57,466 bases of DNA, from contig MVQD01000062.1 in NCBI GenBank assembly GCA_002067095.1, positions 1 through 57,466 of the forward strand. Reading direction: 5' to 3'. Below are positions 1 through 57,466 of this stretch, one piece after another. The notes under the pieces were generated by a model. That model had not been told where the DNA came from. It did not search any database and saw only the letters and a list, made by a program, of their open reading frames with translations. Both the position numbers and the translations under genes were made by a program. The DNA is from Methanoregulaceae archaeon PtaB.Bin056. Its GTDB lineage: Archaea > Halobacteriota > Methanomicrobia > Methanomicrobiales > Methanospirillaceae. How positions within the stretch are numbered: position 1 is the first letter of the stretch; each line of letters begins with the position of its first letter.

Positions 1-513
1 CCCAGCACTGGCTCTATCGCGCTTAGGGGATGCCACAGTGGCGGGGCGAAGCCCCAAGAACGTCATCGTGTATGGAGTGCGGTTTTTCACAGAACGGAGG
101 GGGAGAATCCCTCTCCGGACCTCTCCCAATACGTGATAGCCTGTAAGAAGAATAAAATGGAAACCTCTGTTTCAGCGGGATACTCAGCACTGTCCCTATC
201 GCGCTTAGGGGATGCCACAGTGGCGGGGCAAAGCCCCAAGAGTGTCGTCGTGTATGGAGTGCGGTTTTTCACAGACCGGATGGGGAGAATCCCTCTCCGG
301 ACCTCTCCCCTATACGCGATAGTCTGCAAGAAGGGCATACTGGATAACCTTTGATTCTGCGAGATACCCAGCACTGGCTCTATCGCGCTTAGGGGATGCC
401 ACAGTGGCGGGGCGAAGCCCCAAGAACGTCATCATGTGATGAGTGCGGTTTGTTTAAGACCGGAGGGGGAGAATCCCCCTCTGGACCTCCCCCTTGATAC
501 GCGATAGTCTGCG
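1..513. repeat. Three tandem copies of a ~183-bp structured repeat
   Basis: Copies begin at 1, 183 and 367 (periods 182 and 184); the third stops near 513 and the array may continue left of the window. Each copy has CTATCGCG near its start (14-21, 196-203, 380-387) and the inverted partner CGCGATAG, or CGTGATAG in copy 1, about 120 bases later (132-139, 315-322, 500-507), enclosing a core of about 126-128 bp. Inside lie a GGGGC-GAA-GCCCC hairpin (GGGGC-AAA-GCCCC in copy 2) and a second G-run/C-run hairpin. No convincing coding frame runs through it. It resembles a dispersed structured intergenic repeat or a MITE-like element. The repetition is seen directly; the function is unknown. Confidence 0.85.
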
Positions 514-544
514 GGCAGGGTTGCACTGCACCCTATAAATCTGC

Positions 545-590
545 CTTGCGTTCCCGGGCTGAAGCTCTCAGATCTCTCGGGCTACGCAAG
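545..590. other. Inverted repeat/hairpin next to coaBC 3' end
   Basis: CTTGCGT at 545-551 pairs with ACGCAAG at 584-590. Inside, CCGGG and CTCGGG segments can extend the stem, and a CTATAAAT box lies just upstream on the plus strand (about 531-538). It lies downstream of the minus-strand coaBC gene, so it could be a terminator or RNA-processing hairpin, or the 5' part of a small plus-strand RNA. The stem is visible; the role is inference. Confidence 0.35.
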
Positions 591-666
591 TGTGAGGGGG
601 TAAAAGCATCCTAAAGCAAACTCTTGTTAAAAATGTGCGCTTGACCTGCGGGAGAAGAGGGGGTCA

Positions 667-1836
667 TCATCCTTTCTTCGAAAACCGGAATATCTCCATC
701 GCGCAACCGAGTATCTCGGCTGCAACAGCCTCCTTGCTGCCTGAGGCTTCACGCACGAACCCACCCTTTCCAAGGAGGGTCACGCGGGTGTCTGTCTCCC
801 CCATGACGAGGGGATCGTTTGCCACCACGAGCCCGATGCTGTCCCGAAGCATTTCCCTCCCCCGTGCCGCGGCATCGTCACCAAGCTTGAATGCGATGGT
901 GGGCACATGGAAGCGGTTTACGACATCGTCAAGTATCTTTGGGAGGGGATTGAGGGTGAGAGTCACCGGTCTCCCGCTTGGAATCTTTCCCGTGACTGGT
1001 TCGGGGCAAAAGTCCGAGACAGCGGCAGCAGAGATGAAGAGATCGACCGGATCGCATTCGCATATCCGGCAGACTTCCCTGTGCATCGTCTGCGCATCTT
1101 CGGCATGCACGTTCTCTGCGCCTGAAAACCGGTCACCGTGCACGACCGTGACCCGGGCTCCGAGCCGAAACGCCTGCATCGCGAGCGCCCGGCCCATCAG
1201 CCCGCGGGACCGGGTGGTGAGTATCCGCACGTCATCGACCTTCTCCCTGCAGGGACCGCTGGTGATGAGGACATGGCGCCCGAGGAGAGGTTTACCCAAA
1301 AGTTCCCGCTCGCAGAGGAGGACAATCTCGCTGATACCGGCGATCTTTGCCTTCCCTTCCTCGATCCTGGGGCCCGCAACCACGATCCCCCATCCCTGGA
1401 GGGTGGAAAGACACCCGGAAATGGCCGGGTGCCTGTACATGCTCTCGTGCATGGCCGGGGCGACCACCACCGGCATTCCCCTTCCGATCGCGGTGGTGGC
1501 AAAGGTGGTGACCGGGGTGTCATCGACCCCCGCCGCGATCTTGCAGAGGGTGTTTGCGGTCGCCGGGGCGATCAGCAGGAGATCTGCAGTCCCCCCCTCG
1601 CCGCAGAAGGTGACATGCTCGACCATGCCCGTGATCGCAGTGATTGCAGGCCTCCCGGTCGCATAGGTCAGGGCATCGGGGTGGATGATGCCAGAGGCGG
1701 CGCGGCTCATCACCGCCTGGACCCGTGCACCCTTTCGCCGGAGGGCATGGGCAAGCTGCACGGTCTCAACCGCCGCGATGCTCCCGGTCACCGCGAGCAC
1801 GATCTCCTTCCCGTCAAGTGTTCCTGATGCACTCAT
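667..1836 (-). CDS. coaBC: CoaBC: phosphopantothenoylcysteine decarboxylase / phosphopantothenate-cysteine ligase
   Basis: A 389-residue bifunctional enzyme of coenzyme A synthesis. The N-terminal half is the flavin-dependent decarboxylase (CoaC): an early VTGSIAA nucleotide-binding loop, a likely catalytic His at 74, PATANT at about 91-96, and a PAMHESMY segment near 127-134 where the family usually has PAMNxxMW. The C-terminal half is the ligase (CoaB), starting near 187 with the TSGPCREKVDD-type motif. Length fits the usual fused form of about 400 residues. The start overlaps the stop of the upstream Taw2-like gene by 4 bases (ATGA), so it is the last gene of the DUF424-NMD3-Taw2 operon. 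CoaBC uses phosphopantothenate, which archaea make from pantoate by their own enzymes. Confidence 0.93.
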   Translation of the reverse strand: MSASGTLDGKEIVLAVTGSIAAVETVQLAHALRRKGARVQAVMSRAASGIIHPDALTYATGRPAITAITGMVEHVTFCGEGGTADLLLIAPATANTLCKIAAGVDDTPVTTFATTAIGRGMPVVVAPAMHESMYRHPAISGCLSTLQGWGIVVAGPRIEEGKAKIAGISEIVLLCERELLGKPLLGRHVLITSGPCREKVDDVRILTTRSRGLMGRALAMQAFRLGARVTVVHGDRFSGAENVHAEDAQTMHREVCRICECDPVDLFISAAAVSDFCPEPVTGKIPSGRPVTLTLNPLPKILDDVVNRFHVPTIAFKLGDDAAARGREMLRDSIGLVVANDPLVMGETDTRVTLLGKGGFVREASGSKEAVAAEILGCAMEIFRFSKKG

Positions 1837-2711
1837 TCCCGCGTCACGTCCTGCACGTAATGCCAGGTATGAGGTCCCAGTTTCTTTACCTTATGGGTCT
1901 CCACTCGGGCGCGGATCCCCTGCTCTCCAAGGACTGCCATTATCTCACCCGTCCGATCACCCGCCGAATGCACGTGGAGGACCGTTCCCGGCCGGGAATG
2001 GGCGAGTGCAAGGGGGAGGTGGTCGATCGCCTCGAAATGGCCCATGATGATGCGATCGTAGGTCCCGGCGAGGCATTCCCTGCAGTCCCCCAGTTCTGCA
2101 GTCACCCGGTGGCCGACGCCATTCTCAAGGATGTTCCTCTTGAGATACGAGAATGCCAGGCGGCGTATCTCCATTGCATGGACCCGGGCTCCCGCGATGG
2201 CTGCAGGGAGGGTAAAATACCCTATCCCGGCATACATGTCGGCAACGTATTCCCCTGCGCGGACGAGGGAGCGTATCCGCTCTTTCTCTGCACGGTTCCC
2301 CATGGAGAACATGATGCGCGAGGGGTCGAGCCAGTATGTAATGCCGGACTCACAATGCCGGACCTCCCTGGCCTGCCCGGCCAGTACCTCTGTCCGGGGA
2401 GTCCTCGTGACACCCTCGCAGCATTCCACCCAGATAATACCGGCCGGGTTCTTCCATTCAACGAGGGCACGGACCTCGCCGTCATCGGGCCTCTCACCGT
2501 GGAAGACCGCCACGTCGCCCAGCATGAAGTACCCCCTGCCATGGTAATTTCTTCGGGGTGGAATGGTTGCGGTGAAGGGGTATCCTTCCCTCACCGGGAC
2601 CCAGGCGGTCGTGCCCTCGACATACGGCCGTCTCGTCCGATCGACCCATTCGGCATCTTTGAGTGCCCAAAGGTCGTTCTTATGGATCTCCCTGACCCGC
2701 ATCCGCGTCAC
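1833..2711 (-). CDS. taw2: Taw2-like tRNA(Phe) wyosine-pathway transferase (Trm5/TYW2 family)
   Basis: A 292-residue SAM-binding protein of the Trm5/TYW2 family (COG2520). The core has the Rossmann signature DMYAGIGYFTLP near 160-171, then an acidic ribose-binding position and, at the place where Trm5 methyltransferases carry NLP, the sequence MGHF. TYW2/Taw2 enzymes lack NLP there, so I favour Taw2, which transfers the 3-amino-3-carboxypropyl group of SAM to 4-demethylwyosine at position 37 of tRNA-Phe. It is shorter than full Trm5 and lacks an obvious D1 domain. Its start overlaps the NMD3 stop and its own stop overlaps coaBC. Trm5-type methyltransferase is the main alternative. Confidence 0.8.
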   Translation of the reverse strand: MTRMRVREIHKNDLWALKDAEWVDRTRRPYVEGTTAWVPVREGYPFTATIPPRRNYHGRGYFMLGDVAVFHGERPDDGEVRALVEWKNPAGIIWVECCEGVTRTPRTEVLAGQAREVRHCESGITYWLDPSRIMFSMGNRAEKERIRSLVRAGEYVADMYAGIGYFTLPAAIAGARVHAMEIRRLAFSYLKRNILENGVGHRVTAELGDCRECLAGTYDRIIMGHFEAIDHLPLALAHSRPGTVLHVHSAGDRTGEIMAVLGEQGIRARVETHKVKKLGPHTWHYVQDVTRE

Positions 2712-3748
2712 TCCAGCAGGACCAGGCGGTCCCCGTCTTCCATTATCCGTACCGTAGTCCCTGGGGAGATCTCCCTTCCCTGGGGTAATTTCACCTCTCT
2801 TGTGATTCCTGTCCGCGGGTCGAGTACTCCCAGGAGGTCGCCGTCACGGAATGCTACCATCCAGGCTGCGGCATCCCCCTTGTGGCCCGCCCTCCTCTCC
2901 ACCTGTCGTTCAGGGACTGACCTGACCAGGCCAGACACATGGTCAAGGCACCGGAGCTGCCTGCCTTCGACGCCGAGCACCTCCATGTGCCTTCCGGAGA
3001 CAAGGATGATATCACCCCGGGAATAGCGGGGGAGGCGGAGCGAGTAAGTGATACGGAAGACCTGCCTGCCCGCCTTCTCACCCACGAGTTTGGGGTGGGT
3101 GGTGAACCTGCCGCCGAGTTCCCGGGTGATTGCAGCGGCGATCTCGGAACCCAGCCGTTGAGACCCCACCGTGATATCAATGCCGTCCCGATGCTCTTCG
3201 AGGCGTGAAATGAACGAGAGGCGCTCTCCGGACTCCATCATTGAGGACTCGACAGCACAGGCGATCCTCGTCGTCTCTTCCACTTCGCGGGCTGAAGGTC
3301 TCCTCCCCGTTGCTCGTACCTGGACTACTCCCTCATAGTAACTCCCTGATATCCTGCAGCAGCGGTCGCACTGCTCCCGCTTCCACTCAACCTCGATTCC
3401 GCAGGACCCTTCCACCCTTACCCCAAAGAGCGTCCCACAGACCCTGCACTCAGCCCTGCTGCGGTTGACGCTTATGTCGTCGAGGGTGATAGCCAGGCTG
3501 ATGTCGCGAAGGTCTGGGTGGAGTCGTATTGTCCTCGTAATCAGCTGGCGGGCAAGTTCATCCCTCTCGATATGGAGATCGCACCAGCCGCCAGCCTCTT
3601 TCCTGGCCCCGCAGGTAGGGCAGATCACCGCCGACACCCTGGGGGGGCATTCCAGCCAGAGCGTCTTTTCGGCCCGGCACTGCCCGCAGACTTCCCCGCC
3701 AGGCGAAGGGTTTCCGCAGAGGGGGCAGATAGTCTCCCGGATATCCAT
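2708..3748 (-). CDS. NMD3-family 60S-type ribosomal export/assembly protein
   Basis: A 346-residue protein with the N-terminal cysteine pattern of NMD3: CxxC pairs at about 8/11, 21/24 and 43/46, then a CRVCG and a CDRCC pair around 104 and 125, followed by the eIF5A-like and OB-like C-terminal region. In eukaryotes NMD3 binds the large ribosomal subunit as an export adaptor; archaea have no nucleus, so a role in late 50S maturation is inferred. The open frame extends 11 codons further up, but the ATG at 3748 begins right after the DUF424 stop and gives the typical N-terminus MDIRETICPLC, so I chose it. It overlaps the next gene by 4 bases. Confidence 0.88.
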   Translation of the reverse strand: MDIRETICPLCGNPSPGGEVCGQCRAEKTLWLECPPRVSAVICPTCGARKEAGGWCDLHIERDELARQLITRTIRLHPDLRDISLAITLDDISVNRSRAECRVCGTLFGVRVEGSCGIEVEWKREQCDRCCRISGSYYEGVVQVRATGRRPSAREVEETTRIACAVESSMMESGERLSFISRLEEHRDGIDITVGSQRLGSEIAAAITRELGGRFTTHPKLVGEKAGRQVFRITYSLRLPRYSRGDIILVSGRHMEVLGVEGRQLRCLDHVSGLVRSVPERQVERRAGHKGDAAAWMVAFRDGDLLGVLDPRTGITREVKLPQGREISPGTTVRIMEDGDRLVLLE

Positions 3749-3749
3749 G

Positions 3750-4043
3750 TCAGATCCGGAATACCTGCGCGTGGGGCACATTGCCGAGCATCAGGCATGC
3801 GGATCGGGACAGCAGTCCCATCTCCACCGCAATGGCAACGGCACGCTCCCCCATGAGGTTTGCGTTCCCAGCCCCGGAAAGCACCGATCTCACCTCTTCG
3901 GGGGATGCGAGTGTTGTCCCGTAAAAGGACCCGGTGATCCTGATCTCCACTTCATTCCCGGAGATCGTCGTATTCATCAGCTCACGGTCGCACACCGCCA
4001 CCACCTCGTCCCCGGCAGGAGAACGGTGAACCTTCATATACAT
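3750..4043 (-). CDS. DUF424 family protein
   Basis: A 97-residue archaeal protein of the DUF424 family (COG2412), starting MYMKVHRSPAGDEVVAVCD. It contains the recognisable pattern FYGTTLASPEEV, then a segment rich in G and A (GAGNANLMGERAVAIA) that is the conserved family core. Function is not established. It is the first gene of the operon continuing into NMD3, Taw2-like and CoaBC, which suggests a translation-related or housekeeping role, though this is inference from context. No Shine-Dalgarno is visible; a TATA-like box ends about 25 bases upstream, so the mRNA is probably leaderless or nearly so. An alternative start at the second Met is two codons inside. Confidence 0.85.
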   Translation of the reverse strand: MYMKVHRSPAGDEVVAVCDRELMNTTISGNEVEIRITGSFYGTTLASPEEVRSVLSGAGNANLMGERAVAIAVEMGLLSRSACLMLGNVPHAQVFRI

Positions 4044-4067
4044 GGTACCACATGTGGGAAGGGATGC

Positions 4068-4078
4068 GTATTAATACT
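4068..4078 (-). promoter_or_regulatory. Promoter of DUF424-NMD3-taw2-coaBC operon
   Basis: On the minus strand AGTATTAATAC is centred about 29 bases before the ATG at 4043, the normal archaeal TATA-box to start-site distance for a leaderless transcript. No Shine-Dalgarno lies between. Confidence 0.5.
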
Positions 4079-4092
4079 GTAACTGGCGGCCG

Positions 4093-4920
4093 TCAGAGAC
4101 TGATGTCAACACCATAGACCCTGGATGGCGTGGTGACGTGGATCCTGTGGACTGCTGCACTGTCGATCATGCCGAGAGAGAGCAGCCTCGTGGTGGCACG
4201 CGGTACCGACCGAGGGCCGATGACTGCTCCCGGGCGGGAATGCTCGTCCATGTAGTCGCTCTCCATCATGAATTCCCTCCCTTCTCCCGCGAGTTTGGGG
4301 ATATCGGGGTGAGTGGCAAGCAGCGAGGGAACAAGGGGGGTCCCGGGGATGGCATAGTGCTTGACCACGCGGTCAGGGGAGAGCCCGGCCTCGCTGGCCA
4401 TCGCCCGCATGTCTGCACATGTACCGCTCTCGGCATGGACCTGGACCGCGCACCCCACCTCCCCTGCCTGCTGGAATGCGTGGGAGAGGACATCGTTTGC
4501 GGCATCCCAGACCTCTTTTGACACCTCGTAATGCGGTCTCCCGCTCTTGATGCCGACCGCGACACCGTCTGCAACGAACCTTGCGGCAAGCGAGATCCCT
4601 CCTTTCATGATCTCCACCACTCTCTCCAGGGGGAACGAGTCCAGGAGGCGCGTGATCTCGGCGGGGTGCACGCCGAGGACAGGGAAGACCACGAGGCCTG
4701 TCTCAGAGATCATCCGTGCGACAGAAAGGGTCTCCTCGAACACGGGGAGGAAATCCTCGCCCCTTGATGGCAGGATGCCAAACGATGAAGATGGCTTGCT
4801 GACCAGGAACAGGTGGGTTCCCCCCGATCTCATGAAGTCCTTTGCGGCATCGATTCCCCGCCCGTTCCGGGGATCGATATGGATGTGGTGATCCGTGATC
4901 GGGAACGCCTGGCCGTGCAT
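4093..4920 (-). CDS. TatD-related metal-dependent hydrolase (COG1099)
   Basis: A 275-residue amidohydrolase-fold protein. The N-terminus has the metal-binding HxH in DHHIHID (His12 and His14), a VLGVHPAE segment near 102, a VHAESG motif near 181 and KHYAIPG near 206, all expected for TIM-barrel metal-dependent hydrolases of the TatD superfamily. This archaeal subgroup (COG1099) has no established substrate. The start codon follows directly on the stop of mptD, so the two are almost certainly co-transcribed. That pairing makes a link with pterin metabolism possible, but nothing in the protein itself shows it. Confidence 0.85.
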   Translation of the reverse strand: MHGQAFPITDHHIHIDPRNGRGIDAAKDFMRSGGTHLFLVSKPSSSFGILPSRGEDFLPVFEETLSVARMISETGLVVFPVLGVHPAEITRLLDSFPLERVVEIMKGGISLAARFVADGVAVGIKSGRPHYEVSKEVWDAANDVLSHAFQQAGEVGCAVQVHAESGTCADMRAMASEAGLSPDRVVKHYAIPGTPLVPSLLATHPDIPKLAGEGREFMMESDYMDEHSRPGAVIGPRSVPRATTRLLSLGMIDSAAVHRIHVTTPSRVYGVDISL

Positions 4921-5244
4921 CTACTCCACGATCTCCATCAGCGGATAGTCGCCTTCACGCCGGATCCGGGCACGGCAGGACTCGCCTTCCACGCAGGTCG
5001 TGATCTCCACGTCCAGCATGAGACCCTGCAGCTCGGAGTACCCGAACATGTTCGGCTCCATGAGGCCCCTGTCGAGCCGGACTGTGATCCCCCTGACATG
5101 CGGCTGCAGCCCGACACTCTTCTCTATCGCATCCTCAATGGATCCGGCCGTTCCCGGCGAGACGGGGGTTCCCACCCACTGGTGATAAAGGGCCCCGAGC
5201 TTGATCCCGGCCTCGAATACCGCCTGCTCCCTTGCAGTGTGCAT
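4921..5244 (-). CDS. mptD: MptD-type 7,8-dihydroneopterin aldolase (methanopterin pathway)
   Basis: A 107-residue protein of the archaeal MptD family (typified by MJ1585), which cleaves 7,8-dihydroneopterin to 6-hydroxymethyl-7,8-dihydropterin and glycolaldehyde in methanopterin synthesis; it is unrelated to bacterial FolB. Recognisable parts are the N-terminal EAGIKLGALYHQWVGTPVS, the central RGLMEPNMFGYSELQG and the C-terminal VEITTCVEGESCRARI. Length matches the family. It begins about 40 bases downstream of the MCM stop, separated from it by a T-run that may terminate MCM transcripts, and its stop abuts the TatD-like gene. Confidence 0.85.
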   Translation of the reverse strand: MHTAREQAVFEAGIKLGALYHQWVGTPVSPGTAGSIEDAIEKSVGLQPHVRGITVRLDRGLMEPNMFGYSELQGLMLDVEITTCVEGESCRARIRREGDYPLMEIVE

Positions 5245-5268
5245 GGGGTATTTTTTGGGCCCGAAGGC

Positions 5269-5276
5269 AAAAAAAA
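5269..5276 (-). terminator. T8 run after mcm
   Basis: Eight consecutive Ts on the minus strand begin 7 bases after the MCM stop codon. Archaeal termination typically uses such T-runs. It separates rfcS-mcm from mptD. Confidence 0.5.
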
Positions 5277-5283
5277 GCGGTGA

Positions 5284-7425
5284 TCAGATCAGCTTGATAA
5301 AGCCGCTCTTGGGCTCCATCGCCTCCCCCTCGCGGAGGAATACCTTGATCTGTGCATCGATCTCCTCACGCGAGAACCCCTGGGGCGCAAGCATCTCGAT
5401 CAGCTCGGCGATCGCGATCCGGTCATTGCCGGTATCCTTCTGCATCTGCCGGATCGTCTGCTTGATCACCCTGATCAAGTCTCTCCTCCCCTTTGAGATC
5501 CCTGTGACGACCTTGTCGATGTCAAATGAGCCGGTCTTTGCGTCATAGGCCACTTCGCGAAGGCAGGTATCGACGATCTTGATCACGCGTTCGGCATCCT
5601 TCGTCTCGATATTGGGAGAGAGCCTGATCCTGGCGCTCGCTTCTGCAAGGCGCACAAGGGCCTCGAGCTGCCGGGCAGTGACAGGGACAGGCTTGTCAGA
5701 ACCAGCCGCGAGGTCCCGGAGTTGCATGTAATACCCGATCAGGGCTTCCCTGGCCGCGTCACTGAGCCGCGGGAAGCAGGTACGCCTGGCATATGCAACG
5801 TATTTCCTGAAGAGTGCGGGTTCTATCTCAGGAGTGACAGGGCGGAGCTGCTCCTCGATATATGCATCGTCCACCCCCGGGATGGGAGTCCTCTTGTGCT
5901 GGGCGATGGTCTCCCCGATACTGTGAGCCTTGAGGATATGGTCGGCGATGGCGCTGTCCCTGGTATGGTCGGGGATGTCACTCATCTTGAAGATGAGGTC
6001 GAACCGCGAGAGGAGTGAGCCTGGCATGTTGATCTGGTCCTGGATGGGGAGGTATGCATCGAATCGTCCAAGTTTCGGATTTGCAGCACCCAGGAGGGCG
6101 CAACGAGACTTGAGGGTCGCCGTGATCCCGGCCTTCGCCACGCTGATCGACTGCTGCTCCATGGCTTCGTGCAGCGCGGACCTGTCCTCTTTCTGCATCT
6201 TGTCCATCTCGTCGACTGCCGCGATCCCCATATCGGCAAGCACCAGGGCCCCTGCTTCGAGAGTCCACCTTCCGTCGCCAAATTCGTCCTTGACCGCCGT
6301 TGCGGTCAGGCCCGCTGACGTGGAAGACTGCCCGCTCGTGTAGATGGCCCTCGGCGAGAGCTTGACTACGTAGCGGAGCAGCTGGCTCTTTGCGATCCCG
6401 GGGTCCCCGATAAGGAGGACGTGGATGTCACCCCGTAGGTGGCTCCCGTCAGGCATCTCCTTGCTGATCCCCCCGAAGATCTGGAGCGCAATCGCTTCCT
6501 TCACGTCCTCGTTTCCGTAGATTGTGGGTGCGATTGAGTGGATGATCTTGCGATAGATGTGAGGGTCACGGGAGAGGGCGAGGATCTCCTCCTCGTCTTT
6601 TTCATCGATCTGCACCTCTTCAAACTCCTTTTCCGCAATCTCGATTGAGTTGCACTCGAGGTAAATGTCAAAGAGAGTGTTCTTCTCCCCGTGGGTGACC
6701 CGCTGCATGGACCGCAGTATCCCGTTGATGACGACCCTATCGCCCGGCGCGACTTTCCCGGTCAGGTCGTCGGTCACGTCCACGTCAAGGGTCTGGGGCT
6801 GCTCCCCGCCCCTCAGACCCTCGGGGGACTCCTGGATGCGGAGCTTCTGGGAGTCAACAAAACGTGAGCGCCTGGCGATCAGGTCCAGCTTCTTGAAGGT
6901 GCAGCCCTCGGTCGCACACCCGTCCGGCTCCTTGAATTTTCCATATCCCTGCTCCTTGATGGTGATATGACCACCAGGGCACCTGAAGACTGCCTGCACG
7001 ATGCGGGGGCGGACCTCGGTGGTCTTCCGCAGGATCCCTTCAACGCTGATGAAGCGGTTGATGTGGTCGGAGCGGATGTGCCGGATCCCGATCTTCCTGG
7101 GAAGGTTCACGAACCGGACATTCACCTCCCCGGTTGCCTTCCCCTCCCTCCCTTTTACGAGCTGGTGGTTCCTGATGGCGTTTCGCACGTCCTCGATGAC
7201 CTTGCCGGGATTGTCCAGGAGCTCGTCGGCCATCCGAAGGCCCGATCTCCCGTAGCTCTCCAGTTCGCGGTAATCTATCTCGAGTGATCGCCGGTAGGGA
7301 AACTCCCTGGAGAGTTCAGAGAGCTGCTTCTTGTACCTGCTTTTCAGAAAGCGGCTCCAGTCTGCGTCGCGGTCGATGATCTCGGGAGCAGCATCGGCGG
7401 CTGCAGCATCATCCCTTTTGGCCAT
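5284..7425 (-). CDS. mcm: Replicative DNA helicase MCM
   Basis: A 713-residue archaeal minichromosome maintenance helicase that unwinds DNA ahead of the fork as a ring hexamer. From the ATG at 7425: N-terminal domain with a zinc site (Cys149 and later CATEGC), Walker [10 protein letters not shown] at 340-348, Walker B with DEMD at 405-408, arginine finger SRFD at 473-476, and a C-terminal winged-helix region. No intein interrupts the ATPase core. The frame opens 7 codons earlier, but the ATG at 7425 has AAGGAAG in front of it. It overlaps the 3' end of the RFC small-subunit gene by 17 bases, so the two are one transcription unit. Confidence 0.95.
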
Positions 7426-8386
7426 GCTTCCTTGCCTGGAGTACAAACTGTGCGATCATGGCTTCCATCTGGATCTCGGTGCCGGCCCCCTCGGAGAGGC
7501 GGAAATCCGTGGTCCCCAGCTGGTCTATGAGGGCAACCCTGAGGTGGGGATCCATCTCGCGCCTGACAATCATCCTGTAGCACTGGTTGATCAGCTCGTT
7601 TGGCGCGATACCGCGATCCTGCAGAAGGTGGTGCAGGATGGCTTCCGCCCCCTCGAAGTCCCCGGAGAGGGAGGTGGACAAAAGGTCCTCTATCTCGTCG
7701 GGGCGGGCCGTTGCGGTGATGGCGTAGACCATCCCCGCATCGATCTCGGGAGCGAGGATTGCGGCACCCTGGAGAGCATTGATGGCTTTGCGCATATCGC
7801 CCTGCGCGATATAGACGATTGCCTGGATTGCCGGCCCGGTGATGCGGATCTTCTCGTTCTCTGCTATTCTCAGTATCTCTTTTGTGATGGCCTCCGCGGA
7901 GAGGCTCCTGAACCTGTAGATCGCACAGCGGCTCTGGATGGGATCAATGATCTTCGAGGAGTAGTTGCAGGAGAGGATGAACCGGCAGGTGGTGGCGTAA
8001 CTCTCCATGGTCCGCCGGAGCGCCGCCTGGGCGTCGGGGGTGAGGGCATCGGCCTCGTCCAAAAAGAGTATCTTGAACGTGGCGCCCCCCAGCGGAGAAG
8101 TCCGCGCAAACTGCTTGATCTGGTTTCGCACTACGTCTATCCCTCGCTCATCGGAAGCATTGAGCTCCCTGAAGTTCAGGTTCCAGGAGTCCCCGAAGAA
8201 CTCGCGGGCAAGGGCGACGGCGGCGGTGGTCTTTCCCACCCCTGCGCTGCCGGTGAAGAGGAGGTGCGGGAGGTTCCCGGTCTTGACGTAACTCTGCAGG
8301 CGCTCCACGATATCGTCCTGGCCCACGATATCGGCAAGTGTAACCGGCCGGTACTTCTCTATCCAGATCATCGTGGTATCTTCCAT
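7409..8386 (-). CDS. rfcS: Replication factor C small subunit
   Basis: A 325-residue clamp-loader AAA+ ATPase. It loads the PCNA ring onto primed DNA together with the large RFC subunit, which is not in this window. Visible motifs are RFC box II (EKYRP at 10-14), Walker A GSAGVGKT at 46-53, Walker B LDEAD at 109-113 and the SRC arginine-finger motif at 152-154. No intein is present, although RFC genes often carry them. A GGAG-type ribosome site precedes the ATG. It is the first gene of a two-gene unit with mcm. Confidence 0.95.
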
Positions 8387-8429
8387 CGTGCTCCTTCTCC
8401 CGGGGTGTGAAGACCGCGGTTCTTATCTC

Positions 8430-8438
8430 CACTATATC
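8430..8438 (-). promoter_or_regulatory. Likely promoter of rfcS-mcm
   Basis: The minus strand reads CGATATAGT about 47-50 bases before the rfcS ATG. This allows a leader of about 25 bases that contains the GGAG ribosome site. Confidence 0.4.
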
Positions 8439-8554
8439 GGGGGCAGGAGGAGAAATGTGTTGTGATTGGTGGATTGAGAGTGTGAAAGCTCCCATTGTAA
8501 GGTATCCGGCAATCCCCGGCTCCCTGCTGTGGGAAGGCGAGCATGCAGAGAGAG

Positions 8555-8560
8555 AAAAAA
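8555..8560 (-). terminator. T6 run after giant PKD gene
   Basis: Six Ts on the minus strand within a CT-rich stretch, about 13 bases after the stop of the 8573-15784 gene. Confidence 0.35.
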
Positions 8561-8572
8561 GAGATGGTGTAC

Positions 8573-11500
8573 TTATTCTTCGAACAGCACTTCCTGCTGC
8601 TGTTTCTTCTTCCAGTAATAGTATCCGACCGCCGCCAGTATGAGGATGATGAGTATCAGCGGCACGAGCCAGTACAGAGGGAAACGGGTCCAGTACGGCT
8701 CGGCAGGGGGAATAGTGGTGGGAACCGTCGTGACCGTTGTCTCGATCCCGGTCACCTCGGGAGTCACTGTTGGCGTGGGCGTGATCGTCTCTTCACCTGG
8801 TCCGCTCTCGTATCCTTCGGTCCCGGGAACCGGAGTGGTGGGCACCGTGGTGGGGGGAGTCGTCGTGGTCACGATGTATCCCCCGCCACCGCCACCTCCG
8901 CCGCCGCCTCCCCCGCCACCGCCTGAGGGCGTGAAGGTCACGCTGATGGTATGGTTCATCGCAACATCGGAGAAGGTGTATTCAACGAGCCCGCCCTTGC
9001 TGTCACCATCCACCATGACGTTCTGGACAGCATATCCGGAATCAGGGTGCATGGTGAAGGTGATATCGTTCCCACCGGGGACGCTCACGTTCCCGGAAGG
9101 CAGGATATTTCCGCCGGAAGACGCAGTTGCCTGGATGTAGAAGGTGAGCGACCCTTCGGGCAGGAATACTGCAGAGATGGTGTGGTTCGAGACGACGTTT
9201 GCGAATGTGTAGACCGGGACTGGGGTAACACTCTCACCGTCAACGAGGAGCTGGGCGGTGAAGAACCCGGTGTCGGGAACGACCTCGAAAGAGAGGCTCT
9301 CCATGTAGGGCACTTCACTTGTCCCCGAGGGGATGATAGTCCCGTTCTCGCTCTCCAGTGCGGTGATAGTGAAGTTGACCTTCGCAAACTCGGCAAAGAT
9401 CGAGTGGTCCTCCATCACGTTCACGAACTGGTAGGATGAAGGGGTTCCTGCAGAGACATTATCAACCCGCACATCGGCGATCCTGTATCCCTGGTCAGGG
9501 GCGATCGAGAACAGGGCATTGCCTCCCGTTGCGACGATGACCTGGCCGGACGGGGTTATGGACCCGTGAGGGCCTGCCCCTGCAGTGATCCTGTGGCTCG
9601 TCACGCTGAATGTCGCATGGATTGAACCGTTCGAAGACACGTCCTCGAAGGTATAATTCGTTACCGGGCCGACGGAGATCCCGTTTACCAGGACATCGGC
9701 AATTGCGCAGCCTGCGGATGGAATTATTGTAAAGTGCGCAGACTCACCGGCAGGAACGTTCACGAGTCCAGACGGCACAATCTGTCCATTGGGACCGGCA
9801 GTCGCATTGATCACGTACAGTTCTGTCTCGTTCTCGACAAAAGACGCTTCCACCACGTGGTTGCTCTGGATATCCGAAAGATGCAACCATGTCATAGCTC
9901 CGAGCGCATGGCCGTCAAGATAGAGGTTCTGCACCTTGAACCCGGGGCTGGGAATGATATCGAAGTCCTGGTTGGCACCTGCCGGGACGGTGAAGGTTCC
10001 GTTCGGGATGATGGTGCCGTGTGGACCTGCAGTGGCGGTGATCGTGAACTCGTCCGGGATGGGCGTGAGGTTTGCGTACAGGTTGAGGGTCTGGTCTTTT
10101 GCAGGGTACGAGGTGATCGGCTGGGTCAGGGGATAATAGCCGTCCTTCTCGACAGTGAATGCTGTATAGGGGGTCCCGGTCAGGTACACCATGACGAGGA
10201 GGGTCCCATCCTCGATGAGGCCCTTGTGGTCGTCGTTGAACGAGACCGCGGCACCATCCACGTTGGAATGGACCAGGAAGTAGCCCCTGTCACCTCCTAT
10301 GCTGCCGAGGGCCGTGATGAATTCGGGCCTTGTGTACGTCGAAGAACCATATGCATTCCCGACCGTGAGGCTGACGGTGTACCAACCGGGCAACGTGTAC
10401 ACATGGACAGGGTTTCGCTGGGTTGACGTGCCGCCATCACCGAAATTCCACGACCAGGTCTCGGGGACTCCTGTGGAGCCGTCAGTGAACGCAACCGGCA
10501 GAGGAACAACCCCTGTTGTCTGGTTGGCCACAAAATAGGCGGATGGGGGTCCGGGAAGGGGAGATGATACGCGGATGTAGTCAGCCTTCGTCTCGGTATC
10601 ATGCCCGCTTGCATTGGTCACATACAGGCTCACGGTATACGACCCGTACTCCTGGTAGATGTGCCGGGGGCTCTGCTGGGTCGAAGTTCCGCCGTCGCCG
10701 AAGTTCCAGTGCCATGAAAGGATATCAGTTTCAGAGCAGTCGCAGAATTCCACCTCTATCGGGGCATTTCCCGTCCGGGGACTTGCATAGAAGCAGGCAA
10801 TGGGAGGGTTCACCGGCGGGCATTCGGGGATACAGATGATTTTCGAGATCGAGTCCGTGCCTCCCTTGTTTGACACCGTCAGGGTGACGTTGTATTCACC
10901 AATCCCGGCGTAGGTATGGTTCGGGTGCTGGAAAGTGGAGGTTGCTCCATCGCCGAATTGCCAGAACCATGCAGTGGGGTTACCCGTAGAAGTGTCGGTG
11001 AACCTGACGAACCGGGAGTCCGGGCACTCCGAGATGTAGGTGAAATCCGCGACCGGTGGTTCAGGGCACGGGGGTATGCAGACGATGCATAAAATCTTGG
11101 AGATGGAATCAGATCCCCCTTCATTTGTGACGGTCAGGGTGACCTCATAGCCGCTGACTGCAGGGAAAGTATGACTGGGGTTCTGGAGGGTTGAATTTGT
11201 TCCGTCGCCGAATTGCCAGAACCAGGAAGTGGGGTTATTGAGGGAGGTGTCGGTGAAGTATACGGTGAGCGGATCGGCCGGGTTACTGCAGAACGTAAAA
11301 TTGGCTACAGGGGGATTAACGGGTCCCGGGCAGTAGGGCACGTACACGCTCTTCGTGATGTAATCGGACCCCCCGGAATTGGAGACTGCAAGGGTGACGT
11401 TGTAGGTGCCTGTTGAAGAATACGTGTGGGCCGGGTCCTGCTCGTCGGAGGTGGCCCCATCGCCGAAGGTCCAGAACCACGAGGTGGGGTTATGGAGGGA

Positions 11501-14500
11501 TGTATCGGTGAAATGGACAAATTTGGAGTCCGGGCATTCCGAGACATAGGTGAAATCCGCCACTGGCGGGTCCACCGGCACCGGGCAATCAGGGATGCAG
11601 ATGATCTGGGAGGTGGAGTCGGAGCCTGCGTCGTTTGTGACGGTGAGGGTTACGTTGTATCCCCCTGTCCCGGCATAGGTATGGGTGGGATGCTGTTGTG
11701 AGGAGAACGACCCGTCACCAAAAGACCAGTTCCAGGCGGTGGGGTTATGGAGGGATGTATCGGTGAACCGGACAAATTTGGAGTCCGGGCATTCCGAGAC
11801 ATAGGTGAAGTTGGCGATAGGTGGCTCAGTACAGGGGACAATGCAGATGATCTGGGAGGTGGAGTCAGAGCCTGCGTCGTTTGTGACGGTGAGGGTGACG
11901 TTGTATCCCCCTGTCCCGGCGTAGGTATGGTTGGGATGCTGTTGTGAGGAGAACGACCCGTCACCAAAAGACCAGTTCCAGGCAGTGGGGTTATTGAGGG
12001 ATGTATCGGTGAACCGGACGAACTCGGAGTCCGGGCATTCCGAGACATAGGTGAAGCTGGCGATGGGTGGCTCAGCACAGGGGACGATGCAGATGATCTG
12101 GGAGGTGGAGTCAGAGCCTGCGTCGTTTGTGACGGTGAGGGTGACGTTATATCCCCCTGTCTCGGCGTAGGTGTGGTTGGGATGCTGTTGTGAGGAGAAC
12201 GACCCGTCACCAAAAGACCAGTTCCAGGCAGTGGGGTTATTGAGGGATGTATCGGTGAACCGGACGAACTCGGAGTCTGGGCATTCCGAGACATAGGTGA
12301 AGCTGGCGATGGGTGGATCGACGCACGGGACGATGCAGATGATCTGGGAGGTGGAGTCAGAGCCTGCGTCGTTTGTGACGGTGAGGGTGACGTTATATCC
12401 CCCTGTCTCGGCATAGGTGTGGTTGGGATGCTGTTGTGAGGAGAACGACCCGTCACCAAAAGACCAGTTCCAGGCAGTGGGGTTATTGAGGGATGTATCG
12501 GTGAACCGGACGAACTCGGAGTCCGGGCATTCCGAGACATAGGTGAAGCTGGCGATGGGTGGATCGACGCACGGGACAATGCAGATGATCTGGGAGGTGG
12601 AGTCAGAGCCTGCGTCGTTTGTGACGGTGAGGGTGACGTTGTACCCGCCGGTCCCGGCATAGGTGTGGTTGGGGTGCTGCTGTGGGGAGAACGACCCGTC
12701 ACCGAAGGACCAGTTCCAGGCGGTGGGGTTATTGAGGGATGTATCGGTGAAGCGGACGAATTCGGAGTCCGGGCATTCCGAGACATAGGTGAAATCCGCG
12801 ACAGGGGGAACGAACGGGCAGACGTAAATGTACTCAGACCTGGTGAGGGAGTCAGAGCCTGCGTCGTTTGTGACGGTGAGGGTGACGTTGTAGGTTCCAG
12901 GCTCGGTGTAGGTGTGGTTGGGGTGCTGCTGTAGGGAGAACGACCCGTCACCAAAGGACCAGTTCCAGGCAGTAGGGTCATTGAGAGAGGTATCGGTGAA
13001 CTGGACGAGGAGAGGCGCCGGGCATCCCGAAGTAGGTTCGGCGGAGAAATCCGCGACAGGGGGGACGAACGGGCAGACGTAAATGTACTCAGACCTGGTG
13101 AGGGAGTCAGAGCCTGCGTCGTTTGTGACGGTGAGGGTGACGTTGTAGGTCCCAGGCTCGGTGTAGGTGTGGTTGGGGTGCTGCTGTGGGGAGAACGACC
13201 CGTCACCAAAGGACCAGTTCCAGGCGGTGGGGTCATTGAGAGAGGTATCGGTGAACTGGACGAGGAGAGGCGCCGGGCATCCCGAAGTAGGTTCGGCGGT
13301 GAAGTTTGCCACTGGGACATAAATGGGGCATATCGAGATGTATTCGTACTTCGTGAGAGAATCAGACCCGCACACATTGGTGACCGTGAGAGTGACGTTG
13401 TAGGTCCCAGGCGCGGTGTAGGTGTGGGTGGGGTGCTGGAGAGTGGAAGTGGCACCATCACCGAATTCCCAGAACCAGGTGGTGGGGATTCCTGTAGAAA
13501 GGTCGGTGAACTGGACGGGGAGAGGCGCCGGGCAACCAGACGTTGGTTCGGCAGAGAAGTCTGCGACCGGTATTGCAGGTGATTCTGAATCGTCACACAG
13601 GGTGAAGAGGAAACCTCCCTTGCCCTTGGGCTCGAATGCGACAGGATAGGGGGTGCTCGAAGGGAAGTTGGTGGAGTCCGTAAATCCTGTAATGGATGCA
13701 CACGTACGACTGTCGGTGCAGTCAGTGCAGGTCTTTCGATTGAGTGCAATCCCGCGACCCACATCCTCGCCGTTCCCTCCGAGGAACGTCACATATTCCG
13801 GAGTCGTATCCCAGGGGACGAATTTCACCACAAAGGCATCTGATACATCGACACTATAGGGGGCACCACCGCCGAAGAAACGCTGGTAGGGGTTGATCAA
13901 CGGCAGGTCAGGGGAGAACGTGAACCCTGTCACATACGCGGAACCGCAGTCGTCGACGGCAACACCCATCCCCTCATCGTTGTTGATTCCCCCGATATAG
14001 GTCGAGTATTCAAGCGTTCTTCCGTCAGGCGAGAGCCTGCTGTAGAATGCATCGGCACATCCGCCTGCACCCTGGTAGGGATTTTTCACCGGGAAGACGC
14101 CGAGAATGGTCGCCCCCGTGACGTGGGCGCGACCTCTTGCATCAACGGCGATTGACCTCCCCGAATCGACCTGTCCTCCCCCCAGGTACGTGGAGTAGAC
14201 GAATTCACTGCCATCAGGGCTGACCTTGGTGATGAATGCGTCAGACAACCTGCCCCCACCAAGGGCGCCCTGCATCGCATTGACCACGGGGAAGTCGGTG
14301 GAGTAAGTCTCTCCGGTGACATATGAGTTCCCGTCGTGGTCGACGGCAACTCCGTTCCCTGCATCAATTCCTCTCCCGCCAAGGAATTCAAAGAAGAGTA
14401 TCTGGGAGCCGTCATCCTTCATCTTCAGAATATACGCGTCCTGGCTTCCCCTGTATATGGTCTCGTGGGGTATCCTGATGCCCGGGAAATCGGAAGACAT

Positions 14501-15784
14501 GGTATTGCCCGTGATATATATGTCCCCCCCGCTGTCAAGCGCGATTGCATTCCCTGTATCATTTTCACCACCGCCAAGATATGTCGAGAAGAGGAGAGTA
14601 GAGCCGTCAGGTGAAAGCCTGGAGACAAATGCGTCGTTTTTTCCCGTTAGGAAGTTTTTGATCGCATCTGCCGTGGGAAAATCAGTTGAATTCGTCTGCC
14701 CGGTGATACAGGCGTTGCCTTGCGCATCGACACTGATTCCTCTCCCGACATCATCGCCATTCCCCCCGATGTAGGTCACGAAGAGTGGCGCGGTGCCTTC
14801 AGGATTGATCTTTGCGACGACCACATCAATCCCCTCCCCGCTCATGTCATGCGAGCCCGGCCTCATGGTGTACGGGGCAGGGAATGATTCACCGGTCAGG
14901 TATGCATTTCCTGCATCATCAAGTGCGACCGATCTCCCGTATGCAACCCCGATCCCCCGCAGGTAGAGCCCGTATTTCATCACGGGGTCGATAACAAGGG
15001 GGCGGGTCTGATCATATGGCCCAGTCACAAAGCCCACCCTGCTGCTCCCTTTCAGCACGTACGAGGAACCGACAGGTATCACCTTCCCGTCGATCTCCTG
15101 GTAACATACGGGGGCGGATTCGACAAGTTCCCCCGCGGATGTCTGGATGTGGAGCGATCCATCCTCCACGAGCGTCAGCCCTTCTATCCACGAGTATTCA
15201 AAGATGATATCCTGCGGTGATGCGCCGGGTGCCACGATGAACGTACTTTTTATGCCTTCAGGGGTCCCCTGATACTGCAGATCGATTCCCTCGTAGAGTT
15301 CATCGTACCTGATTCCCCTGTAGGTTGACACGCCAGTGCGCCACCTTGCAGGATCATTCCCGACGAGGAAGTGCACTCTCGCGTCCAGGGGGTCAACGCC
15401 TGTGATCCGGTGAGATGGTTCGGCACCGACAAACCTGTACCCGAACAGGGTCGCGGTGGGAGCGCCCTCCCCCAATGTCACCAGTTTTACGTTCATGCCT
15501 TCCCCGGAAAAGAAGATTGACCCCCCGTCCGAGATAACCATGAACTCGACTTCTTCATCGCTCTGCCCTGCGTTCTCGATGAAATGCAGGGGTATTGCCG
15601 TTGCTGTCTCCTCCAGCGCTCTCTCCCCGCCCTCGATAATGGAGGGGGCGGTACCCGGCAGTCCGTCTCCAGAACCCGCATCACCGATATGCAGGTCAAC
15701 CAGTGGGAAACCGGCTGTGCAGGATACACCTGTAATCAAGAGAGAGACAAGTATGACTAGCCACCTTAGCCTTTCTGTCCTCAT
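8573..15784 (-). CDS. Giant secreted surface protein: SBBP beta-propeller, 13 PKD domains, PEGA, 5 InlB-like repeats, C-terminal membrane anchor
   Basis: A 2403-residue protein. Order: signal peptide (about 1-25); an N-terminal region with the HFIENAGQ motif that usually precedes SBBP repeats; seven SBBP-type repeats (pattern TYLGGxxxDxGxxIAVD...AYVTGxTxSxDFP), consistent with one seven-bladed propeller; 13 PKD domains (WxFGDG core), domains 4-8 nearly identical; one PEGA domain; five repeats of the TATAGPxGxIxPSG type (divergent InlB-like); a run of about 15 glycines; a Thr/Pro-rich stalk; one transmembrane segment and a basic tail. Such proteins sit on the outer surface of methanogens, with roles in adhesion or the cell envelope inferred rather than shown. 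A strong TATA box lies upstream and the gene stands alone. Confidence 0.9.
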   Translation of the reverse strand: MRTERLRWLVILVSLLITGVSCTAGFPLVDLHIGDAGSGDGLPGTAPSIIEGGERALEETATAIPLHFIENAGQSDEEVEFMVISDGGSIFFSGEGMNVKLVTLGEGAPTATLFGYRFVGAEPSHRITGVDPLDARVHFLVGNDPARWRTGVSTYRGIRYDELYEGIDLQYQGTPEGIKSTFIVAPGASPQDIIFEYSWIEGLTLVEDGSLHIQTSAGELVESAPVCYQEIDGKVIPVGSSYVLKGSSRVGFVTGPYDQTRPLVIDPVMKYGLYLRGIGVAYGRSVALDDAGNAYLTGESFPAPYTMRPGSHDMSGEGIDVVVAKINPEGTAPLFVTYIGGNGDDVGRGISVDAQGNACITGQTNSTDFPTADAIKNFLTGKNDAFVSRLSPDGSTLLFSTYLGGGENDTGNAIALDSGGDIYITGNTMSSDFPGIRIPHETIYRGSQDAYILKMKDDGSQILFFEFLGGRGIDAGNGVAVDHDGNSYVTGETYSTDFPVVNAMQGALGGGRLSDAFITKVSPDGSEFVYSTYLGGGQVDSGRSIAVDARGRAHVTGATILGVFPVKNPYQGAGGCADAFYSRLSPDGRTLEYSTYIGGINNDEGMGVAVDDCGSAYVTGFTFSPDLPLINPYQRFFGGGAPYSVDVSDAFVVKFVPWDTTPEYVTFLGGNGEDVGRGIALNRKTCTDCTDSRTCASITGFTDSTNFPSSTPYPVAFEPKGKGGFLFTLCDDSESPAIPVADFSAEPTSGCPAPLPVQFTDLSTGIPTTWFWEFGDGATSTLQHPTHTYTAPGTYNVTLTVTNVCGSDSLTKYEYISICPIYVPVANFTAEPTSGCPAPLLVQFTDTSLNDPTAWNWSFGDGSFSPQQHPNHTYTEPGTYNVTLTVTNDAGSDSLTRSEYIYVCPFVPPVADFSAEPTSGCPAPLLVQFTDTSLNDPTAWNWSFGDGSFSLQQHPNHTYTEPGTYNVTLTVTNDAGSDSLTRSEYIYVCPFVPPVADFTYVSECPDSEFVRFTDTSLNNPTAWNWSFGDGSFSPQQHPNHTYAGTGGYNVTLTVTNDAGSDSTSQIICIVPCVDPPIASFTYVSECPDSEFVRFTDTSLNNPTAWNWSFGDGSFSSQQHPNHTYAETGGYNVTLTVTNDAGSDSTSQIICIVPCVDPPIASFTYVSECPDSEFVRFTDTSLNNPTAWNWSFGDGSFSSQQHPNHTYAETGGYNVTLTVTNDAGSDSTSQIICIVPCAEPPIASFTYVSECPDSEFVRFTDTSLNNPTAWNWSFGDGSFSSQQHPNHTYAGTGGYNVTLTVTNDAGSDSTSQIICIVPCTEPPIANFTYVSECPDSKFVRFTDTSLHNPTAWNWSFGDGSFSSQQHPTHTYAGTGGYNVTLTVTNDAGSDSTSQIICIPDCPVPVDPPVADFTYVSECPDSKFVHFTDTSLHNPTSWFWTFGDGATSDEQDPAHTYSSTGTYNVTLAVSNSGGSDYITKSVYVPYCPGPVNPPVANFTFCSNPADPLTVYFTDTSLNNPTSWFWQFGDGTNSTLQNPSHTFPAVSGYEVTLTVTNEGGSDSISKILCIVCIPPCPEPPVADFTYISECPDSRFVRFTDTSTGNPTAWFWQFGDGATSTFQHPNHTYAGIGEYNVTLTVSNKGGTDSISKIICIPECPPVNPPIACFYASPRTGNAPIEVEFCDCSETDILSWHWNFGDGGTSTQQSPRHIYQEYGSYTVSLYVTNASGHDTETKADYIRVSSPLPGPPSAYFVANQTTGVVPLPVAFTDGSTGVPETWSWNFGDGGTSTQRNPVHVYTLPGWYTVSLTVGNAYGSSTYTRPEFITALGSIGGDRGYFLVHSNVDGAAVSFNDDHKGLIEDGTLLVMVYLTGTPYTAFTVEKDGYYPLTQPITSYPAKDQTLNLYANLTPIPDEFTITATAGPHGTIIPNGTFTVPAGANQDFDIIPSPGFKVQNLYLDGHALGAMTWLHLSDIQSNHVVEASFVENETELYVINATAGPNGQIVPSGLVNVPAGESAHFTIIPSAGCAIADVLVNGISVGPVTNYTFEDVSSNGSIHATFSVTSHRITAGAGPHGSITPSGQVIVATGGNALFSIAPDQGYRIADVRVDNVSAGTPSSYQFVNVMEDHSIFAEFAKVNFTITALESENGTIIPSGTSEVPYMESLSFEVVPDTGFFTAQLLVDGESVTPVPVYTFANVVSNHTISAVFLPEGSLTFYIQATASSGGNILPSGNVSVPGGNDITFTMHPDSGYAVQNVMVDGDSKGGLVEYTFSDVAMNHTISVTFTPSGGGGGGGGGGGGGGGYIVTTTTPPTTVPTTPVPGTEGYESGPGEETITPTPTVTPEVTGIETTVTTVPTTIPPAEPYWTRFPLYWLVPLILIILILAAVGYYYWKKKQQQEVLFEE
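11570..13310 (-). repeat. Tandem PKD-coding DNA repeats, period 246 bp
   Basis: A marker string in each unit (CCCGTCACC on the plus strand) recurs at 11711, 11957, 12203, 12449 and 12695, exactly 246 bp (82 codons) apart, then at 12944 and 13199 in the more distant neighbours. The central units differ at only a few positions, so they arose by recent duplication or are kept alike by gene conversion. Confidence 0.9.
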
Positions 15785-15819
15785 GAAAAACCCTGTACTG
15801 TGATCTGGAGTAAGTCACA

Positions 15820-15831
15820 CTATATAAAAGT
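15820..15831 (-). promoter_or_regulatory. TATA box of giant PKD gene
   Basis: The minus strand reads ACTTTTATATAG about 40 bases before the ATG at 15784, predicting a leader of about 15 bases. It is one of the best TATA matches in the window. Confidence 0.6.
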
Positions 15832-15987
15832 AGTGGTAAAATTTTCGTGAATAAGACGTATTTTTTCGATCTGCCAGTAATTTCCGGCAGGGTTTAATGC
15901 GAAAAATATTTCAGCTTATATCTTGGCCGTCAACCGTAAAAAAGAGAGGGTTGTTCCGGCAACAGAATGGATATCTGCATTCGACTC

Positions 15988-15998
15988 ATTATATATCC
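15988..15998 (+). promoter_or_regulatory. TATA box of rpap-rpe-lhr operon
   Basis: ATTATATATCC lies about 54 bases upstream of the ATG at 16047, predicting a leader of about 30 bases. Confidence 0.5.
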
Positions 15999-16046
15999 AA
16001 CAGGATTGGGGAGGCATGCGCCATATGCCTCCTTTGCAGGGAATCC

Positions 16047-16823
16047 ATGAGCGGGAATTTCCAGAGGGTTTTTGCCAGGGAATACAATGAGTCCACGGTG
16101 ACATGCACGGAGAGTGGAACACAGTCGCAGACGGTTATCCTTACGCCGGGGGGAGCAGTCTGCACAGATCTCTTCTGTGCCGGCGCACTCCTTGAGCGGC
16201 AGGGGCAAAGCGGGGATTTCATGTATGCCCGACTGGCCGATCCGACCGGGGCATTCGAGCTGTACATCGACCGTTCCGATCAGTTCACTGCGGAGATCCT
16301 GGATTCGATGGAGATTCCCTGCTTTGCCACGGTCATTGGGGAGGCAAGGGTCACCGGGGCGGGACCATCGACAAAGTGCAGTATCCGCGTCCGGGAGTTG
16401 CGCATGGTTGACCGGTATGTGAGAGATGCATGGGTATTGCGCACCGCAGATCTCACCATCAGGCGGATCGAGAGGCTCGCAGCAGCGATACGCGAGGGGA
16501 AGGGCAATTCCCTGGCCGGTGCTGTTGCCGGGCACTTCCGCCCCGACCCCTCGGAGTTGAGGAGCCTTGCCCTCATGGTGAGGGAGGCCCTCAAGGGGGT
16601 AAATGCTGCCACGCCTGCACCCCCGGGAACAGGCGACCCCGCCGCAATAATACGTGAAATAATCCGGGTGCATGGAGGGAAGACCGGGATCTCAATCGAG
16701 GAGGTCTTCCGGCAGGCTGCAAAGCACGGGCTTTCCCAAAACGAAGTGAAAACAGCGGTGGAATCGCTCCTGCAGGAAGATGAATGCTACCAGCCCGCCA
16801 GGGGTGTTCTCAAACTCCTATGA
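16047..16823 (+). CDS. RPA-associated protein (COG3390)
   Basis: A 258-residue protein of the archaeal RPA-associated family (RPAP, COG3390). It has an N-terminal OB-fold (about 25-115), with the strand pattern FCAGALLERQGQSG and RLADPTGAFELYID, and a C-terminal winged-helix-like region (about 190-255). In Haloferax volcanii genes of this family sit in operons with RPA and an associated phosphoesterase; here the phosphoesterase follows with a 4-base overlap but no RPA gene is next to it. The frame opens 50 codons earlier, yet the ATG at 16047 fits the family N-terminus and lies downstream of a good TATA box. A role in single-stranded DNA binding is inferred from the family. Confidence 0.85.
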   Translation: MSGNFQRVFAREYNESTVTCTESGTQSQTVILTPGGAVCTDLFCAGALLERQGQSGDFMYARLADPTGAFELYIDRSDQFTAEILDSMEIPCFATVIGEARVTGAGPSTKCSIRVRELRMVDRYVRDAWVLRTADLTIRRIERLAAAIREGKGNSLAGAVAGHFRPDPSELRSLALMVREALKGVNAATPAPPGTGDPAAIIREIIRVHGGKTGISIEEVFRQAAKHGLSQNEVKTAVESLLQEDECYQPARGVLKLL

Positions 16824-17587
16824 GACTTGAATTCCTCGAGACGGGTCCCGCACTCCTTGTCGAGGAGGACCTCCGCGTCCTTGTGGCCGGAGACCTCCAC
16901 CTCGGCATCGAGTCAGATCTCTCGAGGCATGGCCTTCATATCAGGAGCCGGAGCAGGGAGAGGAAGGAGAGGCTCCTTGCCTGCATCGAATCAGCATCGC
17001 CCGATCTCCTTTTACTCCTTGGCGACGTGAAGCACAATGTCCCTCTCACAAGCAGGCAGGAGTTCCGGGAACTTCCCGCCATCCTGGACGCGTTCCGGTC
17101 AAAGGTTCCGATCAGACTGGTCCCTGGGAACCATGACCCGGGAATCGAGGTCTTCTTCGAGAAAGGAGAGGTGCTCTCAAAGACAGGGGCATTGATCGAC
17201 GGGGTGGGATATATCCACGGCCATACCTACCCGGACCCCCTGCTCCAGGGGCATCTCATCATCGCAGGGCATCACCACCCCATGGTATCCATCCGCGACG
17301 AAGTGGGGTGCGCACTCCGTGCCCCGGGATATCTTCTCGCTGCGGTGGACGATGCCTGCCTGCAGTTCCCCCAATCCCCTTGCAGGGAGACCGGCGAGAC
17401 CCGGGTGCTCTTCATTCCCGCCCTGAACGAGCTTGCCGGATACGATGTCATGCGCACAGTAAAAGAGCCTTTCAGCCCCCTCTCCCGGTGCATGAACTTC
17501 GAACAGTCCGAGGTGTTCCTGGCAGACGGGACGTTCCTCGGGCCGCTTTCGTCCCTGGAGGACCATGGAGATACTCCGGACGCTTGA
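16820..17587 (+). CDS. RPA-associated calcineurin-like phosphoesterase (COG1407)
   Basis: A 255-residue metallophosphoesterase with all the expected metal motifs: GDLHLGIE near 27, LLGDVKH near 68, GNHDPG near 107, and GHTYPD / GHHHP near 133-150. It belongs to the archaeal group found beside RPA-associated proteins (Rpe of Haloferax). The start overlaps the upstream stop in an ATGA and its own 3' end overlaps the helicase gene by 23 bases, so expression is tightly coupled. The substrate is not known; a nuclease or phosphatase role at single-stranded DNA is the natural inference. Confidence 0.88.
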   Translation: MRLEFLETGPALLVEEDLRVLVAGDLHLGIESDLSRHGLHIRSRSRERKERLLACIESASPDLLLLLGDVKHNVPLTSRQEFRELPAILDAFRSKVPIRLVPGNHDPGIEVFFEKGEVLSKTGALIDGVGYIHGHTYPDPLLQGHLIIAGHHHPMVSIRDEVGCALRAPGYLLAAVDDACLQFPQSPCRETGETRVLFIPALNELAGYDVMRTVKEPFSPLSRCMNFEQSEVFLADGTFLGPLSSLEDHGDTPDA

Positions 17588-20255
17588 CCGGAGGGTGCGG
17601 GACTGCATCCGGGCTCGGGGCTTCTCCCGGCTCTCCGAGATCCAGGAGAAGGCCATCCCGCTGGTCAGGGAGGGCCGGCACCTCCTTTTGATAGCCCCCA
17701 CCGGGACCGGAAAGACAGAGAGTGCCATGATCCCGGTCTTTGACGCGATGATGTCCCATGCGGGGGATGGGTTCCGCACGCTCTACATCACCCCCCTCCG
17801 GTCGCTGAACAGGGACATGCTTCAGCGCATGGAATGGTGGTGCAGGGGACTGGGGCTCTCGGTTGGGGTCAGGCACGGTGATACGCCGCAGTCTGAGCGG
17901 AGGAAACAGGCGCTCCACCCGCCGGATCTCCTGATTACCACTCCTGAGACGCTCCAGGCCCTCTTCATGGGCAAGGTGCTGCGAAGGCACCTCGCGAACG
18001 TGCGGTGCGTGGTGGTCGACGAGATCCACGAACTTGCAGGGAGCAAGCGCGGTGCCCAGCTCGCGGTCGCGCTCGAGCGGCTGAGGGAGTATGCAGGAGA
18101 GTTCCAGCGGATCGGGCTCTCGGCCACAGTGGGAAACCCGCAGGACGTGGGTCGTTTCCTCTGTGGGTCACGCGACTTCTCGATCGTGTCCGTCCCGGTC
18201 ACGAAGCACCTGGAGATATCCGTGGATTTCGCAGGGGACTCATTCGAGAAACAGGCCGCATGGGTATCCCGGGCCATCGGCAGCCACGAGTCCACGCTCG
18301 TCTTCGTGAACACCAGGGTGACCGCCGAGGCCCTCGGTCACCACCTCTATCACAGGGGCGACGTCGAAGTGCACCACGGATCGCTCTCGAAGGATGTGAG
18401 GATAGAGGCAGAAGAGCGCTTCAGGTCGGGTTCGGTCCGTGCCCTGATCTCCACCTCCTCGATGGAACTCGGGATCGATATCGGGCGGATAGAGCATGTA
18501 ATCCAGTTTGGGTCTCCCCGGGAGGTCGCAAGGCTTGTGCAGCGGGTGGGTCGTGCCGGGCACCAGATGGACGCAGTCTCCAGGGGGACGGTGCTTGCCA
18601 CCGGTTTCGACGACCTGCTCGAGTCCCTCGTCATTGCCAGGCGGGCGAGGGCGGGCCAGGTTGAGGACGTGAGTATCCACCTCAATGCAGCAGATGTCCT
18701 CGCGAACCAGGTGGCGGCGCTGATGGTGGAGTACCGCGAGATCTCCCGCCAGAGAATCCGGGACATCGTGGAGAGGAGCTACCCCTTTGCCATGGCAGGA
18801 AACCTCGTTGACGAGGTCTGTGCCCAGATGGCCGAGCACGGCCTCATCCGCATCGAGGGCGACATGGTGAGGTCGGGGGGGAGATCACGGCGCTACCTCT
18901 CGTCGAACCTCTCCATGATCCACGACGAGCGGAAGGTGGTCGTCTTTGACATGGTCGCAAGGAAGACCGTGGGGACCCTCGACGAGTCCTTCGTCGTAGG
19001 GTTCGTGCATACCGGGGCTGTCTTCATCACGAAGGGGCAGCTCTGGCGGGTGCTCGACATGGAAGAGGGCAGGATCATTGTTGAACCGGCGAAAAAGGCG
19101 AAGGGGGAGCTCCCGTCATGGGAGGGCGAGCAGATCCCCGTTCCCTTCTCTGTCGCCCGAGAGGTGGGAGCCCTCCGGAGGTCAAGGGACTTCTCTCCCT
19201 ACCACCCGGGTGAGCACTCTCTTGGGTTTGCATCCAGGTTCCTCGTGGAGATGGACAGGAACCGTACAAAGGTGCCTGACGACACCCTGATCACCCTCGA
19301 GAACGCGCCCGAGGGCGTGGTCTGCAACGTCTGCGCCGGGCACAAGGCCAACGAGGCCCTGGCGAGGGTCCTATCAGTCCTCCTCTCGGCCCGGTACGGG
19401 ACCACCGTGGGGATCGAGATCGATGCCTACCGGATATACCTTCGGCTTCCTTCTACGGTTAAGGCAGCGGACGTGCGTGAGATCCTCTGCTCGCTTGAGC
19501 CTGCGCATCTCGAGGGGATCCTGCAGCTTGCCATGAAACGGACAGCGCTCTTCAAGTGGAAGATGGTCCAGGTGGCAAAGAAGTTCGGGGCGATCGACCC
19601 GGATGCAGACTACGAGCGAATAAGCACCCACAGGCTTGTCGAGATCTTCGATGGGACCGTCGTACAGAAAGAAGCCTACCGCGAGCTCTTCTCGGTGTAT
19701 ATGGACGTCCCTGCTGCAGCACAGATAGTCTCGCTGGTCAGGGACGGCTCAATCGACGTGGCCATCTCCCCTCTGAGCATCCTTGGTGCCGAGGGGCTTT
19801 TCGCGTCCAGGGACCAGATATCGCCCCCCGCCGCTGACCAGGCAGTGATCGGGACCCTCAAGCGCCGCCTCGAACAGCAGGAGGTCGTCCTCGCATGCAT
19901 GCACTGCAGGAAGTGGAAGAGCCGCACGACGGTCTCCAGGGTCCCGGATCCGCTCCAATGCCCGCTCTGCGGCGCCGGGCTTGTCGCGGTCTTGAAGCCG
20001 TGGGAGGAGCCTCTTATTGCTGTTGCAAAGAAAAAGGCGCAGAACGAGGAGGAGCGGGCACTCGTGCAGCGTCTCATGCGGAATGCAAACATCGTGCTAT
20101 CTGGCAAAAAGAAGGCCGTGATCGCCCTTGCCGCGAGGGGAGTCGGCCCGGAGAACGCATCGCGGATCCTCTCCACACTCGCGGAAGGTGACGCATTTTA
20201 CCGGGAGATCATCAGGGCAGAGCGCAACTATATCCGCACCAGGCGGTTCTGGTGA
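17565..20255 (+). CDS. Lhr-type DEAD/DEAH-box helicase
   Basis: An 896-residue superfamily 2 helicase of the Lhr group (COG1201). Walker A APTGTGKT at 44-51, DEIH at 151-154, a SAT motif near 185 and QRVGRAGHQ near 328 are intact; the C-terminal part holds the Lhr-specific winged-helix and beta-sheet region. Near the C-terminus a CxxC...CxxC cluster (about 778-806) looks like a zinc ribbon. Lhr proteins unwind or anneal nucleic acids in repair; this is family knowledge. The start lies inside the end of the phosphoesterase gene, linking it to the RPA-associated pair. It ends immediately before the convergent TBP stop, with no spacer. Confidence 0.9.
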   Translation: MEILRTLDRRVRDCIRARGFSRLSEIQEKAIPLVREGRHLLLIAPTGTGKTESAMIPVFDAMMSHAGDGFRTLYITPLRSLNRDMLQRMEWWCRGLGLSVGVRHGDTPQSERRKQALHPPDLLITTPETLQALFMGKVLRRHLANVRCVVVDEIHELAGSKRGAQLAVALERLREYAGEFQRIGLSATVGNPQDVGRFLCGSRDFSIVSVPVTKHLEISVDFAGDSFEKQAAWVSRAIGSHESTLVFVNTRVTAEALGHHLYHRGDVEVHHGSLSKDVRIEAEERFRSGSVRALISTSSMELGIDIGRIEHVIQFGSPREVARLVQRVGRAGHQMDAVSRGTVLATGFDDLLESLVIARRARAGQVEDVSIHLNAADVLANQVAALMVEYREISRQRIRDIVERSYPFAMAGNLVDEVCAQMAEHGLIRIEGDMVRSGGRSRRYLSSNLSMIHDERKVVVFDMVARKTVGTLDESFVVGFVHTGAVFITKGQLWRVLDMEEGRIIVEPAKKAKGELPSWEGEQIPVPFSVAREVGALRRSRDFSPYHPGEHSLGFASRFLVEMDRNRTKVPDDTLITLENAPEGVVCNVCAGHKANEALARVLSVLLSARYGTTVGIEIDAYRIYLRLPSTVKAADVREILCSLEPAHLEGILQLAMKRTALFKWKMVQVAKKFGAIDPDADYERISTHRLVEIFDGTVVQKEAYRELFSVYMDVPAAAQIVSLVRDGSIDVAISPLSILGAEGLFASRDQISPPAADQAVIGTLKRRLEQQEVVLACMHCRKWKSRTTVSRVPDPLQCPLCGAGLVAVLKPWEEPLIAVAKKKAQNEEERALVQRLMRNANIVLSGKKKAVIALAARGVGPENASRILSTLAEGDAFYREIIRAERNYIRTRRFW

Positions 20256-20810
20256 TCAGAGGATCCCGCCGATCTTCTGCTCGAGAAAGTCGAGCCCCCG
20301 CTTGATCTCTTCGAGGGTCTTTCCGCCGGTAAGGATGATCTTTCCGGACGAGAAGAGAAGCGCGACGATCTTTGGGTCCCTGATCCGGTAGACGAGGCCA
20401 GGAAACTGCTCGGGCTCGTACTCGATATTCTCGAGGTTCAGGGTGATAACAACCTTGTTCAGGTTGATGTTCTTTCCAATATCGTAGGAGCAGACGATGT
20501 TGGTGATCCCTACCCGGGGCTCAGGGTAGGTCTTCACTCCGGCTCCCTTCATGGCTGAGATGATCAGGGAAAGCCCTTTTTTGAGGGACTCCTGGTCACG
20601 GATGCCGGTGAGCACCACCTTGCCGGAGGAGAAGATAAGAGACGCGATCTTTGGGTTTTCCATCCGGAATACCGCACCAGGGAACCTTTTCTGGTTGAGC
20701 TCGCAGTGCTCGATCTTCCCCGAGACTTCTGCGAGGTCAATGGCATCGGCAATTGCCCCGGAGGCCACGATATTCTCGATCTTCAAAGACTCGTACCTCG
20801 AATCGGCCAT
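20256..20810 (-). CDS. tbp: TATA-box-binding protein
   Basis: A 184-residue general transcription factor made of two direct repeats of about 90 residues, each with the conserved PGAVFR / PGLVYR, ALLFSSGKI or LIFSSGKV, and LTGIRDQES / LTGGKTLEE segments. It recruits TFB and RNA polymerase to archaeal promoters. The gene is convergent with lhr (stops abut) and divergent from the first acyl-CoA synthetase. Length is typical. No acidic C-terminal tail is evident. Confidence 0.96.
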   Translation of the reverse strand: MADSRYESLKIENIVASGAIADAIDLAEVSGKIEHCELNQKRFPGAVFRMENPKIASLIFSSGKVVLTGIRDQESLKKGLSLIISAMKGAGVKTYPEPRVGITNIVCSYDIGKNINLNKVVITLNLENIEYEPEQFPGLVYRIRDPKIVALLFSSGKIILTGGKTLEEIKRGLDFLEQKIGGIL

Positions 20811-20936
20811 TGCTAATAGATCACTTTTCCCGCAGCATAATACTAATCGGATACCTTTATGTCACCGCATCCGGCCGTTTTCTTGGGAAAAATGGACAGA
20901 TTCAAATCCGGGAATTGAGAAATACTATAGGTTTTC

Positions 20937-22604
20937 ATGGAGGATACAACCGAATCGCCGGGTGCATATGATGAGCTCTGCAGGGACTTCCAGATACACG
21001 TCCCGAAATATTTCAATTTCGGCTTTGATGTCATCGATTCCTGGGCAGAGAAGGACCGGAACAAGCTGGCTATGATCTGGGTGAACCAGGAGAAGGAAGA
21101 GCGGAAGTTCTCGTTCCGCGACTTAAAGAACCTCTCCAACCAGGCAGCCAACATCCTGATCAAGTACGGCATCCAGAAGGGCGACCGGGTGCTCCTCATC
21201 CTGCCAAGGGTCCCCGAGTGGTGGGTGTTCGTGATCGCGCTGATCAAGCTCGGGGCGGTGGTCTGCCCGTGCCCTACGATGCTCACCCCGAAGGATATCA
21301 GGTATCGCCTGAATGCAGGGAAGTTCAAGATGGTCATCACCAGTCTTGAACATACGGGAAAAGTCGACGAGATCGCAGAGGAGTGTCCTGCCCTCTCCTG
21401 CCGGTTCCTCTTGGATGGAGAGCGCCCGGGGTGGATCAGCTACCCACACGAGCTCTTCTTCCCCGCGCCCGTCTCGCACCACTCGGTGAGCATGCCGGTC
21501 GACAAGAAGACCCTCTCAACCGACCCGATGCTCATCTACTTCACTTCCGGAACGACGGGCGAGCCGAAGATGGTCCTCCATAACCACGCTTATCCCCTTG
21601 GCCACATTGTGACCGCGGGGCTCTGGCAGGACCTCACTCCAAACGACCTCCATTTCACTTACTCGGACACCGGCTGGGCGAAGTGCGCCTGGGGCAAGAT
21701 CTTCGGGCAGTGGATCCAGGGCGCATGCCTCTTCATCTACGATGTCCGGGGAAAGTTCAAGGCAACGGAGCTCCTCCCGCTGATGGAGAAATACGAGCTC
21801 ACCACCTTCTGCGTCCCCCCGACCATCTACCGGATGCTGATCCTCGCAGACCTCGAGAAGTTCGACCTCCGCGAACTCCGGCGCTGCGTGAGTGCCGGTG
21901 AGCCCCTGAACCCAGAAGTCGTCCGTGTCTGGCAGGAGGGGACCGGCCTTCCCATCGCCGAGGGCTACGGCCAGACCGAGACGGTCTGCTGCATCGGCAC
22001 CTTCAGGGGGATGAAGGTCAAGCCCGGCTCCATGGGCAGGCCCGCCCCCGGCTGGCACATCGAGCTCCACGACGAGGAGGGCAATCCCGTTGCGAAGGGT
22101 GAGGAAGGCAGGATCGCGGTGAAACTCGACCCGCGGCCGGTTGGTCTCTTCGTCGAGTACCTCAACAACCCCGAGGCAAATGCAGAGTCGTTCGTGAACG
22201 GGTTCTACTACACCGGGGACAAGGCCTATGTCGACGAGGACGGCTACTTCTGGTTCGTGGGCCGGGACGACGACATCATCAAGAGTTCCGGTTACCGAAT
22301 CGGCCCGTTCGAGGTGGAGTCTGCGCTGCTCGAGCACCCTGCGGTCGCCGAGTCGGCAGTGGTCGGGTCTCCCGATCTCATCCGCGGGACCATCGTGAAG
22401 GCGTTCGTGGTCCTGAAACCCGGGTTCGAGCCTTCAGAACGGCTTGTAAAAGACATCCAGACCCATGTTCGGAAGAACACCGCTCCCTACAAGTACCCAA
22501 GGGCGATCGAGTTTACAACGGAACTCCCAAAGACGCTGTCAGGGAAGATCAGGCGGGGCGAGCTCAGGAAAAAAGAGCTCGAGAGGTTCAACAACTCCCA
22601 CTGA
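20937..22604 (+). CDS. AMP-forming acyl-CoA synthetase, copy 1
   Basis: A 555-residue member of the acyl-adenylate-forming family, related to acetyl-/medium-chain acyl-CoA synthetases (MacsA-like). The ATP-binding loop FTSGTTGEPK lies at 202-211, GYGQTE near 341, the YTGDKAYVDEDGYFWFVGR hinge region near 423, and the catalytic lysine in KTLSGKIRRGEL near 541. It activates a carboxylic acid to its CoA ester with release of AMP and pyrophosphate; the acyl chain cannot be read from sequence. The next gene is a close paralogue in the same orientation. Start MEDTTESPG has no strong ribosome site. Confidence 0.9.
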   Translation: MEDTTESPGAYDELCRDFQIHVPKYFNFGFDVIDSWAEKDRNKLAMIWVNQEKEERKFSFRDLKNLSNQAANILIKYGIQKGDRVLLILPRVPEWWVFVIALIKLGAVVCPCPTMLTPKDIRYRLNAGKFKMVITSLEHTGKVDEIAEECPALSCRFLLDGERPGWISYPHELFFPAPVSHHSVSMPVDKKTLSTDPMLIYFTSGTTGEPKMVLHNHAYPLGHIVTAGLWQDLTPNDLHFTYSDTGWAKCAWGKIFGQWIQGACLFIYDVRGKFKATELLPLMEKYELTTFCVPPTIYRMLILADLEKFDLRELRRCVSAGEPLNPEVVRVWQEGTGLPIAEGYGQTETVCCIGTFRGMKVKPGSMGRPAPGWHIELHDEEGNPVAKGEEGRIAVKLDPRPVGLFVEYLNNPEANAESFVNGFYYTGDKAYVDEDGYFWFVGRDDDIIKSSGYRIGPFEVESALLEHPAVAESAVVGSPDLIRGTIVKAFVVLKPGFEPSERLVKDIQTHVRKNTAPYKYPRAIEFTTELPKTLSGKIRRGELRKKELERFNNSH

Positions 22605-22611
22605 TTCCCTC

Positions 22612-22617
22612 TTTTTT
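22612..22617 (+). terminator. T6 run after acyl-CoA synthetase 1
   Basis: A CCCTCTTTTTTC stretch shortly after the stop at 22604, before the second paralogue. Confidence 0.35.
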
Positions 22618-22720
22618 CACTTCACATCCTGCGGATCATATCTGTTTTCACTTTCAAATTCCTGGTTCCACTGCCTGATTCGGAAAGAAAAGAACACCTT
22701 TTTGTCGGTTCTCGCACAAC

Positions 22721-24406
22721 ATGTCAGTTCATATGGCTGCCGCAGGGCACAACATGCACAATTACCAGGAAGTCTACGATCACTTCTCCCTCGAGGTGCC
22801 GGAATACTATAACTTCGGGTTTGACCAGGTCGACCGCCTTGCCGCAAAGGACCGGAACAGGCTCGCCATGATCTGGGTCGACCAGGAGGGCCACGAGAAG
22901 ACTTTCACCTTCCGACAGATGATGAACCTCTCGAACTCTGCGGCGAACATGCTTCTCAAGTACGGCATAAAGAAGGGCGACCGGGTGATCATCATGATGA
23001 CGAGGGTCCCTGAGTGGTGGATATTCGCGCTCGCCTGCATCAAGCTCGGGGCGGTCTTCTGCCCGTGCCCTACGATGCTGACCGGAAAGGACCTTAAGTA
23101 CCGTATCAACGCGGCAAAGATCAGGATGGTCATCACGGACAAAGAGAACGCACCCAAAGTCGAGGAGATCTGCACCGAGTGCCCGAGCCTCCGCTCACGC
23201 CTGGTGATTGACGCCGACCTGCCGGGCTGGATCAGCTACCGCGAGGAGCAGGAATACCCAGCCCCGGTATCCCGTCGCCTCGTCACCATGAGCGGTATGG
23301 AGCGGACCCGCGCGAAGGATCCGCTGGTCATCTATTTCACCTCCGGGACGACGGGAGAGCCCAAGATGGTCGTGCACAACCATGCCCTGCCGCTCGGCCA
23401 CGTCACGACAGGGAAGTTCTGGCTCGACCTCCGGGAAAACGACCTCCACTTCACCCTTGCCGATACCGGGTGGGCGAAGTCCTCGTGGGGCAAGTTCTTC
23501 GGGCCCTGGATGCAGGGGGCCTGCATCCTCGTGTACGATATCCGGGGGCGGTTCAAGGCGACCGAGCTCCTGCCGATACTCGAGAAGTACGAGGTCACGG
23601 TCTTCTGTGCTCCGCCGACCGTGTACCGCATGCTGATCCTTGCCGACCTGAAGAAGTACGACTTGAAGGAGCTTCGCCACTGCGTGAGTGCCGGCGAGCC
23701 CCTCAACCCCGAGGTCATACGGGTCTGGAAGGAGGGGACCGGCCTTACAATCTACGAGGGCTACGGCCAGACCGAGCTCGTGCTCGTCATCGGGACATTC
23801 CCCTGTATGGAGGCGCGGCCCGGCTCGATGGGAAAGCCCGCACCCGGGTGGCATATCGAGCTCCAGGACGACGAAGGGAAGCCTGTCCCCGTCGGAGAGG
23901 TGGGAAGGATCGCGATCAGGGTGAAGCCAAAACCCGTCGGCCTCTTCGACGGCTACCTGTATGACCCCGAGGCGAACGAGCACGCGTTCGTCGGCGATTA
24001 CTACTACACCGGGGACAAGGCCTATGTCGACGAGGACGGCTATTTCTGGTTCGTGGGCCGCGACGACGACGTGATCAAGAGTTCCGGTTACCGCATCGGC
24101 CCATTTGAGGTGGAATCCGCGCTGCTCGAGCACCCGGCGGTAAAGGAGGCCGCGGTGGTGGGCTCTCCAGACGTGATCAGGGGGATGATCGTGAAGGCCT
24201 TCATCGTCCTAAAAGAGGGTTTTTTACCGAGCGAGCAACTCGTAAAGGACATCCAGAAATTCGTAAAGAAGACCACCGCACCCTACAAGTACCCGAGGGC
24301 AATCGAGTTCGTCGACGACCTGCCAAAGACCATCTCGGGGAAGATCCGGCGAAACGTCCTCCGCGAGAAGGAGATGCAGTCAGGTTCAAACAGCGGCAAC
24401 CTGTGA
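22721..24406 (+). CDS. AMP-forming acyl-CoA synthetase, copy 2
   Basis: A 561-residue paralogue of the preceding gene, with the same motifs (FTSGTTGEPKMVVHNH, YEGYGQTE, KTISGKIRR) and near-identical blocks such as YTGDKAYVDEDGYFWFVGRD. The copies diverge in the acid-binding half, so they may use different acyl substrates. The frame contains in-frame Met codons at residues 1, 5 and 12; the first is given here, but Met12 (MHNYQEVYDH) aligns best with the start of copy 1. The 116-base spacer contains a T-run, so it may have its own promoter. In methanogens these enzymes are thought to assimilate organic acids. Confidence 0.9.
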   Translation: MSVHMAAAGHNMHNYQEVYDHFSLEVPEYYNFGFDQVDRLAAKDRNRLAMIWVDQEGHEKTFTFRQMMNLSNSAANMLLKYGIKKGDRVIIMMTRVPEWWIFALACIKLGAVFCPCPTMLTGKDLKYRINAAKIRMVITDKENAPKVEEICTECPSLRSRLVIDADLPGWISYREEQEYPAPVSRRLVTMSGMERTRAKDPLVIYFTSGTTGEPKMVVHNHALPLGHVTTGKFWLDLRENDLHFTLADTGWAKSSWGKFFGPWMQGACILVYDIRGRFKATELLPILEKYEVTVFCAPPTVYRMLILADLKKYDLKELRHCVSAGEPLNPEVIRVWKEGTGLTIYEGYGQTELVLVIGTFPCMEARPGSMGKPAPGWHIELQDDEGKPVPVGEVGRIAIRVKPKPVGLFDGYLYDPEANEHAFVGDYYYTGDKAYVDEDGYFWFVGRDDDVIKSSGYRIGPFEVESALLEHPAVKEAAVVGSPDVIRGMIVKAFIVLKEGFLPSEQLVKDIQKFVKKTTAPYKYPRAIEFVDDLPKTISGKIRRNVLREKEMQSGSNSGNL

Positions 24407-24458
24407 TCGGGGCAAAGCCGGGTTTCTCCTTCTCATATTTCTGCCAGGGAATCCACAT

Positions 24459-24468
24459 CTTTATTTTC
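24459..24468 (+). promoter_or_regulatory. TATA box of tRNA-Leu
   Basis: CTTTATTTTC is centred about 29 bases upstream of the first base of the mature tRNA. Confidence 0.45.
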
Positions 24469-24492
24469 CCCGACAACCTACCAGTAGGAGGA

Positions 24493-24577
24493 GCGAGGGT
24501 AGCCAAGCCAGGTCAAAGGCGCTAGATTCAGGGTCTAGTCTCGCAGGAGTTCTTGGGTTCAAATCCCATCCCTCGCA
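24493..24577 (+). tRNA. tRNA-Leu (anticodon CAG)
   Basis: An 85-base class II tRNA. The acceptor stem GCGAGGG pairs with CCCTCGC (24570-24576), with discriminator A at 24577. The anticodon stem CTAGA/TCTAG frames the loop TTCAGGG, giving anticodon CAG at 24529-24531. A long variable arm and the GGTTCAAATCC T-loop complete the leucine type. No CCA is encoded and no intron is seen. Confidence 0.95.
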
Positions 24578-24873
24578 TTCCTTTTGCCATGGAACTGGCT
24601 GCGCGATTTTTCGTAAATGCGTAATACATGTGTCTCGAAAAGAATCATGTGTGTTTTTTTTGAAAAATGCGGCCCTGGAAAACGACACCAATCACCATTG
24701 CTGGGGGAATGAGTGGGTGCTCGATGAAGAGACCACAGGCAGTGCCCCATCCGCTCTGAAAGGATGAAAATCCGGCTTCCGGCAGATCTCTTCGTAAATC
24801 ACTGGAGGCCAGTTGATATTGCCGTCTCGTTCATGCGGAATGGAGATAAACTACCCCTGATAATCACCTCATC

Positions 24874-26352
24874 ATGAAGCGGCTGGAGACCCTGGCTGTC
24901 ATCGCCCATGACATGGGGACCATCTTCGAGTTCCTCGGGGTGATCACTCTGGTTCCATTCGTTGTGCTGTTCTTATTTGGAGAATGGGAGATGGTCGTGC
25001 CGCTGGCTTCCGTGCCGCTGACGTTTCTCTCCCTTGGACTCCTGATATCCCGCATACCGAGGAGAGAGTATGTCCCGCAGATCTCGGTGGCCCTTGCGAC
25101 TGTGGCACTCATCTGGCTTGTGATTGCCGTGGTCGGGTCTCTCCCTTTCGTCATCGGTGTCCACATGAGCTGGACAGACAGCATCTTCGAGGCCATGTCA
25201 GGCTGGACTGGAACCGGGTTTTCGGTGATTAGGGCCCTCGACACCACCCCGAAGACCCTCCTGTTCTGGCGCTCGTTCATGCAATGGGTCGGTGGGGTGG
25301 GGGTGATTGCGTTTGGCACCGCTATGCTCTCCCGGTCAAGCCTCATGCAGCACCAGCTGTACCGGTCCGAGGGGCGATCAGAGGAGCTGATGCCGAGCGT
25401 GGTCTCCACCGGGAGGCGAATGTGGGTCATATACCTCTTCCTCACTGTCGTCTTCACCGGCATGGTGATGCTCTCGGGGATCCCACTCTGGGACGCCCTC
25501 AACCTGACGATGGTCTCCATTGCAACCGGGGGTTTCTCGCTCCATGATGCCGGGATGGCATACTATCATAACGTGGTCCTCGAGTGCCTCCTCATCCCGG
25601 TCATGATCGCGGGTGCATTGCCCTTCAAGCTGTATTTCCTCATGTACAGGGGGAAGATCAGGCCGTTCTTCAGGGACAGTGTCGTCCGCCTCATCCTGGC
25701 ACTGGCGCTGGTGGGATCGCTCGTGGTCACTCTCGATCTCCATCTCTTCAATAACTTCCCCATCGAGACCGCGGTCCGGCAGGGGTTCTTCTGCACGATA
25801 TCCGGGTTGACCTGCACCGGGCTCCAGAACTCTGATCTCCACTGGGTTTCAGGGCCGCTCATTGTCATTACCCTCCTCATGATGATCGGGGGGGCTGCCG
25901 GGAGCACGTCCGGGGGCATCAAGGCCAACAGGGTCATTCTGGGGTACGAAGGCCTCGTGTGGTGGTTCCGGCGCTTCTTTGCGAGGGGTGGGGAGATAGT
26001 CCCGTTCAGGCATGAAAAAAAAGCCATCCCCACCCGGATCTCGGAGGTAGAACTCTCCAAGAACATGCTTATCATCGTCCTCTATGTCCTGATCATCTTC
26101 GTGGCCACAATCGTCTGCCTCCACCTTGCGGCAACCGACTTCAGGGTCCACGAGGTGGTGTTTGAGGAGGTATCGACGATGAGCAACGTGGGCCTTGGCC
26201 TCGGGTACCTGACTGCCGCAAGCCCGCTCTCGATCAAGTGGACATTCATATTCCTGATGTGGGCTGGAAGGCTTGAGATCATGCCTGTCCTTATCCTGGC
26301 GATGGGACTCGTAAGTGGGTTCGAAGCCCGCGTGAAGGGGAGCAGGAGATGA
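24874..26352 (+). CDS. trkH: TrkH-family potassium uptake membrane subunit
   Basis: A 492-residue multi-pass membrane protein of the Trk/Ktr/HKT family. Four pore-loop regions with the filter glycine are visible: SGWTGTGFS near 109, SIATGGFSL near 214, ISGLTCTGLQ near 309, and TMSNVGLGLG near 432. An MMIGGAAGSTSGGIK segment near 331 is typical of TrkH. It forms the ion path for potassium and normally partners a cytosolic TrkA protein, which is not adjacent here. The 296 bases between tRNA-Leu and this gene show nothing else I can support. A T6 run at 26481-26486 may end the transcript. Confidence 0.92.
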   Translation: MKRLETLAVIAHDMGTIFEFLGVITLVPFVVLFLFGEWEMVVPLASVPLTFLSLGLLISRIPRREYVPQISVALATVALIWLVIAVVGSLPFVIGVHMSWTDSIFEAMSGWTGTGFSVIRALDTTPKTLLFWRSFMQWVGGVGVIAFGTAMLSRSSLMQHQLYRSEGRSEELMPSVVSTGRRMWVIYLFLTVVFTGMVMLSGIPLWDALNLTMVSIATGGFSLHDAGMAYYHNVVLECLLIPVMIAGALPFKLYFLMYRGKIRPFFRDSVVRLILALALVGSLVVTLDLHLFNNFPIETAVRQGFFCTISGLTCTGLQNSDLHWVSGPLIVITLLMMIGGAAGSTSGGIKANRVILGYEGLVWWFRRFFARGGEIVPFRHEKKAIPTRISEVELSKNMLIIVLYVLIIFVATIVCLHLAATDFRVHEVVFEEVSTMSNVGLGLGYLTAASPLSIKWTFIFLMWAGRLEIMPVLILAMGLVSGFEARVKGSRR

Positions 26353-26501
26353 ATTACCCAGAGAACCTGCACCTGCTCCCGGCACGTCATCAGTGCACGA
26401 TCACGGGAACAATTCTCATCACGTGGGAGTGCCGTGGGGAATGGAATAGAATGGATCATCCCCGGCCGGTTTTCCCTCGCTTTTTTAAAAAATAAACGTA
26501 T

Positions 26502-26675
26502 TCAGACCACTTTTCCCTTCCGGAAGCCTATGAGGGCAGTGCCTATAAGGATCAGTCCAAAAACTATCGAGAAATAGTCGATGATCCCCGGGGCGGCCAT
26601 GACCTGCATGATGCCGGTCAGAAGAAGGAAAAACCCGACCACGAGGATGAGGCTATTGATGGTCTTCGGGTCCAT
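26502..26675 (-). CDS. 57-residue membrane protein, leaderless
   Basis: The short frame MDPKTINSLILVVGFFLLL...ends GFRKGKVV. It has two hydrophobic segments (about 8-28 and 31-51) joined by a short APG turn and ends in a basic tail, so it should be a two-pass membrane hairpin with both ends on the cytoplasmic side. There is no Shine-Dalgarno, but a good TATA box lies 25-30 bases upstream of the ATG, which argues that it is transcribed and translated from a leaderless mRNA. It lies downstream of, and convergent with, trkH. I do not recognise a family. An auxiliary role for the transporter is possible but unsupported. Confidence 0.65.
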   Translation of the reverse strand: MDPKTINSLILVVGFFLLLTGIMQVMAAPGIIDYFSIVFGLILIGTALIGFRKGKVV

Positions 26676-26695
26676 GGGAGTTTCTCGGCATGGAG

Positions 26696-26705
26696 GTATA
26701 AAATG
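26696..26705 (-). promoter_or_regulatory. TATA box of 57-aa membrane protein
   Basis: The minus strand reads CATTTTATAC, centred about 26 bases before the ATG at 26675, the distance expected for a leaderless transcript. Confidence 0.5.
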
Positions 26706-26760
26706 CTTTCAACCCTCCGGCTGGCCGGAATCAGGAATGAAAAATTACTTTTGGGGGTTC

Positions 26761-28125
26761 CTAGCGCCTTCTCGCAAGGATAAGGGCTCCCAGGATCGCC
26801 ACGGCGCCGACTGCAAGGAGAGGGAAGACAGGCGACTTCGTGGGTGCCGTGGTGGGGACGGGAGAGAGCATCCCCATCACGGGAGTGGTCTGCCCTGCAG
26901 CGACCTGGGCAGAAACCAGGGCATCGGTATAACCGGGCATCCTGAACGTCACCACGTGTGATCCCGCAGGGACATCATGCAGGGAGAGGGGGGAAAATCC
27001 CTTGTACACGTTGTCGAGGTAGACATCGGCCCCCGAAGGGGAGGACTGGGCAGTGATGTCCCCTGTCGACGAGGGGACGGAACCCGGCGTGAGCGAGACG
27101 GATACCGTCGAGGTCTGTCCGGCCGAGACCGCGACCGTGGTGGTGGAGTCCTGGTACCCGCTCTTCAGCAGCGTGACTGTATGCGTGCCCGGGGCGACCC
27201 CCGTGATATCGAACGGGTTGCCATGGAGTGTCTTTCCACGGTAGTTGCCGTCAAGGTAGATGGCTGCGCCGTCGGGGACCGAAATGACGAGGATGTCTCC
27301 TGTCGTGGGCTGGTATACAGGGGTGAGTGAGACTGAGACAGAGGACTGGCTTCCGGTCGAGATATCCACGTTCTGGGTGTAATCCTGGTAGCCCGAGAGG
27401 TGGAGGCGGACTGAATGCCTGCCCGCACTCAGTGATCCGACGGTAAGTGGCGTGTATCCCCTGTAGATCTCGTCGACGTAGACTTCCGCGCCGGAGGGCG
27501 AAGAAGTGACCCGGAGTGATCCGGTGGTCTGCATGGGAGAGAGCGATGCGCTCACGCTGGAAGTCCCACCCGCACTCACGCTGACAGAGGTACTGTAGGG
27601 GAAGTATCCTGCCATGGATATCTCGATGGTGTGGTACCCCGGGGTCACGTACATGAAGTTCCCGGGGGTTGTCAGGGTCAGGCCCCCATCAAGCCTGGCA
27701 ATGGCCCCGGATGGCGAGGAGCTCACCTGGATGGTACCTGTCTGGACAACGGGCTGGAGATTTGCGTTCACGTAGATTGTCTGCCCCGGGGACGGGTTCT
27801 GGTTGTACATCATGGTCCAGGTATTATACCCGTACTTGCTGATCGAGATGGAATGCGACGGAGTCCCGGTCGTATACACCTCGGTGACCACCGGCGTCTC
27901 TCCAAGGTATTTCCCGTCGAAGATGACATCGGCTCCACCCGGGACCGAACTTATGGAATAATATCCTGTATCTCCGCCTATCTGAGCGCGGTACGTCGTC
28001 CCTTCGGTAGGTACGGCAGTCGGTTCTGTGGTCATGGTGTCAAAGGGGACGTCTTCGCCTGCGGCAAGCCCCGTTCCGACCAGCATTACGCAGGTCAGGC
28101 AGAAAACGAGTACAACAAATCTCAT
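26761..28125 (-). CDS. Secreted protein with five PEGA domains and C-terminal membrane anchor
   Basis: A 454-residue surface protein: signal peptide (about 1-21), a Thr-rich linker, five PEGA domains of about 70 residues (pattern GxLxVxSxPxGAxVYLDGxYxGxTP...PGxHxVxxxxxGY), then a Thr/Pro stretch and a final hydrophobic helix ending LARRR. PEGA domains are common in archaeal and bacterial surface proteins and probably act as spacers or adhesion modules. The ATG at 28125 follows GGAGGATCTC, a clear ribosome site. The frame stays open a further 86 codons upstream, including a hydrophobic stretch, but without such a site. Confidence 0.85.
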   Translation of the reverse strand: MRFVVLVFCLTCVMLVGTGLAAGEDVPFDTMTTEPTAVPTEGTTYRAQIGGDTGYYSISSVPGGADVIFDGKYLGETPVVTEVYTTGTPSHSISISKYGYNTWTMMYNQNPSPGQTIYVNANLQPVVQTGTIQVSSSPSGAIARLDGGLTLTTPGNFMYVTPGYHTIEISMAGYFPYSTSVSVSAGGTSSVSASLSPMQTTGSLRVTSSPSGAEVYVDEIYRGYTPLTVGSLSAGRHSVRLHLSGYQDYTQNVDISTGSQSSVSVSLTPVYQPTTGDILVISVPDGAAIYLDGNYRGKTLHGNPFDITGVAPGTHTVTLLKSGYQDSTTTVAVSAGQTSTVSVSLTPGSVPSSTGDITAQSSPSGADVYLDNVYKGFSPLSLHDVPAGSHVVTFRMPGYTDALVSAQVAAGQTTPVMGMLSPVPTTAPTKSPVFPLLAVGAVAILGALILARRR

Positions 28126-28427
28126 GAGATCCTCCAATTCCTTCTGTATGGTGATTCTTCGAATCATTCCCTGATTAAGACTTCTGCAGATGAACAATGA
28201 ATGATTGGCCGTGGGATTATCAACGTCAGAGGTCACGAGGAGAAGCGCCGCAATTGCACCGCCGGCAAAGAGGCATTCCGCAAGTCCTACAACTATCACC
28301 CTCGCATTGTCGCCAGGAAACCATATGAGAAGTTTTGGCATGCGACTCCGGTTCATCCATTGTTGCCAGGAAGGAAGGGCCAAGTATCATCTGCATCCGG
28401 CGTCAACAATTTGGGTGAGCAGGTTCC
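28126..28427. other. Intergenic region between PEGA protein and pyrC
   Basis: A 302-base divergent spacer. On the minus strand it is open in frame with the PEGA gene and would encode a hydrophobic stretch (VIVVGLAECLFAGG...), probably by chance. GGTGAG precedes the pyrC start. No TATA box stands out and no RNA gene is seen. Confidence 0.4.
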
Positions 28428-29726
28428 ATGGCTGCCGGATGCGATCTGGTCCTCACAAATGTCCTCCTCCCGGGTGGAAGAGTCGCTGATGTCTCGGTCT
28501 TTCGCGGAAAGGTCTGTCACGTGGGTGCACGCCGTACTGCTGGCGAGATCATCGATTGCCGCGGGATGACGGTTCTTCCCGGTGCAGTTGACATGCACGT
28601 CCACATGAGAGGCCGGGATCAGCAGTACAAGGAGGACTGGGCAAGCGGTAGCATGAGTGCCCTTGCGGGTGGAGTGACTCTCGTCGTTGACCAGCCGAAC
28701 ACAGTCCCTCCGCTCACGACCCCTGAATCGTTTGCACGCAGGGTAGCCGAGGCGAGGGATGCATCGTGGTGCCACTATGCCATCAACGGAGGCTTCGTCC
28801 CGGGTTGCGATCTCTTGGCCCTCTGGAGGAGGGGGGCAATGGCGTTTGGGGAGATATTTGCTGCCGCTTCGAGTTATGCCGAAGGGCTCTCTTACGCGGA
28901 CCTCAGAAACGTGCTTGGAACTGTGTCAACCCTGGGAGGCCTATGTACCATCCATGCCGAGGAGGTGGGTGCGGGGCCAGACACGGACCTGGGCTCCCAT
29001 CATGCACTGCGCACGCCGGAGGGCGAGGCCGTTTCAGTGCAGCGGGTCAGGGACCAAAACGACCGTGGATGCCGCCTCCATTTCTGCCACCTGAGCTGTG
29101 CGGAATCGGTGAGCAACGCCGGCAATTCCACGGTGGAGGCCGCTCCCCATCACCTCTTCCTCTCCCTCGAAGAGTTCGACCCATCTGATGCCAGGGGGAA
29201 GGTGAACCCCCCGCTCCGGCCGGATGCTGTCAGGAGAAGGCTTGTCTCCTTGTGGGACAGGATAGACGTCCTGGCATCTGACCATGCCCCACATACTCCT
29301 GCAGAGAAGGAGCTGCCGTTCATGGACGCACCGTCAGGAATCCCTGGGGTTGAGACCATGGTGCCGCTGGCCCTTGCATTCTGCAGGGAGAGGAAGATAC
29401 CCCTCGCATCCCTGATCGAAAAGACATCCATTAGGCCGTGCGAGATCCTTGGGCTCCCCAGAGCCGGCTTCCAGGCAGGCGACCGGGCGGACTTTGGGGT
29501 TTACCCTCCCGGCGATGTGGCCATCGATGCGGACATGCTGCACAGCAGGGCCGGGTGGACTCCGTTTGAGGGTAAGAGGGCAGCGTTTCCTGTCACTGTG
29601 ATCATGGGCGGGGAGGTTGTCTATTCCGAAGGCACCTTTACATTGGGTCACCCTGCGTGGTTCCCGGGGAGAGGCTTTATAGGAGAGGAACTCCCCAGGA
29701 ATAGTGCCGACACAGCACAGCCATAG
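28428..29726 (+). CDS. pyrC: Dihydroorotase
   Basis: A 432-residue amidohydrolase that closes carbamoyl-aspartate to dihydroorotate in pyrimidine synthesis. Metal-site motifs are present: DMHVHMRG near 57-64 (HxH), HFCHLS near 216-221, and SDHAPHT near 284-290. The VDQPNT segment near 87 matches the archaeal/allantoinase-like dihydroorotase group. GGTGAG 12 bases before the ATG serves as ribosome site. Other pyrimidine genes are not adjacent; pyrE lies 7 kb away. A hydantoinase-like specificity cannot be excluded by motif alone, but this subgroup normally encodes PyrC. Confidence 0.88.
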   Translation: MAAGCDLVLTNVLLPGGRVADVSVFRGKVCHVGARRTAGEIIDCRGMTVLPGAVDMHVHMRGRDQQYKEDWASGSMSALAGGVTLVVDQPNTVPPLTTPESFARRVAEARDASWCHYAINGGFVPGCDLLALWRRGAMAFGEIFAAASSYAEGLSYADLRNVLGTVSTLGGLCTIHAEEVGAGPDTDLGSHHALRTPEGEAVSVQRVRDQNDRGCRLHFCHLSCAESVSNAGNSTVEAAPHHLFLSLEEFDPSDARGKVNPPLRPDAVRRRLVSLWDRIDVLASDHAPHTPAEKELPFMDAPSGIPGVETMVPLALAFCRERKIPLASLIEKTSIRPCEILGLPRAGFQAGDRADFGVYPPGDVAIDADMLHSRAGWTPFEGKRAAFPVTVIMGGEVVYSEGTFTLGHPAWFPGRGFIGEELPRNSADTAQP

Positions 29727-29887
29727 GTCCCCGGGTGATCGATTGGCGGATGCCTGGAGATGAACCACGGGACAACCCGGTTGTGCGACAGGCATCGCCC
29801 GGCAATGGGTATAAACAGGGGAGGGACGGCATCAGTCCACCAGTGATCCGCAGTTGTTAATGCCGGGCGACACTACCTTTCCTATGT

Positions 29888-30214
29888 GTGGATGCATTGC
29901 ACGAAGCCCTGATGGAGAGCAGGGAAGGGACAGTCATCTCTCTCGAAGTCGCAGCCGGCGCGAAGGAGAACAGGTTTCCCTCAGGATATAACCCGTGGAG
30001 GAAGAGTATCGGATGCAGCGTGCGTGCTCCCCCAGTGGGTGGGAAGGCCAACGCCGCGGTGGTCAGGCTCCTGGCCGGTTTCTTCGACGTCCATGAAGAG
30101 AGGGTACAGATCCTCTCGGGGAGCACATCGCACCAAAAACGGGTGCTACTCAAAGGGCTTGGGCCGCCCGAAGTCCTGGATATGCTGGCGCGTTCCAGGG
30201 ACCCCGGGAGATGA
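29888..30214 (+). CDS. DUF167 / YggU family protein
   Basis: A 108-residue protein of the DUF167 (YggU) family, recognised by the core VRAPPVGGKANAAVVRLLA followed by a V-x-I-x-S-G-x-x-S-x-x-K pattern (VQILSGSTSHQKRV). It is widespread in bacteria and archaea with no proven function. The first possible start is GTG at 29888; an ATG at 29912 would remove 8 residues and is equally plausible. It lies between pyrC and dnaG on the same strand but with spacers of about 160 bases on each side, so it probably has its own promoter. Confidence 0.82.
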   Translation: MDALHEALMESREGTVISLEVAAGAKENRFPSGYNPWRKSIGCSVRAPPVGGKANAAVVRLLAGFFDVHEERVQILSGSTSHQKRVLLKGLGPPEVLDMLARSRDPGR

Positions 30215-30277
30215 TCCGACCCTGCTGTCCGACTGAAGGGATCTCTTTCATGGCAGATGCTTCAAAAATATATTGAT

Positions 30278-30289
30278 ATATTATAATAT
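30278..30289 (+). promoter_or_regulatory. AT-rich promoter region of dnaG
   Basis: ATATTATAATAT is a perfect 12-bp palindrome within a very AT-rich stretch (30262-30306) about 90 bases upstream of dnaG. It can serve as a TATA box; other TATA-like sequences overlap it, so the exact start is uncertain. Confidence 0.4.
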
Positions 30290-30374
30290 CTAACTTATAT
30301 TTGTCACATGACAGGTGCGGCAGTTCAGCATGGCATTGGTTGGGTGACAGATCACGATTCACGGAGTGGGGTGC

Positions 30375-31619
30375 ATGTACTCCAGCGATACTACCAAGTA
30401 TATGATTCATATTCACCTCGAGGCAGAGGGGGTGGTCGAGAAGCCTGACGTAGTTGGGGCCGTATTTGGCCAGACTGAAGGGTTACTCGGCGAAGACCTC
30501 GACCTGCGCGATTTACAGAGAACAGGGCGCCTGGGCAGGATAGATGTACAGGTAACAAGCAAGAAAGGCGAGACAAAGGGAGAGATATACATTGCGTCCT
30601 CGCTGGACCGTGCTGAGACCGCCCTGCTTGCCGCGTCTTTCGAGACAATTGACCGCGTAGGCCCCTGCGTCGCGAGGGTCCGCGTGGAATCGATCGAGGA
30701 TATCAGGGTCACGAAGCGAAAGCAGGTCATCTCAAGGGCACGCGAACTTTTAATGGACGCGTTTGAGGAGGGGACCATCGACAGCAATGTCCTGATCGAC
30801 GAGGTCAGGGAGAGCATGAGGATGGAGAAGATCGGGACCATCGGAGAGGACAAGGTGCCTGCCGGTCCGAATGTCGCCGATTCCGATGCCATCATAGTGG
30901 TTGAAGGGAGGGCAGATGTCCTCAACCTGCTCCGCTTCGGCATCAAGAACGCAGTTGCGGTGGAAGGCACACGCATCTCCCGGACGATTGTCGAACTCTG
31001 CGAGAAGAAGACCGCAACCGCATTCTTTGACGGGGACAGGGGGGGAGACCTCATACTTCGTGAACTGATGCAGGTCGCGGAGATCGATTATGTTGCATAC
31101 TCCCCGCGTGGAAAGAGCGTGGAGGATCTGAGCAGGAAAGAGATCATCAAGGCATTGCGAAACAAGATACCGGCCGAGTACGTAAGAGAGGAGTTCGCCG
31201 GTGAGGCAGAGGGAGAGACCGCGGACGTCCCCGTTTCGTCAACTTCTCAGGAGATACTCTCCAGGAAGACGAGGGAGAGTGATCCCTCCCACAGAAAGCG
31301 TGGGGGCGAAAAACAACCCGGTCCCACACCCTCGAACGCGCCCCGCACCCTGACCGATCACCTCACTGCAATGCGAGGGTCACGGAATGCGCGATTCCTG
31401 TCGCGGGACTTTACCGTCATCCGTGACGTCTCTGCGGAAGAGGTTGAACGGGTGCTTGAAGAGATGAACGGCGATGCCGCCGGGCTTTTACTTGATGGGG
31501 AGGTAAACCAGAGGCTCCTGGACACCCTTGCGGGAAAAGGTCTCGAGTACGTGGCAGCCAGAGAGTATAAAGGCATAATAAAGCGTCCTTTATCGATAAA
31601 ACTCCTAAAAATGGCCTGA
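30375..31619 (+). CDS. dnaG: DnaG-like primase / exosome-associated protein
   Basis: A 414-residue archaeal DnaG. The N-terminal domain begins with the usual SSDTTKYMIHIHLEAEGVVEKPDVVGA segment (split here into two recognisable parts), followed by the TOPRIM domain with IVVEGRADV near 174 and AFFDGDRGGD near 217. In archaea this protein is associated with the RNA exosome and has primase activity in some species; the main replicative primase is PriSL. The ATG at 30375 follows GGAGTGGGG, and a GTG 3 codons earlier is less likely. A low-complexity acidic/basic linker (about 285-330) precedes a C-terminal helical domain. Confidence 0.93.
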   Translation: MYSSDTTKYMIHIHLEAEGVVEKPDVVGAVFGQTEGLLGEDLDLRDLQRTGRLGRIDVQVTSKKGETKGEIYIASSLDRAETALLAASFETIDRVGPCVARVRVESIEDIRVTKRKQVISRARELLMDAFEEGTIDSNVLIDEVRESMRMEKIGTIGEDKVPAGPNVADSDAIIVVEGRADVLNLLRFGIKNAVAVEGTRISRTIVELCEKKTATAFFDGDRGGDLILRELMQVAEIDYVAYSPRGKSVEDLSRKEIIKALRNKIPAEYVREEFAGEAEGETADVPVSSTSQEILSRKTRESDPSHRKRGGEKQPGPTPSNAPRTLTDHLTAMRGSRNARFLSRDFTVIRDVSAEEVERVLEEMNGDAAGLLLDGEVNQRLLDTLAGKGLEYVAAREYKGIIKRPLSIKLLKMA

Positions 31620-31680
31620 TCTTTTTCCAGGGGTTACCTATTTATCCCCTCTGCAACAACCCTCTTCTGGAGGCGAGAGG

Positions 31681-31965
31681 ATGCACAAAGAGGAACTGAT
31701 CACACTTCACGAGATGCTCTATGAGATCAAGGACTATTTTGAGTCAACGAATTCTGATCTGAAATTCAGCCAGTACTACTCTCTAAAGATCAACCCCGCG
31801 CAGCTTCATAAAAGCAAGATGGAACATAAGTATGCCATCTTCATCCTGGGTAACGAGCTTGCGAATGCCATGAAGGACGTGGAATTCTCTGCTTCCGGGA
31901 GGATCTCTGCAAGGATGAAGGAACTTGCCGTCAAGACCTTAAAAGAGATGGAATATATCCAATAA
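31681..31965 (+). CDS. UPF0058 family protein
   Basis: A 94-residue small archaeal protein of the UPF0058 family, starting MHKEELITLHEMLYEIKDYF and containing the HKSKMEHKYAIFILG core and the C-terminal RMKELAVKTLKEME helix. It is mostly helical and charged and of unknown function. GGAGGCGAGAGG lies just before the ATG, a strong ribosome site. It follows dnaG by 61 bases and may be co-transcribed. Confidence 0.85.
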   Translation: MHKEELITLHEMLYEIKDYFESTNSDLKFSQYYSLKINPAQLHKSKMEHKYAIFILGNELANAMKDVEFSASGRISARMKELAVKTLKEMEYIQ

Positions 31966-31992
31966 GCAATCTGCTTTCCTGATCCTCTCCAC

Positions 31993-32787
31993 TCAGGACC
32001 TCATCTTCTTCTCCTCTGAGAGAAGATACCCGGCGAGGAGCCCGGGGATGTTGACACCCATGCAGTGCCAGTTGGGAGTCCCGTTCACCTCGAGGACGCA
32101 GTAATCGTCACCGCACGGGAGGAGATCGACCCCTCCGTAGTCCACCCCCACTGCTCTCGCGGCGGCCCCTGCAAGTTCTCCCATCCGTTCATCGATCTCC
32201 ACAGGTCTGCCAGTTCCCCCCTGGTGGATGTTGTGGGTCAGAGAATCTGAGACCCTTGATATGGCCCCTACCGCTTTGCCGTCGATGACGAACACCCGGA
32301 AATCCCTGTCGTTTGGGACATACTCCTGGAGGTAGTAGGGGGGCCTGCCGAGTTGCGCCGGTGAATCGATAAGGAAGATACCGTTCCCATCGTATCCATA
32401 CACTGGTTTTATCACCATCTTTCCAAACCTGGCGAGGAGATCGGCCGCGGTCTCGCGCGAGGAGGTAAAAAAGGTCATGGGAGTCGGGATACCCTGGCGG
32501 ACGAAGAGCGTGCTTGTGAGCACTTTGCTTGCGCAGGTGAAGATGGCAAGCGGAGTGTTGACCACCCGGTTGCTGACCGAGAGGGCATGGACCACCTCGA
32601 ACTGGTGTTCGTCCTGCCGGAGCCCGCAGACCCAGATAAGCGCGCCGGATAAGGGACTCGAGAAAGGATCGAGCGTGTCAAGATCGAGATAGGTGCTTTT
32701 ACCTCCCTGCCTGGCGATCTCCCGTGTGACCATTGAGGTCGAGTCATCGCCAGCGGTATCGGTAGGCTTTCGTACGATGTGGATCAT
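31993..32787 (-). CDS. RimK-like ATP-grasp ligase, possible MptN
   Basis: A 264-residue ATP-grasp enzyme of the RimK/MptN/CofF group, with FGKMVIKPVYGYDGNGI near 140-156 (nucleotide-binding loop), YLQEYVPN near 171 and VLEVNGTPNW near 239 (metal-binding). Enzymes of this group add glutamate to small acceptors; in methanogens MptN makes tetrahydrosarcinapterin and CofF caps coenzyme F420. The gene lies close to tes, as MJ0620 (MptN) lies beside MJ0619, which supports MptN but does not prove it. The frame opens 46 codons earlier; I chose ATG 32787 because it starts the domain and a TATA-like TACTATACC lies about 20 bases upstream. Confidence 0.75.
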   Translation of the reverse strand: MIHIVRKPTDTAGDDSTSMVTREIARQGGKSTYLDLDTLDPFSSPLSGALIWVCGLRQDEHQFEVVHALSVSNRVVNTPLAIFTCASKVLTSTLFVRQGIPTPMTFFTSSRETAADLLARFGKMVIKPVYGYDGNGIFLIDSPAQLGRPPYYLQEYVPNDRDFRVFVIDGKAVGAISRVSDSLTHNIHQGGTGRPVEIDERMGELAGAAARAVGVDYGGVDLLPCGDDYCVLEVNGTPNWHCMGVNIPGLLAGYLLSEEKKMRS

Positions 32788-32926
32788 GTGGGGGTCCCCA
32801 TGGTATAGTATCGCGTTGGAGCCGGAAGGGCATAATGGTGACTTGCCGTGCGTGTTGAAGAGTACCTGTCTTACCAGGGGGCTGCGGGCCATCACTTTCT
32901 TCTCTCCGGAGGCAGTACAGACCAAT

Positions 32927-33862
32927 ATGCGTTATTATGCGGACCCTGGAAGAGCAATCGATCTCTCCAGGCTGAACAGGGTGGTGGAAGAGTCCTTTGC
33001 GGAGCATGCCCGGGGCAGGGTGCAGATGCCCCCGAAAGTATACGTGACCCTCCCACGCGGTGATTTTCGGACAATGCCCGCATATATTCCCTCACTTGGC
33101 ATTGCGGGGGTGAAGATCGTGAACGTCCACCCCGACAACCCGTCGAAAGGTATCCCTTCCGTCATGGCTATCACGGTCATACTCGACGTGGAGACCGGGG
33201 CACCGCGTGCCATTCTGAACGCCACGGAACTGACCGAAATGAGGACGGGGGCTGCAGGTGCGGTGGCGGCAGCACATCTCTCCCCTTCAAGGTCAGTGAG
33301 TCTCGGGGTGGTGGGCTCGGGCAGGCAGGCAAAATCCCAGGTGCAGGCCATCGAGAAGGAACTCGATGTCCGCGAAGTCCTTGTCTGGAGCAGGAGCGAG
33401 AAGAACGCCAGTCATCTGTGCAGACAGTTTCGCCATTTGGAGTGCAGGACTTCGAGCCTTCCCAAAGTATGCGAGTGCGAAGTCCTGGTCACTGCCACCC
33501 CGTCCAGGGAACCCCTTGTACGCGACGAGTGGATACGGGAAGGTACGCATATCAATGCGATCGGAGCGGACGCCCCGGGAAAGGAGGAGCTTGACCCGGC
33601 CATACTCAGGCGGGCCAGGGTATTTGTTGATGACATTATGCAGGCAGCCCATTCCGGTGAGGTGAATGTTCCCATTTCAGGAGGCCTTTTCTCTATTGAA
33701 ATGATTGCAGGAACCCTCGGCGAGGTCATCATCGGTGAGAAGAGGAGGATGAGCCGCGACGAGATCACGGTGTTTGACTCCACAGGACTGGCAATACAGG
33801 ACCTGGCAATCGCGGCGATTGCGCTGGAATCTCACGATGGGATAGAACTCACGTTCCCCTGA
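32927..33862 (+). CDS. Ornithine cyclodeaminase / mu-crystallin family protein (alanine dehydrogenase type)
   Basis: A 311-residue NAD-binding protein of COG2423. It has the N-terminal substrate-binding part with KVYVTLPRGDFRTMPAYIP and KIVNVHPDNP, the TELTEMRTGAAGAVAA segment near 98-113, the Rossmann loop GVVGSGRQAKSQ near 126, and the late NAIGADAPGKEELD near 206. In archaea such proteins include the alanine dehydrogenase of Archaeoglobus; ornithine cyclodeaminase is the alternative. The upstream open frame starts 78 codons earlier, over the divergent ligase gene, so ATG 32927 (preceded by GGAGG at a rather long spacing) is preferred. Confidence 0.85.
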   Translation: MRYYADPGRAIDLSRLNRVVEESFAEHARGRVQMPPKVYVTLPRGDFRTMPAYIPSLGIAGVKIVNVHPDNPSKGIPSVMAITVILDVETGAPRAILNATELTEMRTGAAGAVAAAHLSPSRSVSLGVVGSGRQAKSQVQAIEKELDVREVLVWSRSEKNASHLCRQFRHLECRTSSLPKVCECEVLVTATPSREPLVRDEWIREGTHINAIGADAPGKEELDPAILRRARVFVDDIMQAAHSGEVNVPISGGLFSIEMIAGTLGEVIIGEKRRMSRDEITVFDSTGLAIQDLAIAAIALESHDGIELTFP

Positions 33863-33934
33863 AAGGGCCGCCCGCCACTCGGATTAAGGCAGCCTTTTCC
33901 GAATTAGCCACCTCGAAATATTGTCAGGAAAGAC

Positions 33935-34090
33935 TTGCGCTCTCTTGGAAAATCCTTTGTGAGAACCATTCCCAACATCGCAACCGGTAGCAGGGTAATT
34001 GGAGCATATATGGGGAAGATCGGTGCCCGCGAAGGGGTGAGGGATACCAACTTCACCCCGGCCAGCTCCCGAAGAGTGAAAGGAGGATGA
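33935..34090 (+). CDS. Possible 51-residue basic protein
   Basis: A short frame opening with TTG at 33935 after AGGAAAGAC, reading LRSLGKSFVRTIPNIATG... and ending ASSRRVKGG. It is rich in Arg, Lys and Gly and has no hydrophobic segment. It occupies most of the 234-base gap between the dehydrogenase gene and the convergent tes gene, stopping 6 bases short of tes. In-frame GTG (33959) and ATG (34010) starts would shorten it. I do not recognise a family; the composition suggests a nucleic-acid or ribosome-binding peptide. It may be chance. Confidence 0.4.
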   Translation: MRSLGKSFVRTIPNIATGSRVIGAYMGKIGAREGVRDTNFTPASSRRVKGG

Positions 34091-34096
34091 AGACCT

Positions 34097-35569
34097 TTAC
34101 TCGGGCAGGGGGCAACTCCACTTCTTCCACACGATCTCCCTGTAGACGGGGCCGCTGTTGTACGTGCAGAAGGGAATCAGCGTGCCGTCCGGGGTCGCAT
34201 AATGGATGCAGCAACGCTGGACGCGGGAGAGGTCGTAGTTATACCTGTCCATGAAATGCATGGTCCCAATAAAAAGTGCATTCCAGTGGAAATCACGAAG
34301 GGCTTCGAAGTTCTGGAAGAGGAGCGTTTTTCCAAAGAGTTTCCAGAACTCCGCGCTGCTCCCGTGCTCGCTCTTTTTAAAAGACTCCTTCATGTCGCCG
34401 ATAGCCTCGATAAGGGCCATGTACTTATTTAAAGTGCCACCCTTTCGCAGTTTTGCGGCAGTCTCGTTGAGTGCCTGGAACAGGCTCTCGACATCGACCA
34501 TCCTGTTCACGGGTGTCATGCCGTCATCATTCACGAACACGTATGTCGCAGCGCCGCAGTGCTGGTGGGCGGTGAACCGTATCTGCGGCTTGCCGGTATA
34601 CGCCTCCACAAAATCCGAGAAGGGGACCACGCAGGGGACAGGATAGAAGTCGGCCTTCTTGATCACACCGCCCGTCTGGTCTTCTATGTCCCCGAGGAGT
34701 TCGGGGATGGTGATGCGTTCGCGCTGCACGTCCTCTTCGCTTGCAGCCCCGGTAAAGGCGATGGGCTGGAAGTTGACGCCCCTCACCGCGCGGATGTGGT
34801 CTGCCGCGAACCGGATGATTGCGCCGACCTCGTGGTCGTTCCTCCCCTTGATCACAGTGGGGACAAGTACTACCCCTACTTTCAGATCTTCGCTGTTCCT
34901 TATCGCTTTTTTATCGCTGGATAGTTTTGGGTTGGTCTCCCTGCTCACCCCATCGAAGTGGAGGTACAGGGTCGAGAGGCCCGCATCGCGCAGTTCTGCA
35001 AGGTAGGAAGGGTCCTGCGCTATCTTGATGCCGTTGGTGGCAAGTTGTACCTGCGGGAACCCCAGTTCCTTTGCCGTACGGATGATCAGGGGCAGGTCCT
35101 CCCTCATCGTGGGCTCCCCTCCCGAGAACTGGACAGCCGGTGCAGGAACAGGCATCTCACTCCTGAGCAGTTTCATCATGTCGACGATCTGCTCGAACGT
35201 GGGTTCGTATATGTAACCGCAAGCACGTGCGTTGGCAAAACAGAAGTCGCAGTTCAGGTTGCAGCGATTGGTGAGGTCGATATTTGCCAGGAGAGTGCTG
35301 GACTTGTGGTTGCTGCAAATCCCGCAATAATTGGGACAGCCGTCGGCTGGTGCGAGCCGGTGAGGGTTCTCGATGCCTCTGCCCAGTGATTCGTACTGCT
35401 CGAATTTCTTCCACAATTCTGCATCAGACCAATAAATATCTCGGAAATGACCATGCTCAGGGCAGGAGCGTTCCAGCCATACTTTCCCATCGTCCTCCAC
35501 CACGGTTGCCTCAAGGACCGCGTTGCAGGTCGGGCATAAACTCCTGGTTCTCTTCAAGATAACGGCCAT
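34097..35569 (-). CDS. tes: Tetraether lipid synthase Tes (radical SAM)
   Basis: A 490-residue radical SAM enzyme of the MJ0619 family. The N-terminus has zinc or iron binding cysteines (CPTC at 12-15, CPEH at 36-39, CPNYCGIC at 78-85), then the radical SAM site C103-x3-C107-x2-C110 (CNLNCDFC) and the SAM-binding FSGGEPTMRED near 148. Tes joins the ends of two phytanyl chains to make the membrane-spanning chains of tetraether lipids (GDGT); earlier annotations called this family a methyltransferase of methanopterin. Length is typical. It is divergent from carS, also a lipid gene, across a 57-base spacer, and a GGGTGG / GGTGAC stretch precedes the ATG. Confidence 0.92.
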   Translation of the reverse strand: MAVILKRTRSLCPTCNAVLEATVVEDDGKVWLERSCPEHGHFRDIYWSDAELWKKFEQYESLGRGIENPHRLAPADGCPNYCGICSNHKSSTLLANIDLTNRCNLNCDFCFANARACGYIYEPTFEQIVDMMKLLRSEMPVPAPAVQFSGGEPTMREDLPLIIRTAKELGFPQVQLATNGIKIAQDPSYLAELRDAGLSTLYLHFDGVSRETNPKLSSDKKAIRNSEDLKVGVVLVPTVIKGRNDHEVGAIIRFAADHIRAVRGVNFQPIAFTGAASEEDVQRERITIPELLGDIEDQTGGVIKKADFYPVPCVVPFSDFVEAYTGKPQIRFTAHQHCGAATYVFVNDDGMTPVNRMVDVESLFQALNETAAKLRKGGTLNKYMALIEAIGDMKESFKKSEHGSSAEFWKLFGKTLLFQNFEALRDFHWNALFIGTMHFMDRYNYDLSRVQRCCIHYATPDGTLIPFCTYNSGPVYREIVWKKWSCPLPE

Positions 35570-35615
35570 GTCACCAATCCACCCAAGAATTGATATCTTC
35601 TGGGATATCTTAATG

Positions 35616-35623
35616 CTTATAAT
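35616..35623. promoter_or_regulatory. Shared bidirectional TATA box between tes and carS
   Basis: CTTATAAT contains the palindrome TTATAA at 35617-35622. It lies about 50 bases from the tes start, leaving room for a short leader with a ribosome site, and about 25-40 bases before the carS start region. No other TATA candidate is visible in the 57-base spacer, so one box may serve both directions. Confidence 0.45.
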
Positions 35624-35626
35624 TAC

Positions 35627-36205
35627 TTGTTATTACAATTGTCTGGAGAGCATATCATTAGTCCTGATTCCATCATAATAGCATTGGTAGCAGCGTTATG
35701 GTGCATGCTGCCGGCATATCTGCCCAACTCGGTGGCGGCGGCCTTTGGCGGCGGCGCTCCAATCGATGGAGGCAGGACATTTTCTGACGGGAGGAGGCTC
35801 TTTGGGGACGGAAAGACGTATCGCGGGTTCTTCGCCGGTGTGGCGGGAGGAATCCTTGCGGGAGGGGTGCAGATATGGCTGCAGGGGGTGTTTTCACTCT
35901 CATTCCTCCCGGTCCAGACTCCGCTCTCCATCATACTCCTTGCGACCGGGGCCCTCCTTGGCGACCTTGCCAAGAGCTTCTTCAAGCGGAGGCTTGGAAA
36001 GGCCAGTGGAGAGCGCTGGCCCGTCGCCGACCAGTATGACCTCGTGGCGGGAGCGCTCCTGATGCTCGCCATCTTTGATCTCCCATGGCTGATGGAAGCA
36101 GTAACACTCCCGGTGCTCTTCTGGATACTCGTACTCACGCCTATCCTCCATAAAACCGCAAACATGATTGGCTATCTTGCCGGAGTAAAAGATGTACCAT
36201 GGTGA
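35627..36205 (+). CDS. carS: CDP-archaeol synthase CarS
   Basis: A membrane protein of about 183-192 residues, five hydrophobic segments, with the CarS signature near the N-terminus (LPAYLPNSVAAAFGGG) followed by GKTYRGFFAG and GALLGDLAKSFFKRRLG. It transfers CMP from CTP to unsaturated archaetidic acid, giving CDP-archaeol. The open frame begins with TTG at 35627 and has another TTG at 35639; there is no ATG or GTG before the first membrane helix. Given the TATA box at 35616, the transcript should start near 35646, so translation may begin at ATC/ATT 35654-35657, just after GGAGAG. The start is therefore uncertain. It overlaps pyrE by 7 bases. Confidence 0.88.
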   Translation: MLLQLSGEHIISPDSIIIALVAALWCMLPAYLPNSVAAAFGGGAPIDGGRTFSDGRRLFGDGKTYRGFFAGVAGGILAGGVQIWLQGVFSLSFLPVQTPLSIILLATGALLGDLAKSFFKRRLGKASGERWPVADQYDLVAGALLMLAIFDLPWLMEAVTLPVLFWILVLTPILHKTANMIGYLAGVKDVPW

Positions 36206-36753
36206 AGAGAATCGCAGACCTGCTGGAGGAGCACGGGGCCCTGGAATTTGGTGATTTTGTCCTGGCATCCGGAGCCCGGAGCAGTTATTACCTTGATATC
36301 AAGAGAGTGGTGACTCAACCAGGGGCTCTGCGGGAGATTGCAGAGACCATCACCCGGGGCTATACCTTTGACATGGTGGCGGGAGTCGCGGTTGGAGGGG
36401 TCCCCCTCGCGGTCGCCGTCTCGCTTGCGAGCGGCAAGCCCTTTGCGATCATCCGCAGCCAGGAGAAAGGTCATGGCAAATCGGGGAGGATCATCGGGGA
36501 TGTCAGGGGCAAAAACGTCATCCTTGTGGAGGACGTGACCACCTCCGGAGGTTCCGCCCTGTTCGGCATCCGGGTGCTCAGGGATGAGGGAGCGACAGTT
36601 GATACCGTCGTCACTGTCGTAGACAGGGAATCAGGTGCCGCGTCGCTCCTCCTTGAGAACGGCGTGGTACTTGATGCACTCGTCAGGGCTTCTGATATTG
36701 TTGGCGGGAAGGGAAGAACAGCAACGGTGAAGAGCACCGGTTCAGATACATGA
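36199..36753 (+). CDS. pyrE: Orotate phosphoribosyltransferase
   Basis: A 184-residue enzyme converting orotate and PRPP to orotidine monophosphate. The PRPP-binding loop [13 protein letters not shown] is at about 110-122 and [13 protein letters not shown] near 60. The N-terminus [34 protein letters not shown] is the typical archaeal/bacterial OPRT start (shown here as its recognisable parts [12 protein letters not shown]). The start lies within the end of carS and the stop overlaps purD in ATGA. Confidence 0.94.
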
Positions 36754-38042
36754 CTATGAAGATCCTGGTTGTGGGAGGGGGAGGAAGGGAGCATGCCATC
36801 GCCCGGGCACTCTCCCGCAACAGAGAGGCAGAGATCTATGCCGTCATGGCCAGGCCAAACCCTGGGATCGTGAGGCTCTGCAGTCACTATCTCCTGGAGA
36901 AAGAGACCAGGGTTGAATCAGTCGCCGCTTTTGCCCTGAAGGAATCGATTGATTACGCGATTATCGGGCCCGAGGCACCCCTCGAGGCAGGGGTGGTGGA
37001 CAGGCTCGAGGCCGACGGCATCCCCTGCATGGGGCCCTCGAGGGCGGCTGCCCGCCTCGAGACCGACAAGGCATTCTGCAGGGAGATGATGGCACAGCAT
37101 GGCATTGCCGGGTGTCCTCGTTACCGCATCTTCCGCGACGCGGAGGATGCAGTCCGGTTCCTGGAGGCCCATGACGGTGACATGGCCGTAAAGCCTGCAG
37201 GCCTCACCGGGGGAAAGGGCGTCCGGATCATGGGCGAGCATCTGGACAGGAAAGGTGCGATCGAGTATATCAGGAGCCTTGGGTCAGACATTGTCCTCGA
37301 GGAGAGGCTTGTCGGGGAAGAGTTCACTCTCCAGGCATTCACAGACGGTGTGCACCTTGTGCCAATGCCCCTCGTGCAGGACCACAAGAGGGCATACGAA
37401 GGTGACGAGGGCCCGAACACCGGGGGAATGGGTTCCTATTCCATGCCGGACCACGGGCTGCCGTTCGTCACGGAGTCGGATCAGCGCAGGGCTCTTGGCA
37501 TCATGCAGTCTGCGGTTGCGGCCATGGAGGAGGCGGGAACTCCGTACGTTGGGATCCTCTACGGGCAGTTCATGAATACCCGCGACGGGCCGATGGTGAT
37601 TGAGTTCAACGCAAGGTTCGGGGACCCGGAAGCGATGAATGTTCTCTCCCTCCTCGAGACCGACCTCATGGACGTAATCGAGGGGGCAATCGAGGGGACC
37701 CTCTCCCGGAGCAGGGTCCGCTTCTCCGCGAAGGCCACCGTCTGCAAGTACCTCGTGCCCGAAGGATACCCGGAGTCCCCTGTCACCGGGCAGCCGGTAT
37801 CTCCCGGGGCTTTTGAACCGGCACTCCTGTATTATGCCAACGTGGAAGAGAGGGATGGCACCCTCTACACGCAGTCCTCCCGGACCATGGCCTTCGTGGG
37901 GGTGGCAGAAACTCTCGCGGATGCAGAAGAGATCGCGGAGCGTGCGGCATCCGGAGTGCAGGGGAGGGTGCGCCATCGCGTGGACATAGGTACTGCGTCC
38001 CTGCTGAAGAGGCGGGTGGATCACATGAGGGAACTTCGATGA
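36750..38042 (+). CDS. purD: Phosphoribosylamine-glycine ligase
   Basis: A 430-residue ATP-grasp enzyme, second step of purine synthesis. It opens with the conserved [19 protein letters not shown], has GPEAPLEAG near 72 and ATP-grasp segments [14 protein letters not shown] near 146 and [15 protein letters not shown] near 280. Start ATG 36750 overlaps the pyrE stop; a second ATG two codons later (36756) gives MKILVVGG and may be the true start. It is joined to argF by a further ATGA overlap, making carS-pyrE-purD-argF one tight operon of mixed function. Confidence 0.94.
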
Positions 38043-38971
38043 AACGGGACATTCTCTCCATACTGGACATCACAGAGGGGGAACTCCAGAATCTGCTTGA
38101 CGAGGCAGAGCGGCTGAAGCGGATGCGGAAGTCGGGGATACCCCATCCCCTCCTCTCAGGCAAGACCCTGGCGATGATCTTTGAGAAGTCCTCTACCCGG
38201 ACCAGGATCTCGTTCGAGGTGGGGATGGCAGACCTTGGGGGATGCGCCCTCTTTCTCAATGCCCAGGACATGCAGATCGGGAGGGGAGAGGAGATTCGCG
38301 ATACCGCGAGGGTGGCATCGAGGTACGTGTCGGGGGTGATGATCCGGGCCTATCGGCACGACACCATCAGGGAGTTCGCCCGGTATTCCTCTGTCCCCGT
38401 GATCAATGGCCTCTCCGATCTCGAACACCCATGCCAGATACTCGCTGATGTCATGACCATCAGGGAGCATTTCCCACGCCTTGAGGAGGTGCGCATCGGG
38501 TGGGTGGGGGACGGAGACAACGTCTGCAACTCGCTGATCCTCTCGACAATTCTCACCGGGATGGAGATCAACGTGGCCACTCCCCGGGGCTTCGAGCCCC
38601 CCGCAAAGGTGGTTGAGATGGCCAAGGAGAGAGGAGGAAAAGTCACCCTTGTCAGGGGCCCCGAGGCTGCGGTCAGGGATGCCCACGTCGTGGTGACCGA
38701 CACCTGGGTCTCGATGGGCACCGAGAAGGAGCGGGAAGCGAGGCTGCAGGCATTCAGGGGATTTACCATCGACCGGAGGCTTATGGATATGGCCTCGCAG
38801 GACGCGATCTTCATGCACTGCCTGCCGGCCCACCGCGGCCAGGAGGTCACAGACGATGTAATCGAGGGGCCGGGAAGCGTGGTCTTTGACGAGGCGGAGA
38901 ACCGCCTTCACGCCCAGAAAGCCCTGCTCGTGTTCCTGATGCAGGACGGGGAGACCCTGGGCGGGAGATGA
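38039..38971 (+). CDS. argF: Ornithine carbamoyltransferase
   Basis: A 310-residue enzyme of arginine synthesis making citrulline from ornithine and carbamoyl phosphate. The carbamoyl-phosphate site STRTR is at 52-56, HPCQ near 129-132, and [10 protein letters not shown] near 260. These separate it from aspartate carbamoyltransferase (which lacks the HCLP motif). The length is normal. It is the last gene of the carS-pyrE-purD-argF operon and is followed by a T7 run. Confidence 0.95.
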
Positions 38972-38997
38972 GCGGGAGTTCGTTCTGACTGAACCCC

Positions 38998-39004
38998 TTT
39001 TTTT
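38998..39004 (+). terminator. T7 run after argF
   Basis: CCCC followed by seven Ts, about 26 bases after the argF stop; likely end of the carS-argF operon. Confidence 0.5.
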
Positions 39005-39559
39005 ACTCTGGTATATCACAGTGAAGGGATCTGAGAAGGTATTTTTTATGTAAACATCTGCACTTCCGATTTCCCTCCCTCTAGATTATATCTAAAAAGA
39101 AGGGTTATGATACGCAGGTTCTTTTTAATCAATCGATAATCGCCCCACTATTAGGGATGAAACGGCTAAATGTGACTCTTTCAGGCTAAAAAATGCTACC
39201 ATTTCCCGATTCAGCAGGGTCATACACTGCGAGGGTGCTTTGTCACTAGTTCTTTCAATATATATCAGGGCATTATCCCACTCTCTGCATGGGGTGATAC
39301 GTCTCCATGACGGAGGATTCTCAATTTTACAGCATGCTTCCAATGCATTATACCACATTAAAATTTTAAGACGAGTCCGAGTGCCGATCTGCGCTATTCC
39401 TTATGAGAGCCATTATCGATAACGATGAACTCGAACATGCTTTCTTTTACCGATTTCCCCCTGAAAGGATCCATGGATAACCCAGAGGTGGATGTATGCG
39501 TAAGGTTGGTCTCTGTAAAATTAATTCGGGATATCACATGATATGAAAACTTCACAAAA

Positions 39560-39569
39560 CTTTATAAAC
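39560..39569 (+). promoter_or_regulatory. Promoter(s) of the calpain-like gene
   Basis: CTTTATAAAC preceded by CACAAAA is a good archaeal BRE/TATA combination and predicts a leader of about 110 bases. A second box, TTTATAATG (39641-39649), would give a leader of about 30 bases. Confidence 0.5.
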
Positions 39570-39700
39570 CATTGATATGACTATGATGTAACGCCGGAAA
39601 TGCAGTATTCAGTATTCTTCCGCCTTGGGGGGTTTGGAAGTTTATAATGCTGTATTGCAAAGAGCGTTGTTCAATTAGTGGGGTCATATGAGGTCTGGTT

Positions 39701-40633
39701 ATGAATTGTAACTGTCAAAGTCCAAGCGTTTTGTGGGGTTCATCAGTAGTGGCCCCATTTAAAGACAGTGCATGGTATATGTTTGATGATCCAATCCAGG
39801 GTGACCAGAATAATTGCTCTCTCATCGCATCACTCTCATCTGTAGCCTGGGTTATGGAATCTTTACGGTTATCTTGCACCTATTTGAAAACCAATGCAGA
39901 TAAATCAAGAAATTACAACGTTTCATTCTGGCCTGGTCCGGTTAATGTTCCCGTAAGTGATGTATTCCCCCTTGATACTCTCTATGATCAGCCTTATTGC
40001 AATGCTCACGCCAGGGACAAACTGGAAATCTGGCCAGCGCTGTATGAGAAAGCATATGCTGCAAAGTTCCACAATGCCGGGGAAAATCCCTGTCCGCTCC
40101 CGCAGTTCCTGAACGACATTAATAGCCCGAATAAGTGGCACTCCAATCCCCTCAAACCGTTATGGAACCTTACAGGATGCGGAAACAGTCAGAAACAAGA
40201 GGCGTTTTTTATATCTGATTCGAATTCCTACGATTTCTTTCAGGAGATAAAAAACAGGTGTAATTTAGGAAAAACAGTGTATCCGATGACGGCATGGGTA
40301 AAACCTCAGAACCTTCTGCCAAATGAGGTAGATGGTGTAATAAAGCCTGATCATGTGTATACTGTCCTGGGGCATAAATTTGTGAACAATGTTGAATATC
40401 TGATAATTAGGGACCCAACGGGTGTAACGGTAACAAATCCTCCAAGTCCAAACTGCATCTTATCAGGAAATGTGACATTTAATAATAATTTCCGGCAAAA
40501 CTGTTCGCCTATATCGAGGAATTATTATAATAGATCGATTACAGTGCCATTGGGACTTGGAATATTTGGACTTGCTGGGACCAAAATTGAAGAATATTTC
40601 CAGGGATTCGCCTGGGCTGGTCCTGGTCCCTGA
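39701..40633 (+). CDS. Calpain-like cysteine peptidase
   Basis: A 310-residue protein with the calpain (C2) catalytic pattern: DPIQGDQNNCSLIASLSS (Gln33, Cys39) corresponds to the calpain QGxxGDCW region; EIWPALYEKAYAAKF (109-123) matches the calpain EFWPALLEKAYAK region; PDHVYTVLGHK supplies His218; and LIIRDPTG puts Asp238 where calpains have Asn in RNPWG. So a Cys39-His218-Asp238 triad is predicted. There is no signal peptide and no calcium-binding domain; the protein has more cysteines than usual for a cytosolic protein. A/T-rich codon use contrasts with argF. The next gene follows after 28 bases. The peptidase call is by motif only; substrate unknown. Confidence 0.75.
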   Translation: MNCNCQSPSVLWGSSVVAPFKDSAWYMFDDPIQGDQNNCSLIASLSSVAWVMESLRLSCTYLKTNADKSRNYNVSFWPGPVNVPVSDVFPLDTLYDQPYCNAHARDKLEIWPALYEKAYAAKFHNAGENPCPLPQFLNDINSPNKWHSNPLKPLWNLTGCGNSQKQEAFFISDSNSYDFFQEIKNRCNLGKTVYPMTAWVKPQNLLPNEVDGVIKPDHVYTVLGHKFVNNVEYLIIRDPTGVTVTNPPSPNCILSGNVTFNNNFRQNCSPISRNYYNRSITVPLGLGIFGLAGTKIEEYFQGFAWAGPGP

Positions 40634-40661
40634 AGAGGCTACCTGGTGTGGCAGAGGCGGT

Positions 40662-43481
40662 ATGGTATCGAATACAGAATATAGGGATAGGTTGGGGGTC
40701 ATATTCCTATTGATTTTTTTCTTTTCCTTGTTCCCCGGTTTTATTATCCATGTTGGATTAACAGGCCAAACTGAACCGAAGGCCTTGAACGGAACCCTTA
40801 CAACCTTATCTGTCCTGACTCCGGAATCGGACCAGTGGTTCTCAAAAATTTTTTCGAATGTTACGATTTGGTTGGATACCCGAAACGATACATCCAGATT
40901 CACAGTATATGATATCCAGAAAGGTCTGGAATTCCAGATAGCGTCGGCGGTTCCTCCTGCTTTTGGTATTCTCCCGGCAACAGATGGCAAAATGGTTGCG
41001 TGGACAGCGGAGAATGACTCATTCCTTGAGGTTCATCTATTCAACCTTTCATCATCCGAAGATAACTGTATTGCCGGAATAGTGGATTCGGGGGCATCAA
41101 ATCCCGCGATTTATGGTGATATAGTCGTCTGGCAACAATTTACAGGTATGAGTCTGGATCTATTCATGTCTAACCTCTCATCGGGAGAGGTGACCCTTCT
41201 CACCCCCAATACAGATTCATCGGATGAGATCAACCCATCGTTATCGGGCAATACCGTCGTGTGGCAGAGTGTCAGTCTTGATACGTTTACTAGTGATATT
41301 ATTTCCATTAATCTCGAATCTGGGGAAACCGTTCTTCTCACTCCTGATACGAATGAAACAAGCCAGGAGTATCCTGTAATTTTCAATAATACGGTGGTGT
41401 TCCTCGGAGTGGATCCAAAAACAGGGTCGTATGATATCTTCTTATATGACATCCATTCTGGAAATACGACGGTTATTCCTGCGATATCTGGCTATTCCGT
41501 TGAAGAAAGGCCGTCGATTTATGAAGATATGATTGTCTGGACCGCCATGAATATTCAAGATTATTCAAGGAAGATTTTTTTCTATCGAATCTCAACAGGG
41601 GAAATATTTTCACTTATTCAGGACGGCTCATATCGTGATCCATTTTTTCCGTCCCTTTTCGAAGATAGAGTAGTTTGGAGCGAGTATGACATAGAAACTG
41701 GTCATTCTGACGTGAGGATGGTGACACTCGGAACATACGAAGAAACACTAATTGCAGACTTCACCACCGACCTCTCCAGGGGAGAAGTACCCCTGAAGGT
41801 CAATTTTACTGACCTCTCGACGGGGGAACCGTCAGGGTGGCATTGGGATTTCGGGGATGGAAACACTTCGGCGGAGCAGAATCCTTCGCACATCTACTCG
41901 ACACCAGGTGTATATGACGTTTCGCTGATTGTCCACACTCCATACCAGAGGTCGGGTGTCCGCTTCCCCTCGTATATCTATGCAGGAAGCCCGCCGACGC
42001 CGGCTTTTTCGTTCGACACGTATGAAGGGCTTGCCCCTCTGACGGTAAACTTTACAGACCAGTCAGCCGGGTCGCCTGAGACCTATTTCTGGGACTTCGG
42101 GGACGGGTCCACTTCAACAGAGAAGGATCCGTCACACACTTTCCTTGTCCAGGGCAGCTACAGGGTTTCCCTGACCGCAGGCAACGAATTCGGGAACTCT
42201 ACCAGTTCTGTCGAGGACTGTATCGTGGTCCTATCCGGCGTCAGGAATGACCTGCTGCTGGACATCCCGGGTATCACCTGTCAGGATGCGATCTCTCCTT
42301 GTCGACTGTCCCTGAATTCGAGCCTTCTTGATCTCGATGTCATTCACAACACAACCATCGAGGTGAAGCCCGATCCTTCGAAAGGAATTGAGAAGATACT
42401 GTTAATCTCGGATGAGGGTTTCTCCTGGTTGGACCAGTTCTCTCTCGAGGGGAATCTCACCGGTGTGGATATTTCAAGTATTCCTCTCCTCATTGGTGGC
42501 AGCGGTGACAACTCGACCATGGCATACCGGGTGCACATGGATGACTATCCATTGAATGGTTCATTCCATGCGGAGGTATGGAAGAACGCGACTCCTCTGG
42601 ACTACGAGGAGTTCAAGGCAATCTCGATCCTCGAAGGCTATTCGGGAATTTGTGGCGTCGCATTCACCGCCAGGTTTGTGCAGTGCAATATCAGCGGTTG
42701 CCCGGAAGGGACACTGCTATTCGGGATAGATTCAGGATGGATTGAGAAGTACGGATGGAGGAGACCGGTAAAAGTGGAATCGGACCCTGAGGGCGCGCAA
42801 GTGTACTTCGAAGGCCAGTACCTGGGTTTAACTCCGCTTATCCTCCCGGATGAACTTCCCGCAGGCAACCACACCCTGACGATATACAGATCTGGTTATG
42901 GCGAAGAACTGCGTAACGTGACGCTTACAGATAAGAGAGAGAGTATCCGCGTGATCAGGATCGCAGAGGACGGATCATACGAGATGCTCCCTGCGACGTT
43001 CCTCTCGCATGATGATACCCGCAACCTTGACTACTTTATCACAGAGTCCTCCGCTGGACTCTCCACGTTCGGCGCGGTGTCCACCAGCCATGCGGGAAGC
43101 CCGATCCAGATCATCTATCTGGCCCTTTCAGAATTTATTACCAGCCTTGTCGGTGGAGGCGGGGGTGGGGGGCCCGGCTATTCAGCCTCCCTGAGTTCAT
43201 ATGAATCTCATCAACCCACAATTCCTCCCACGAATCCCATCGTTGAAGAAATACCCCCAGTCACTCCAATCACCATACATGGAACACCAGCGGAGGTGAC
43301 TGCTACCGAAACTGGTGTGAATTCAGAGAGACCGGTTGCACCTCCTGTTCCCACCAATATCCCTGATGAGGTACCTCCCATTCCGTTTACCATGATCCAG
43401 GGAATAGCCATCGTCTCTGCGATTGTCCTCGTCGCGGGTATACTGGTCCTGCGCTGGCAGAAGGGAGGAGAACAATCTTGA
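40662..43481 (+). CDS. Composite surface protein: TolB-like propeller, two PKD domains, PEGA, C-terminal anchor
   Basis: A 939-residue membrane-anchored extracellular protein. A hydrophobic segment (about 12-30) acts as signal or anchor; residues about 55-355 carry repeated IYGDIVVWQ..., LSGNTVVWQ, FNNTVVFLG, YEDMIVWTA, FEDRVVWSE units of a TolB/WD-like propeller; two PKD domains (WDFGDG twice) follow at about 360-525; then an unassigned domain, a PEGA domain near 705-775, a glycine run, a Pro/Thr stalk, and a final transmembrane helix with basic tail. The start is ATG 40662, since longer versions would overlap the peptidase gene. The propeller half is AT-rich in third codon positions and the PKD half GC-rich, suggesting fusion of segments with different histories. 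Confidence 0.85.
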   Translation: MVSNTEYRDRLGVIFLLIFFFSLFPGFIIHVGLTGQTEPKALNGTLTTLSVLTPESDQWFSKIFSNVTIWLDTRNDTSRFTVYDIQKGLEFQIASAVPPAFGILPATDGKMVAWTAENDSFLEVHLFNLSSSEDNCIAGIVDSGASNPAIYGDIVVWQQFTGMSLDLFMSNLSSGEVTLLTPNTDSSDEINPSLSGNTVVWQSVSLDTFTSDIISINLESGETVLLTPDTNETSQEYPVIFNNTVVFLGVDPKTGSYDIFLYDIHSGNTTVIPAISGYSVEERPSIYEDMIVWTAMNIQDYSRKIFFYRISTGEIFSLIQDGSYRDPFFPSLFEDRVVWSEYDIETGHSDVRMVTLGTYEETLIADFTTDLSRGEVPLKVNFTDLSTGEPSGWHWDFGDGNTSAEQNPSHIYSTPGVYDVSLIVHTPYQRSGVRFPSYIYAGSPPTPAFSFDTYEGLAPLTVNFTDQSAGSPETYFWDFGDGSTSTEKDPSHTFLVQGSYRVSLTAGNEFGNSTSSVEDCIVVLSGVRNDLLLDIPGITCQDAISPCRLSLNSSLLDLDVIHNTTIEVKPDPSKGIEKILLISDEGFSWLDQFSLEGNLTGVDISSIPLLIGGSGDNSTMAYRVHMDDYPLNGSFHAEVWKNATPLDYEEFKAISILEGYSGICGVAFTARFVQCNISGCPEGTLLFGIDSGWIEKYGWRRPVKVESDPEGAQVYFEGQYLGLTPLILPDELPAGNHTLTIYRSGYGEELRNVTLTDKRESIRVIRIAEDGSYEMLPATFLSHDDTRNLDYFITESSAGLSTFGAVSTSHAGSPIQIIYLALSEFITSLVGGGGGGGPGYSASLSSYESHQPTIPPTNPIVEEIPPVTPITIHGTPAEVTATETGVNSERPVAPPVPTNIPDEVPPIPFTMIQGIAIVSAIVLVAGILVLRWQKGGEQS

Positions 43482-43509
43482 GGCTGAACAGGCAGTGGGA
43501 TGACAGTGC

Positions 43510-44475
43510 ATGAGTCTGGCGGCGGTTGTTCGCCGGATTGGACCCCCGGATATTCACTCGCTTGAGGAACAACGGGACATCCCGGGATTGATCGGCCTCC
43601 TCTCTTCTTCAGATTACAGGATCCGAAAACAGGCGGCAGACGCCCTGGGAAGGATGGGTGCACCTGCCATCGCGGTTCTGAATAACCGGGCAACCCGCGG
43701 GAGCGTTTCGACCCGGCTTGGAATCGTTGAGGCGATGGCAAGGATACGGAGTCATGACAGTGTTCGGGTCCTTTGCCGGATCCTGGCGGGAGACGAAAGC
43801 AACGAGATGCGCTGGATTGCCGCGATTGCCATTGGGGAGACCGGGATACACTCGGCCGTCCCGGCTCTCGTCGGAGCATTGAAAGACCGGGATAAGTATG
43901 TCAGGTTCGGGGCAGCAAAAGCGCTTGCAAAGATGGAATGGAGGCCGGATAATCCCGAGGAGGAAGTACGTCTCCTGATCGCGTTGCAGGCATGGAATGC
44001 CATCCCTGGCGTCCAGTCTGCTCCAATTGATAGTGTTGCCGGGTATCTTGACGATCCGGACCCCCGGATCCGGGCCAGCGTGGTGTCCCTTCTTGGAATC
44101 CTGGGTGACCCCCGGGCAGGAGGAGCCTGCGACAGGGCGATGCGGGATCCAGACCCGGAAGTGCGCTGGAAGGCGACCCTGGCTTTTCCGCGATGCAAGG
44201 TTCCCCACATGTATCTCCCGGCGGGAATGTCGCGCCATGCACGGACGGGAAAGAGTCTCTTCGGGGCAATGGTTCTCAATTTTTTCTGTTTGGGCCTTGG
44301 ATATAATTACCTTGGAAAATGGTGGGGGATCCTGCTCTTTCAGATCGCCCTTAACACAGTGACCACCCTCTCCCTAATTTACGGAAATATCCTGCCTGTT
44401 CTCCTCTTATTCTCGGTCTCCTCCGTTGCGGTCGTGCATACGTGGTTCCTGGGCAGGAGGATTCCTGACATATGA
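43510..44475 (+). CDS. HEAT-repeat protein with C-terminal TM2-like membrane hairpin, copy 1
   Basis: A 321-residue protein: HEAT/PBS-type repeats over about 15-245 (for example IRKQAADALGRMG, MRWIAAIAIGETG, VRFGAAKALAKM, IRASVVSLLGILG, VRWKATLAF), then two to three hydrophobic segments from about 257 with LGLGYNYLGKWWGI, resembling the PGLGxFYLG pattern of TM2 domains. The N-terminal repeats would face the cytoplasm. It follows the propeller gene by 28 bases and precedes a paralogue by 34. Function is unknown; HEAT repeats usually bind proteins. The pair may recruit partners to the membrane. Confidence 0.8.
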   Translation: MSLAAVVRRIGPPDIHSLEEQRDIPGLIGLLSSSDYRIRKQAADALGRMGAPAIAVLNNRATRGSVSTRLGIVEAMARIRSHDSVRVLCRILAGDESNEMRWIAAIAIGETGIHSAVPALVGALKDRDKYVRFGAAKALAKMEWRPDNPEEEVRLLIALQAWNAIPGVQSAPIDSVAGYLDDPDPRIRASVVSLLGILGDPRAGGACDRAMRDPDPEVRWKATLAFPRCKVPHMYLPAGMSRHARTGKSLFGAMVLNFFCLGLGYNYLGKWWGILLFQIALNTVTTLSLIYGNILPVLLLFSVSSVAVVHTWFLGRRIPDI

Positions 44476-44509
44476 CTGTCGCGTTCCTTTCTTCGGGAGG
44501 CAGAGGGCT

Positions 44510-45472
44510 GTGATCCCCGGATGGATGTATCGTTACACCCTCCCTGATATAGCTGCCCTCAAGGAGAGGAAAGATTACGAGGGGCTGACACGGGCACTGC
44601 GTAACCGCGATATCAATGTTCAGTGGAGAGCAGCACAGGCGCTCGGAGAGATCGGTGAAGAGAGCGTGGCATATCTCATCCGTGACTTAGAGAATACCCG
44701 GAGCAAAGAGGCCCGACTTGGCATCATCGAGGCGCTCGGCATGATCAGGGATCAGAGGGCAGTCCCCTCACTGGTTGCGCAACTGGGGGACAGGAGCAAC
44801 GAGATCCGCTGGGAAGCGTCCCTGGCCCTTGGAGAGATCGGGGATTCATCTGCAATTCCGGCGCTCCGGAATGCGCTCGAGGATGAGGATAAATATGTCC
44901 GTTATGGTGCGGCCCTCTCGCTCCAAAAACTCTCGTGGGTGCCGGAGAGTGAATACGAAAAGGCGCTTTTGATGGTCGGACTTCAGGAATGGGATAGAAT
45001 CCAGGGGAAGGAGTCCGGTGTCGTCGATGCCCTGGCAAAGGCACTCCGTGACAATGACAGGAACATCCGCCTCATGGCAGTACGAACAATGGGAGTACTC
45101 AAGAAAAAGGAAGCCATTTCAGCCCTCTACCATACTATCGGCGATCAGGACGAAGAAGTCAGGTGGGAATCGGTGCAGGCAGCATCAGCATGTGGTCTCC
45201 CAATGCGCTATCTGCCAAGAGCACTTATGAGGCGTCCCCGTTCCAGAAAAAATCCCCGTATTGCCGGATTCCTGAACTTCATGGTTCCCGGGATGGGATA
45301 CTTCTACCTTGGGTTATGGTGGGGTATCCTGATATTCCAGCTCGATATATACGCGACACTGTTCATTTACACAACAACCGGTCAGTTTACCTCTGTTGAG
45401 ATCCTTTTCCCTCTCTATATCCTGCTCGGGATTCATGCATGGTACCTGGCAAAGAAGATGCCTGACCTCTGA
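44510..45472 (+). CDS. HEAT-repeat protein with C-terminal TM2-like membrane hairpin, copy 2
   Basis: A 320-residue paralogue of the preceding gene with the same layout: HEAT/PBS repeats (VQWRAAQALGEIGEES, ARLGIIEALGMI, IRWEASLALGEIGDSS, VRYGAALSLQKL, IRLMAVRTMGVL, VRWESVQAASACG) and a C-terminal VPGMGYFYLGLWWGI membrane region. Start is GTG 44510, preceded at 9 bases by GGGAGG; ATG 44525 is the alternative, and the frame remains open to 44426. The two copies differ enough in the membrane part to indicate an old duplication. Both end in -R/KxxPD(I/L). Function unknown. Confidence 0.8.
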   Translation: MIPGWMYRYTLPDIAALKERKDYEGLTRALRNRDINVQWRAAQALGEIGEESVAYLIRDLENTRSKEARLGIIEALGMIRDQRAVPSLVAQLGDRSNEIRWEASLALGEIGDSSAIPALRNALEDEDKYVRYGAALSLQKLSWVPESEYEKALLMVGLQEWDRIQGKESGVVDALAKALRDNDRNIRLMAVRTMGVLKKKEAISALYHTIGDQDEEVRWESVQAASACGLPMRYLPRALMRRPRSRKNPRIAGFLNFMVPGMGYFYLGLWWGILIFQLDIYATLFIYTTTGQFTSVEILFPLYILLGIHAWYLAKKMPDL

Positions 45473-45534
45473 AATGCCCCCAAAAGAAAACAATTGCACC
45501 TTCGCAGGCCCAAGGGCAATGAAAAAAAGAGGGA

Positions 45535-45825
45535 TTATCGCTCTTCAATGAATTTCTTCAGCTCGGCGAACATAAAGTCCTGAACTTTCTCCATGACAGG
45601 ACGCGTCCCCCGGAACGCAAGGAGTTCCCGCTCGTCTCCATCCATGTTTGCAAAGTGGAGCCGTTGTTTTCGTTCCACAAGCTCCACATCGAATTTCTGA
45701 ATGATATCCGCGATGATCGAGCGCGGCACACCGGGAGGTATCAGGAGATCGAAAAGTTCTTTCTCAGCTTCTGTACTGCTCCCGGCCTTATTGGGCGAAT
45801 TTTCCTGGTTTTTCTCCTCTGTCAT
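45535..45825 (-). CDS. Small conserved-looking protein downstream of mmp14
   Basis: A 96-residue acidic protein with a disordered polar N-terminus (about 1-20, rich in E, N, K, S) followed by a compact alpha/beta part: LFDLLIPPGVPRSIIADI, then VELVERKQRLHFANMDG and LLAFRGTRPVMEKVQDFMF. I do not recognise a family. It starts 10 bases after the marker-14 stop, so it is almost certainly co-transcribed with it, and may help that protein. The 62-base gap to the convergent HEAT gene holds only A-rich sequence. Confidence 0.75.
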   Translation of the reverse strand: MTEEKNQENSPNKAGSSTEAEKELFDLLIPPGVPRSIIADIIQKFDVELVERKQRLHFANMDGDERELLAFRGTRPVMEKVQDFMFAELKKFIEER

Positions 45826-45835
45826 CCCGATCTCC

Positions 45836-47335
45836 TCATTTACCGATCTTTATTCTTCTTGCCATGATGCAGGGACCACCCCGTACCCCCCCGATTGGTG
45901 TCTTCGGTTTTCCGAGCGAGTTCATGCACCGTCCCATCAGCGCCGCACCCCTTGCAAGTCCGTCGTCAACAAAGACCAGGCGGTCATTCGGGTTGTCGAA
46001 GAACTTCCTCTCGGCGATCCCTTCAAGGATATAATCAGGTTTCCTCCCGGAAATAGCTGCCCTCCCGGTGAACCCGATGCTGGAGTTCGGCAATACATGG
46101 CCCTGCTCTGCTGCCACGTCCACGAGGCGCAGCGCCATGCGTGCACATACGCGGTCGATGACTTCATTGACGATGTTCAGGCCGTGCTTCGTGTAGATCT
46201 CCCTGCCGAGTTCCAGCAGTGCAGGGAGGTTGCTCCCATTCTCCCCGGCATCGCAGCCGATGAGTGCCACCCCAGACTCTTTTGCGACGTCTGCGTAGAC
46301 AGGGACCCTGCCGAACCTGCGCCGGTCGGGGGGCACCAGGCGGATATCGATCAACTCGTGGGCGCGATCAACATAGCGTTTTACGACATCACTCTGGCCT
46401 TTCAGGGAGAAATCGCTGATGACGCTCCGGTCTCCGAACACGTCGAGCGCCGTCCCGGTATGGGGATCCACGAGTCCGGTGCCTTTGACGATCGCATCAG
46501 GGATGGCCCCGGCAAGGCCGCAAAAGTTCCCCACGGTCTTTGCAAAGGGGTTCTTCTCATCGGGAGCCACGTCGCTTGTAATTCGCCCATCTAGGGTGGT
46601 CCCGAAGTCGATCGAGATGCAGGGGTTCCGGAAGTCGACGGGGGTCCACTTCGCGCCTTCCTTTATTCCCGCCATCGCGAGCTCCCCCTCCATCTCGTTT
46701 GCCACCATCTCGACCCCAGTGCTCCCCACAGGGGGAATAACCCCTGCAACAGCCCCGATGAAGACCACCTTGTCAGCATAACTGAATGGCTGGAGCTTTT
46801 GGGCCTGGTTGGCTTTCGACATGGGTGGAGTCATCTTCCTTGGAGGCACTCCCGCAAGCAGGCAGCCGTTTGCAAGGGCCAGGACGAACTCCCCCACCTG
46901 GTCAGGGGAGTCCATCGCCGCCACCACACCGGTACTCCTCACGACAAAGTCAAGGTCCTTCTGAATGTCCAGGTGCACATCCCGGTGGCATTCGACCAGT
47001 GTATCCCTCACAAGCTCGGTGACAGATTCCCTTGTCAGCTTTGTCCCGTCGAGAGTCTCGCCAAACACCTCTTCGCCGGGCTTTGGCTTGCGGACGTCCC
47101 TGCTCATCTTGACGGTCTTATGGATGACGTAACTCATCCCGGTCTCGAGGTTCACGCCGGTAAGGATGCACTTCGTGGTGGTATTTCCCATCTCCACAGA
47201 GGCAACAATAAAATATGGTTTTATCTTGAATTCCGGAACATATACGCCAGGACCGTGCGCGATTGAGGGGGGTGGGGGGCTCTCCACGATATGTGGCCTG
47301 GGCTTGAAAAAGCGGTCAAAAAAACGCGCACACAT
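45836..47335 (-). CDS. Methanogenesis marker protein 14 (ASKHA-fold ATPase-like)
   Basis: A 499-residue protein of the methanogen-specific marker 14 family. It has ASKHA (actin/Hsp70-like) phosphate-binding loops: EMGNTTTKC near 48-56 and SIDFGTTLDGR near 244-254, plus a DDGLARGAALMGR stretch near 462. These resemble the reductive activators of corrinoid proteins (RACo/RamA-like ASKHA part), but no ferredoxin domain or iron-sulfur motif is seen. Family function is not established; a role in ATP-driven activation of a methanogenesis enzyme is inference. A strong TATA box sits just 26-37 bases upstream, so the mRNA is leaderless; there is no Shine-Dalgarno. Confidence 0.88.
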   Translation of the reverse strand: MCARFFDRFFKPRPHIVESPPPPSIAHGPGVYVPEFKIKPYFIVASVEMGNTTTKCILTGVNLETGMSYVIHKTVKMSRDVRKPKPGEEVFGETLDGTKLTRESVTELVRDTLVECHRDVHLDIQKDLDFVVRSTGVVAAMDSPDQVGEFVLALANGCLLAGVPPRKMTPPMSKANQAQKLQPFSYADKVVFIGAVAGVIPPVGSTGVEMVANEMEGELAMAGIKEGAKWTPVDFRNPCISIDFGTTLDGRITSDVAPDEKNPFAKTVGNFCGLAGAIPDAIVKGTGLVDPHTGTALDVFGDRSVISDFSLKGQSDVVKRYVDRAHELIDIRLVPPDRRRFGRVPVYADVAKESGVALIGCDAGENGSNLPALLELGREIYTKHGLNIVNEVIDRVCARMALRLVDVAAEQGHVLPNSSIGFTGRAAISGRKPDYILEGIAERKFFDNPNDRLVFVDDGLARGAALMGRCMNSLGKPKTPIGGVRGGPCIMARRIKIGK

Positions 47336-47360
47336 AGTATCGAATGGGATGCTTGACCGG

Positions 47361-47372
47361 CATATATCTTTC
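47361..47372 (-). promoter_or_regulatory. BRE/TATA promoter of mmp14 (leaderless)
   Basis: The minus strand reads CGAAAGATATATG (BRE CGAAA then TATA), with the TATA centre about 29 bases from the ATG at 47335. This is the textbook archaeal element and implies that the transcript begins at or just before the start codon. Confidence 0.65.
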
Positions 47373-47482
47373 GATTTACACCTTTAACATCAGTTTCCGG
47401 TTATTCCCCCGCATTCTGAAGCACTTTTTTTTTTTGGCGGGAAGTGATGGGGTGCCATACCCGCATCCGCTTCCCGTCCCCC

Positions 47483-48472
47483 TCACCCGGAGAAGTGAAG
47501 TCGGCACCCTGAGACCACAAAGAGGAACGCGCCAAAGCCAAGGCAGACGGAACCGGCAAGGAGTATCAGGCCTATATACGGTATCCTGAAGGCTATCTGC
47601 AGGATTACAAAGCCTATCATGAACTGCTGCCATGCGTTCGTTCTCCACCCGAGCCTATCCCAGATAAGGGAGCCAAGTGATGAAGATACGAAGAGCGTCG
47701 AAAAAAGGAGGCCGGCGAAGAGAAATGCGAAGATGCAGATCGCGAGGGGAAGTCCGACGACAGTAACAGCAAGGAGGACTCCAAGCACTGAACCTCCCAG
47801 GACGCCACCCATCCCTGCAAGCACATTCAGCAGGGGCCGGGCCCTTACCCGGGCTTCGACTGCGAGGTAGGGCTCCGGTGCGAACCTGATCGCCAGGAGT
47901 CCAAGGATGGCCAAACCGAGAGAGAAGAGGATAAGTGCAAGAGAGAGTATTCCCAGTATCGTGTTTCTGAACGACGCGTTGTCCCTCTTGTAGGTGAGGT
48001 GACGTTCCGTCCCGGCTGAAGTGAAGTCCTCGCTTGAAACAGTGAGGATTCCTTTCACCTCTCCGTAGTGGAACACCCGGCCACCGGACACCAGCGCATC
48101 GGCACCTACCGTTGCACTTCTGGTGATATTTACCTCGCCCGCGTGCACAAGCGCGTTCGTTCCCACGCTGCTGTTCAGGGTGACCACCCCGCCGGCGAGG
48201 AGGACTTTTCCTCCGACCGGGGCATTGAGAGTGATCGTCCCTCCTGCAGCAATCACATCGCCCTCAATCGGTGCATTGATCTCTATCTCGCCACCGGCGG
48301 CAATGAGACTCCGGACCGGGGCATTTACTGCCACCTTTCCGCCTGCTGCGATGACGTCATCGTCTACCGGTTGGTTCAGCAGAACCTGGTCGCTGCTCTC
48401 TGTGACGAGGGCCGGGACGGCACATGGGAGCAGAAGTACGAGAAGGACGAACACGATGAATGACCTGGTCAT
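47483..48472 (-). CDS. Bactofilin-like (polymer-forming) beta-helix protein with membrane domain
   Basis: A 329-residue protein with a signal peptide (1-21), a right-handed beta-helix made of about eight short repeats (VNAPVRSLIAAGGEIEI, NAPIEGDVIAAGGTITL, NAPVGGKVLLAGGVVTL and so on), and four or more transmembrane helices from about 170. The repeat pattern matches polymer-forming (bactofilin-like) proteins, here facing outward and fused to a membrane domain. The ATG at 48472 begins the signal peptide, though the frame opens 32 codons earlier. It may scaffold the cell envelope; this is inferred. Confidence 0.8.
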   Translation of the reverse strand: MTRSFIVFVLLVLLLPCAVPALVTESSDQVLLNQPVDDDVIAAGGKVAVNAPVRSLIAAGGEIEINAPIEGDVIAAGGTITLNAPVGGKVLLAGGVVTLNSSVGTNALVHAGEVNITRSATVGADALVSGGRVFHYGEVKGILTVSSEDFTSAGTERHLTYKRDNASFRNTILGILSLALILFSLGLAILGLLAIRFAPEPYLAVEARVRARPLLNVLAGMGGVLGGSVLGVLLAVTVVGLPLAICIFAFLFAGLLFSTLFVSSSLGSLIWDRLGWRTNAWQQFMIGFVILQIAFRIPYIGLILLAGSVCLGFGAFLFVVSGCRLHFSG

Positions 48473-48601
48473 GCAGAGAGAATAAGCGCGCCATATGAGA
48501 ATAGTATCGGAAAAAATATGGGAGTGGGTTCCTTTACCTGCAGATCGTACCCGACTCCCAAATGACAATATTTAAATGGAGGCTGGAAGAAATGGCGATA
48601 C

Positions 48602-48805
48602 ATGGAGATGCGTGACCCCAGGGGGTGGGTCTTTTATTACCTTATCTGTTTTGTTGCACTCCTGTGGGTAGGATTTCTCACTGCCCAGGGGGTCATGATC
48701 TTTGTCAGCCTCTTCCTTACTCTCATAGTGCTTGGGTTTTCTGCCATCCTCTGCGTGATGCTGGTGCTGGAGTTGAAGGAAGAAAAAAAGACGGAAACGC
48801 GATGA
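48602..48805 (+). CDS. 67-residue two-pass membrane protein
   Basis: The frame MEMRDPRGWVFYYLICF... encodes two hydrophobic helices (about 9-30 and 33-56) and a highly charged C-terminal tail (LELKEEKKTETR). It has no recognised family. It is flanked by a second small membrane-protein gene 86 bases downstream in the same orientation. A lone ATG-spaced reading frame with such a clean hydrophobic profile is likely real. ATG 48602 and ATG 48608 are both possible. Confidence 0.65.
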   Translation: MEMRDPRGWVFYYLICFVALLWVGFLTAQGVMIFVSLFLTLIVLGFSAILCVMLVLELKEEKKTETR

Positions 48806-48891
48806 AGTGATGGATCTCTGCAAATATACCCGTGGAATGGAAATGTCATCCTTTATGTAGTCTGAAACACCACCATCCATTGGAGGGGAGC

Positions 48892-49137
48892 ATGAGGACC
48901 AGTTCCTTTACCATCCTGATGATTGTGCTCCTGATGATCATCATTATACTTGCACTCATCGTGATCATCGGCCTCACCGCGATGCTTGGCACGGGGAGCA
49001 CCTCCGGAGAAGAGACCGGCCCCATCATGCAGTTCGTGGCCATTGGTCAGGAACAGATGCTCTCATTCTTCGACTTCCTCCAGCAGTGGTTCAACTACCT
49101 CATTACCCAGATCCAGAAACTCTCTGAAGTGATCTAG
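48892..49137 (+). CDS. 81-residue single-pass membrane protein
   Basis: Starting at ATG 48892 after GGAGGGGAGC, a strong ribosome site, this encodes a very hydrophobic N-terminal helix (FTILMIVLLMIIIILALIVI and on), a short Gly/Ser/Thr linker, and an amphipathic helix rich in F, Q, L and I at the C-terminus. The layout suggests an anchored extracellular or cytoplasmic helix. No family was recognised. The frame opens 20 codons earlier, but the ribosome site decides the start. Confidence 0.72.
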   Translation: MRTSSFTILMIVLLMIIIILALIVIIGLTAMLGTGSTSGEETGPIMQFVAIGQEQMLSFFDFLQQWFNYLITQIQKLSEVI

Positions 49138-49247
49138 CGGGACGCATGCAGTGCCTGCCGGATCTGCGAGGTTCCCCTGCTGATAGGGTTATATCCCGTG
49201 TGAGCCATCTCACTATTAAGGAGCCGGGTCTCCCCGGGTGTGGATAG

Positions 49248-49526
49248 ATGCGGATGGAACATGTGAAAGGCAGGCGGAGAGGAGAGATCATCCTGTATGC
49301 GCTCTCGACCTGCGGGTGGTGCGCGAAGACAAGAAAACTCCTCGACGATCTTGGGGTCGAGTATTCGTATACTTATGTTGACCGTCTGCCCCCAATCGAG
49401 ATGGAGGACGCGATCCGGGAAGTGGAGAAATACAACCCCAGCGGGTCATTTCCCACCCTGGTGATCGATGGTTCAAGGGCAATTGTCGGCTTCAGGGAAG
49501 CCGAGATCCGTGAGGCGCTGAAATGA
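49248..49526 (+). CDS. Glutaredoxin-like (NrdH-like) thiol-disulfide protein
   Basis: A 92-residue thioredoxin-fold protein with redox motif C22-G-W-C25, cis-Pro in SFPTLVI and the GFREAE segment of glutaredoxin/NrdH proteins. Both cysteines of a dithiol glutaredoxin are present. The stop overlaps the next gene by 4 bases, so it is made with the disulfide reductase that follows. In Methanosarcina barkeri a similar pair passes electrons from ferredoxin to class III ribonucleotide reductase, so the same may hold here, though no reductase gene is in the window. An alternative start is ATG 49254. Confidence 0.88.
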
Positions 49527-50029
49527 CAGCCGAGGGGATCCCTGATGAGACAGTCAGCGTGAGAATGGAGGAGATCCGAAAGGCCGCGGAGGATGGGGGG
49601 TATATCCTGAACCCGGATCCGGATTTTGTCAGATCACTGGTAGCCGGGATATGCGTCAATGAACAGCGCTATGGATATGCTGCCTGCCCCTGCCGCCTTG
49701 CATCGGGAAACAGGGAGGAGGACCTGGATATCATCTGCCCGTGTGACTACCGTGACCCTGACCTGAACGACTTCGGGGCCTGCTACTGCGCGCTGTACGT
49801 ATCGGCAGGAGTTGCAGCAGGAACCGTGCAGGCCCCCTGTGTCCCCGAGCGCCGGCCTGCGCGCCAGCAGAGAAAGAAGGCGAGAGAGAGCAGCGCAACC
49901 ATCGCCGGGAAGGTATCAATGCCTGTCTGGCGGTGCAGGGTATGCGGATACCTCTGCGCACGCGAAAACCCGCCCCTTGTCTGCCCCATTTGCAAGGCTT
50001 CCCAGGACAGGTTTGTCCGTTTCATGTAA
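49523..50029 (+). CDS. Ferredoxin:disulfide reductase (FTR-beta-like) fused to rubredoxin
   Basis: A 168-residue iron-sulfur protein. The first domain is the ferredoxin:thioredoxin reductase catalytic subunit: CPC at 55-57, CPC at 72-74 and CYC at 87-89 (plant enzymes have CHC there), supplying four cluster ligands and a redox-active Cys pair. The C-terminal domain (about 136-168) is rubredoxin-like, [10 protein letters not shown]...CPIC, with four ligands C138, C141, C154 and C157. It reduces protein disulfides with electrons from ferredoxin; the partner glutaredoxin is the upstream overlapping gene. The Tyr for His exchange in CYC is typical of archaeal members rather than a defect. Confidence 0.9.
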
Positions 50030-50138
50030 TGCCTGCGATGAAACTTACGCGCATGCAGGAGCATTGAGGAGGTGGACCTGATGTTTTCGATATCCCATTG
50101 CGCACACTAATGTAGGATACTTCACCAACCTGTATACC

Positions 50139-50486
50139 ATGGCAGAGACCATCCTGATCGAAGTAGTAGGCCTCAAAGACTCGGACTGCTCGCCGTTTCC
50201 ATGCGATATGACAAGGACCTGCGGGCTCTATGACTGCCATCCCACTGGAAAGCTGGTGCCTGCATTCGAGGCATTGAATAAAGAACTCCAGGAGCAGTAC
50301 GGTCCTGCAATCCGGATGAATCTGATATTGATAGACGAGGATATGCCCGGGCATATCAGGGAGATCATCGCAACCCAATATCCCCCGCTTCCATTCATTG
50401 TCATGAACGGTAGGCTGATCCCCATGGGAAGGATCTCGCTGCCGCTGATGCAAAAAGAGATAGAAAAGATACTCGCAATCAGGTGA
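50139..50486 (+). CDS. Cys-rich thioredoxin-fold-like protein, unknown family
   Basis: A 115-residue protein. Near the N-terminus C17-x4-C22-x5-C28-x4-C33 forms a compact four-cysteine cluster that could bind metal or be redox-active; the rest (LILIDEDMPGHIREII... LPFIVMNGRLIPMGRISLPLM) has the beta-strand/cis-Pro look of a thioredoxin fold. No family name can be given. It comes 109 bases after the disulfide reductase, possibly part of the same redox group. The 3' end overlaps the convergent carbonic anhydrase gene by 8 bases. Confidence 0.75.
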   Translation: MAETILIEVVGLKDSDCSPFPCDMTRTCGLYDCHPTGKLVPAFEALNKELQEQYGPAIRMNLILIDEDMPGHIREIIATQYPPLPFIVMNGRLIPMGRISLPLMQKEIEKILAIR

Positions 50487-51060
50487 CCCTGGAGAGCTCC
50501 CCGTTCTCGAGGTCGTAATAAAGCCCGTGCACCTGGATTTTCTTCTCTTTTAATGCCGTTTTCACGATTGGGTACTGCATCAGGTGCTCGATCTGGAGCC
50601 TGACATTCTCTTTTTCAATCATCCTGGAACGTTCCCGTGCGTCCCTGGGGTTCTTTGGGGCAGGTATCTTTGCGTCGACGCGTTGCTTCGCTTCTATCGC
50701 ATAGTTCAGCCACAACGGGATGTACACGTCGTCTGATTCCTTGTCGAGTGCTTTTATCGCACCGCAGTCCGAATGTCCGCAGATGACGACATCCTTCACC
50801 TTCAGGTGCCTGATGGCATATTCGAGCACGGTCGCGAAGTTCCAGTCCTGGAGTGGTACGATATTCCCAATATTCCTGTGCATAAAGAGTGTCCCGGGCA
50901 TCGTCTGCGTGATATGCCCGGTCTGAAGCCTCGAATCGGAACACCCTATCCAGAGGACTTTAGGGCTCTGACCCTTGGTAAGCTCCTCGTGGTGTGCCTT
51001 GTTCTCCTTAAAGAAACCTTCCCTGAACTTTCTGTTGCCTTCGAGCAGTTCGTCGATCAT
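50479..51060 (-). CDS. Beta-class carbonic anhydrase
   Basis: A 193-residue enzyme interconverting carbon dioxide and bicarbonate. The beta-class zinc site is complete: Cys40 with Asp42 and Arg44 (CSDSR) and His96 and Cys99 (HSDCGA). Length is typical. The ATG at 51060 follows GGAGGTG at about 8 bases; the longer frame begins 13 codons earlier without such a site. In methanogens it may supply bicarbonate or carbon dioxide for the reactions of carbon fixation. Confidence 0.93.
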   Translation of the reverse strand: MIDELLEGNRKFREGFFKENKAHHEELTKGQSPKVLWIGCSDSRLQTGHITQTMPGTLFMHRNIGNIVPLQDWNFATVLEYAIRHLKVKDVVICGHSDCGAIKALDKESDDVYIPLWLNYAIEAKQRVDAKIPAPKNPRDARERSRMIEKENVRLQIEHLMQYPIVKTALKEKKIQVHGLYYDLENGELSRVT

Positions 51061-51172
51061 GATAAATACACCTCCGGTCTGGGCATGTCGAACCTGCACT
51101 CACCTGGATGCAGGTGTCGGTAATTGGCTTATAGAATCGCATGAGAATTAAAGATTGATATTTTGCTCTGCA

Positions 51173-51991
51173 ATGCCAGAGGTTGATGAAGAGGTTATGG
51201 ATCAAATGCAAGGTCTCCCAGGGATGTGTGAGCGCCGAGAGTCTACGATATCGCGGTTCTGGGAGATAGATTACTGCCGGGGCATCGCGATTGGAATGAT
51301 GATCACCTTTCATGTCGCATTCGACATGGCGTATTTTGGAGTCGTGGACCTCCGAGTCCAGACGGGCCCATGGAAGGCCCTGGCAGTATGCACGGCATCG
51401 CTCTTTCTTCTCCTTGTCGGCCTCTCTCTCACCATCAGCAGTGCAAGGGCACAAAAAACCCTCAGCCGCAGAGGTCTCTTTCTCAAATACCTTCGCAGAG
51501 GTGCGGGAATCATGGGTCTCGGATTTCTCCTGACGTTCCTGACATTCCTCTTGATCCCACAAGCACCGATACTTTTTGGGATACTCCATCTTATCGGGCT
51601 CTCGGTGATCCTTGCACCCCTCTATCTGCGATATACGTGGATGAACTTCTTTGCAGGACTTGCATTAATTGTCGCAGGTTGGATGATCGGGGGAATATAT
51701 GGCCCCTTGTGCCTGGTATGGCTTGGGGTACACCCGCCGGGTTTTGCGAGCCTTGACTATACCCCGGTATTTCCCTGGTTCGGCGCAGTCCTTCTCGGGG
51801 CCTGGCTTGGCCACCTGCTCTATCCGGGGGGCAGGAGGAGGTCCACGCTCTTGATTCCTGACCTTCCAGGCAGGGAAATCGTCTGTTATGCCGGCAGGCA
51901 CTCGCTGGCGATCTACCTGCTCCACCAGCCGGTCATCATTCTTATCATCCTCCTGTTGTGGTCACCGGCAGGAATGTATTCCTTCCAGTAG
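51173..51991 (+). CDS. DUF1624 membrane protein (HGSNAT-like acyltransferase family)
   Basis: A 272-residue multi-pass membrane protein. It opens its membrane core with EIDYCRGIAIGMMITFHVAFD, the typical DUF1624/heparan-alpha-glucosaminide acetyltransferase signature with catalytic His, and ends with the Y-x-G-R-H-S-L-A-I-Y-L-L-H-Q-P motif (split here) common to this group. These proteins transfer acyl groups across membranes to sugars; substrate unknown. The ATG at 51173 is chosen; the in-frame ATG at 51197 and a 51155 start are alternatives. It is divergent from carbonic anhydrase across 112 bases. Confidence 0.85.
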   Translation: MPEVDEEVMDQMQGLPGMCERRESTISRFWEIDYCRGIAIGMMITFHVAFDMAYFGVVDLRVQTGPWKALAVCTASLFLLLVGLSLTISSARAQKTLSRRGLFLKYLRRGAGIMGLGFLLTFLTFLLIPQAPILFGILHLIGLSVILAPLYLRYTWMNFFAGLALIVAGWMIGGIYGPLCLVWLGVHPPGFASLDYTPVFPWFGAVLLGAWLGHLLYPGGRRRSTLLIPDLPGREIVCYAGRHSLAIYLLHQPVIILIILLLWSPAGMYSFQ

Positions 51992-52002
51992 GTCACCCTC
52001 CA

Positions 52003-53865
52003 TTATGGTGCCTTACGAAACGTCATCCGGAATGAAACGCCCTGCGTGTGGTCGCCTGCGACGCGGTCGGTGACCGATATCGTGCCGCCGTACCGCTCAA
52101 GGAGGGTCTTGACGATATAGAGGCCAAGCCCTTTACCGGCATTCTGTCGGTCAGCGTGCGAAAAACGCCTGAATATCACAGATTTTAGGTCATCGGGAAT
52201 TCCAGGGCCCGTGTCTGAGACCCAAACCAGCACCGTTTCGGGGTCGGGCATCTCTGGCGAGATGAAAATCTTCACTCCCCGGCCCCCGAACTTGAGGCTG
52301 TTTCCAAGGAGATTATTGAAGATCTCACCGATGAGATCATCACCCAAGACCCTTGCGCCGCTCTCCTGAAATTCGATATGCGCTTCTGGGAAGAGGCGAA
52401 TCTCTTTCCGTATTGCATCGTCCAGGCTGACGGCCTTTAGTTCGTTCTTTCGTACCTGTATCTTCCTGATGGTCTCCAGGTTCCTGATGATATCCCTGCT
52501 CTTCTTGATCCCTTCGATCATTTTTCCGGCAATCTCTCTCGATTCCCCTGAAAGCATGTCCTGGAGGAGGTCGCCATACCAGAGCGAGGCAAGGTTTGCG
52601 TTGTTGATATCATGCATGAGGATGTCAAGGTAAAGGTTCGCCTGCTGGTTGGTCTCGGCTACCCTCTGGGAAAGGAGGAGCCGGGTTACCGTCGTTGCAA
52701 TCTCCCGTGACAGGGACTCGAGGGTCTGCTGCTGGTCTTTAGAACATGCCCTGCCGCTACATGACAGGAAGTACATGGCCCCAATCGTGTCATCACCGCT
52801 CTGGAGCGGGACCACGATACCCGTTTCGGGTGACCTGCATTGAGGCGAGGATCCCCTGTTCCAAACAAGGAATTTCCCTCCAGAAATTGCCTCCTTCCAT
52901 GTCGCTGCAGATTCGTCGGCAGATTCCATGAGGCTCTGAAAGAGAGAGGCGTCACCGTGATGAATCTCTGTGAGATTTCGGGAGGCCCCCTCGCCGAACA
53001 GGGTGATGCCCCCGAATTCGCAACCCATGTACCCGGTCAGGTTGGCAAGCACACCCCGTCCCATGTCCTCCACGCCTTTGGCTCCGGAAGCCTGTGCGAT
53101 GACCCGGTTGATAATGGAGAGTTGCTGGTTCCTGGCCTCCATCTCCTGCTCGTGAGCTTTCCTGGCAGAGATGTCTATCATGGTGAGAACCATCATCCGG
53201 CCAGGGAGGAGTGAGCCTGATATGAGCACCGGTACGCTCGCCCCGTTCTCCCTGGTCATTGTGCTCTCCATCTGTGAGACTGTTCCGTTCTTTTTCAGGG
53301 ACTCAAAGAGGTTTTGTCTTGCCGGGGAGTCTCTCCAGAATATGGCAAGGCTCTGTCCTTTCAGGTCAGCGGGGTGACACCCGAGGAGCGTTCCGCCACC
53401 CGGGTTTGCCTCTTCAATCCTCATTTCAGAATCGCCATTCCCGACAAGGAAGATTGCTGCTTCGGAACTGGAAAAAATACCCCTGTACCGTGCTTCCCTT
53501 TCATTTAAGCCGCTGGAGAGGGAAGAGATGACCACGGCAATCGCGACGAGTACATAGAAACTGGCGGTAGTAACGGCAAAGGTGATATCCGGGAGGCTCG
53601 GGTAGTGGTAGAGGTATACAAAGAAGACCTCTGCAATCCCAATACCCACCGCAAAAATCACCCCCTGCCGTGGGAACCAGTAGGCAGCCAGTATAATTGG
53701 GAAATAAAAGAGGAGCGGGGTGATTGCAGAGAGGCCAAGCATGGTCCCCGTGATGTAGCCGATCCCGACGAGGACGCTCACAATGATAACCAGGGATACC
53801 CGGACTCTCGGACTCAGGACAACTTCTGATCTGCTCACCAGGGGCATTGGAAGCCTCGCGTTCAA
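52003..53865 (-). CDS. Membrane sensor histidine kinase (PAS, GAF)
   Basis: A 620-residue sensor. Four hydrophobic segments lie at about 22-115, then a PAS domain (about 125-238), a GAF-like domain (about 245-398), and the kinase core: phosphoacceptor His418 in LMHDINN, N-box NNLLGNSLKFG near 517-527, G1 DTGPGIP at 551-557 and G2 GKGLGLY at 577-583. HDINN instead of the commoner HExxN is seen in many methanogen kinases. It lies 77 bases downstream of a REC-PAS-TPR protein in the same orientation, so the two may form a phosphorelay. The signal is unknown. Confidence 0.88.
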   Translation of the reverse strand: MNARLPMPLVSRSEVVLSPRVRVSLVIIVSVLVGIGYITGTMLGLSAITPLLFYFPIILAAYWFPRQGVIFAVGIGIAEVFFVYLYHYPSLPDITFAVTTASFYVLVAIAVVISSLSSGLNEREARYRGIFSSSEAAIFLVGNGDSEMRIEEANPGGGTLLGCHPADLKGQSLAIFWRDSPARQNLFESLKKNGTVSQMESTMTRENGASVPVLISGSLLPGRMMVLTMIDISARKAHEQEMEARNQQLSIINRVIAQASGAKGVEDMGRGVLANLTGYMGCEFGGITLFGEGASRNLTEIHHGDASLFQSLMESADESAATWKEAISGGKFLVWNRGSSPQCRSPETGIVVPLQSGDDTIGAMYFLSCSGRACSKDQQQTLESLSREIATTVTRLLLSQRVAETNQQANLYLDILMHDINNANLASLWYGDLLQDMLSGESREIAGKMIEGIKKSRDIIRNLETIRKIQVRKNELKAVSLDDAIRKEIRLFPEAHIEFQESGARVLGDDLIGEIFNNLLGNSLKFGGRGVKIFISPEMPDPETVLVWVSDTGPGIPDDLKSVIFRRFSHADRQNAGKGLGLYIVKTLLERYGGTISVTDRVAGDHTQGVSFRMTFRKAP

Positions 53866-53942
53866 AAAGATATTGCAGTTGTCCCTTTTAATATCGGTGG
53901 TTGGTGGTTGAAGGTTCCCCTGAGATAGGTATCACTATCTCG

Positions 53943-55271
53943 TCAACGATGAGCTTTTCCAGGGATCAGGCGCAGTATTGTCTGCGCTTTGTCAAAAGAT
54001 CGCCTGGCCTCCTCGAACTTGCCCAGTTCTTTCAGGCAGACTCCCCGGTAGTTCCAGGCATTCACGTTGTCCGGCTCCATCTCCAGCACCCTGTCAAAAC
54101 ATGCCACAGCCTTTTCAAAGAGAGAGATATCGCCATTCTCCTTGCCGAGTTTCTCCATGGTCTCCCCCAACGCATAGTACGTTGCAGGAACACCGCCATT
54201 CAGTTCCAGGGCACGGGTGAAACACTGCATTGCCTCCTCGTAGCGGCCAAGCTCCTTTAAGCATACGCCCTTCTCGGTCCACGCATTCACATGGGTGGGG
54301 TCCATCTCGATCACCCGGTCAAAACAGCTGACTGCCTCCAGGAACTTCCCCTGGTTGTAATAGAGGTCCATCCCCTTTTTATACCAGCTTGCGGTGGACT
54401 TCCCGAAGATGCGGTCGAACATTCCGGTCTCTCTCTCACGGGCAGCCTCGGCCTTCTTTTCCCCCTCTGCCTTCCGGATGTCGGTGATATCCCTTATGGA
54501 CTCGATCGCCCCGATCACATTCCCCTTCCGGTCGGTGATGAGCGTTGCCCTCGACCAATAGACTGCAGGTTTGTTATTCCGCCGCCCCGAAGGATTCTCC
54601 GCAACAAGGGAATTGCCGTCCCTGCGGATATTCTGGTAAGAAAGCGCGCGCATCTCCTCTTCCGGGCTGTTGATCAGGTCAACGAGAAGGGGTCTTCGTT
54701 CGCCATAAAAGGGGATTGCGTACTCGTAATTGCCCTTCCCGATCACCTCCGCCGCAGGGATGCCTGTCAGGTCTTCCATGGCCTTGTTCCAGGAGATGAC
54801 CGTCCCCTCCCTGTCAATGGCAAATGTCGCGTCGGGTAGGTGGTTGATGATATCCACCATCCTGCGGTCTGCGACGCGGAGGGATTCCTCTGCAATTCTT
54901 CGATTGATGGCCTGCCGGATCATCCTGTCCAGTTCGGAAAACTGGGCCTTGGGGTCCTGTCCCTTGGAGAGATAGAAGTCTGCACGGTTATTGAGGGCAT
55001 CCACGACGACATGCTCCCTCCCCTTGCCGGTAAATATGATAAAAGGAGTATTGTCTCCCTCCGCCCGGAGTATCTTGAGGAGGACGATCCCGTCCATCAT
55101 CGGCATCTCGTAGTCAGAGACGATTGCATCAAATGACCTTGATTTCAGGAGTTCAAGGGCCTCGAGTGCAGACCTGCAGGTCTCCACCTTGAGTTCACCG
55201 GACCGCTCCAGAAAAAGGCGCGTGATCTCGAGGAGGGCCGGTTCGTCATCGATAAAAAGAACTGATATCAT
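53943..55271 (-). CDS. Response regulator with PAS and TPR domains
   Basis: A 442-residue protein. The REC domain (1-120) has the acidic pocket DD at 8-9, phosphoacceptor Asp53 (SDYEMP) and the LSKG lysine near 105. A PAS domain follows (about 130-265) with DGNSLVAEN / IESIRDITDI, then TPR repeats (about 290-430, units such as ASWYKKGMDLYYNQGKFLEAV and VNAWTEKGVCLKELGRYEEAM, here in parts). No DNA-binding domain is present, so it should act by protein contacts. Its downstream neighbour is the histidine kinase. Confidence 0.88.
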   Translation of the reverse strand: MISVLFIDDEPALLEITRLFLERSGELKVETCRSALEALELLKSRSFDAIVSDYEMPMMDGIVLLKILRAEGDNTPFIIFTGKGREHVVVDALNNRADFYLSKGQDPKAQFSELDRMIRQAINRRIAEESLRVADRRMVDIINHLPDATFAIDREGTVISWNKAMEDLTGIPAAEVIGKGNYEYAIPFYGERRPLLVDLINSPEEEMRALSYQNIRRDGNSLVAENPSGRRNNKPAVYWSRATLITDRKGNVIGAIESIRDITDIRKAEGEKKAEAARERETGMFDRIFGKSTASWYKKGMDLYYNQGKFLEAVSCFDRVIEMDPTHVNAWTEKGVCLKELGRYEEAMQCFTRALELNGGVPATYYALGETMEKLGKENGDISLFEKAVACFDRVLEMEPDNVNAWNYRGVCLKELGKFEEARRSFDKAQTILRLIPGKAHR

Positions 55272-55425
55272 GCAATCCCCGCGATTGACCTCTCCACTGC
55301 AAACTCCATTCCACTTCTATTTACTTAACTCTTTCATTGATCCCACCTCTCTTTATCGTTCTTCAGCCATCCCCGGAGTATGCGGGGACCCGAAGTGGAG
55401 TTGCAAGTGCAAGCGAGCCCCCTAT

Positions 55426-57096
55426 TCATGCAAAGAGGGGTGTGTCCTTAAATGAGTCTGCGTCGAAGACTCCCCTGTCAGTCACCCGTAAATGCGGGAT
55501 GACCGTGAGCGAGAGGAAGGAGAGATACATAAAGGGATCCTGTATGGCCCCGAGTGACTCAGCCCTCGTATTCAATCTTTTTAACCGCATTGCAACCTCT
55601 TCTGCGGGAAGGGATGACATCAGCCCTGCACAGTCGAGGGGAAGGAGATCAAACCCCCCCGGTCCCGCGACTGCCAGTCCTCCTTGGCTTCTGATTATTC
55701 CGCTGATCGCGTCGCGGATTGACTGGTCATCGACTCCCACGGCTATCAGGTTGTGGGCGTCATGTGCGATACTCCCCGCAATTGCTCCTTTCTTCAGGCC
55801 AAACCCATGGACAAGACCAAGGCCGCACTTTCCTTGCCGGTAACGGCTGCAGACCACCACCTTCAGGATATCCCGGTCAAGGTCAGGGATCTCTGATCCT
55901 TCCAGATCGAACGCAAGGTGTTCTGTCAGTATCTGGCGCGGGACTATCCCTATTACCCTGGCAGTTCCCTCCCCCCGGATTGCCAGATCTTCTGGGGTGG
56001 GCACGTGAGCCCTCATCGGCGAAGCGATAATCCGTGGTTTATCCCTGACGGACAGATCGAGGATCTTCCCGGATTTGCAGGTCTTCATGACAAAAAACGG
56101 CTTATCCTCCAAAAGAATGCAGAAGTCAGCATTCCTCCCTGGTGCAAGTGCACCCCTGTCATGAAGGCCGAAACGATCCGCCGCGGAGAGAGTGGCCATG
56201 CGGAGTGCAATTTCGAGTTCAAGGCCGCATTCGAGCGACTTCCGGATGCAATCGTCGATATGCCCTTCCTCAACAAGCGAATCGGCATGGCGGTCGTCGG
56301 TGGCAAACGCCATCCGGGACGCGGTGCATGGGGATACGAGGGGGACGAGTTCGCGGAGGTTCTTCTCCGTTGATCCTTCCCTGGCAAAGATGAACATGCC
56401 CCGGTTTAATTTTTCTGCGGCCTCCTCTTTCCCTGTACACTCGTGGTCGCTCTGCATCCCTGCAAGGATATAGGCATTGAGTGCCTCTCCGGAGAGGAGC
56501 GGTGCATGTCCGTCCCGGATGGAGCAGAGCGCGAGCTTATCGAATATACCTTTGTCCCGCTCAAGCACCCCCGGGACATTCATCACTTCTCCAAGGCCCA
56601 GCACCCCATCCCTCCCGATGAACTCCGAGAGGTCCTCTGCAGTCAGTTCCGCCCCGCCCCTGTCAAGGGGAGTGGCCGGGACACAGGAGGGAAGCATGAT
56701 GAATATATCGATGGGAAGACCTTCCCGCTGACGGAGCATGTAATCGATTCCTGCCTTGCCGCAGACGTTTGCAATCTCGTGTGGATCGGCCACAACGGTC
56801 GTGGTGCCGTGCGTCGCCACCACCCGAGCATACTCTGCGGGGATAAGGAGAGAGCTCTCTATATGCACGTGGGCATCGATCAGGCCCGGGACCACCTTTC
56901 TTCCCTTCAGGTCGAAAATTTCCCGGGCCCTGTAATGACGGCCCAGACCTACGATCTTTCCGGAAGCAACAGCAATATCAGTATTGATCCAGCCGCAGGT
57001 GAACGGATCGTATACGCACGCATTCTTGAACAGCGTGTCGGCCGGTTCTTTCCCGAGGGCCTGTTTCATCATCGCAGGAGAGGGGAGGTCTTCCAT
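55426..57096 (-). CDS. ade: Adenine deaminase
   Basis: A 556-residue amidohydrolase that turns adenine into hypoxanthine and ammonia for purine salvage. Metal and active-site motifs: GLIDAHVHIES near 72, DPHEIANV near 104, GLGEVMN near 167, GHAPLLSG near 194, DDRHADSL near 267, and the C-terminal SIAHDAHNLIAVG near 445. The length and layout match bacterial/archaeal AdeC. Start MEDLPSPAMM at 57096 has no clear ribosome site; the next in-frame Mets are at residues 9-10. A CCCCT...AGGGG hairpin covers the stop region. Confidence 0.93.
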   Translation of the reverse strand: MEDLPSPAMMKQALGKEPADTLFKNACVYDPFTCGWINTDIAVASGKIVGLGRHYRAREIFDLKGRKVVPGLIDAHVHIESSLLIPAEYARVVATHGTTTVVADPHEIANVCGKAGIDYMLRQREGLPIDIFIMLPSCVPATPLDRGGAELTAEDLSEFIGRDGVLGLGEVMNVPGVLERDKGIFDKLALCSIRDGHAPLLSGEALNAYILAGMQSDHECTGKEEAAEKLNRGMFIFAREGSTEKNLRELVPLVSPCTASRMAFATDDRHADSLVEEGHIDDCIRKSLECGLELEIALRMATLSAADRFGLHDRGALAPGRNADFCILLEDKPFFVMKTCKSGKILDLSVRDKPRIIASPMRAHVPTPEDLAIRGEGTARVIGIVPRQILTEHLAFDLEGSEIPDLDRDILKVVVCSRYRQGKCGLGLVHGFGLKKGAIAGSIAHDAHNLIAVGVDDQSIRDAISGIIRSQGGLAVAGPGGFDLLPLDCAGLMSSLPAEEVAMRLKRLNTRAESLGAIQDPFMYLSFLSLTVIPHLRVTDRGVFDADSFKDTPLFA

Positions 57097-57282
57097 GAGG
57101 AAAGGGGTGGTCCGGGATAGGACAAGAACATTCTTCTCAAGTGGCAGAGGCGCCGGGGTATTTCACCATATGGGTGAATTAACGAATGCATAGGGGATTA
57201 TGAGCCGTGTAAAAAGAAGGGGAAATTGAGAAAGGATGAGTGATTGACGGGACAGGGGAGTTCCAATTGGAATCTTTAGGTA

Positions 57283-57466
57283 TTACCTGCGCTCCTCGGC
57301 GGCAATCTTTTGCTGGGCAGTAAGCACATCCACCAGCAGGTCTTTCATGATCTTCTTCATGAAATCCCGCCCTTCCTCAGACGCGAGGTAGTCATGGAGG
57401 TTCTCTTTGAACTGTCCCACATCGTTCTGATTGTCGACGAAATATATTAATGCTTGGGTGATACAG
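57283..57466 (-). CDS. 3' end of an unidentified gene (partial)
   Basis: The minus strand encodes about 60 C-terminal residues (TQALIYFVDNQNDVGQFKEN..., ending LTAQQKIAAEERR) with a TAA stop at 57283; the gene runs out of the window on the right. It is helical and charged. No family is recognised. A palindrome, TTCCAATTGGAA (57260-57271), lies just beyond the stop and might act in termination. Confidence 0.55.
   Translation of the reverse strand, partial: CITQALIYFVDNQNDVGQFKENLHDYLASEEGRDFMKKIMKDLLVDVLTAQQKIAAEERR

Follow-up and report, generated by a model that had tools for sequence, protein, structure and literature searches.

The third of three consecutive genes in the window, the 57,466-nucleotide stretch of DNA analyzed here, encodes a 115-aa protein that, within the sampled phylum, is particular to the Methanomicrobiales and carries four invariant cysteines in a loop of a predicted thioredoxin fold. 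The two genes before it, for a glutaredoxin-like protein (Grx) and for a fusion of a ferredoxin:disulfide reductase (FDR) catalytic domain with a rubredoxin-like domain, are an ordinary, ancient pair; the third protein is the finding, and it is probably an uncharacterized redox part of these methanogens.

Results

Gene organization in the window

The window makes up contig C62 in a genome assembly of 2.24 Mb (106 contigs, 95.65% complete), whose nearest named relatives are Methanolinea MAGs, a genus placed in Methanomicrobiales by taxonomy. An earlier note on this DNA had described overlapping Grx and FTR-rubredoxin genes followed by a protein with the pattern C-x4-C-x5-C-x4-C, and all of these are present as it said. 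The Grx gene (49248–49526, plus strand) encodes 92 aa with a CGWC active-site motif and passes PF00462 (E 7.8e-12; 45.7 bits against a cut-off of 22.9). The fusion gene (49523–50029, plus strand; 168 aa; PF02943 E 4.4e-20, RUBY_RBDX E 6.5e-14) starts inside the Grx gene, with an overlap of 4 bases. The third gene (50139–50486, plus strand) begins 109 bases after the FDR stop codon, and a beta-class carbonic anhydrase gene (50479–51099, minus strand; PF00484 E 3.1e-50) runs towards it and shares 8 bases with its end, stop codons included.

Just 5' of the Grx gene lie two small ORFs with hydrophobic stretches (48602–48805 and 48832–49137), which gave no significant Pfam or NCBIfam match, and the gene for a methanogenesis marker 14 protein (45836–47335; TIGR03285, 627.6 bits, cut-off 274; DUF2114) is found a few genes upstream of Grx. 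Elsewhere in the window, a 2403-aa ORF (8573–15784), in which DUF7948, SBBP beta-propeller repeats and 13 PKD matches were detected, is probably the gene of a large surface protein.

The 40 bases directly 5' of the third gene (50099–50138, plus strand) are 88–90% identical to those of the three closest relatives, compared with 33–61% for the preceding 67 bases, suggesting that the gene may have its own promoter or 5' leader. Since the conserved element fits such a promoter or leader, co-transcription with the Grx and FDR genes is not assured even in the window's family. Between the FDR gene and the third gene, a GGAGGTG stretch that resembles a ribosome-binding site precedes a 9-codon ORF (50081–50110; MFSISHCAH), whose start codon is absent from the nearest relative.

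The Grx and FDR-rubredoxin genes are of known kinds

In a sequence search of the PDB, the fusion aligned with the Methanosarcina acetivorans FDR (4tpu) over residues 13–168 (E 2.4e-59), and its three CxC motifs (CPC, CPC and CYC) fell on those of 4tpu gap-free and with the same spacing. The two proteins share their domain order, an FTR-type catalytic domain and then a C-terminal rubredoxin-like domain, with no notable sequence difference. The fusion thus has the domains and CxC motifs of a Methanosarcina-type FDR, and its [4Fe-4S] cluster and active-site disulfide are predicted from these motifs. What sets the window's pair apart is the third gene behind it, which genomes of the M. acetivorans type lack (0 of 309 outside the class). 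The Grx gene stands immediately 5' of the fusion at all 25 fusion loci surveyed in the order, that of the window among them, and at each of 10 loci outside the class; at a further locus outside the class (L171), the catalytic part alone was matched and no Grx adjoined it. Because the pairing also occurs outside the class, the pair is older than the order.

The FDR of M. barkeri reportedly supplies the class III ribonucleotide reductase, and work on the M. acetivorans ferredoxin:disulfide reductase is said to include that of Kumar in 2015, Prakash in 2018 and Wei in 2015. A passage in PMC6262447 describes the M. acetivorans FDR as reducing a thioredoxin homologue. The earlier note had named, as known from Methanosarcina, a glutaredoxin-like NrdH and an FDR that supply this reductase. 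The identities of Grx and FDR, the conserved pairing and the presence of the reductase NrdD in the window's genome (PF13597 E 3.6e-119) agree with that parallel; the NrdH label does not, with 20.1 bits for Grx against the curated NrdH model TIGR02194 (cut-off 85.75), and nrdD lies on another contig (C37). The best NCBIfam match of Grx was TIGR02196 (YruB-type), at 40 bits and under its cut-off of 88.55. As NrdD is encoded in the genome, it is possible that Grx and FDR feed it in this organism. The NrdD match itself is split within one 1202-aa frame (L207/L209; genome G000, contig C37, 14681–17818, minus strand): profile positions 1–59 and 53–510 lie about 1.4 kb apart on C37, a spacing that an in-frame insertion, for example an intein, would produce. 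The end of the profile, positions 504–562, matches on contig C52.

The third protein is conserved across one order

The third protein of the window had no Pfam or NCBIfam match, and a search of PDB sequences with it returned chance-level matches, none past the cut-off. The third gene is nevertheless genuine and not a chance ORF, since relatives turned up in 92 of 100 genomes of the window's family and, for the class as a whole, in 214 of 232, with all four cysteines retained in the 48 members that were aligned. The profile used for the distribution, built from 24 rows, found the protein in 131 of the 135 good-quality genomes of the class and in all 40 genera. When 392 genomes were drawn across the phylum, 82 contained it, all of the same order, and the same profile found it in none of the 309 genomes outside the class (what remains of the 392 once the 82 that matched and G073, a member of the order, are set aside). 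A pattern scan of genome contigs with the third protein alone, which reaches close relatives only, gave 7 loci, all behind a Grx-FDR pair; 29 stretches of viral contigs fitted a pattern, none being a relative of the third protein. The set of 37 closest-relative loci holds some genomes twice and is a biased sample.

The earlier note had also proposed the third protein as a member or target of the Grx-FDR pathway, with co-occurrence as a check. The FDR fusion was detected in 119 of the 135 good-quality genomes and in 35 of the 40 genera, compared with 131 genomes for the third protein. Among the four good-quality genomes in which the third protein was missing, three (G107, G169 and G215) contain the fusion and one (G073) has neither; three of these four are multi-contig drafts. 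Conversely, the genomes G123, G126 and G142, all of one genus, have no fusion and keep the third protein, with a thioredoxin gene adjoining. We therefore rejected the view that the third protein requires the FDR fusion: in the tested genomes of this genus it is kept without the fusion, and it is not an obligate FDR partner.

A second copy of the third gene (L196; genome G089, contig C225) adjoins a second gene for carbonic anhydrase; the contamination of this genome is estimated at 4%. The first cysteine pair is absent from its open frame, which appears broken, so that this copy is no test of whether the cysteine pairs are independent.

Redox neighbors of the third gene differ by family

Families f1–f6 and genera g1–g40 are labels, f1 being the window's family. 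Among the matches listed, 91 f1 genomes have coordinates for both genes, and in 76 of them the third gene is preceded, on its own strand and at no more than 400 bp, by the FDR fusion (median gap 92 bp). The fusion is 0.4–5 kb away in another 12, bringing the total within 5 kb to 88 of 91, and on another contig in 3. In a set of 11 f1 loci and 27 f2–f6 loci, the Grx-FDR pair was close at 10 of the 11, with FDR 3.4 kb off at the eleventh, whereas it adjoined the third gene at none of the 27. An order-wide operon of the three genes was accordingly rejected, the linkage being confined to f1. In f1 the third protein co-occurs with the pair and is linked to it, in line with the proposal, but it is not tied to FDR across the order.

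Other redox genes were found upstream in other families, in a neighbor survey that covered 58 loci (L080 and L100, which are 10-base placeholders, were dropped). An FMN reductase gene (PF03358) occupies this position at 10 of 11 f4 loci and 9 of 9 f5 loci (19/20). In f3, where thioredoxin was found at 12 of 14 loci, all 8 loci of one genus have it upstream in the same orientation as the third gene, and the other genus has a divergent thioredoxin gene at 4 of 6 loci and no redox neighbor at the remaining 2. No homologue of thioredoxin, Grx, FDR or FMN reductase was found beside the third gene in f2 (0/4) or f6 (0/9). The window's genome has 4 PF00085 and 13 PF03358 matches (17 in 2.24 Mb), so few that redox neighbors would not often be expected by chance. 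On a tree of the 58 third proteins (115 columns, many forks unresolved), the neighbor labels need 6 changes; the states are clustered by lineage and so represent about three to four independent events. The neighbor categories were chosen after the loci had been seen and the loci are non-independent, and hence no P value is given.

The genes flanking this variable position are more constant. Upstream, a divergent carA gene is present at 33 of 58 loci; on the other side, 31 of 58 loci have a convergent carbonic anhydrase gene within 60 bases. Each of the two occurs in five of the six families, and the ends of the carbonic anhydrase gene and the third gene often overlap by a few bases. The recurrence of these flanks indicates a stable slot for the third gene, with variable content upstream of it.

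Four invariant cysteines lie in a loop of a predicted thioredoxin fold

The cysteines of the third protein form the motif C17-x4-C22-x5-C28-x4-C33, within the loop CSPFPCDMTRTCGLYDC (residues 17–33; 50187–50237, plus strand) between strand 1 and helix 1. Across 48 sequences from all six families, twelve alignment columns show no variation, including C17, P19, F20, C22, R26, C28, L30, C33 and P85. AlphaFold2 with the 48-row alignment predicted the whole chain confidently (mean pLDDT 91.8, pTM 0.84); with only 24 close relatives, the cysteine loop was left unresolved. The elements of the model, strand 5–11, helix 39–57, strand 58–64, helix 71–80, strands 86–89 and 92–94 and helix 101–114, follow the thioredoxin order, and residues 12–38 form a long cysteine loop between strand 1 and helix 1, with no helix or strand of at least 3 residues and block means of 83–92. 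The thioredoxin-like tail that had been noticed from the sequence gains support from this confident model and from the structure comparison below, and turns out to be too narrow a description: the model makes the whole protein one thioredoxin-like domain, including strand 5–11 before the cysteine loop. We infer from the model that P85, just before strand 86–89, stands where thioredoxins have their cis-proline.

For both AlphaFold2 models, the first match in Foldseek and in VIA-align was 1xg8. With the 48-row model it gave a Foldseek E of 1.2e-4, the only Foldseek match below 0.001, and a VIA Z of 9.4 (rmsd 2.8 over 100 residues); its lead over the thioredoxins in VIA-align was less than 1 Z unit, and the two are therefore tied. 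1xg8 is a Staphylococcus aureus protein assigned to DUF1462 in a section of PMC3091736, which also classes ArsD and DUF1462 in the thioredoxin-like clan.

In addition to this best structure match, sequence comparisons with DUF1462/YuzD (PF07315) gave a weak Pfam match in 2 of the 48 members (best E 0.037, under the gathering score of 25 bits) and a profile match to 1xg8 over residues 33–112 (E 0.98), which together suggest a distant tie. In the window's genome, PF07315 at E ≤ 10 matched another place only and not the third gene, and the third-protein family differs from DUF1462 by its four cysteines in a longer loop. With thioredoxin and glutaredoxin, the protein shares the predicted fold, cysteines just before helix 1 and the invariant proline before strand 86–89, but it has C-x4-C-x5-C-x4-C in place of CxxC, and neither PF00085 nor PF00462 matched it or its 48-member set. 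ArsD and the ArsD-related VcpD (NF047871) likewise have cysteines in the first loop; NF047871 matched 7 of the 48 members weakly (best E 0.0071), scoring 12.2 and 12.5 bits in two of them against a cut-off of 90, and the invariant motif of the third protein has no vicinal Cys-Cys pair. The third protein falls short of the DUF1462 and NF047871 thresholds and lacks the CxxC and the family match expected of a PF00085 thioredoxin. We take it for an apparently undescribed variant of the thioredoxin fold, specific to this lineage. A few searches, of open-licence papers only, found no literature on it, the motifs CGPFPC and CSPFPC included.

Discussion

We favor, at a probability of roughly 0.45, a reading in which the third protein is peculiar to Methanomicrobiales, works in the cytosol as a redox protein of thioredoxin fold and exchanges thiol/disulfide electrons with the low-potential dithiol network of the cell. 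The 17-residue loop with its four invariant cysteines would stand in for the usual CxxC. In the window's family, electrons would pass from reduced ferredoxin through the [4Fe-4S] cluster of FDR to Grx, which would exchange them with the third protein; in other families the exchange partner would be the thioredoxin or FMN reductase encoded beside the third gene. The redox activity of the cysteines, the passage of electrons between the neighbors and the direction of flow are all things that we infer. A thiol or electron-transfer role is the best reading because the protein combines a predicted thioredoxin fold with cysteines in the active-site loop and an invariant proline before strand 86–89, and because redox genes recur beside its gene. 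The structure comparison points the same way, with thioredoxins and 1xg8 as top matches and the loop placed before helix 1, where thioredoxins carry CxxC. Against it stand the missing redox neighbors in f2, f6 and part of f3, the clustering of neighbors by lineage, the absence of the fusion from genomes that keep the protein, the lack of CxxC and of any Pfam redox match, the better anchored carbonic anhydrase neighbor (31/58) and the hint of an own promoter in the 40-base element.

The same loop could instead bind a single metal site on a thioredoxin scaffold, be it zinc, an Fe-S cluster or iron held as in rubredoxin, making the protein an electron carrier or a metal or cluster handler and not a dithiol exchanger. 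Metal-stabilized loops are often ordered without regular secondary structure, and residues 12–38 are well predicted (83–92) with neither a helix nor a longer strand; moreover, the four cysteines are kept as a set in 48 of 48 members with no pair lost, the adjoining genes encode Fe-S and rubredoxin domains, and 7 of the 48 members show the weak ArsD-related similarity. A metal site fits the ordered four-cysteine loop nearly as well as dithiol exchange does. We know of no metal motif that C-x4-C-x5-C-x4-C fits, a search of PDB sequences with the loop alone was empty up to E 10, and the ArsD-type scores, in two of those members, are far under the cut-off; all in all we regard a metal center as possible, and as somewhat less likely than dithiol exchange. 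In a more far-reaching reading, an undescribed protein of thioredoxin fold would define the order, its four cysteines would form one redox-active metal or Fe-S center, and it would connect ferredoxin-linked reductases with dithiol proteins in Methanomicrobiales as a hub of low potential, its immediate electron partner (Grx-FDR, thioredoxin or a flavoprotein) being swapped by family; this strikes us as decidedly improbable.

Two further explanations turn on the neighbors. The third protein might serve some conserved function proper to itself at an old locus formed with carA and carbonic anhydrase, the redox genes beside it having been inserted with no functional connection. The spread of both flanking genes over five of the six families, the persistence of the third gene without the FDR fusion and its separation from the pair in f2–f6 (0/27) agree with this, but three kinds of redox gene fill the upstream slot by family although such genes are rare, the linkage in f1 is nearly complete (88/91), and invariant cysteines in a thioredoxin fold point to redox or metal chemistry regardless of neighbors, and we regard it as unlikely. 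That the protein is a substrate regulated by Grx and FDR, and not a carrier, would suit its position next to a reductase gene in f1 and its possession of cysteines that Grx could reduce; it is itself of thioredoxin fold, though, its cysteines stand where an active site would be, and it is kept in genomes that have no fusion, which makes this very improbable. Of the membership proposed at the outset, the linkage to Grx and FDR in f1 stands, but the 27 unlinked loci of the other families, the genus whose tested genomes lack a fusion (G123, G126 and G142) and the excess of genomes with the third protein (131 versus 119 of 135) do not support a general tie, and the protein is better described as belonging to a redox pathway than as a member, or a target, of that of Grx and FDR.

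According to PMC2686161, 62 signature clusters occur in Methanomicrobiales alone and 26 of these are hypothetical; the third protein may be among them. None of the models in the family libraries that we searched is one that it passes. Its neighbors, FDR, Grx, thioredoxin and FMN reductase, provide concrete candidate electron partners, and a protein with four invariant cysteines that occurs in 131 of 135 good-quality genomes of the order and in 0 of 309 elsewhere in the phylum likely matters to the redox physiology of the order.
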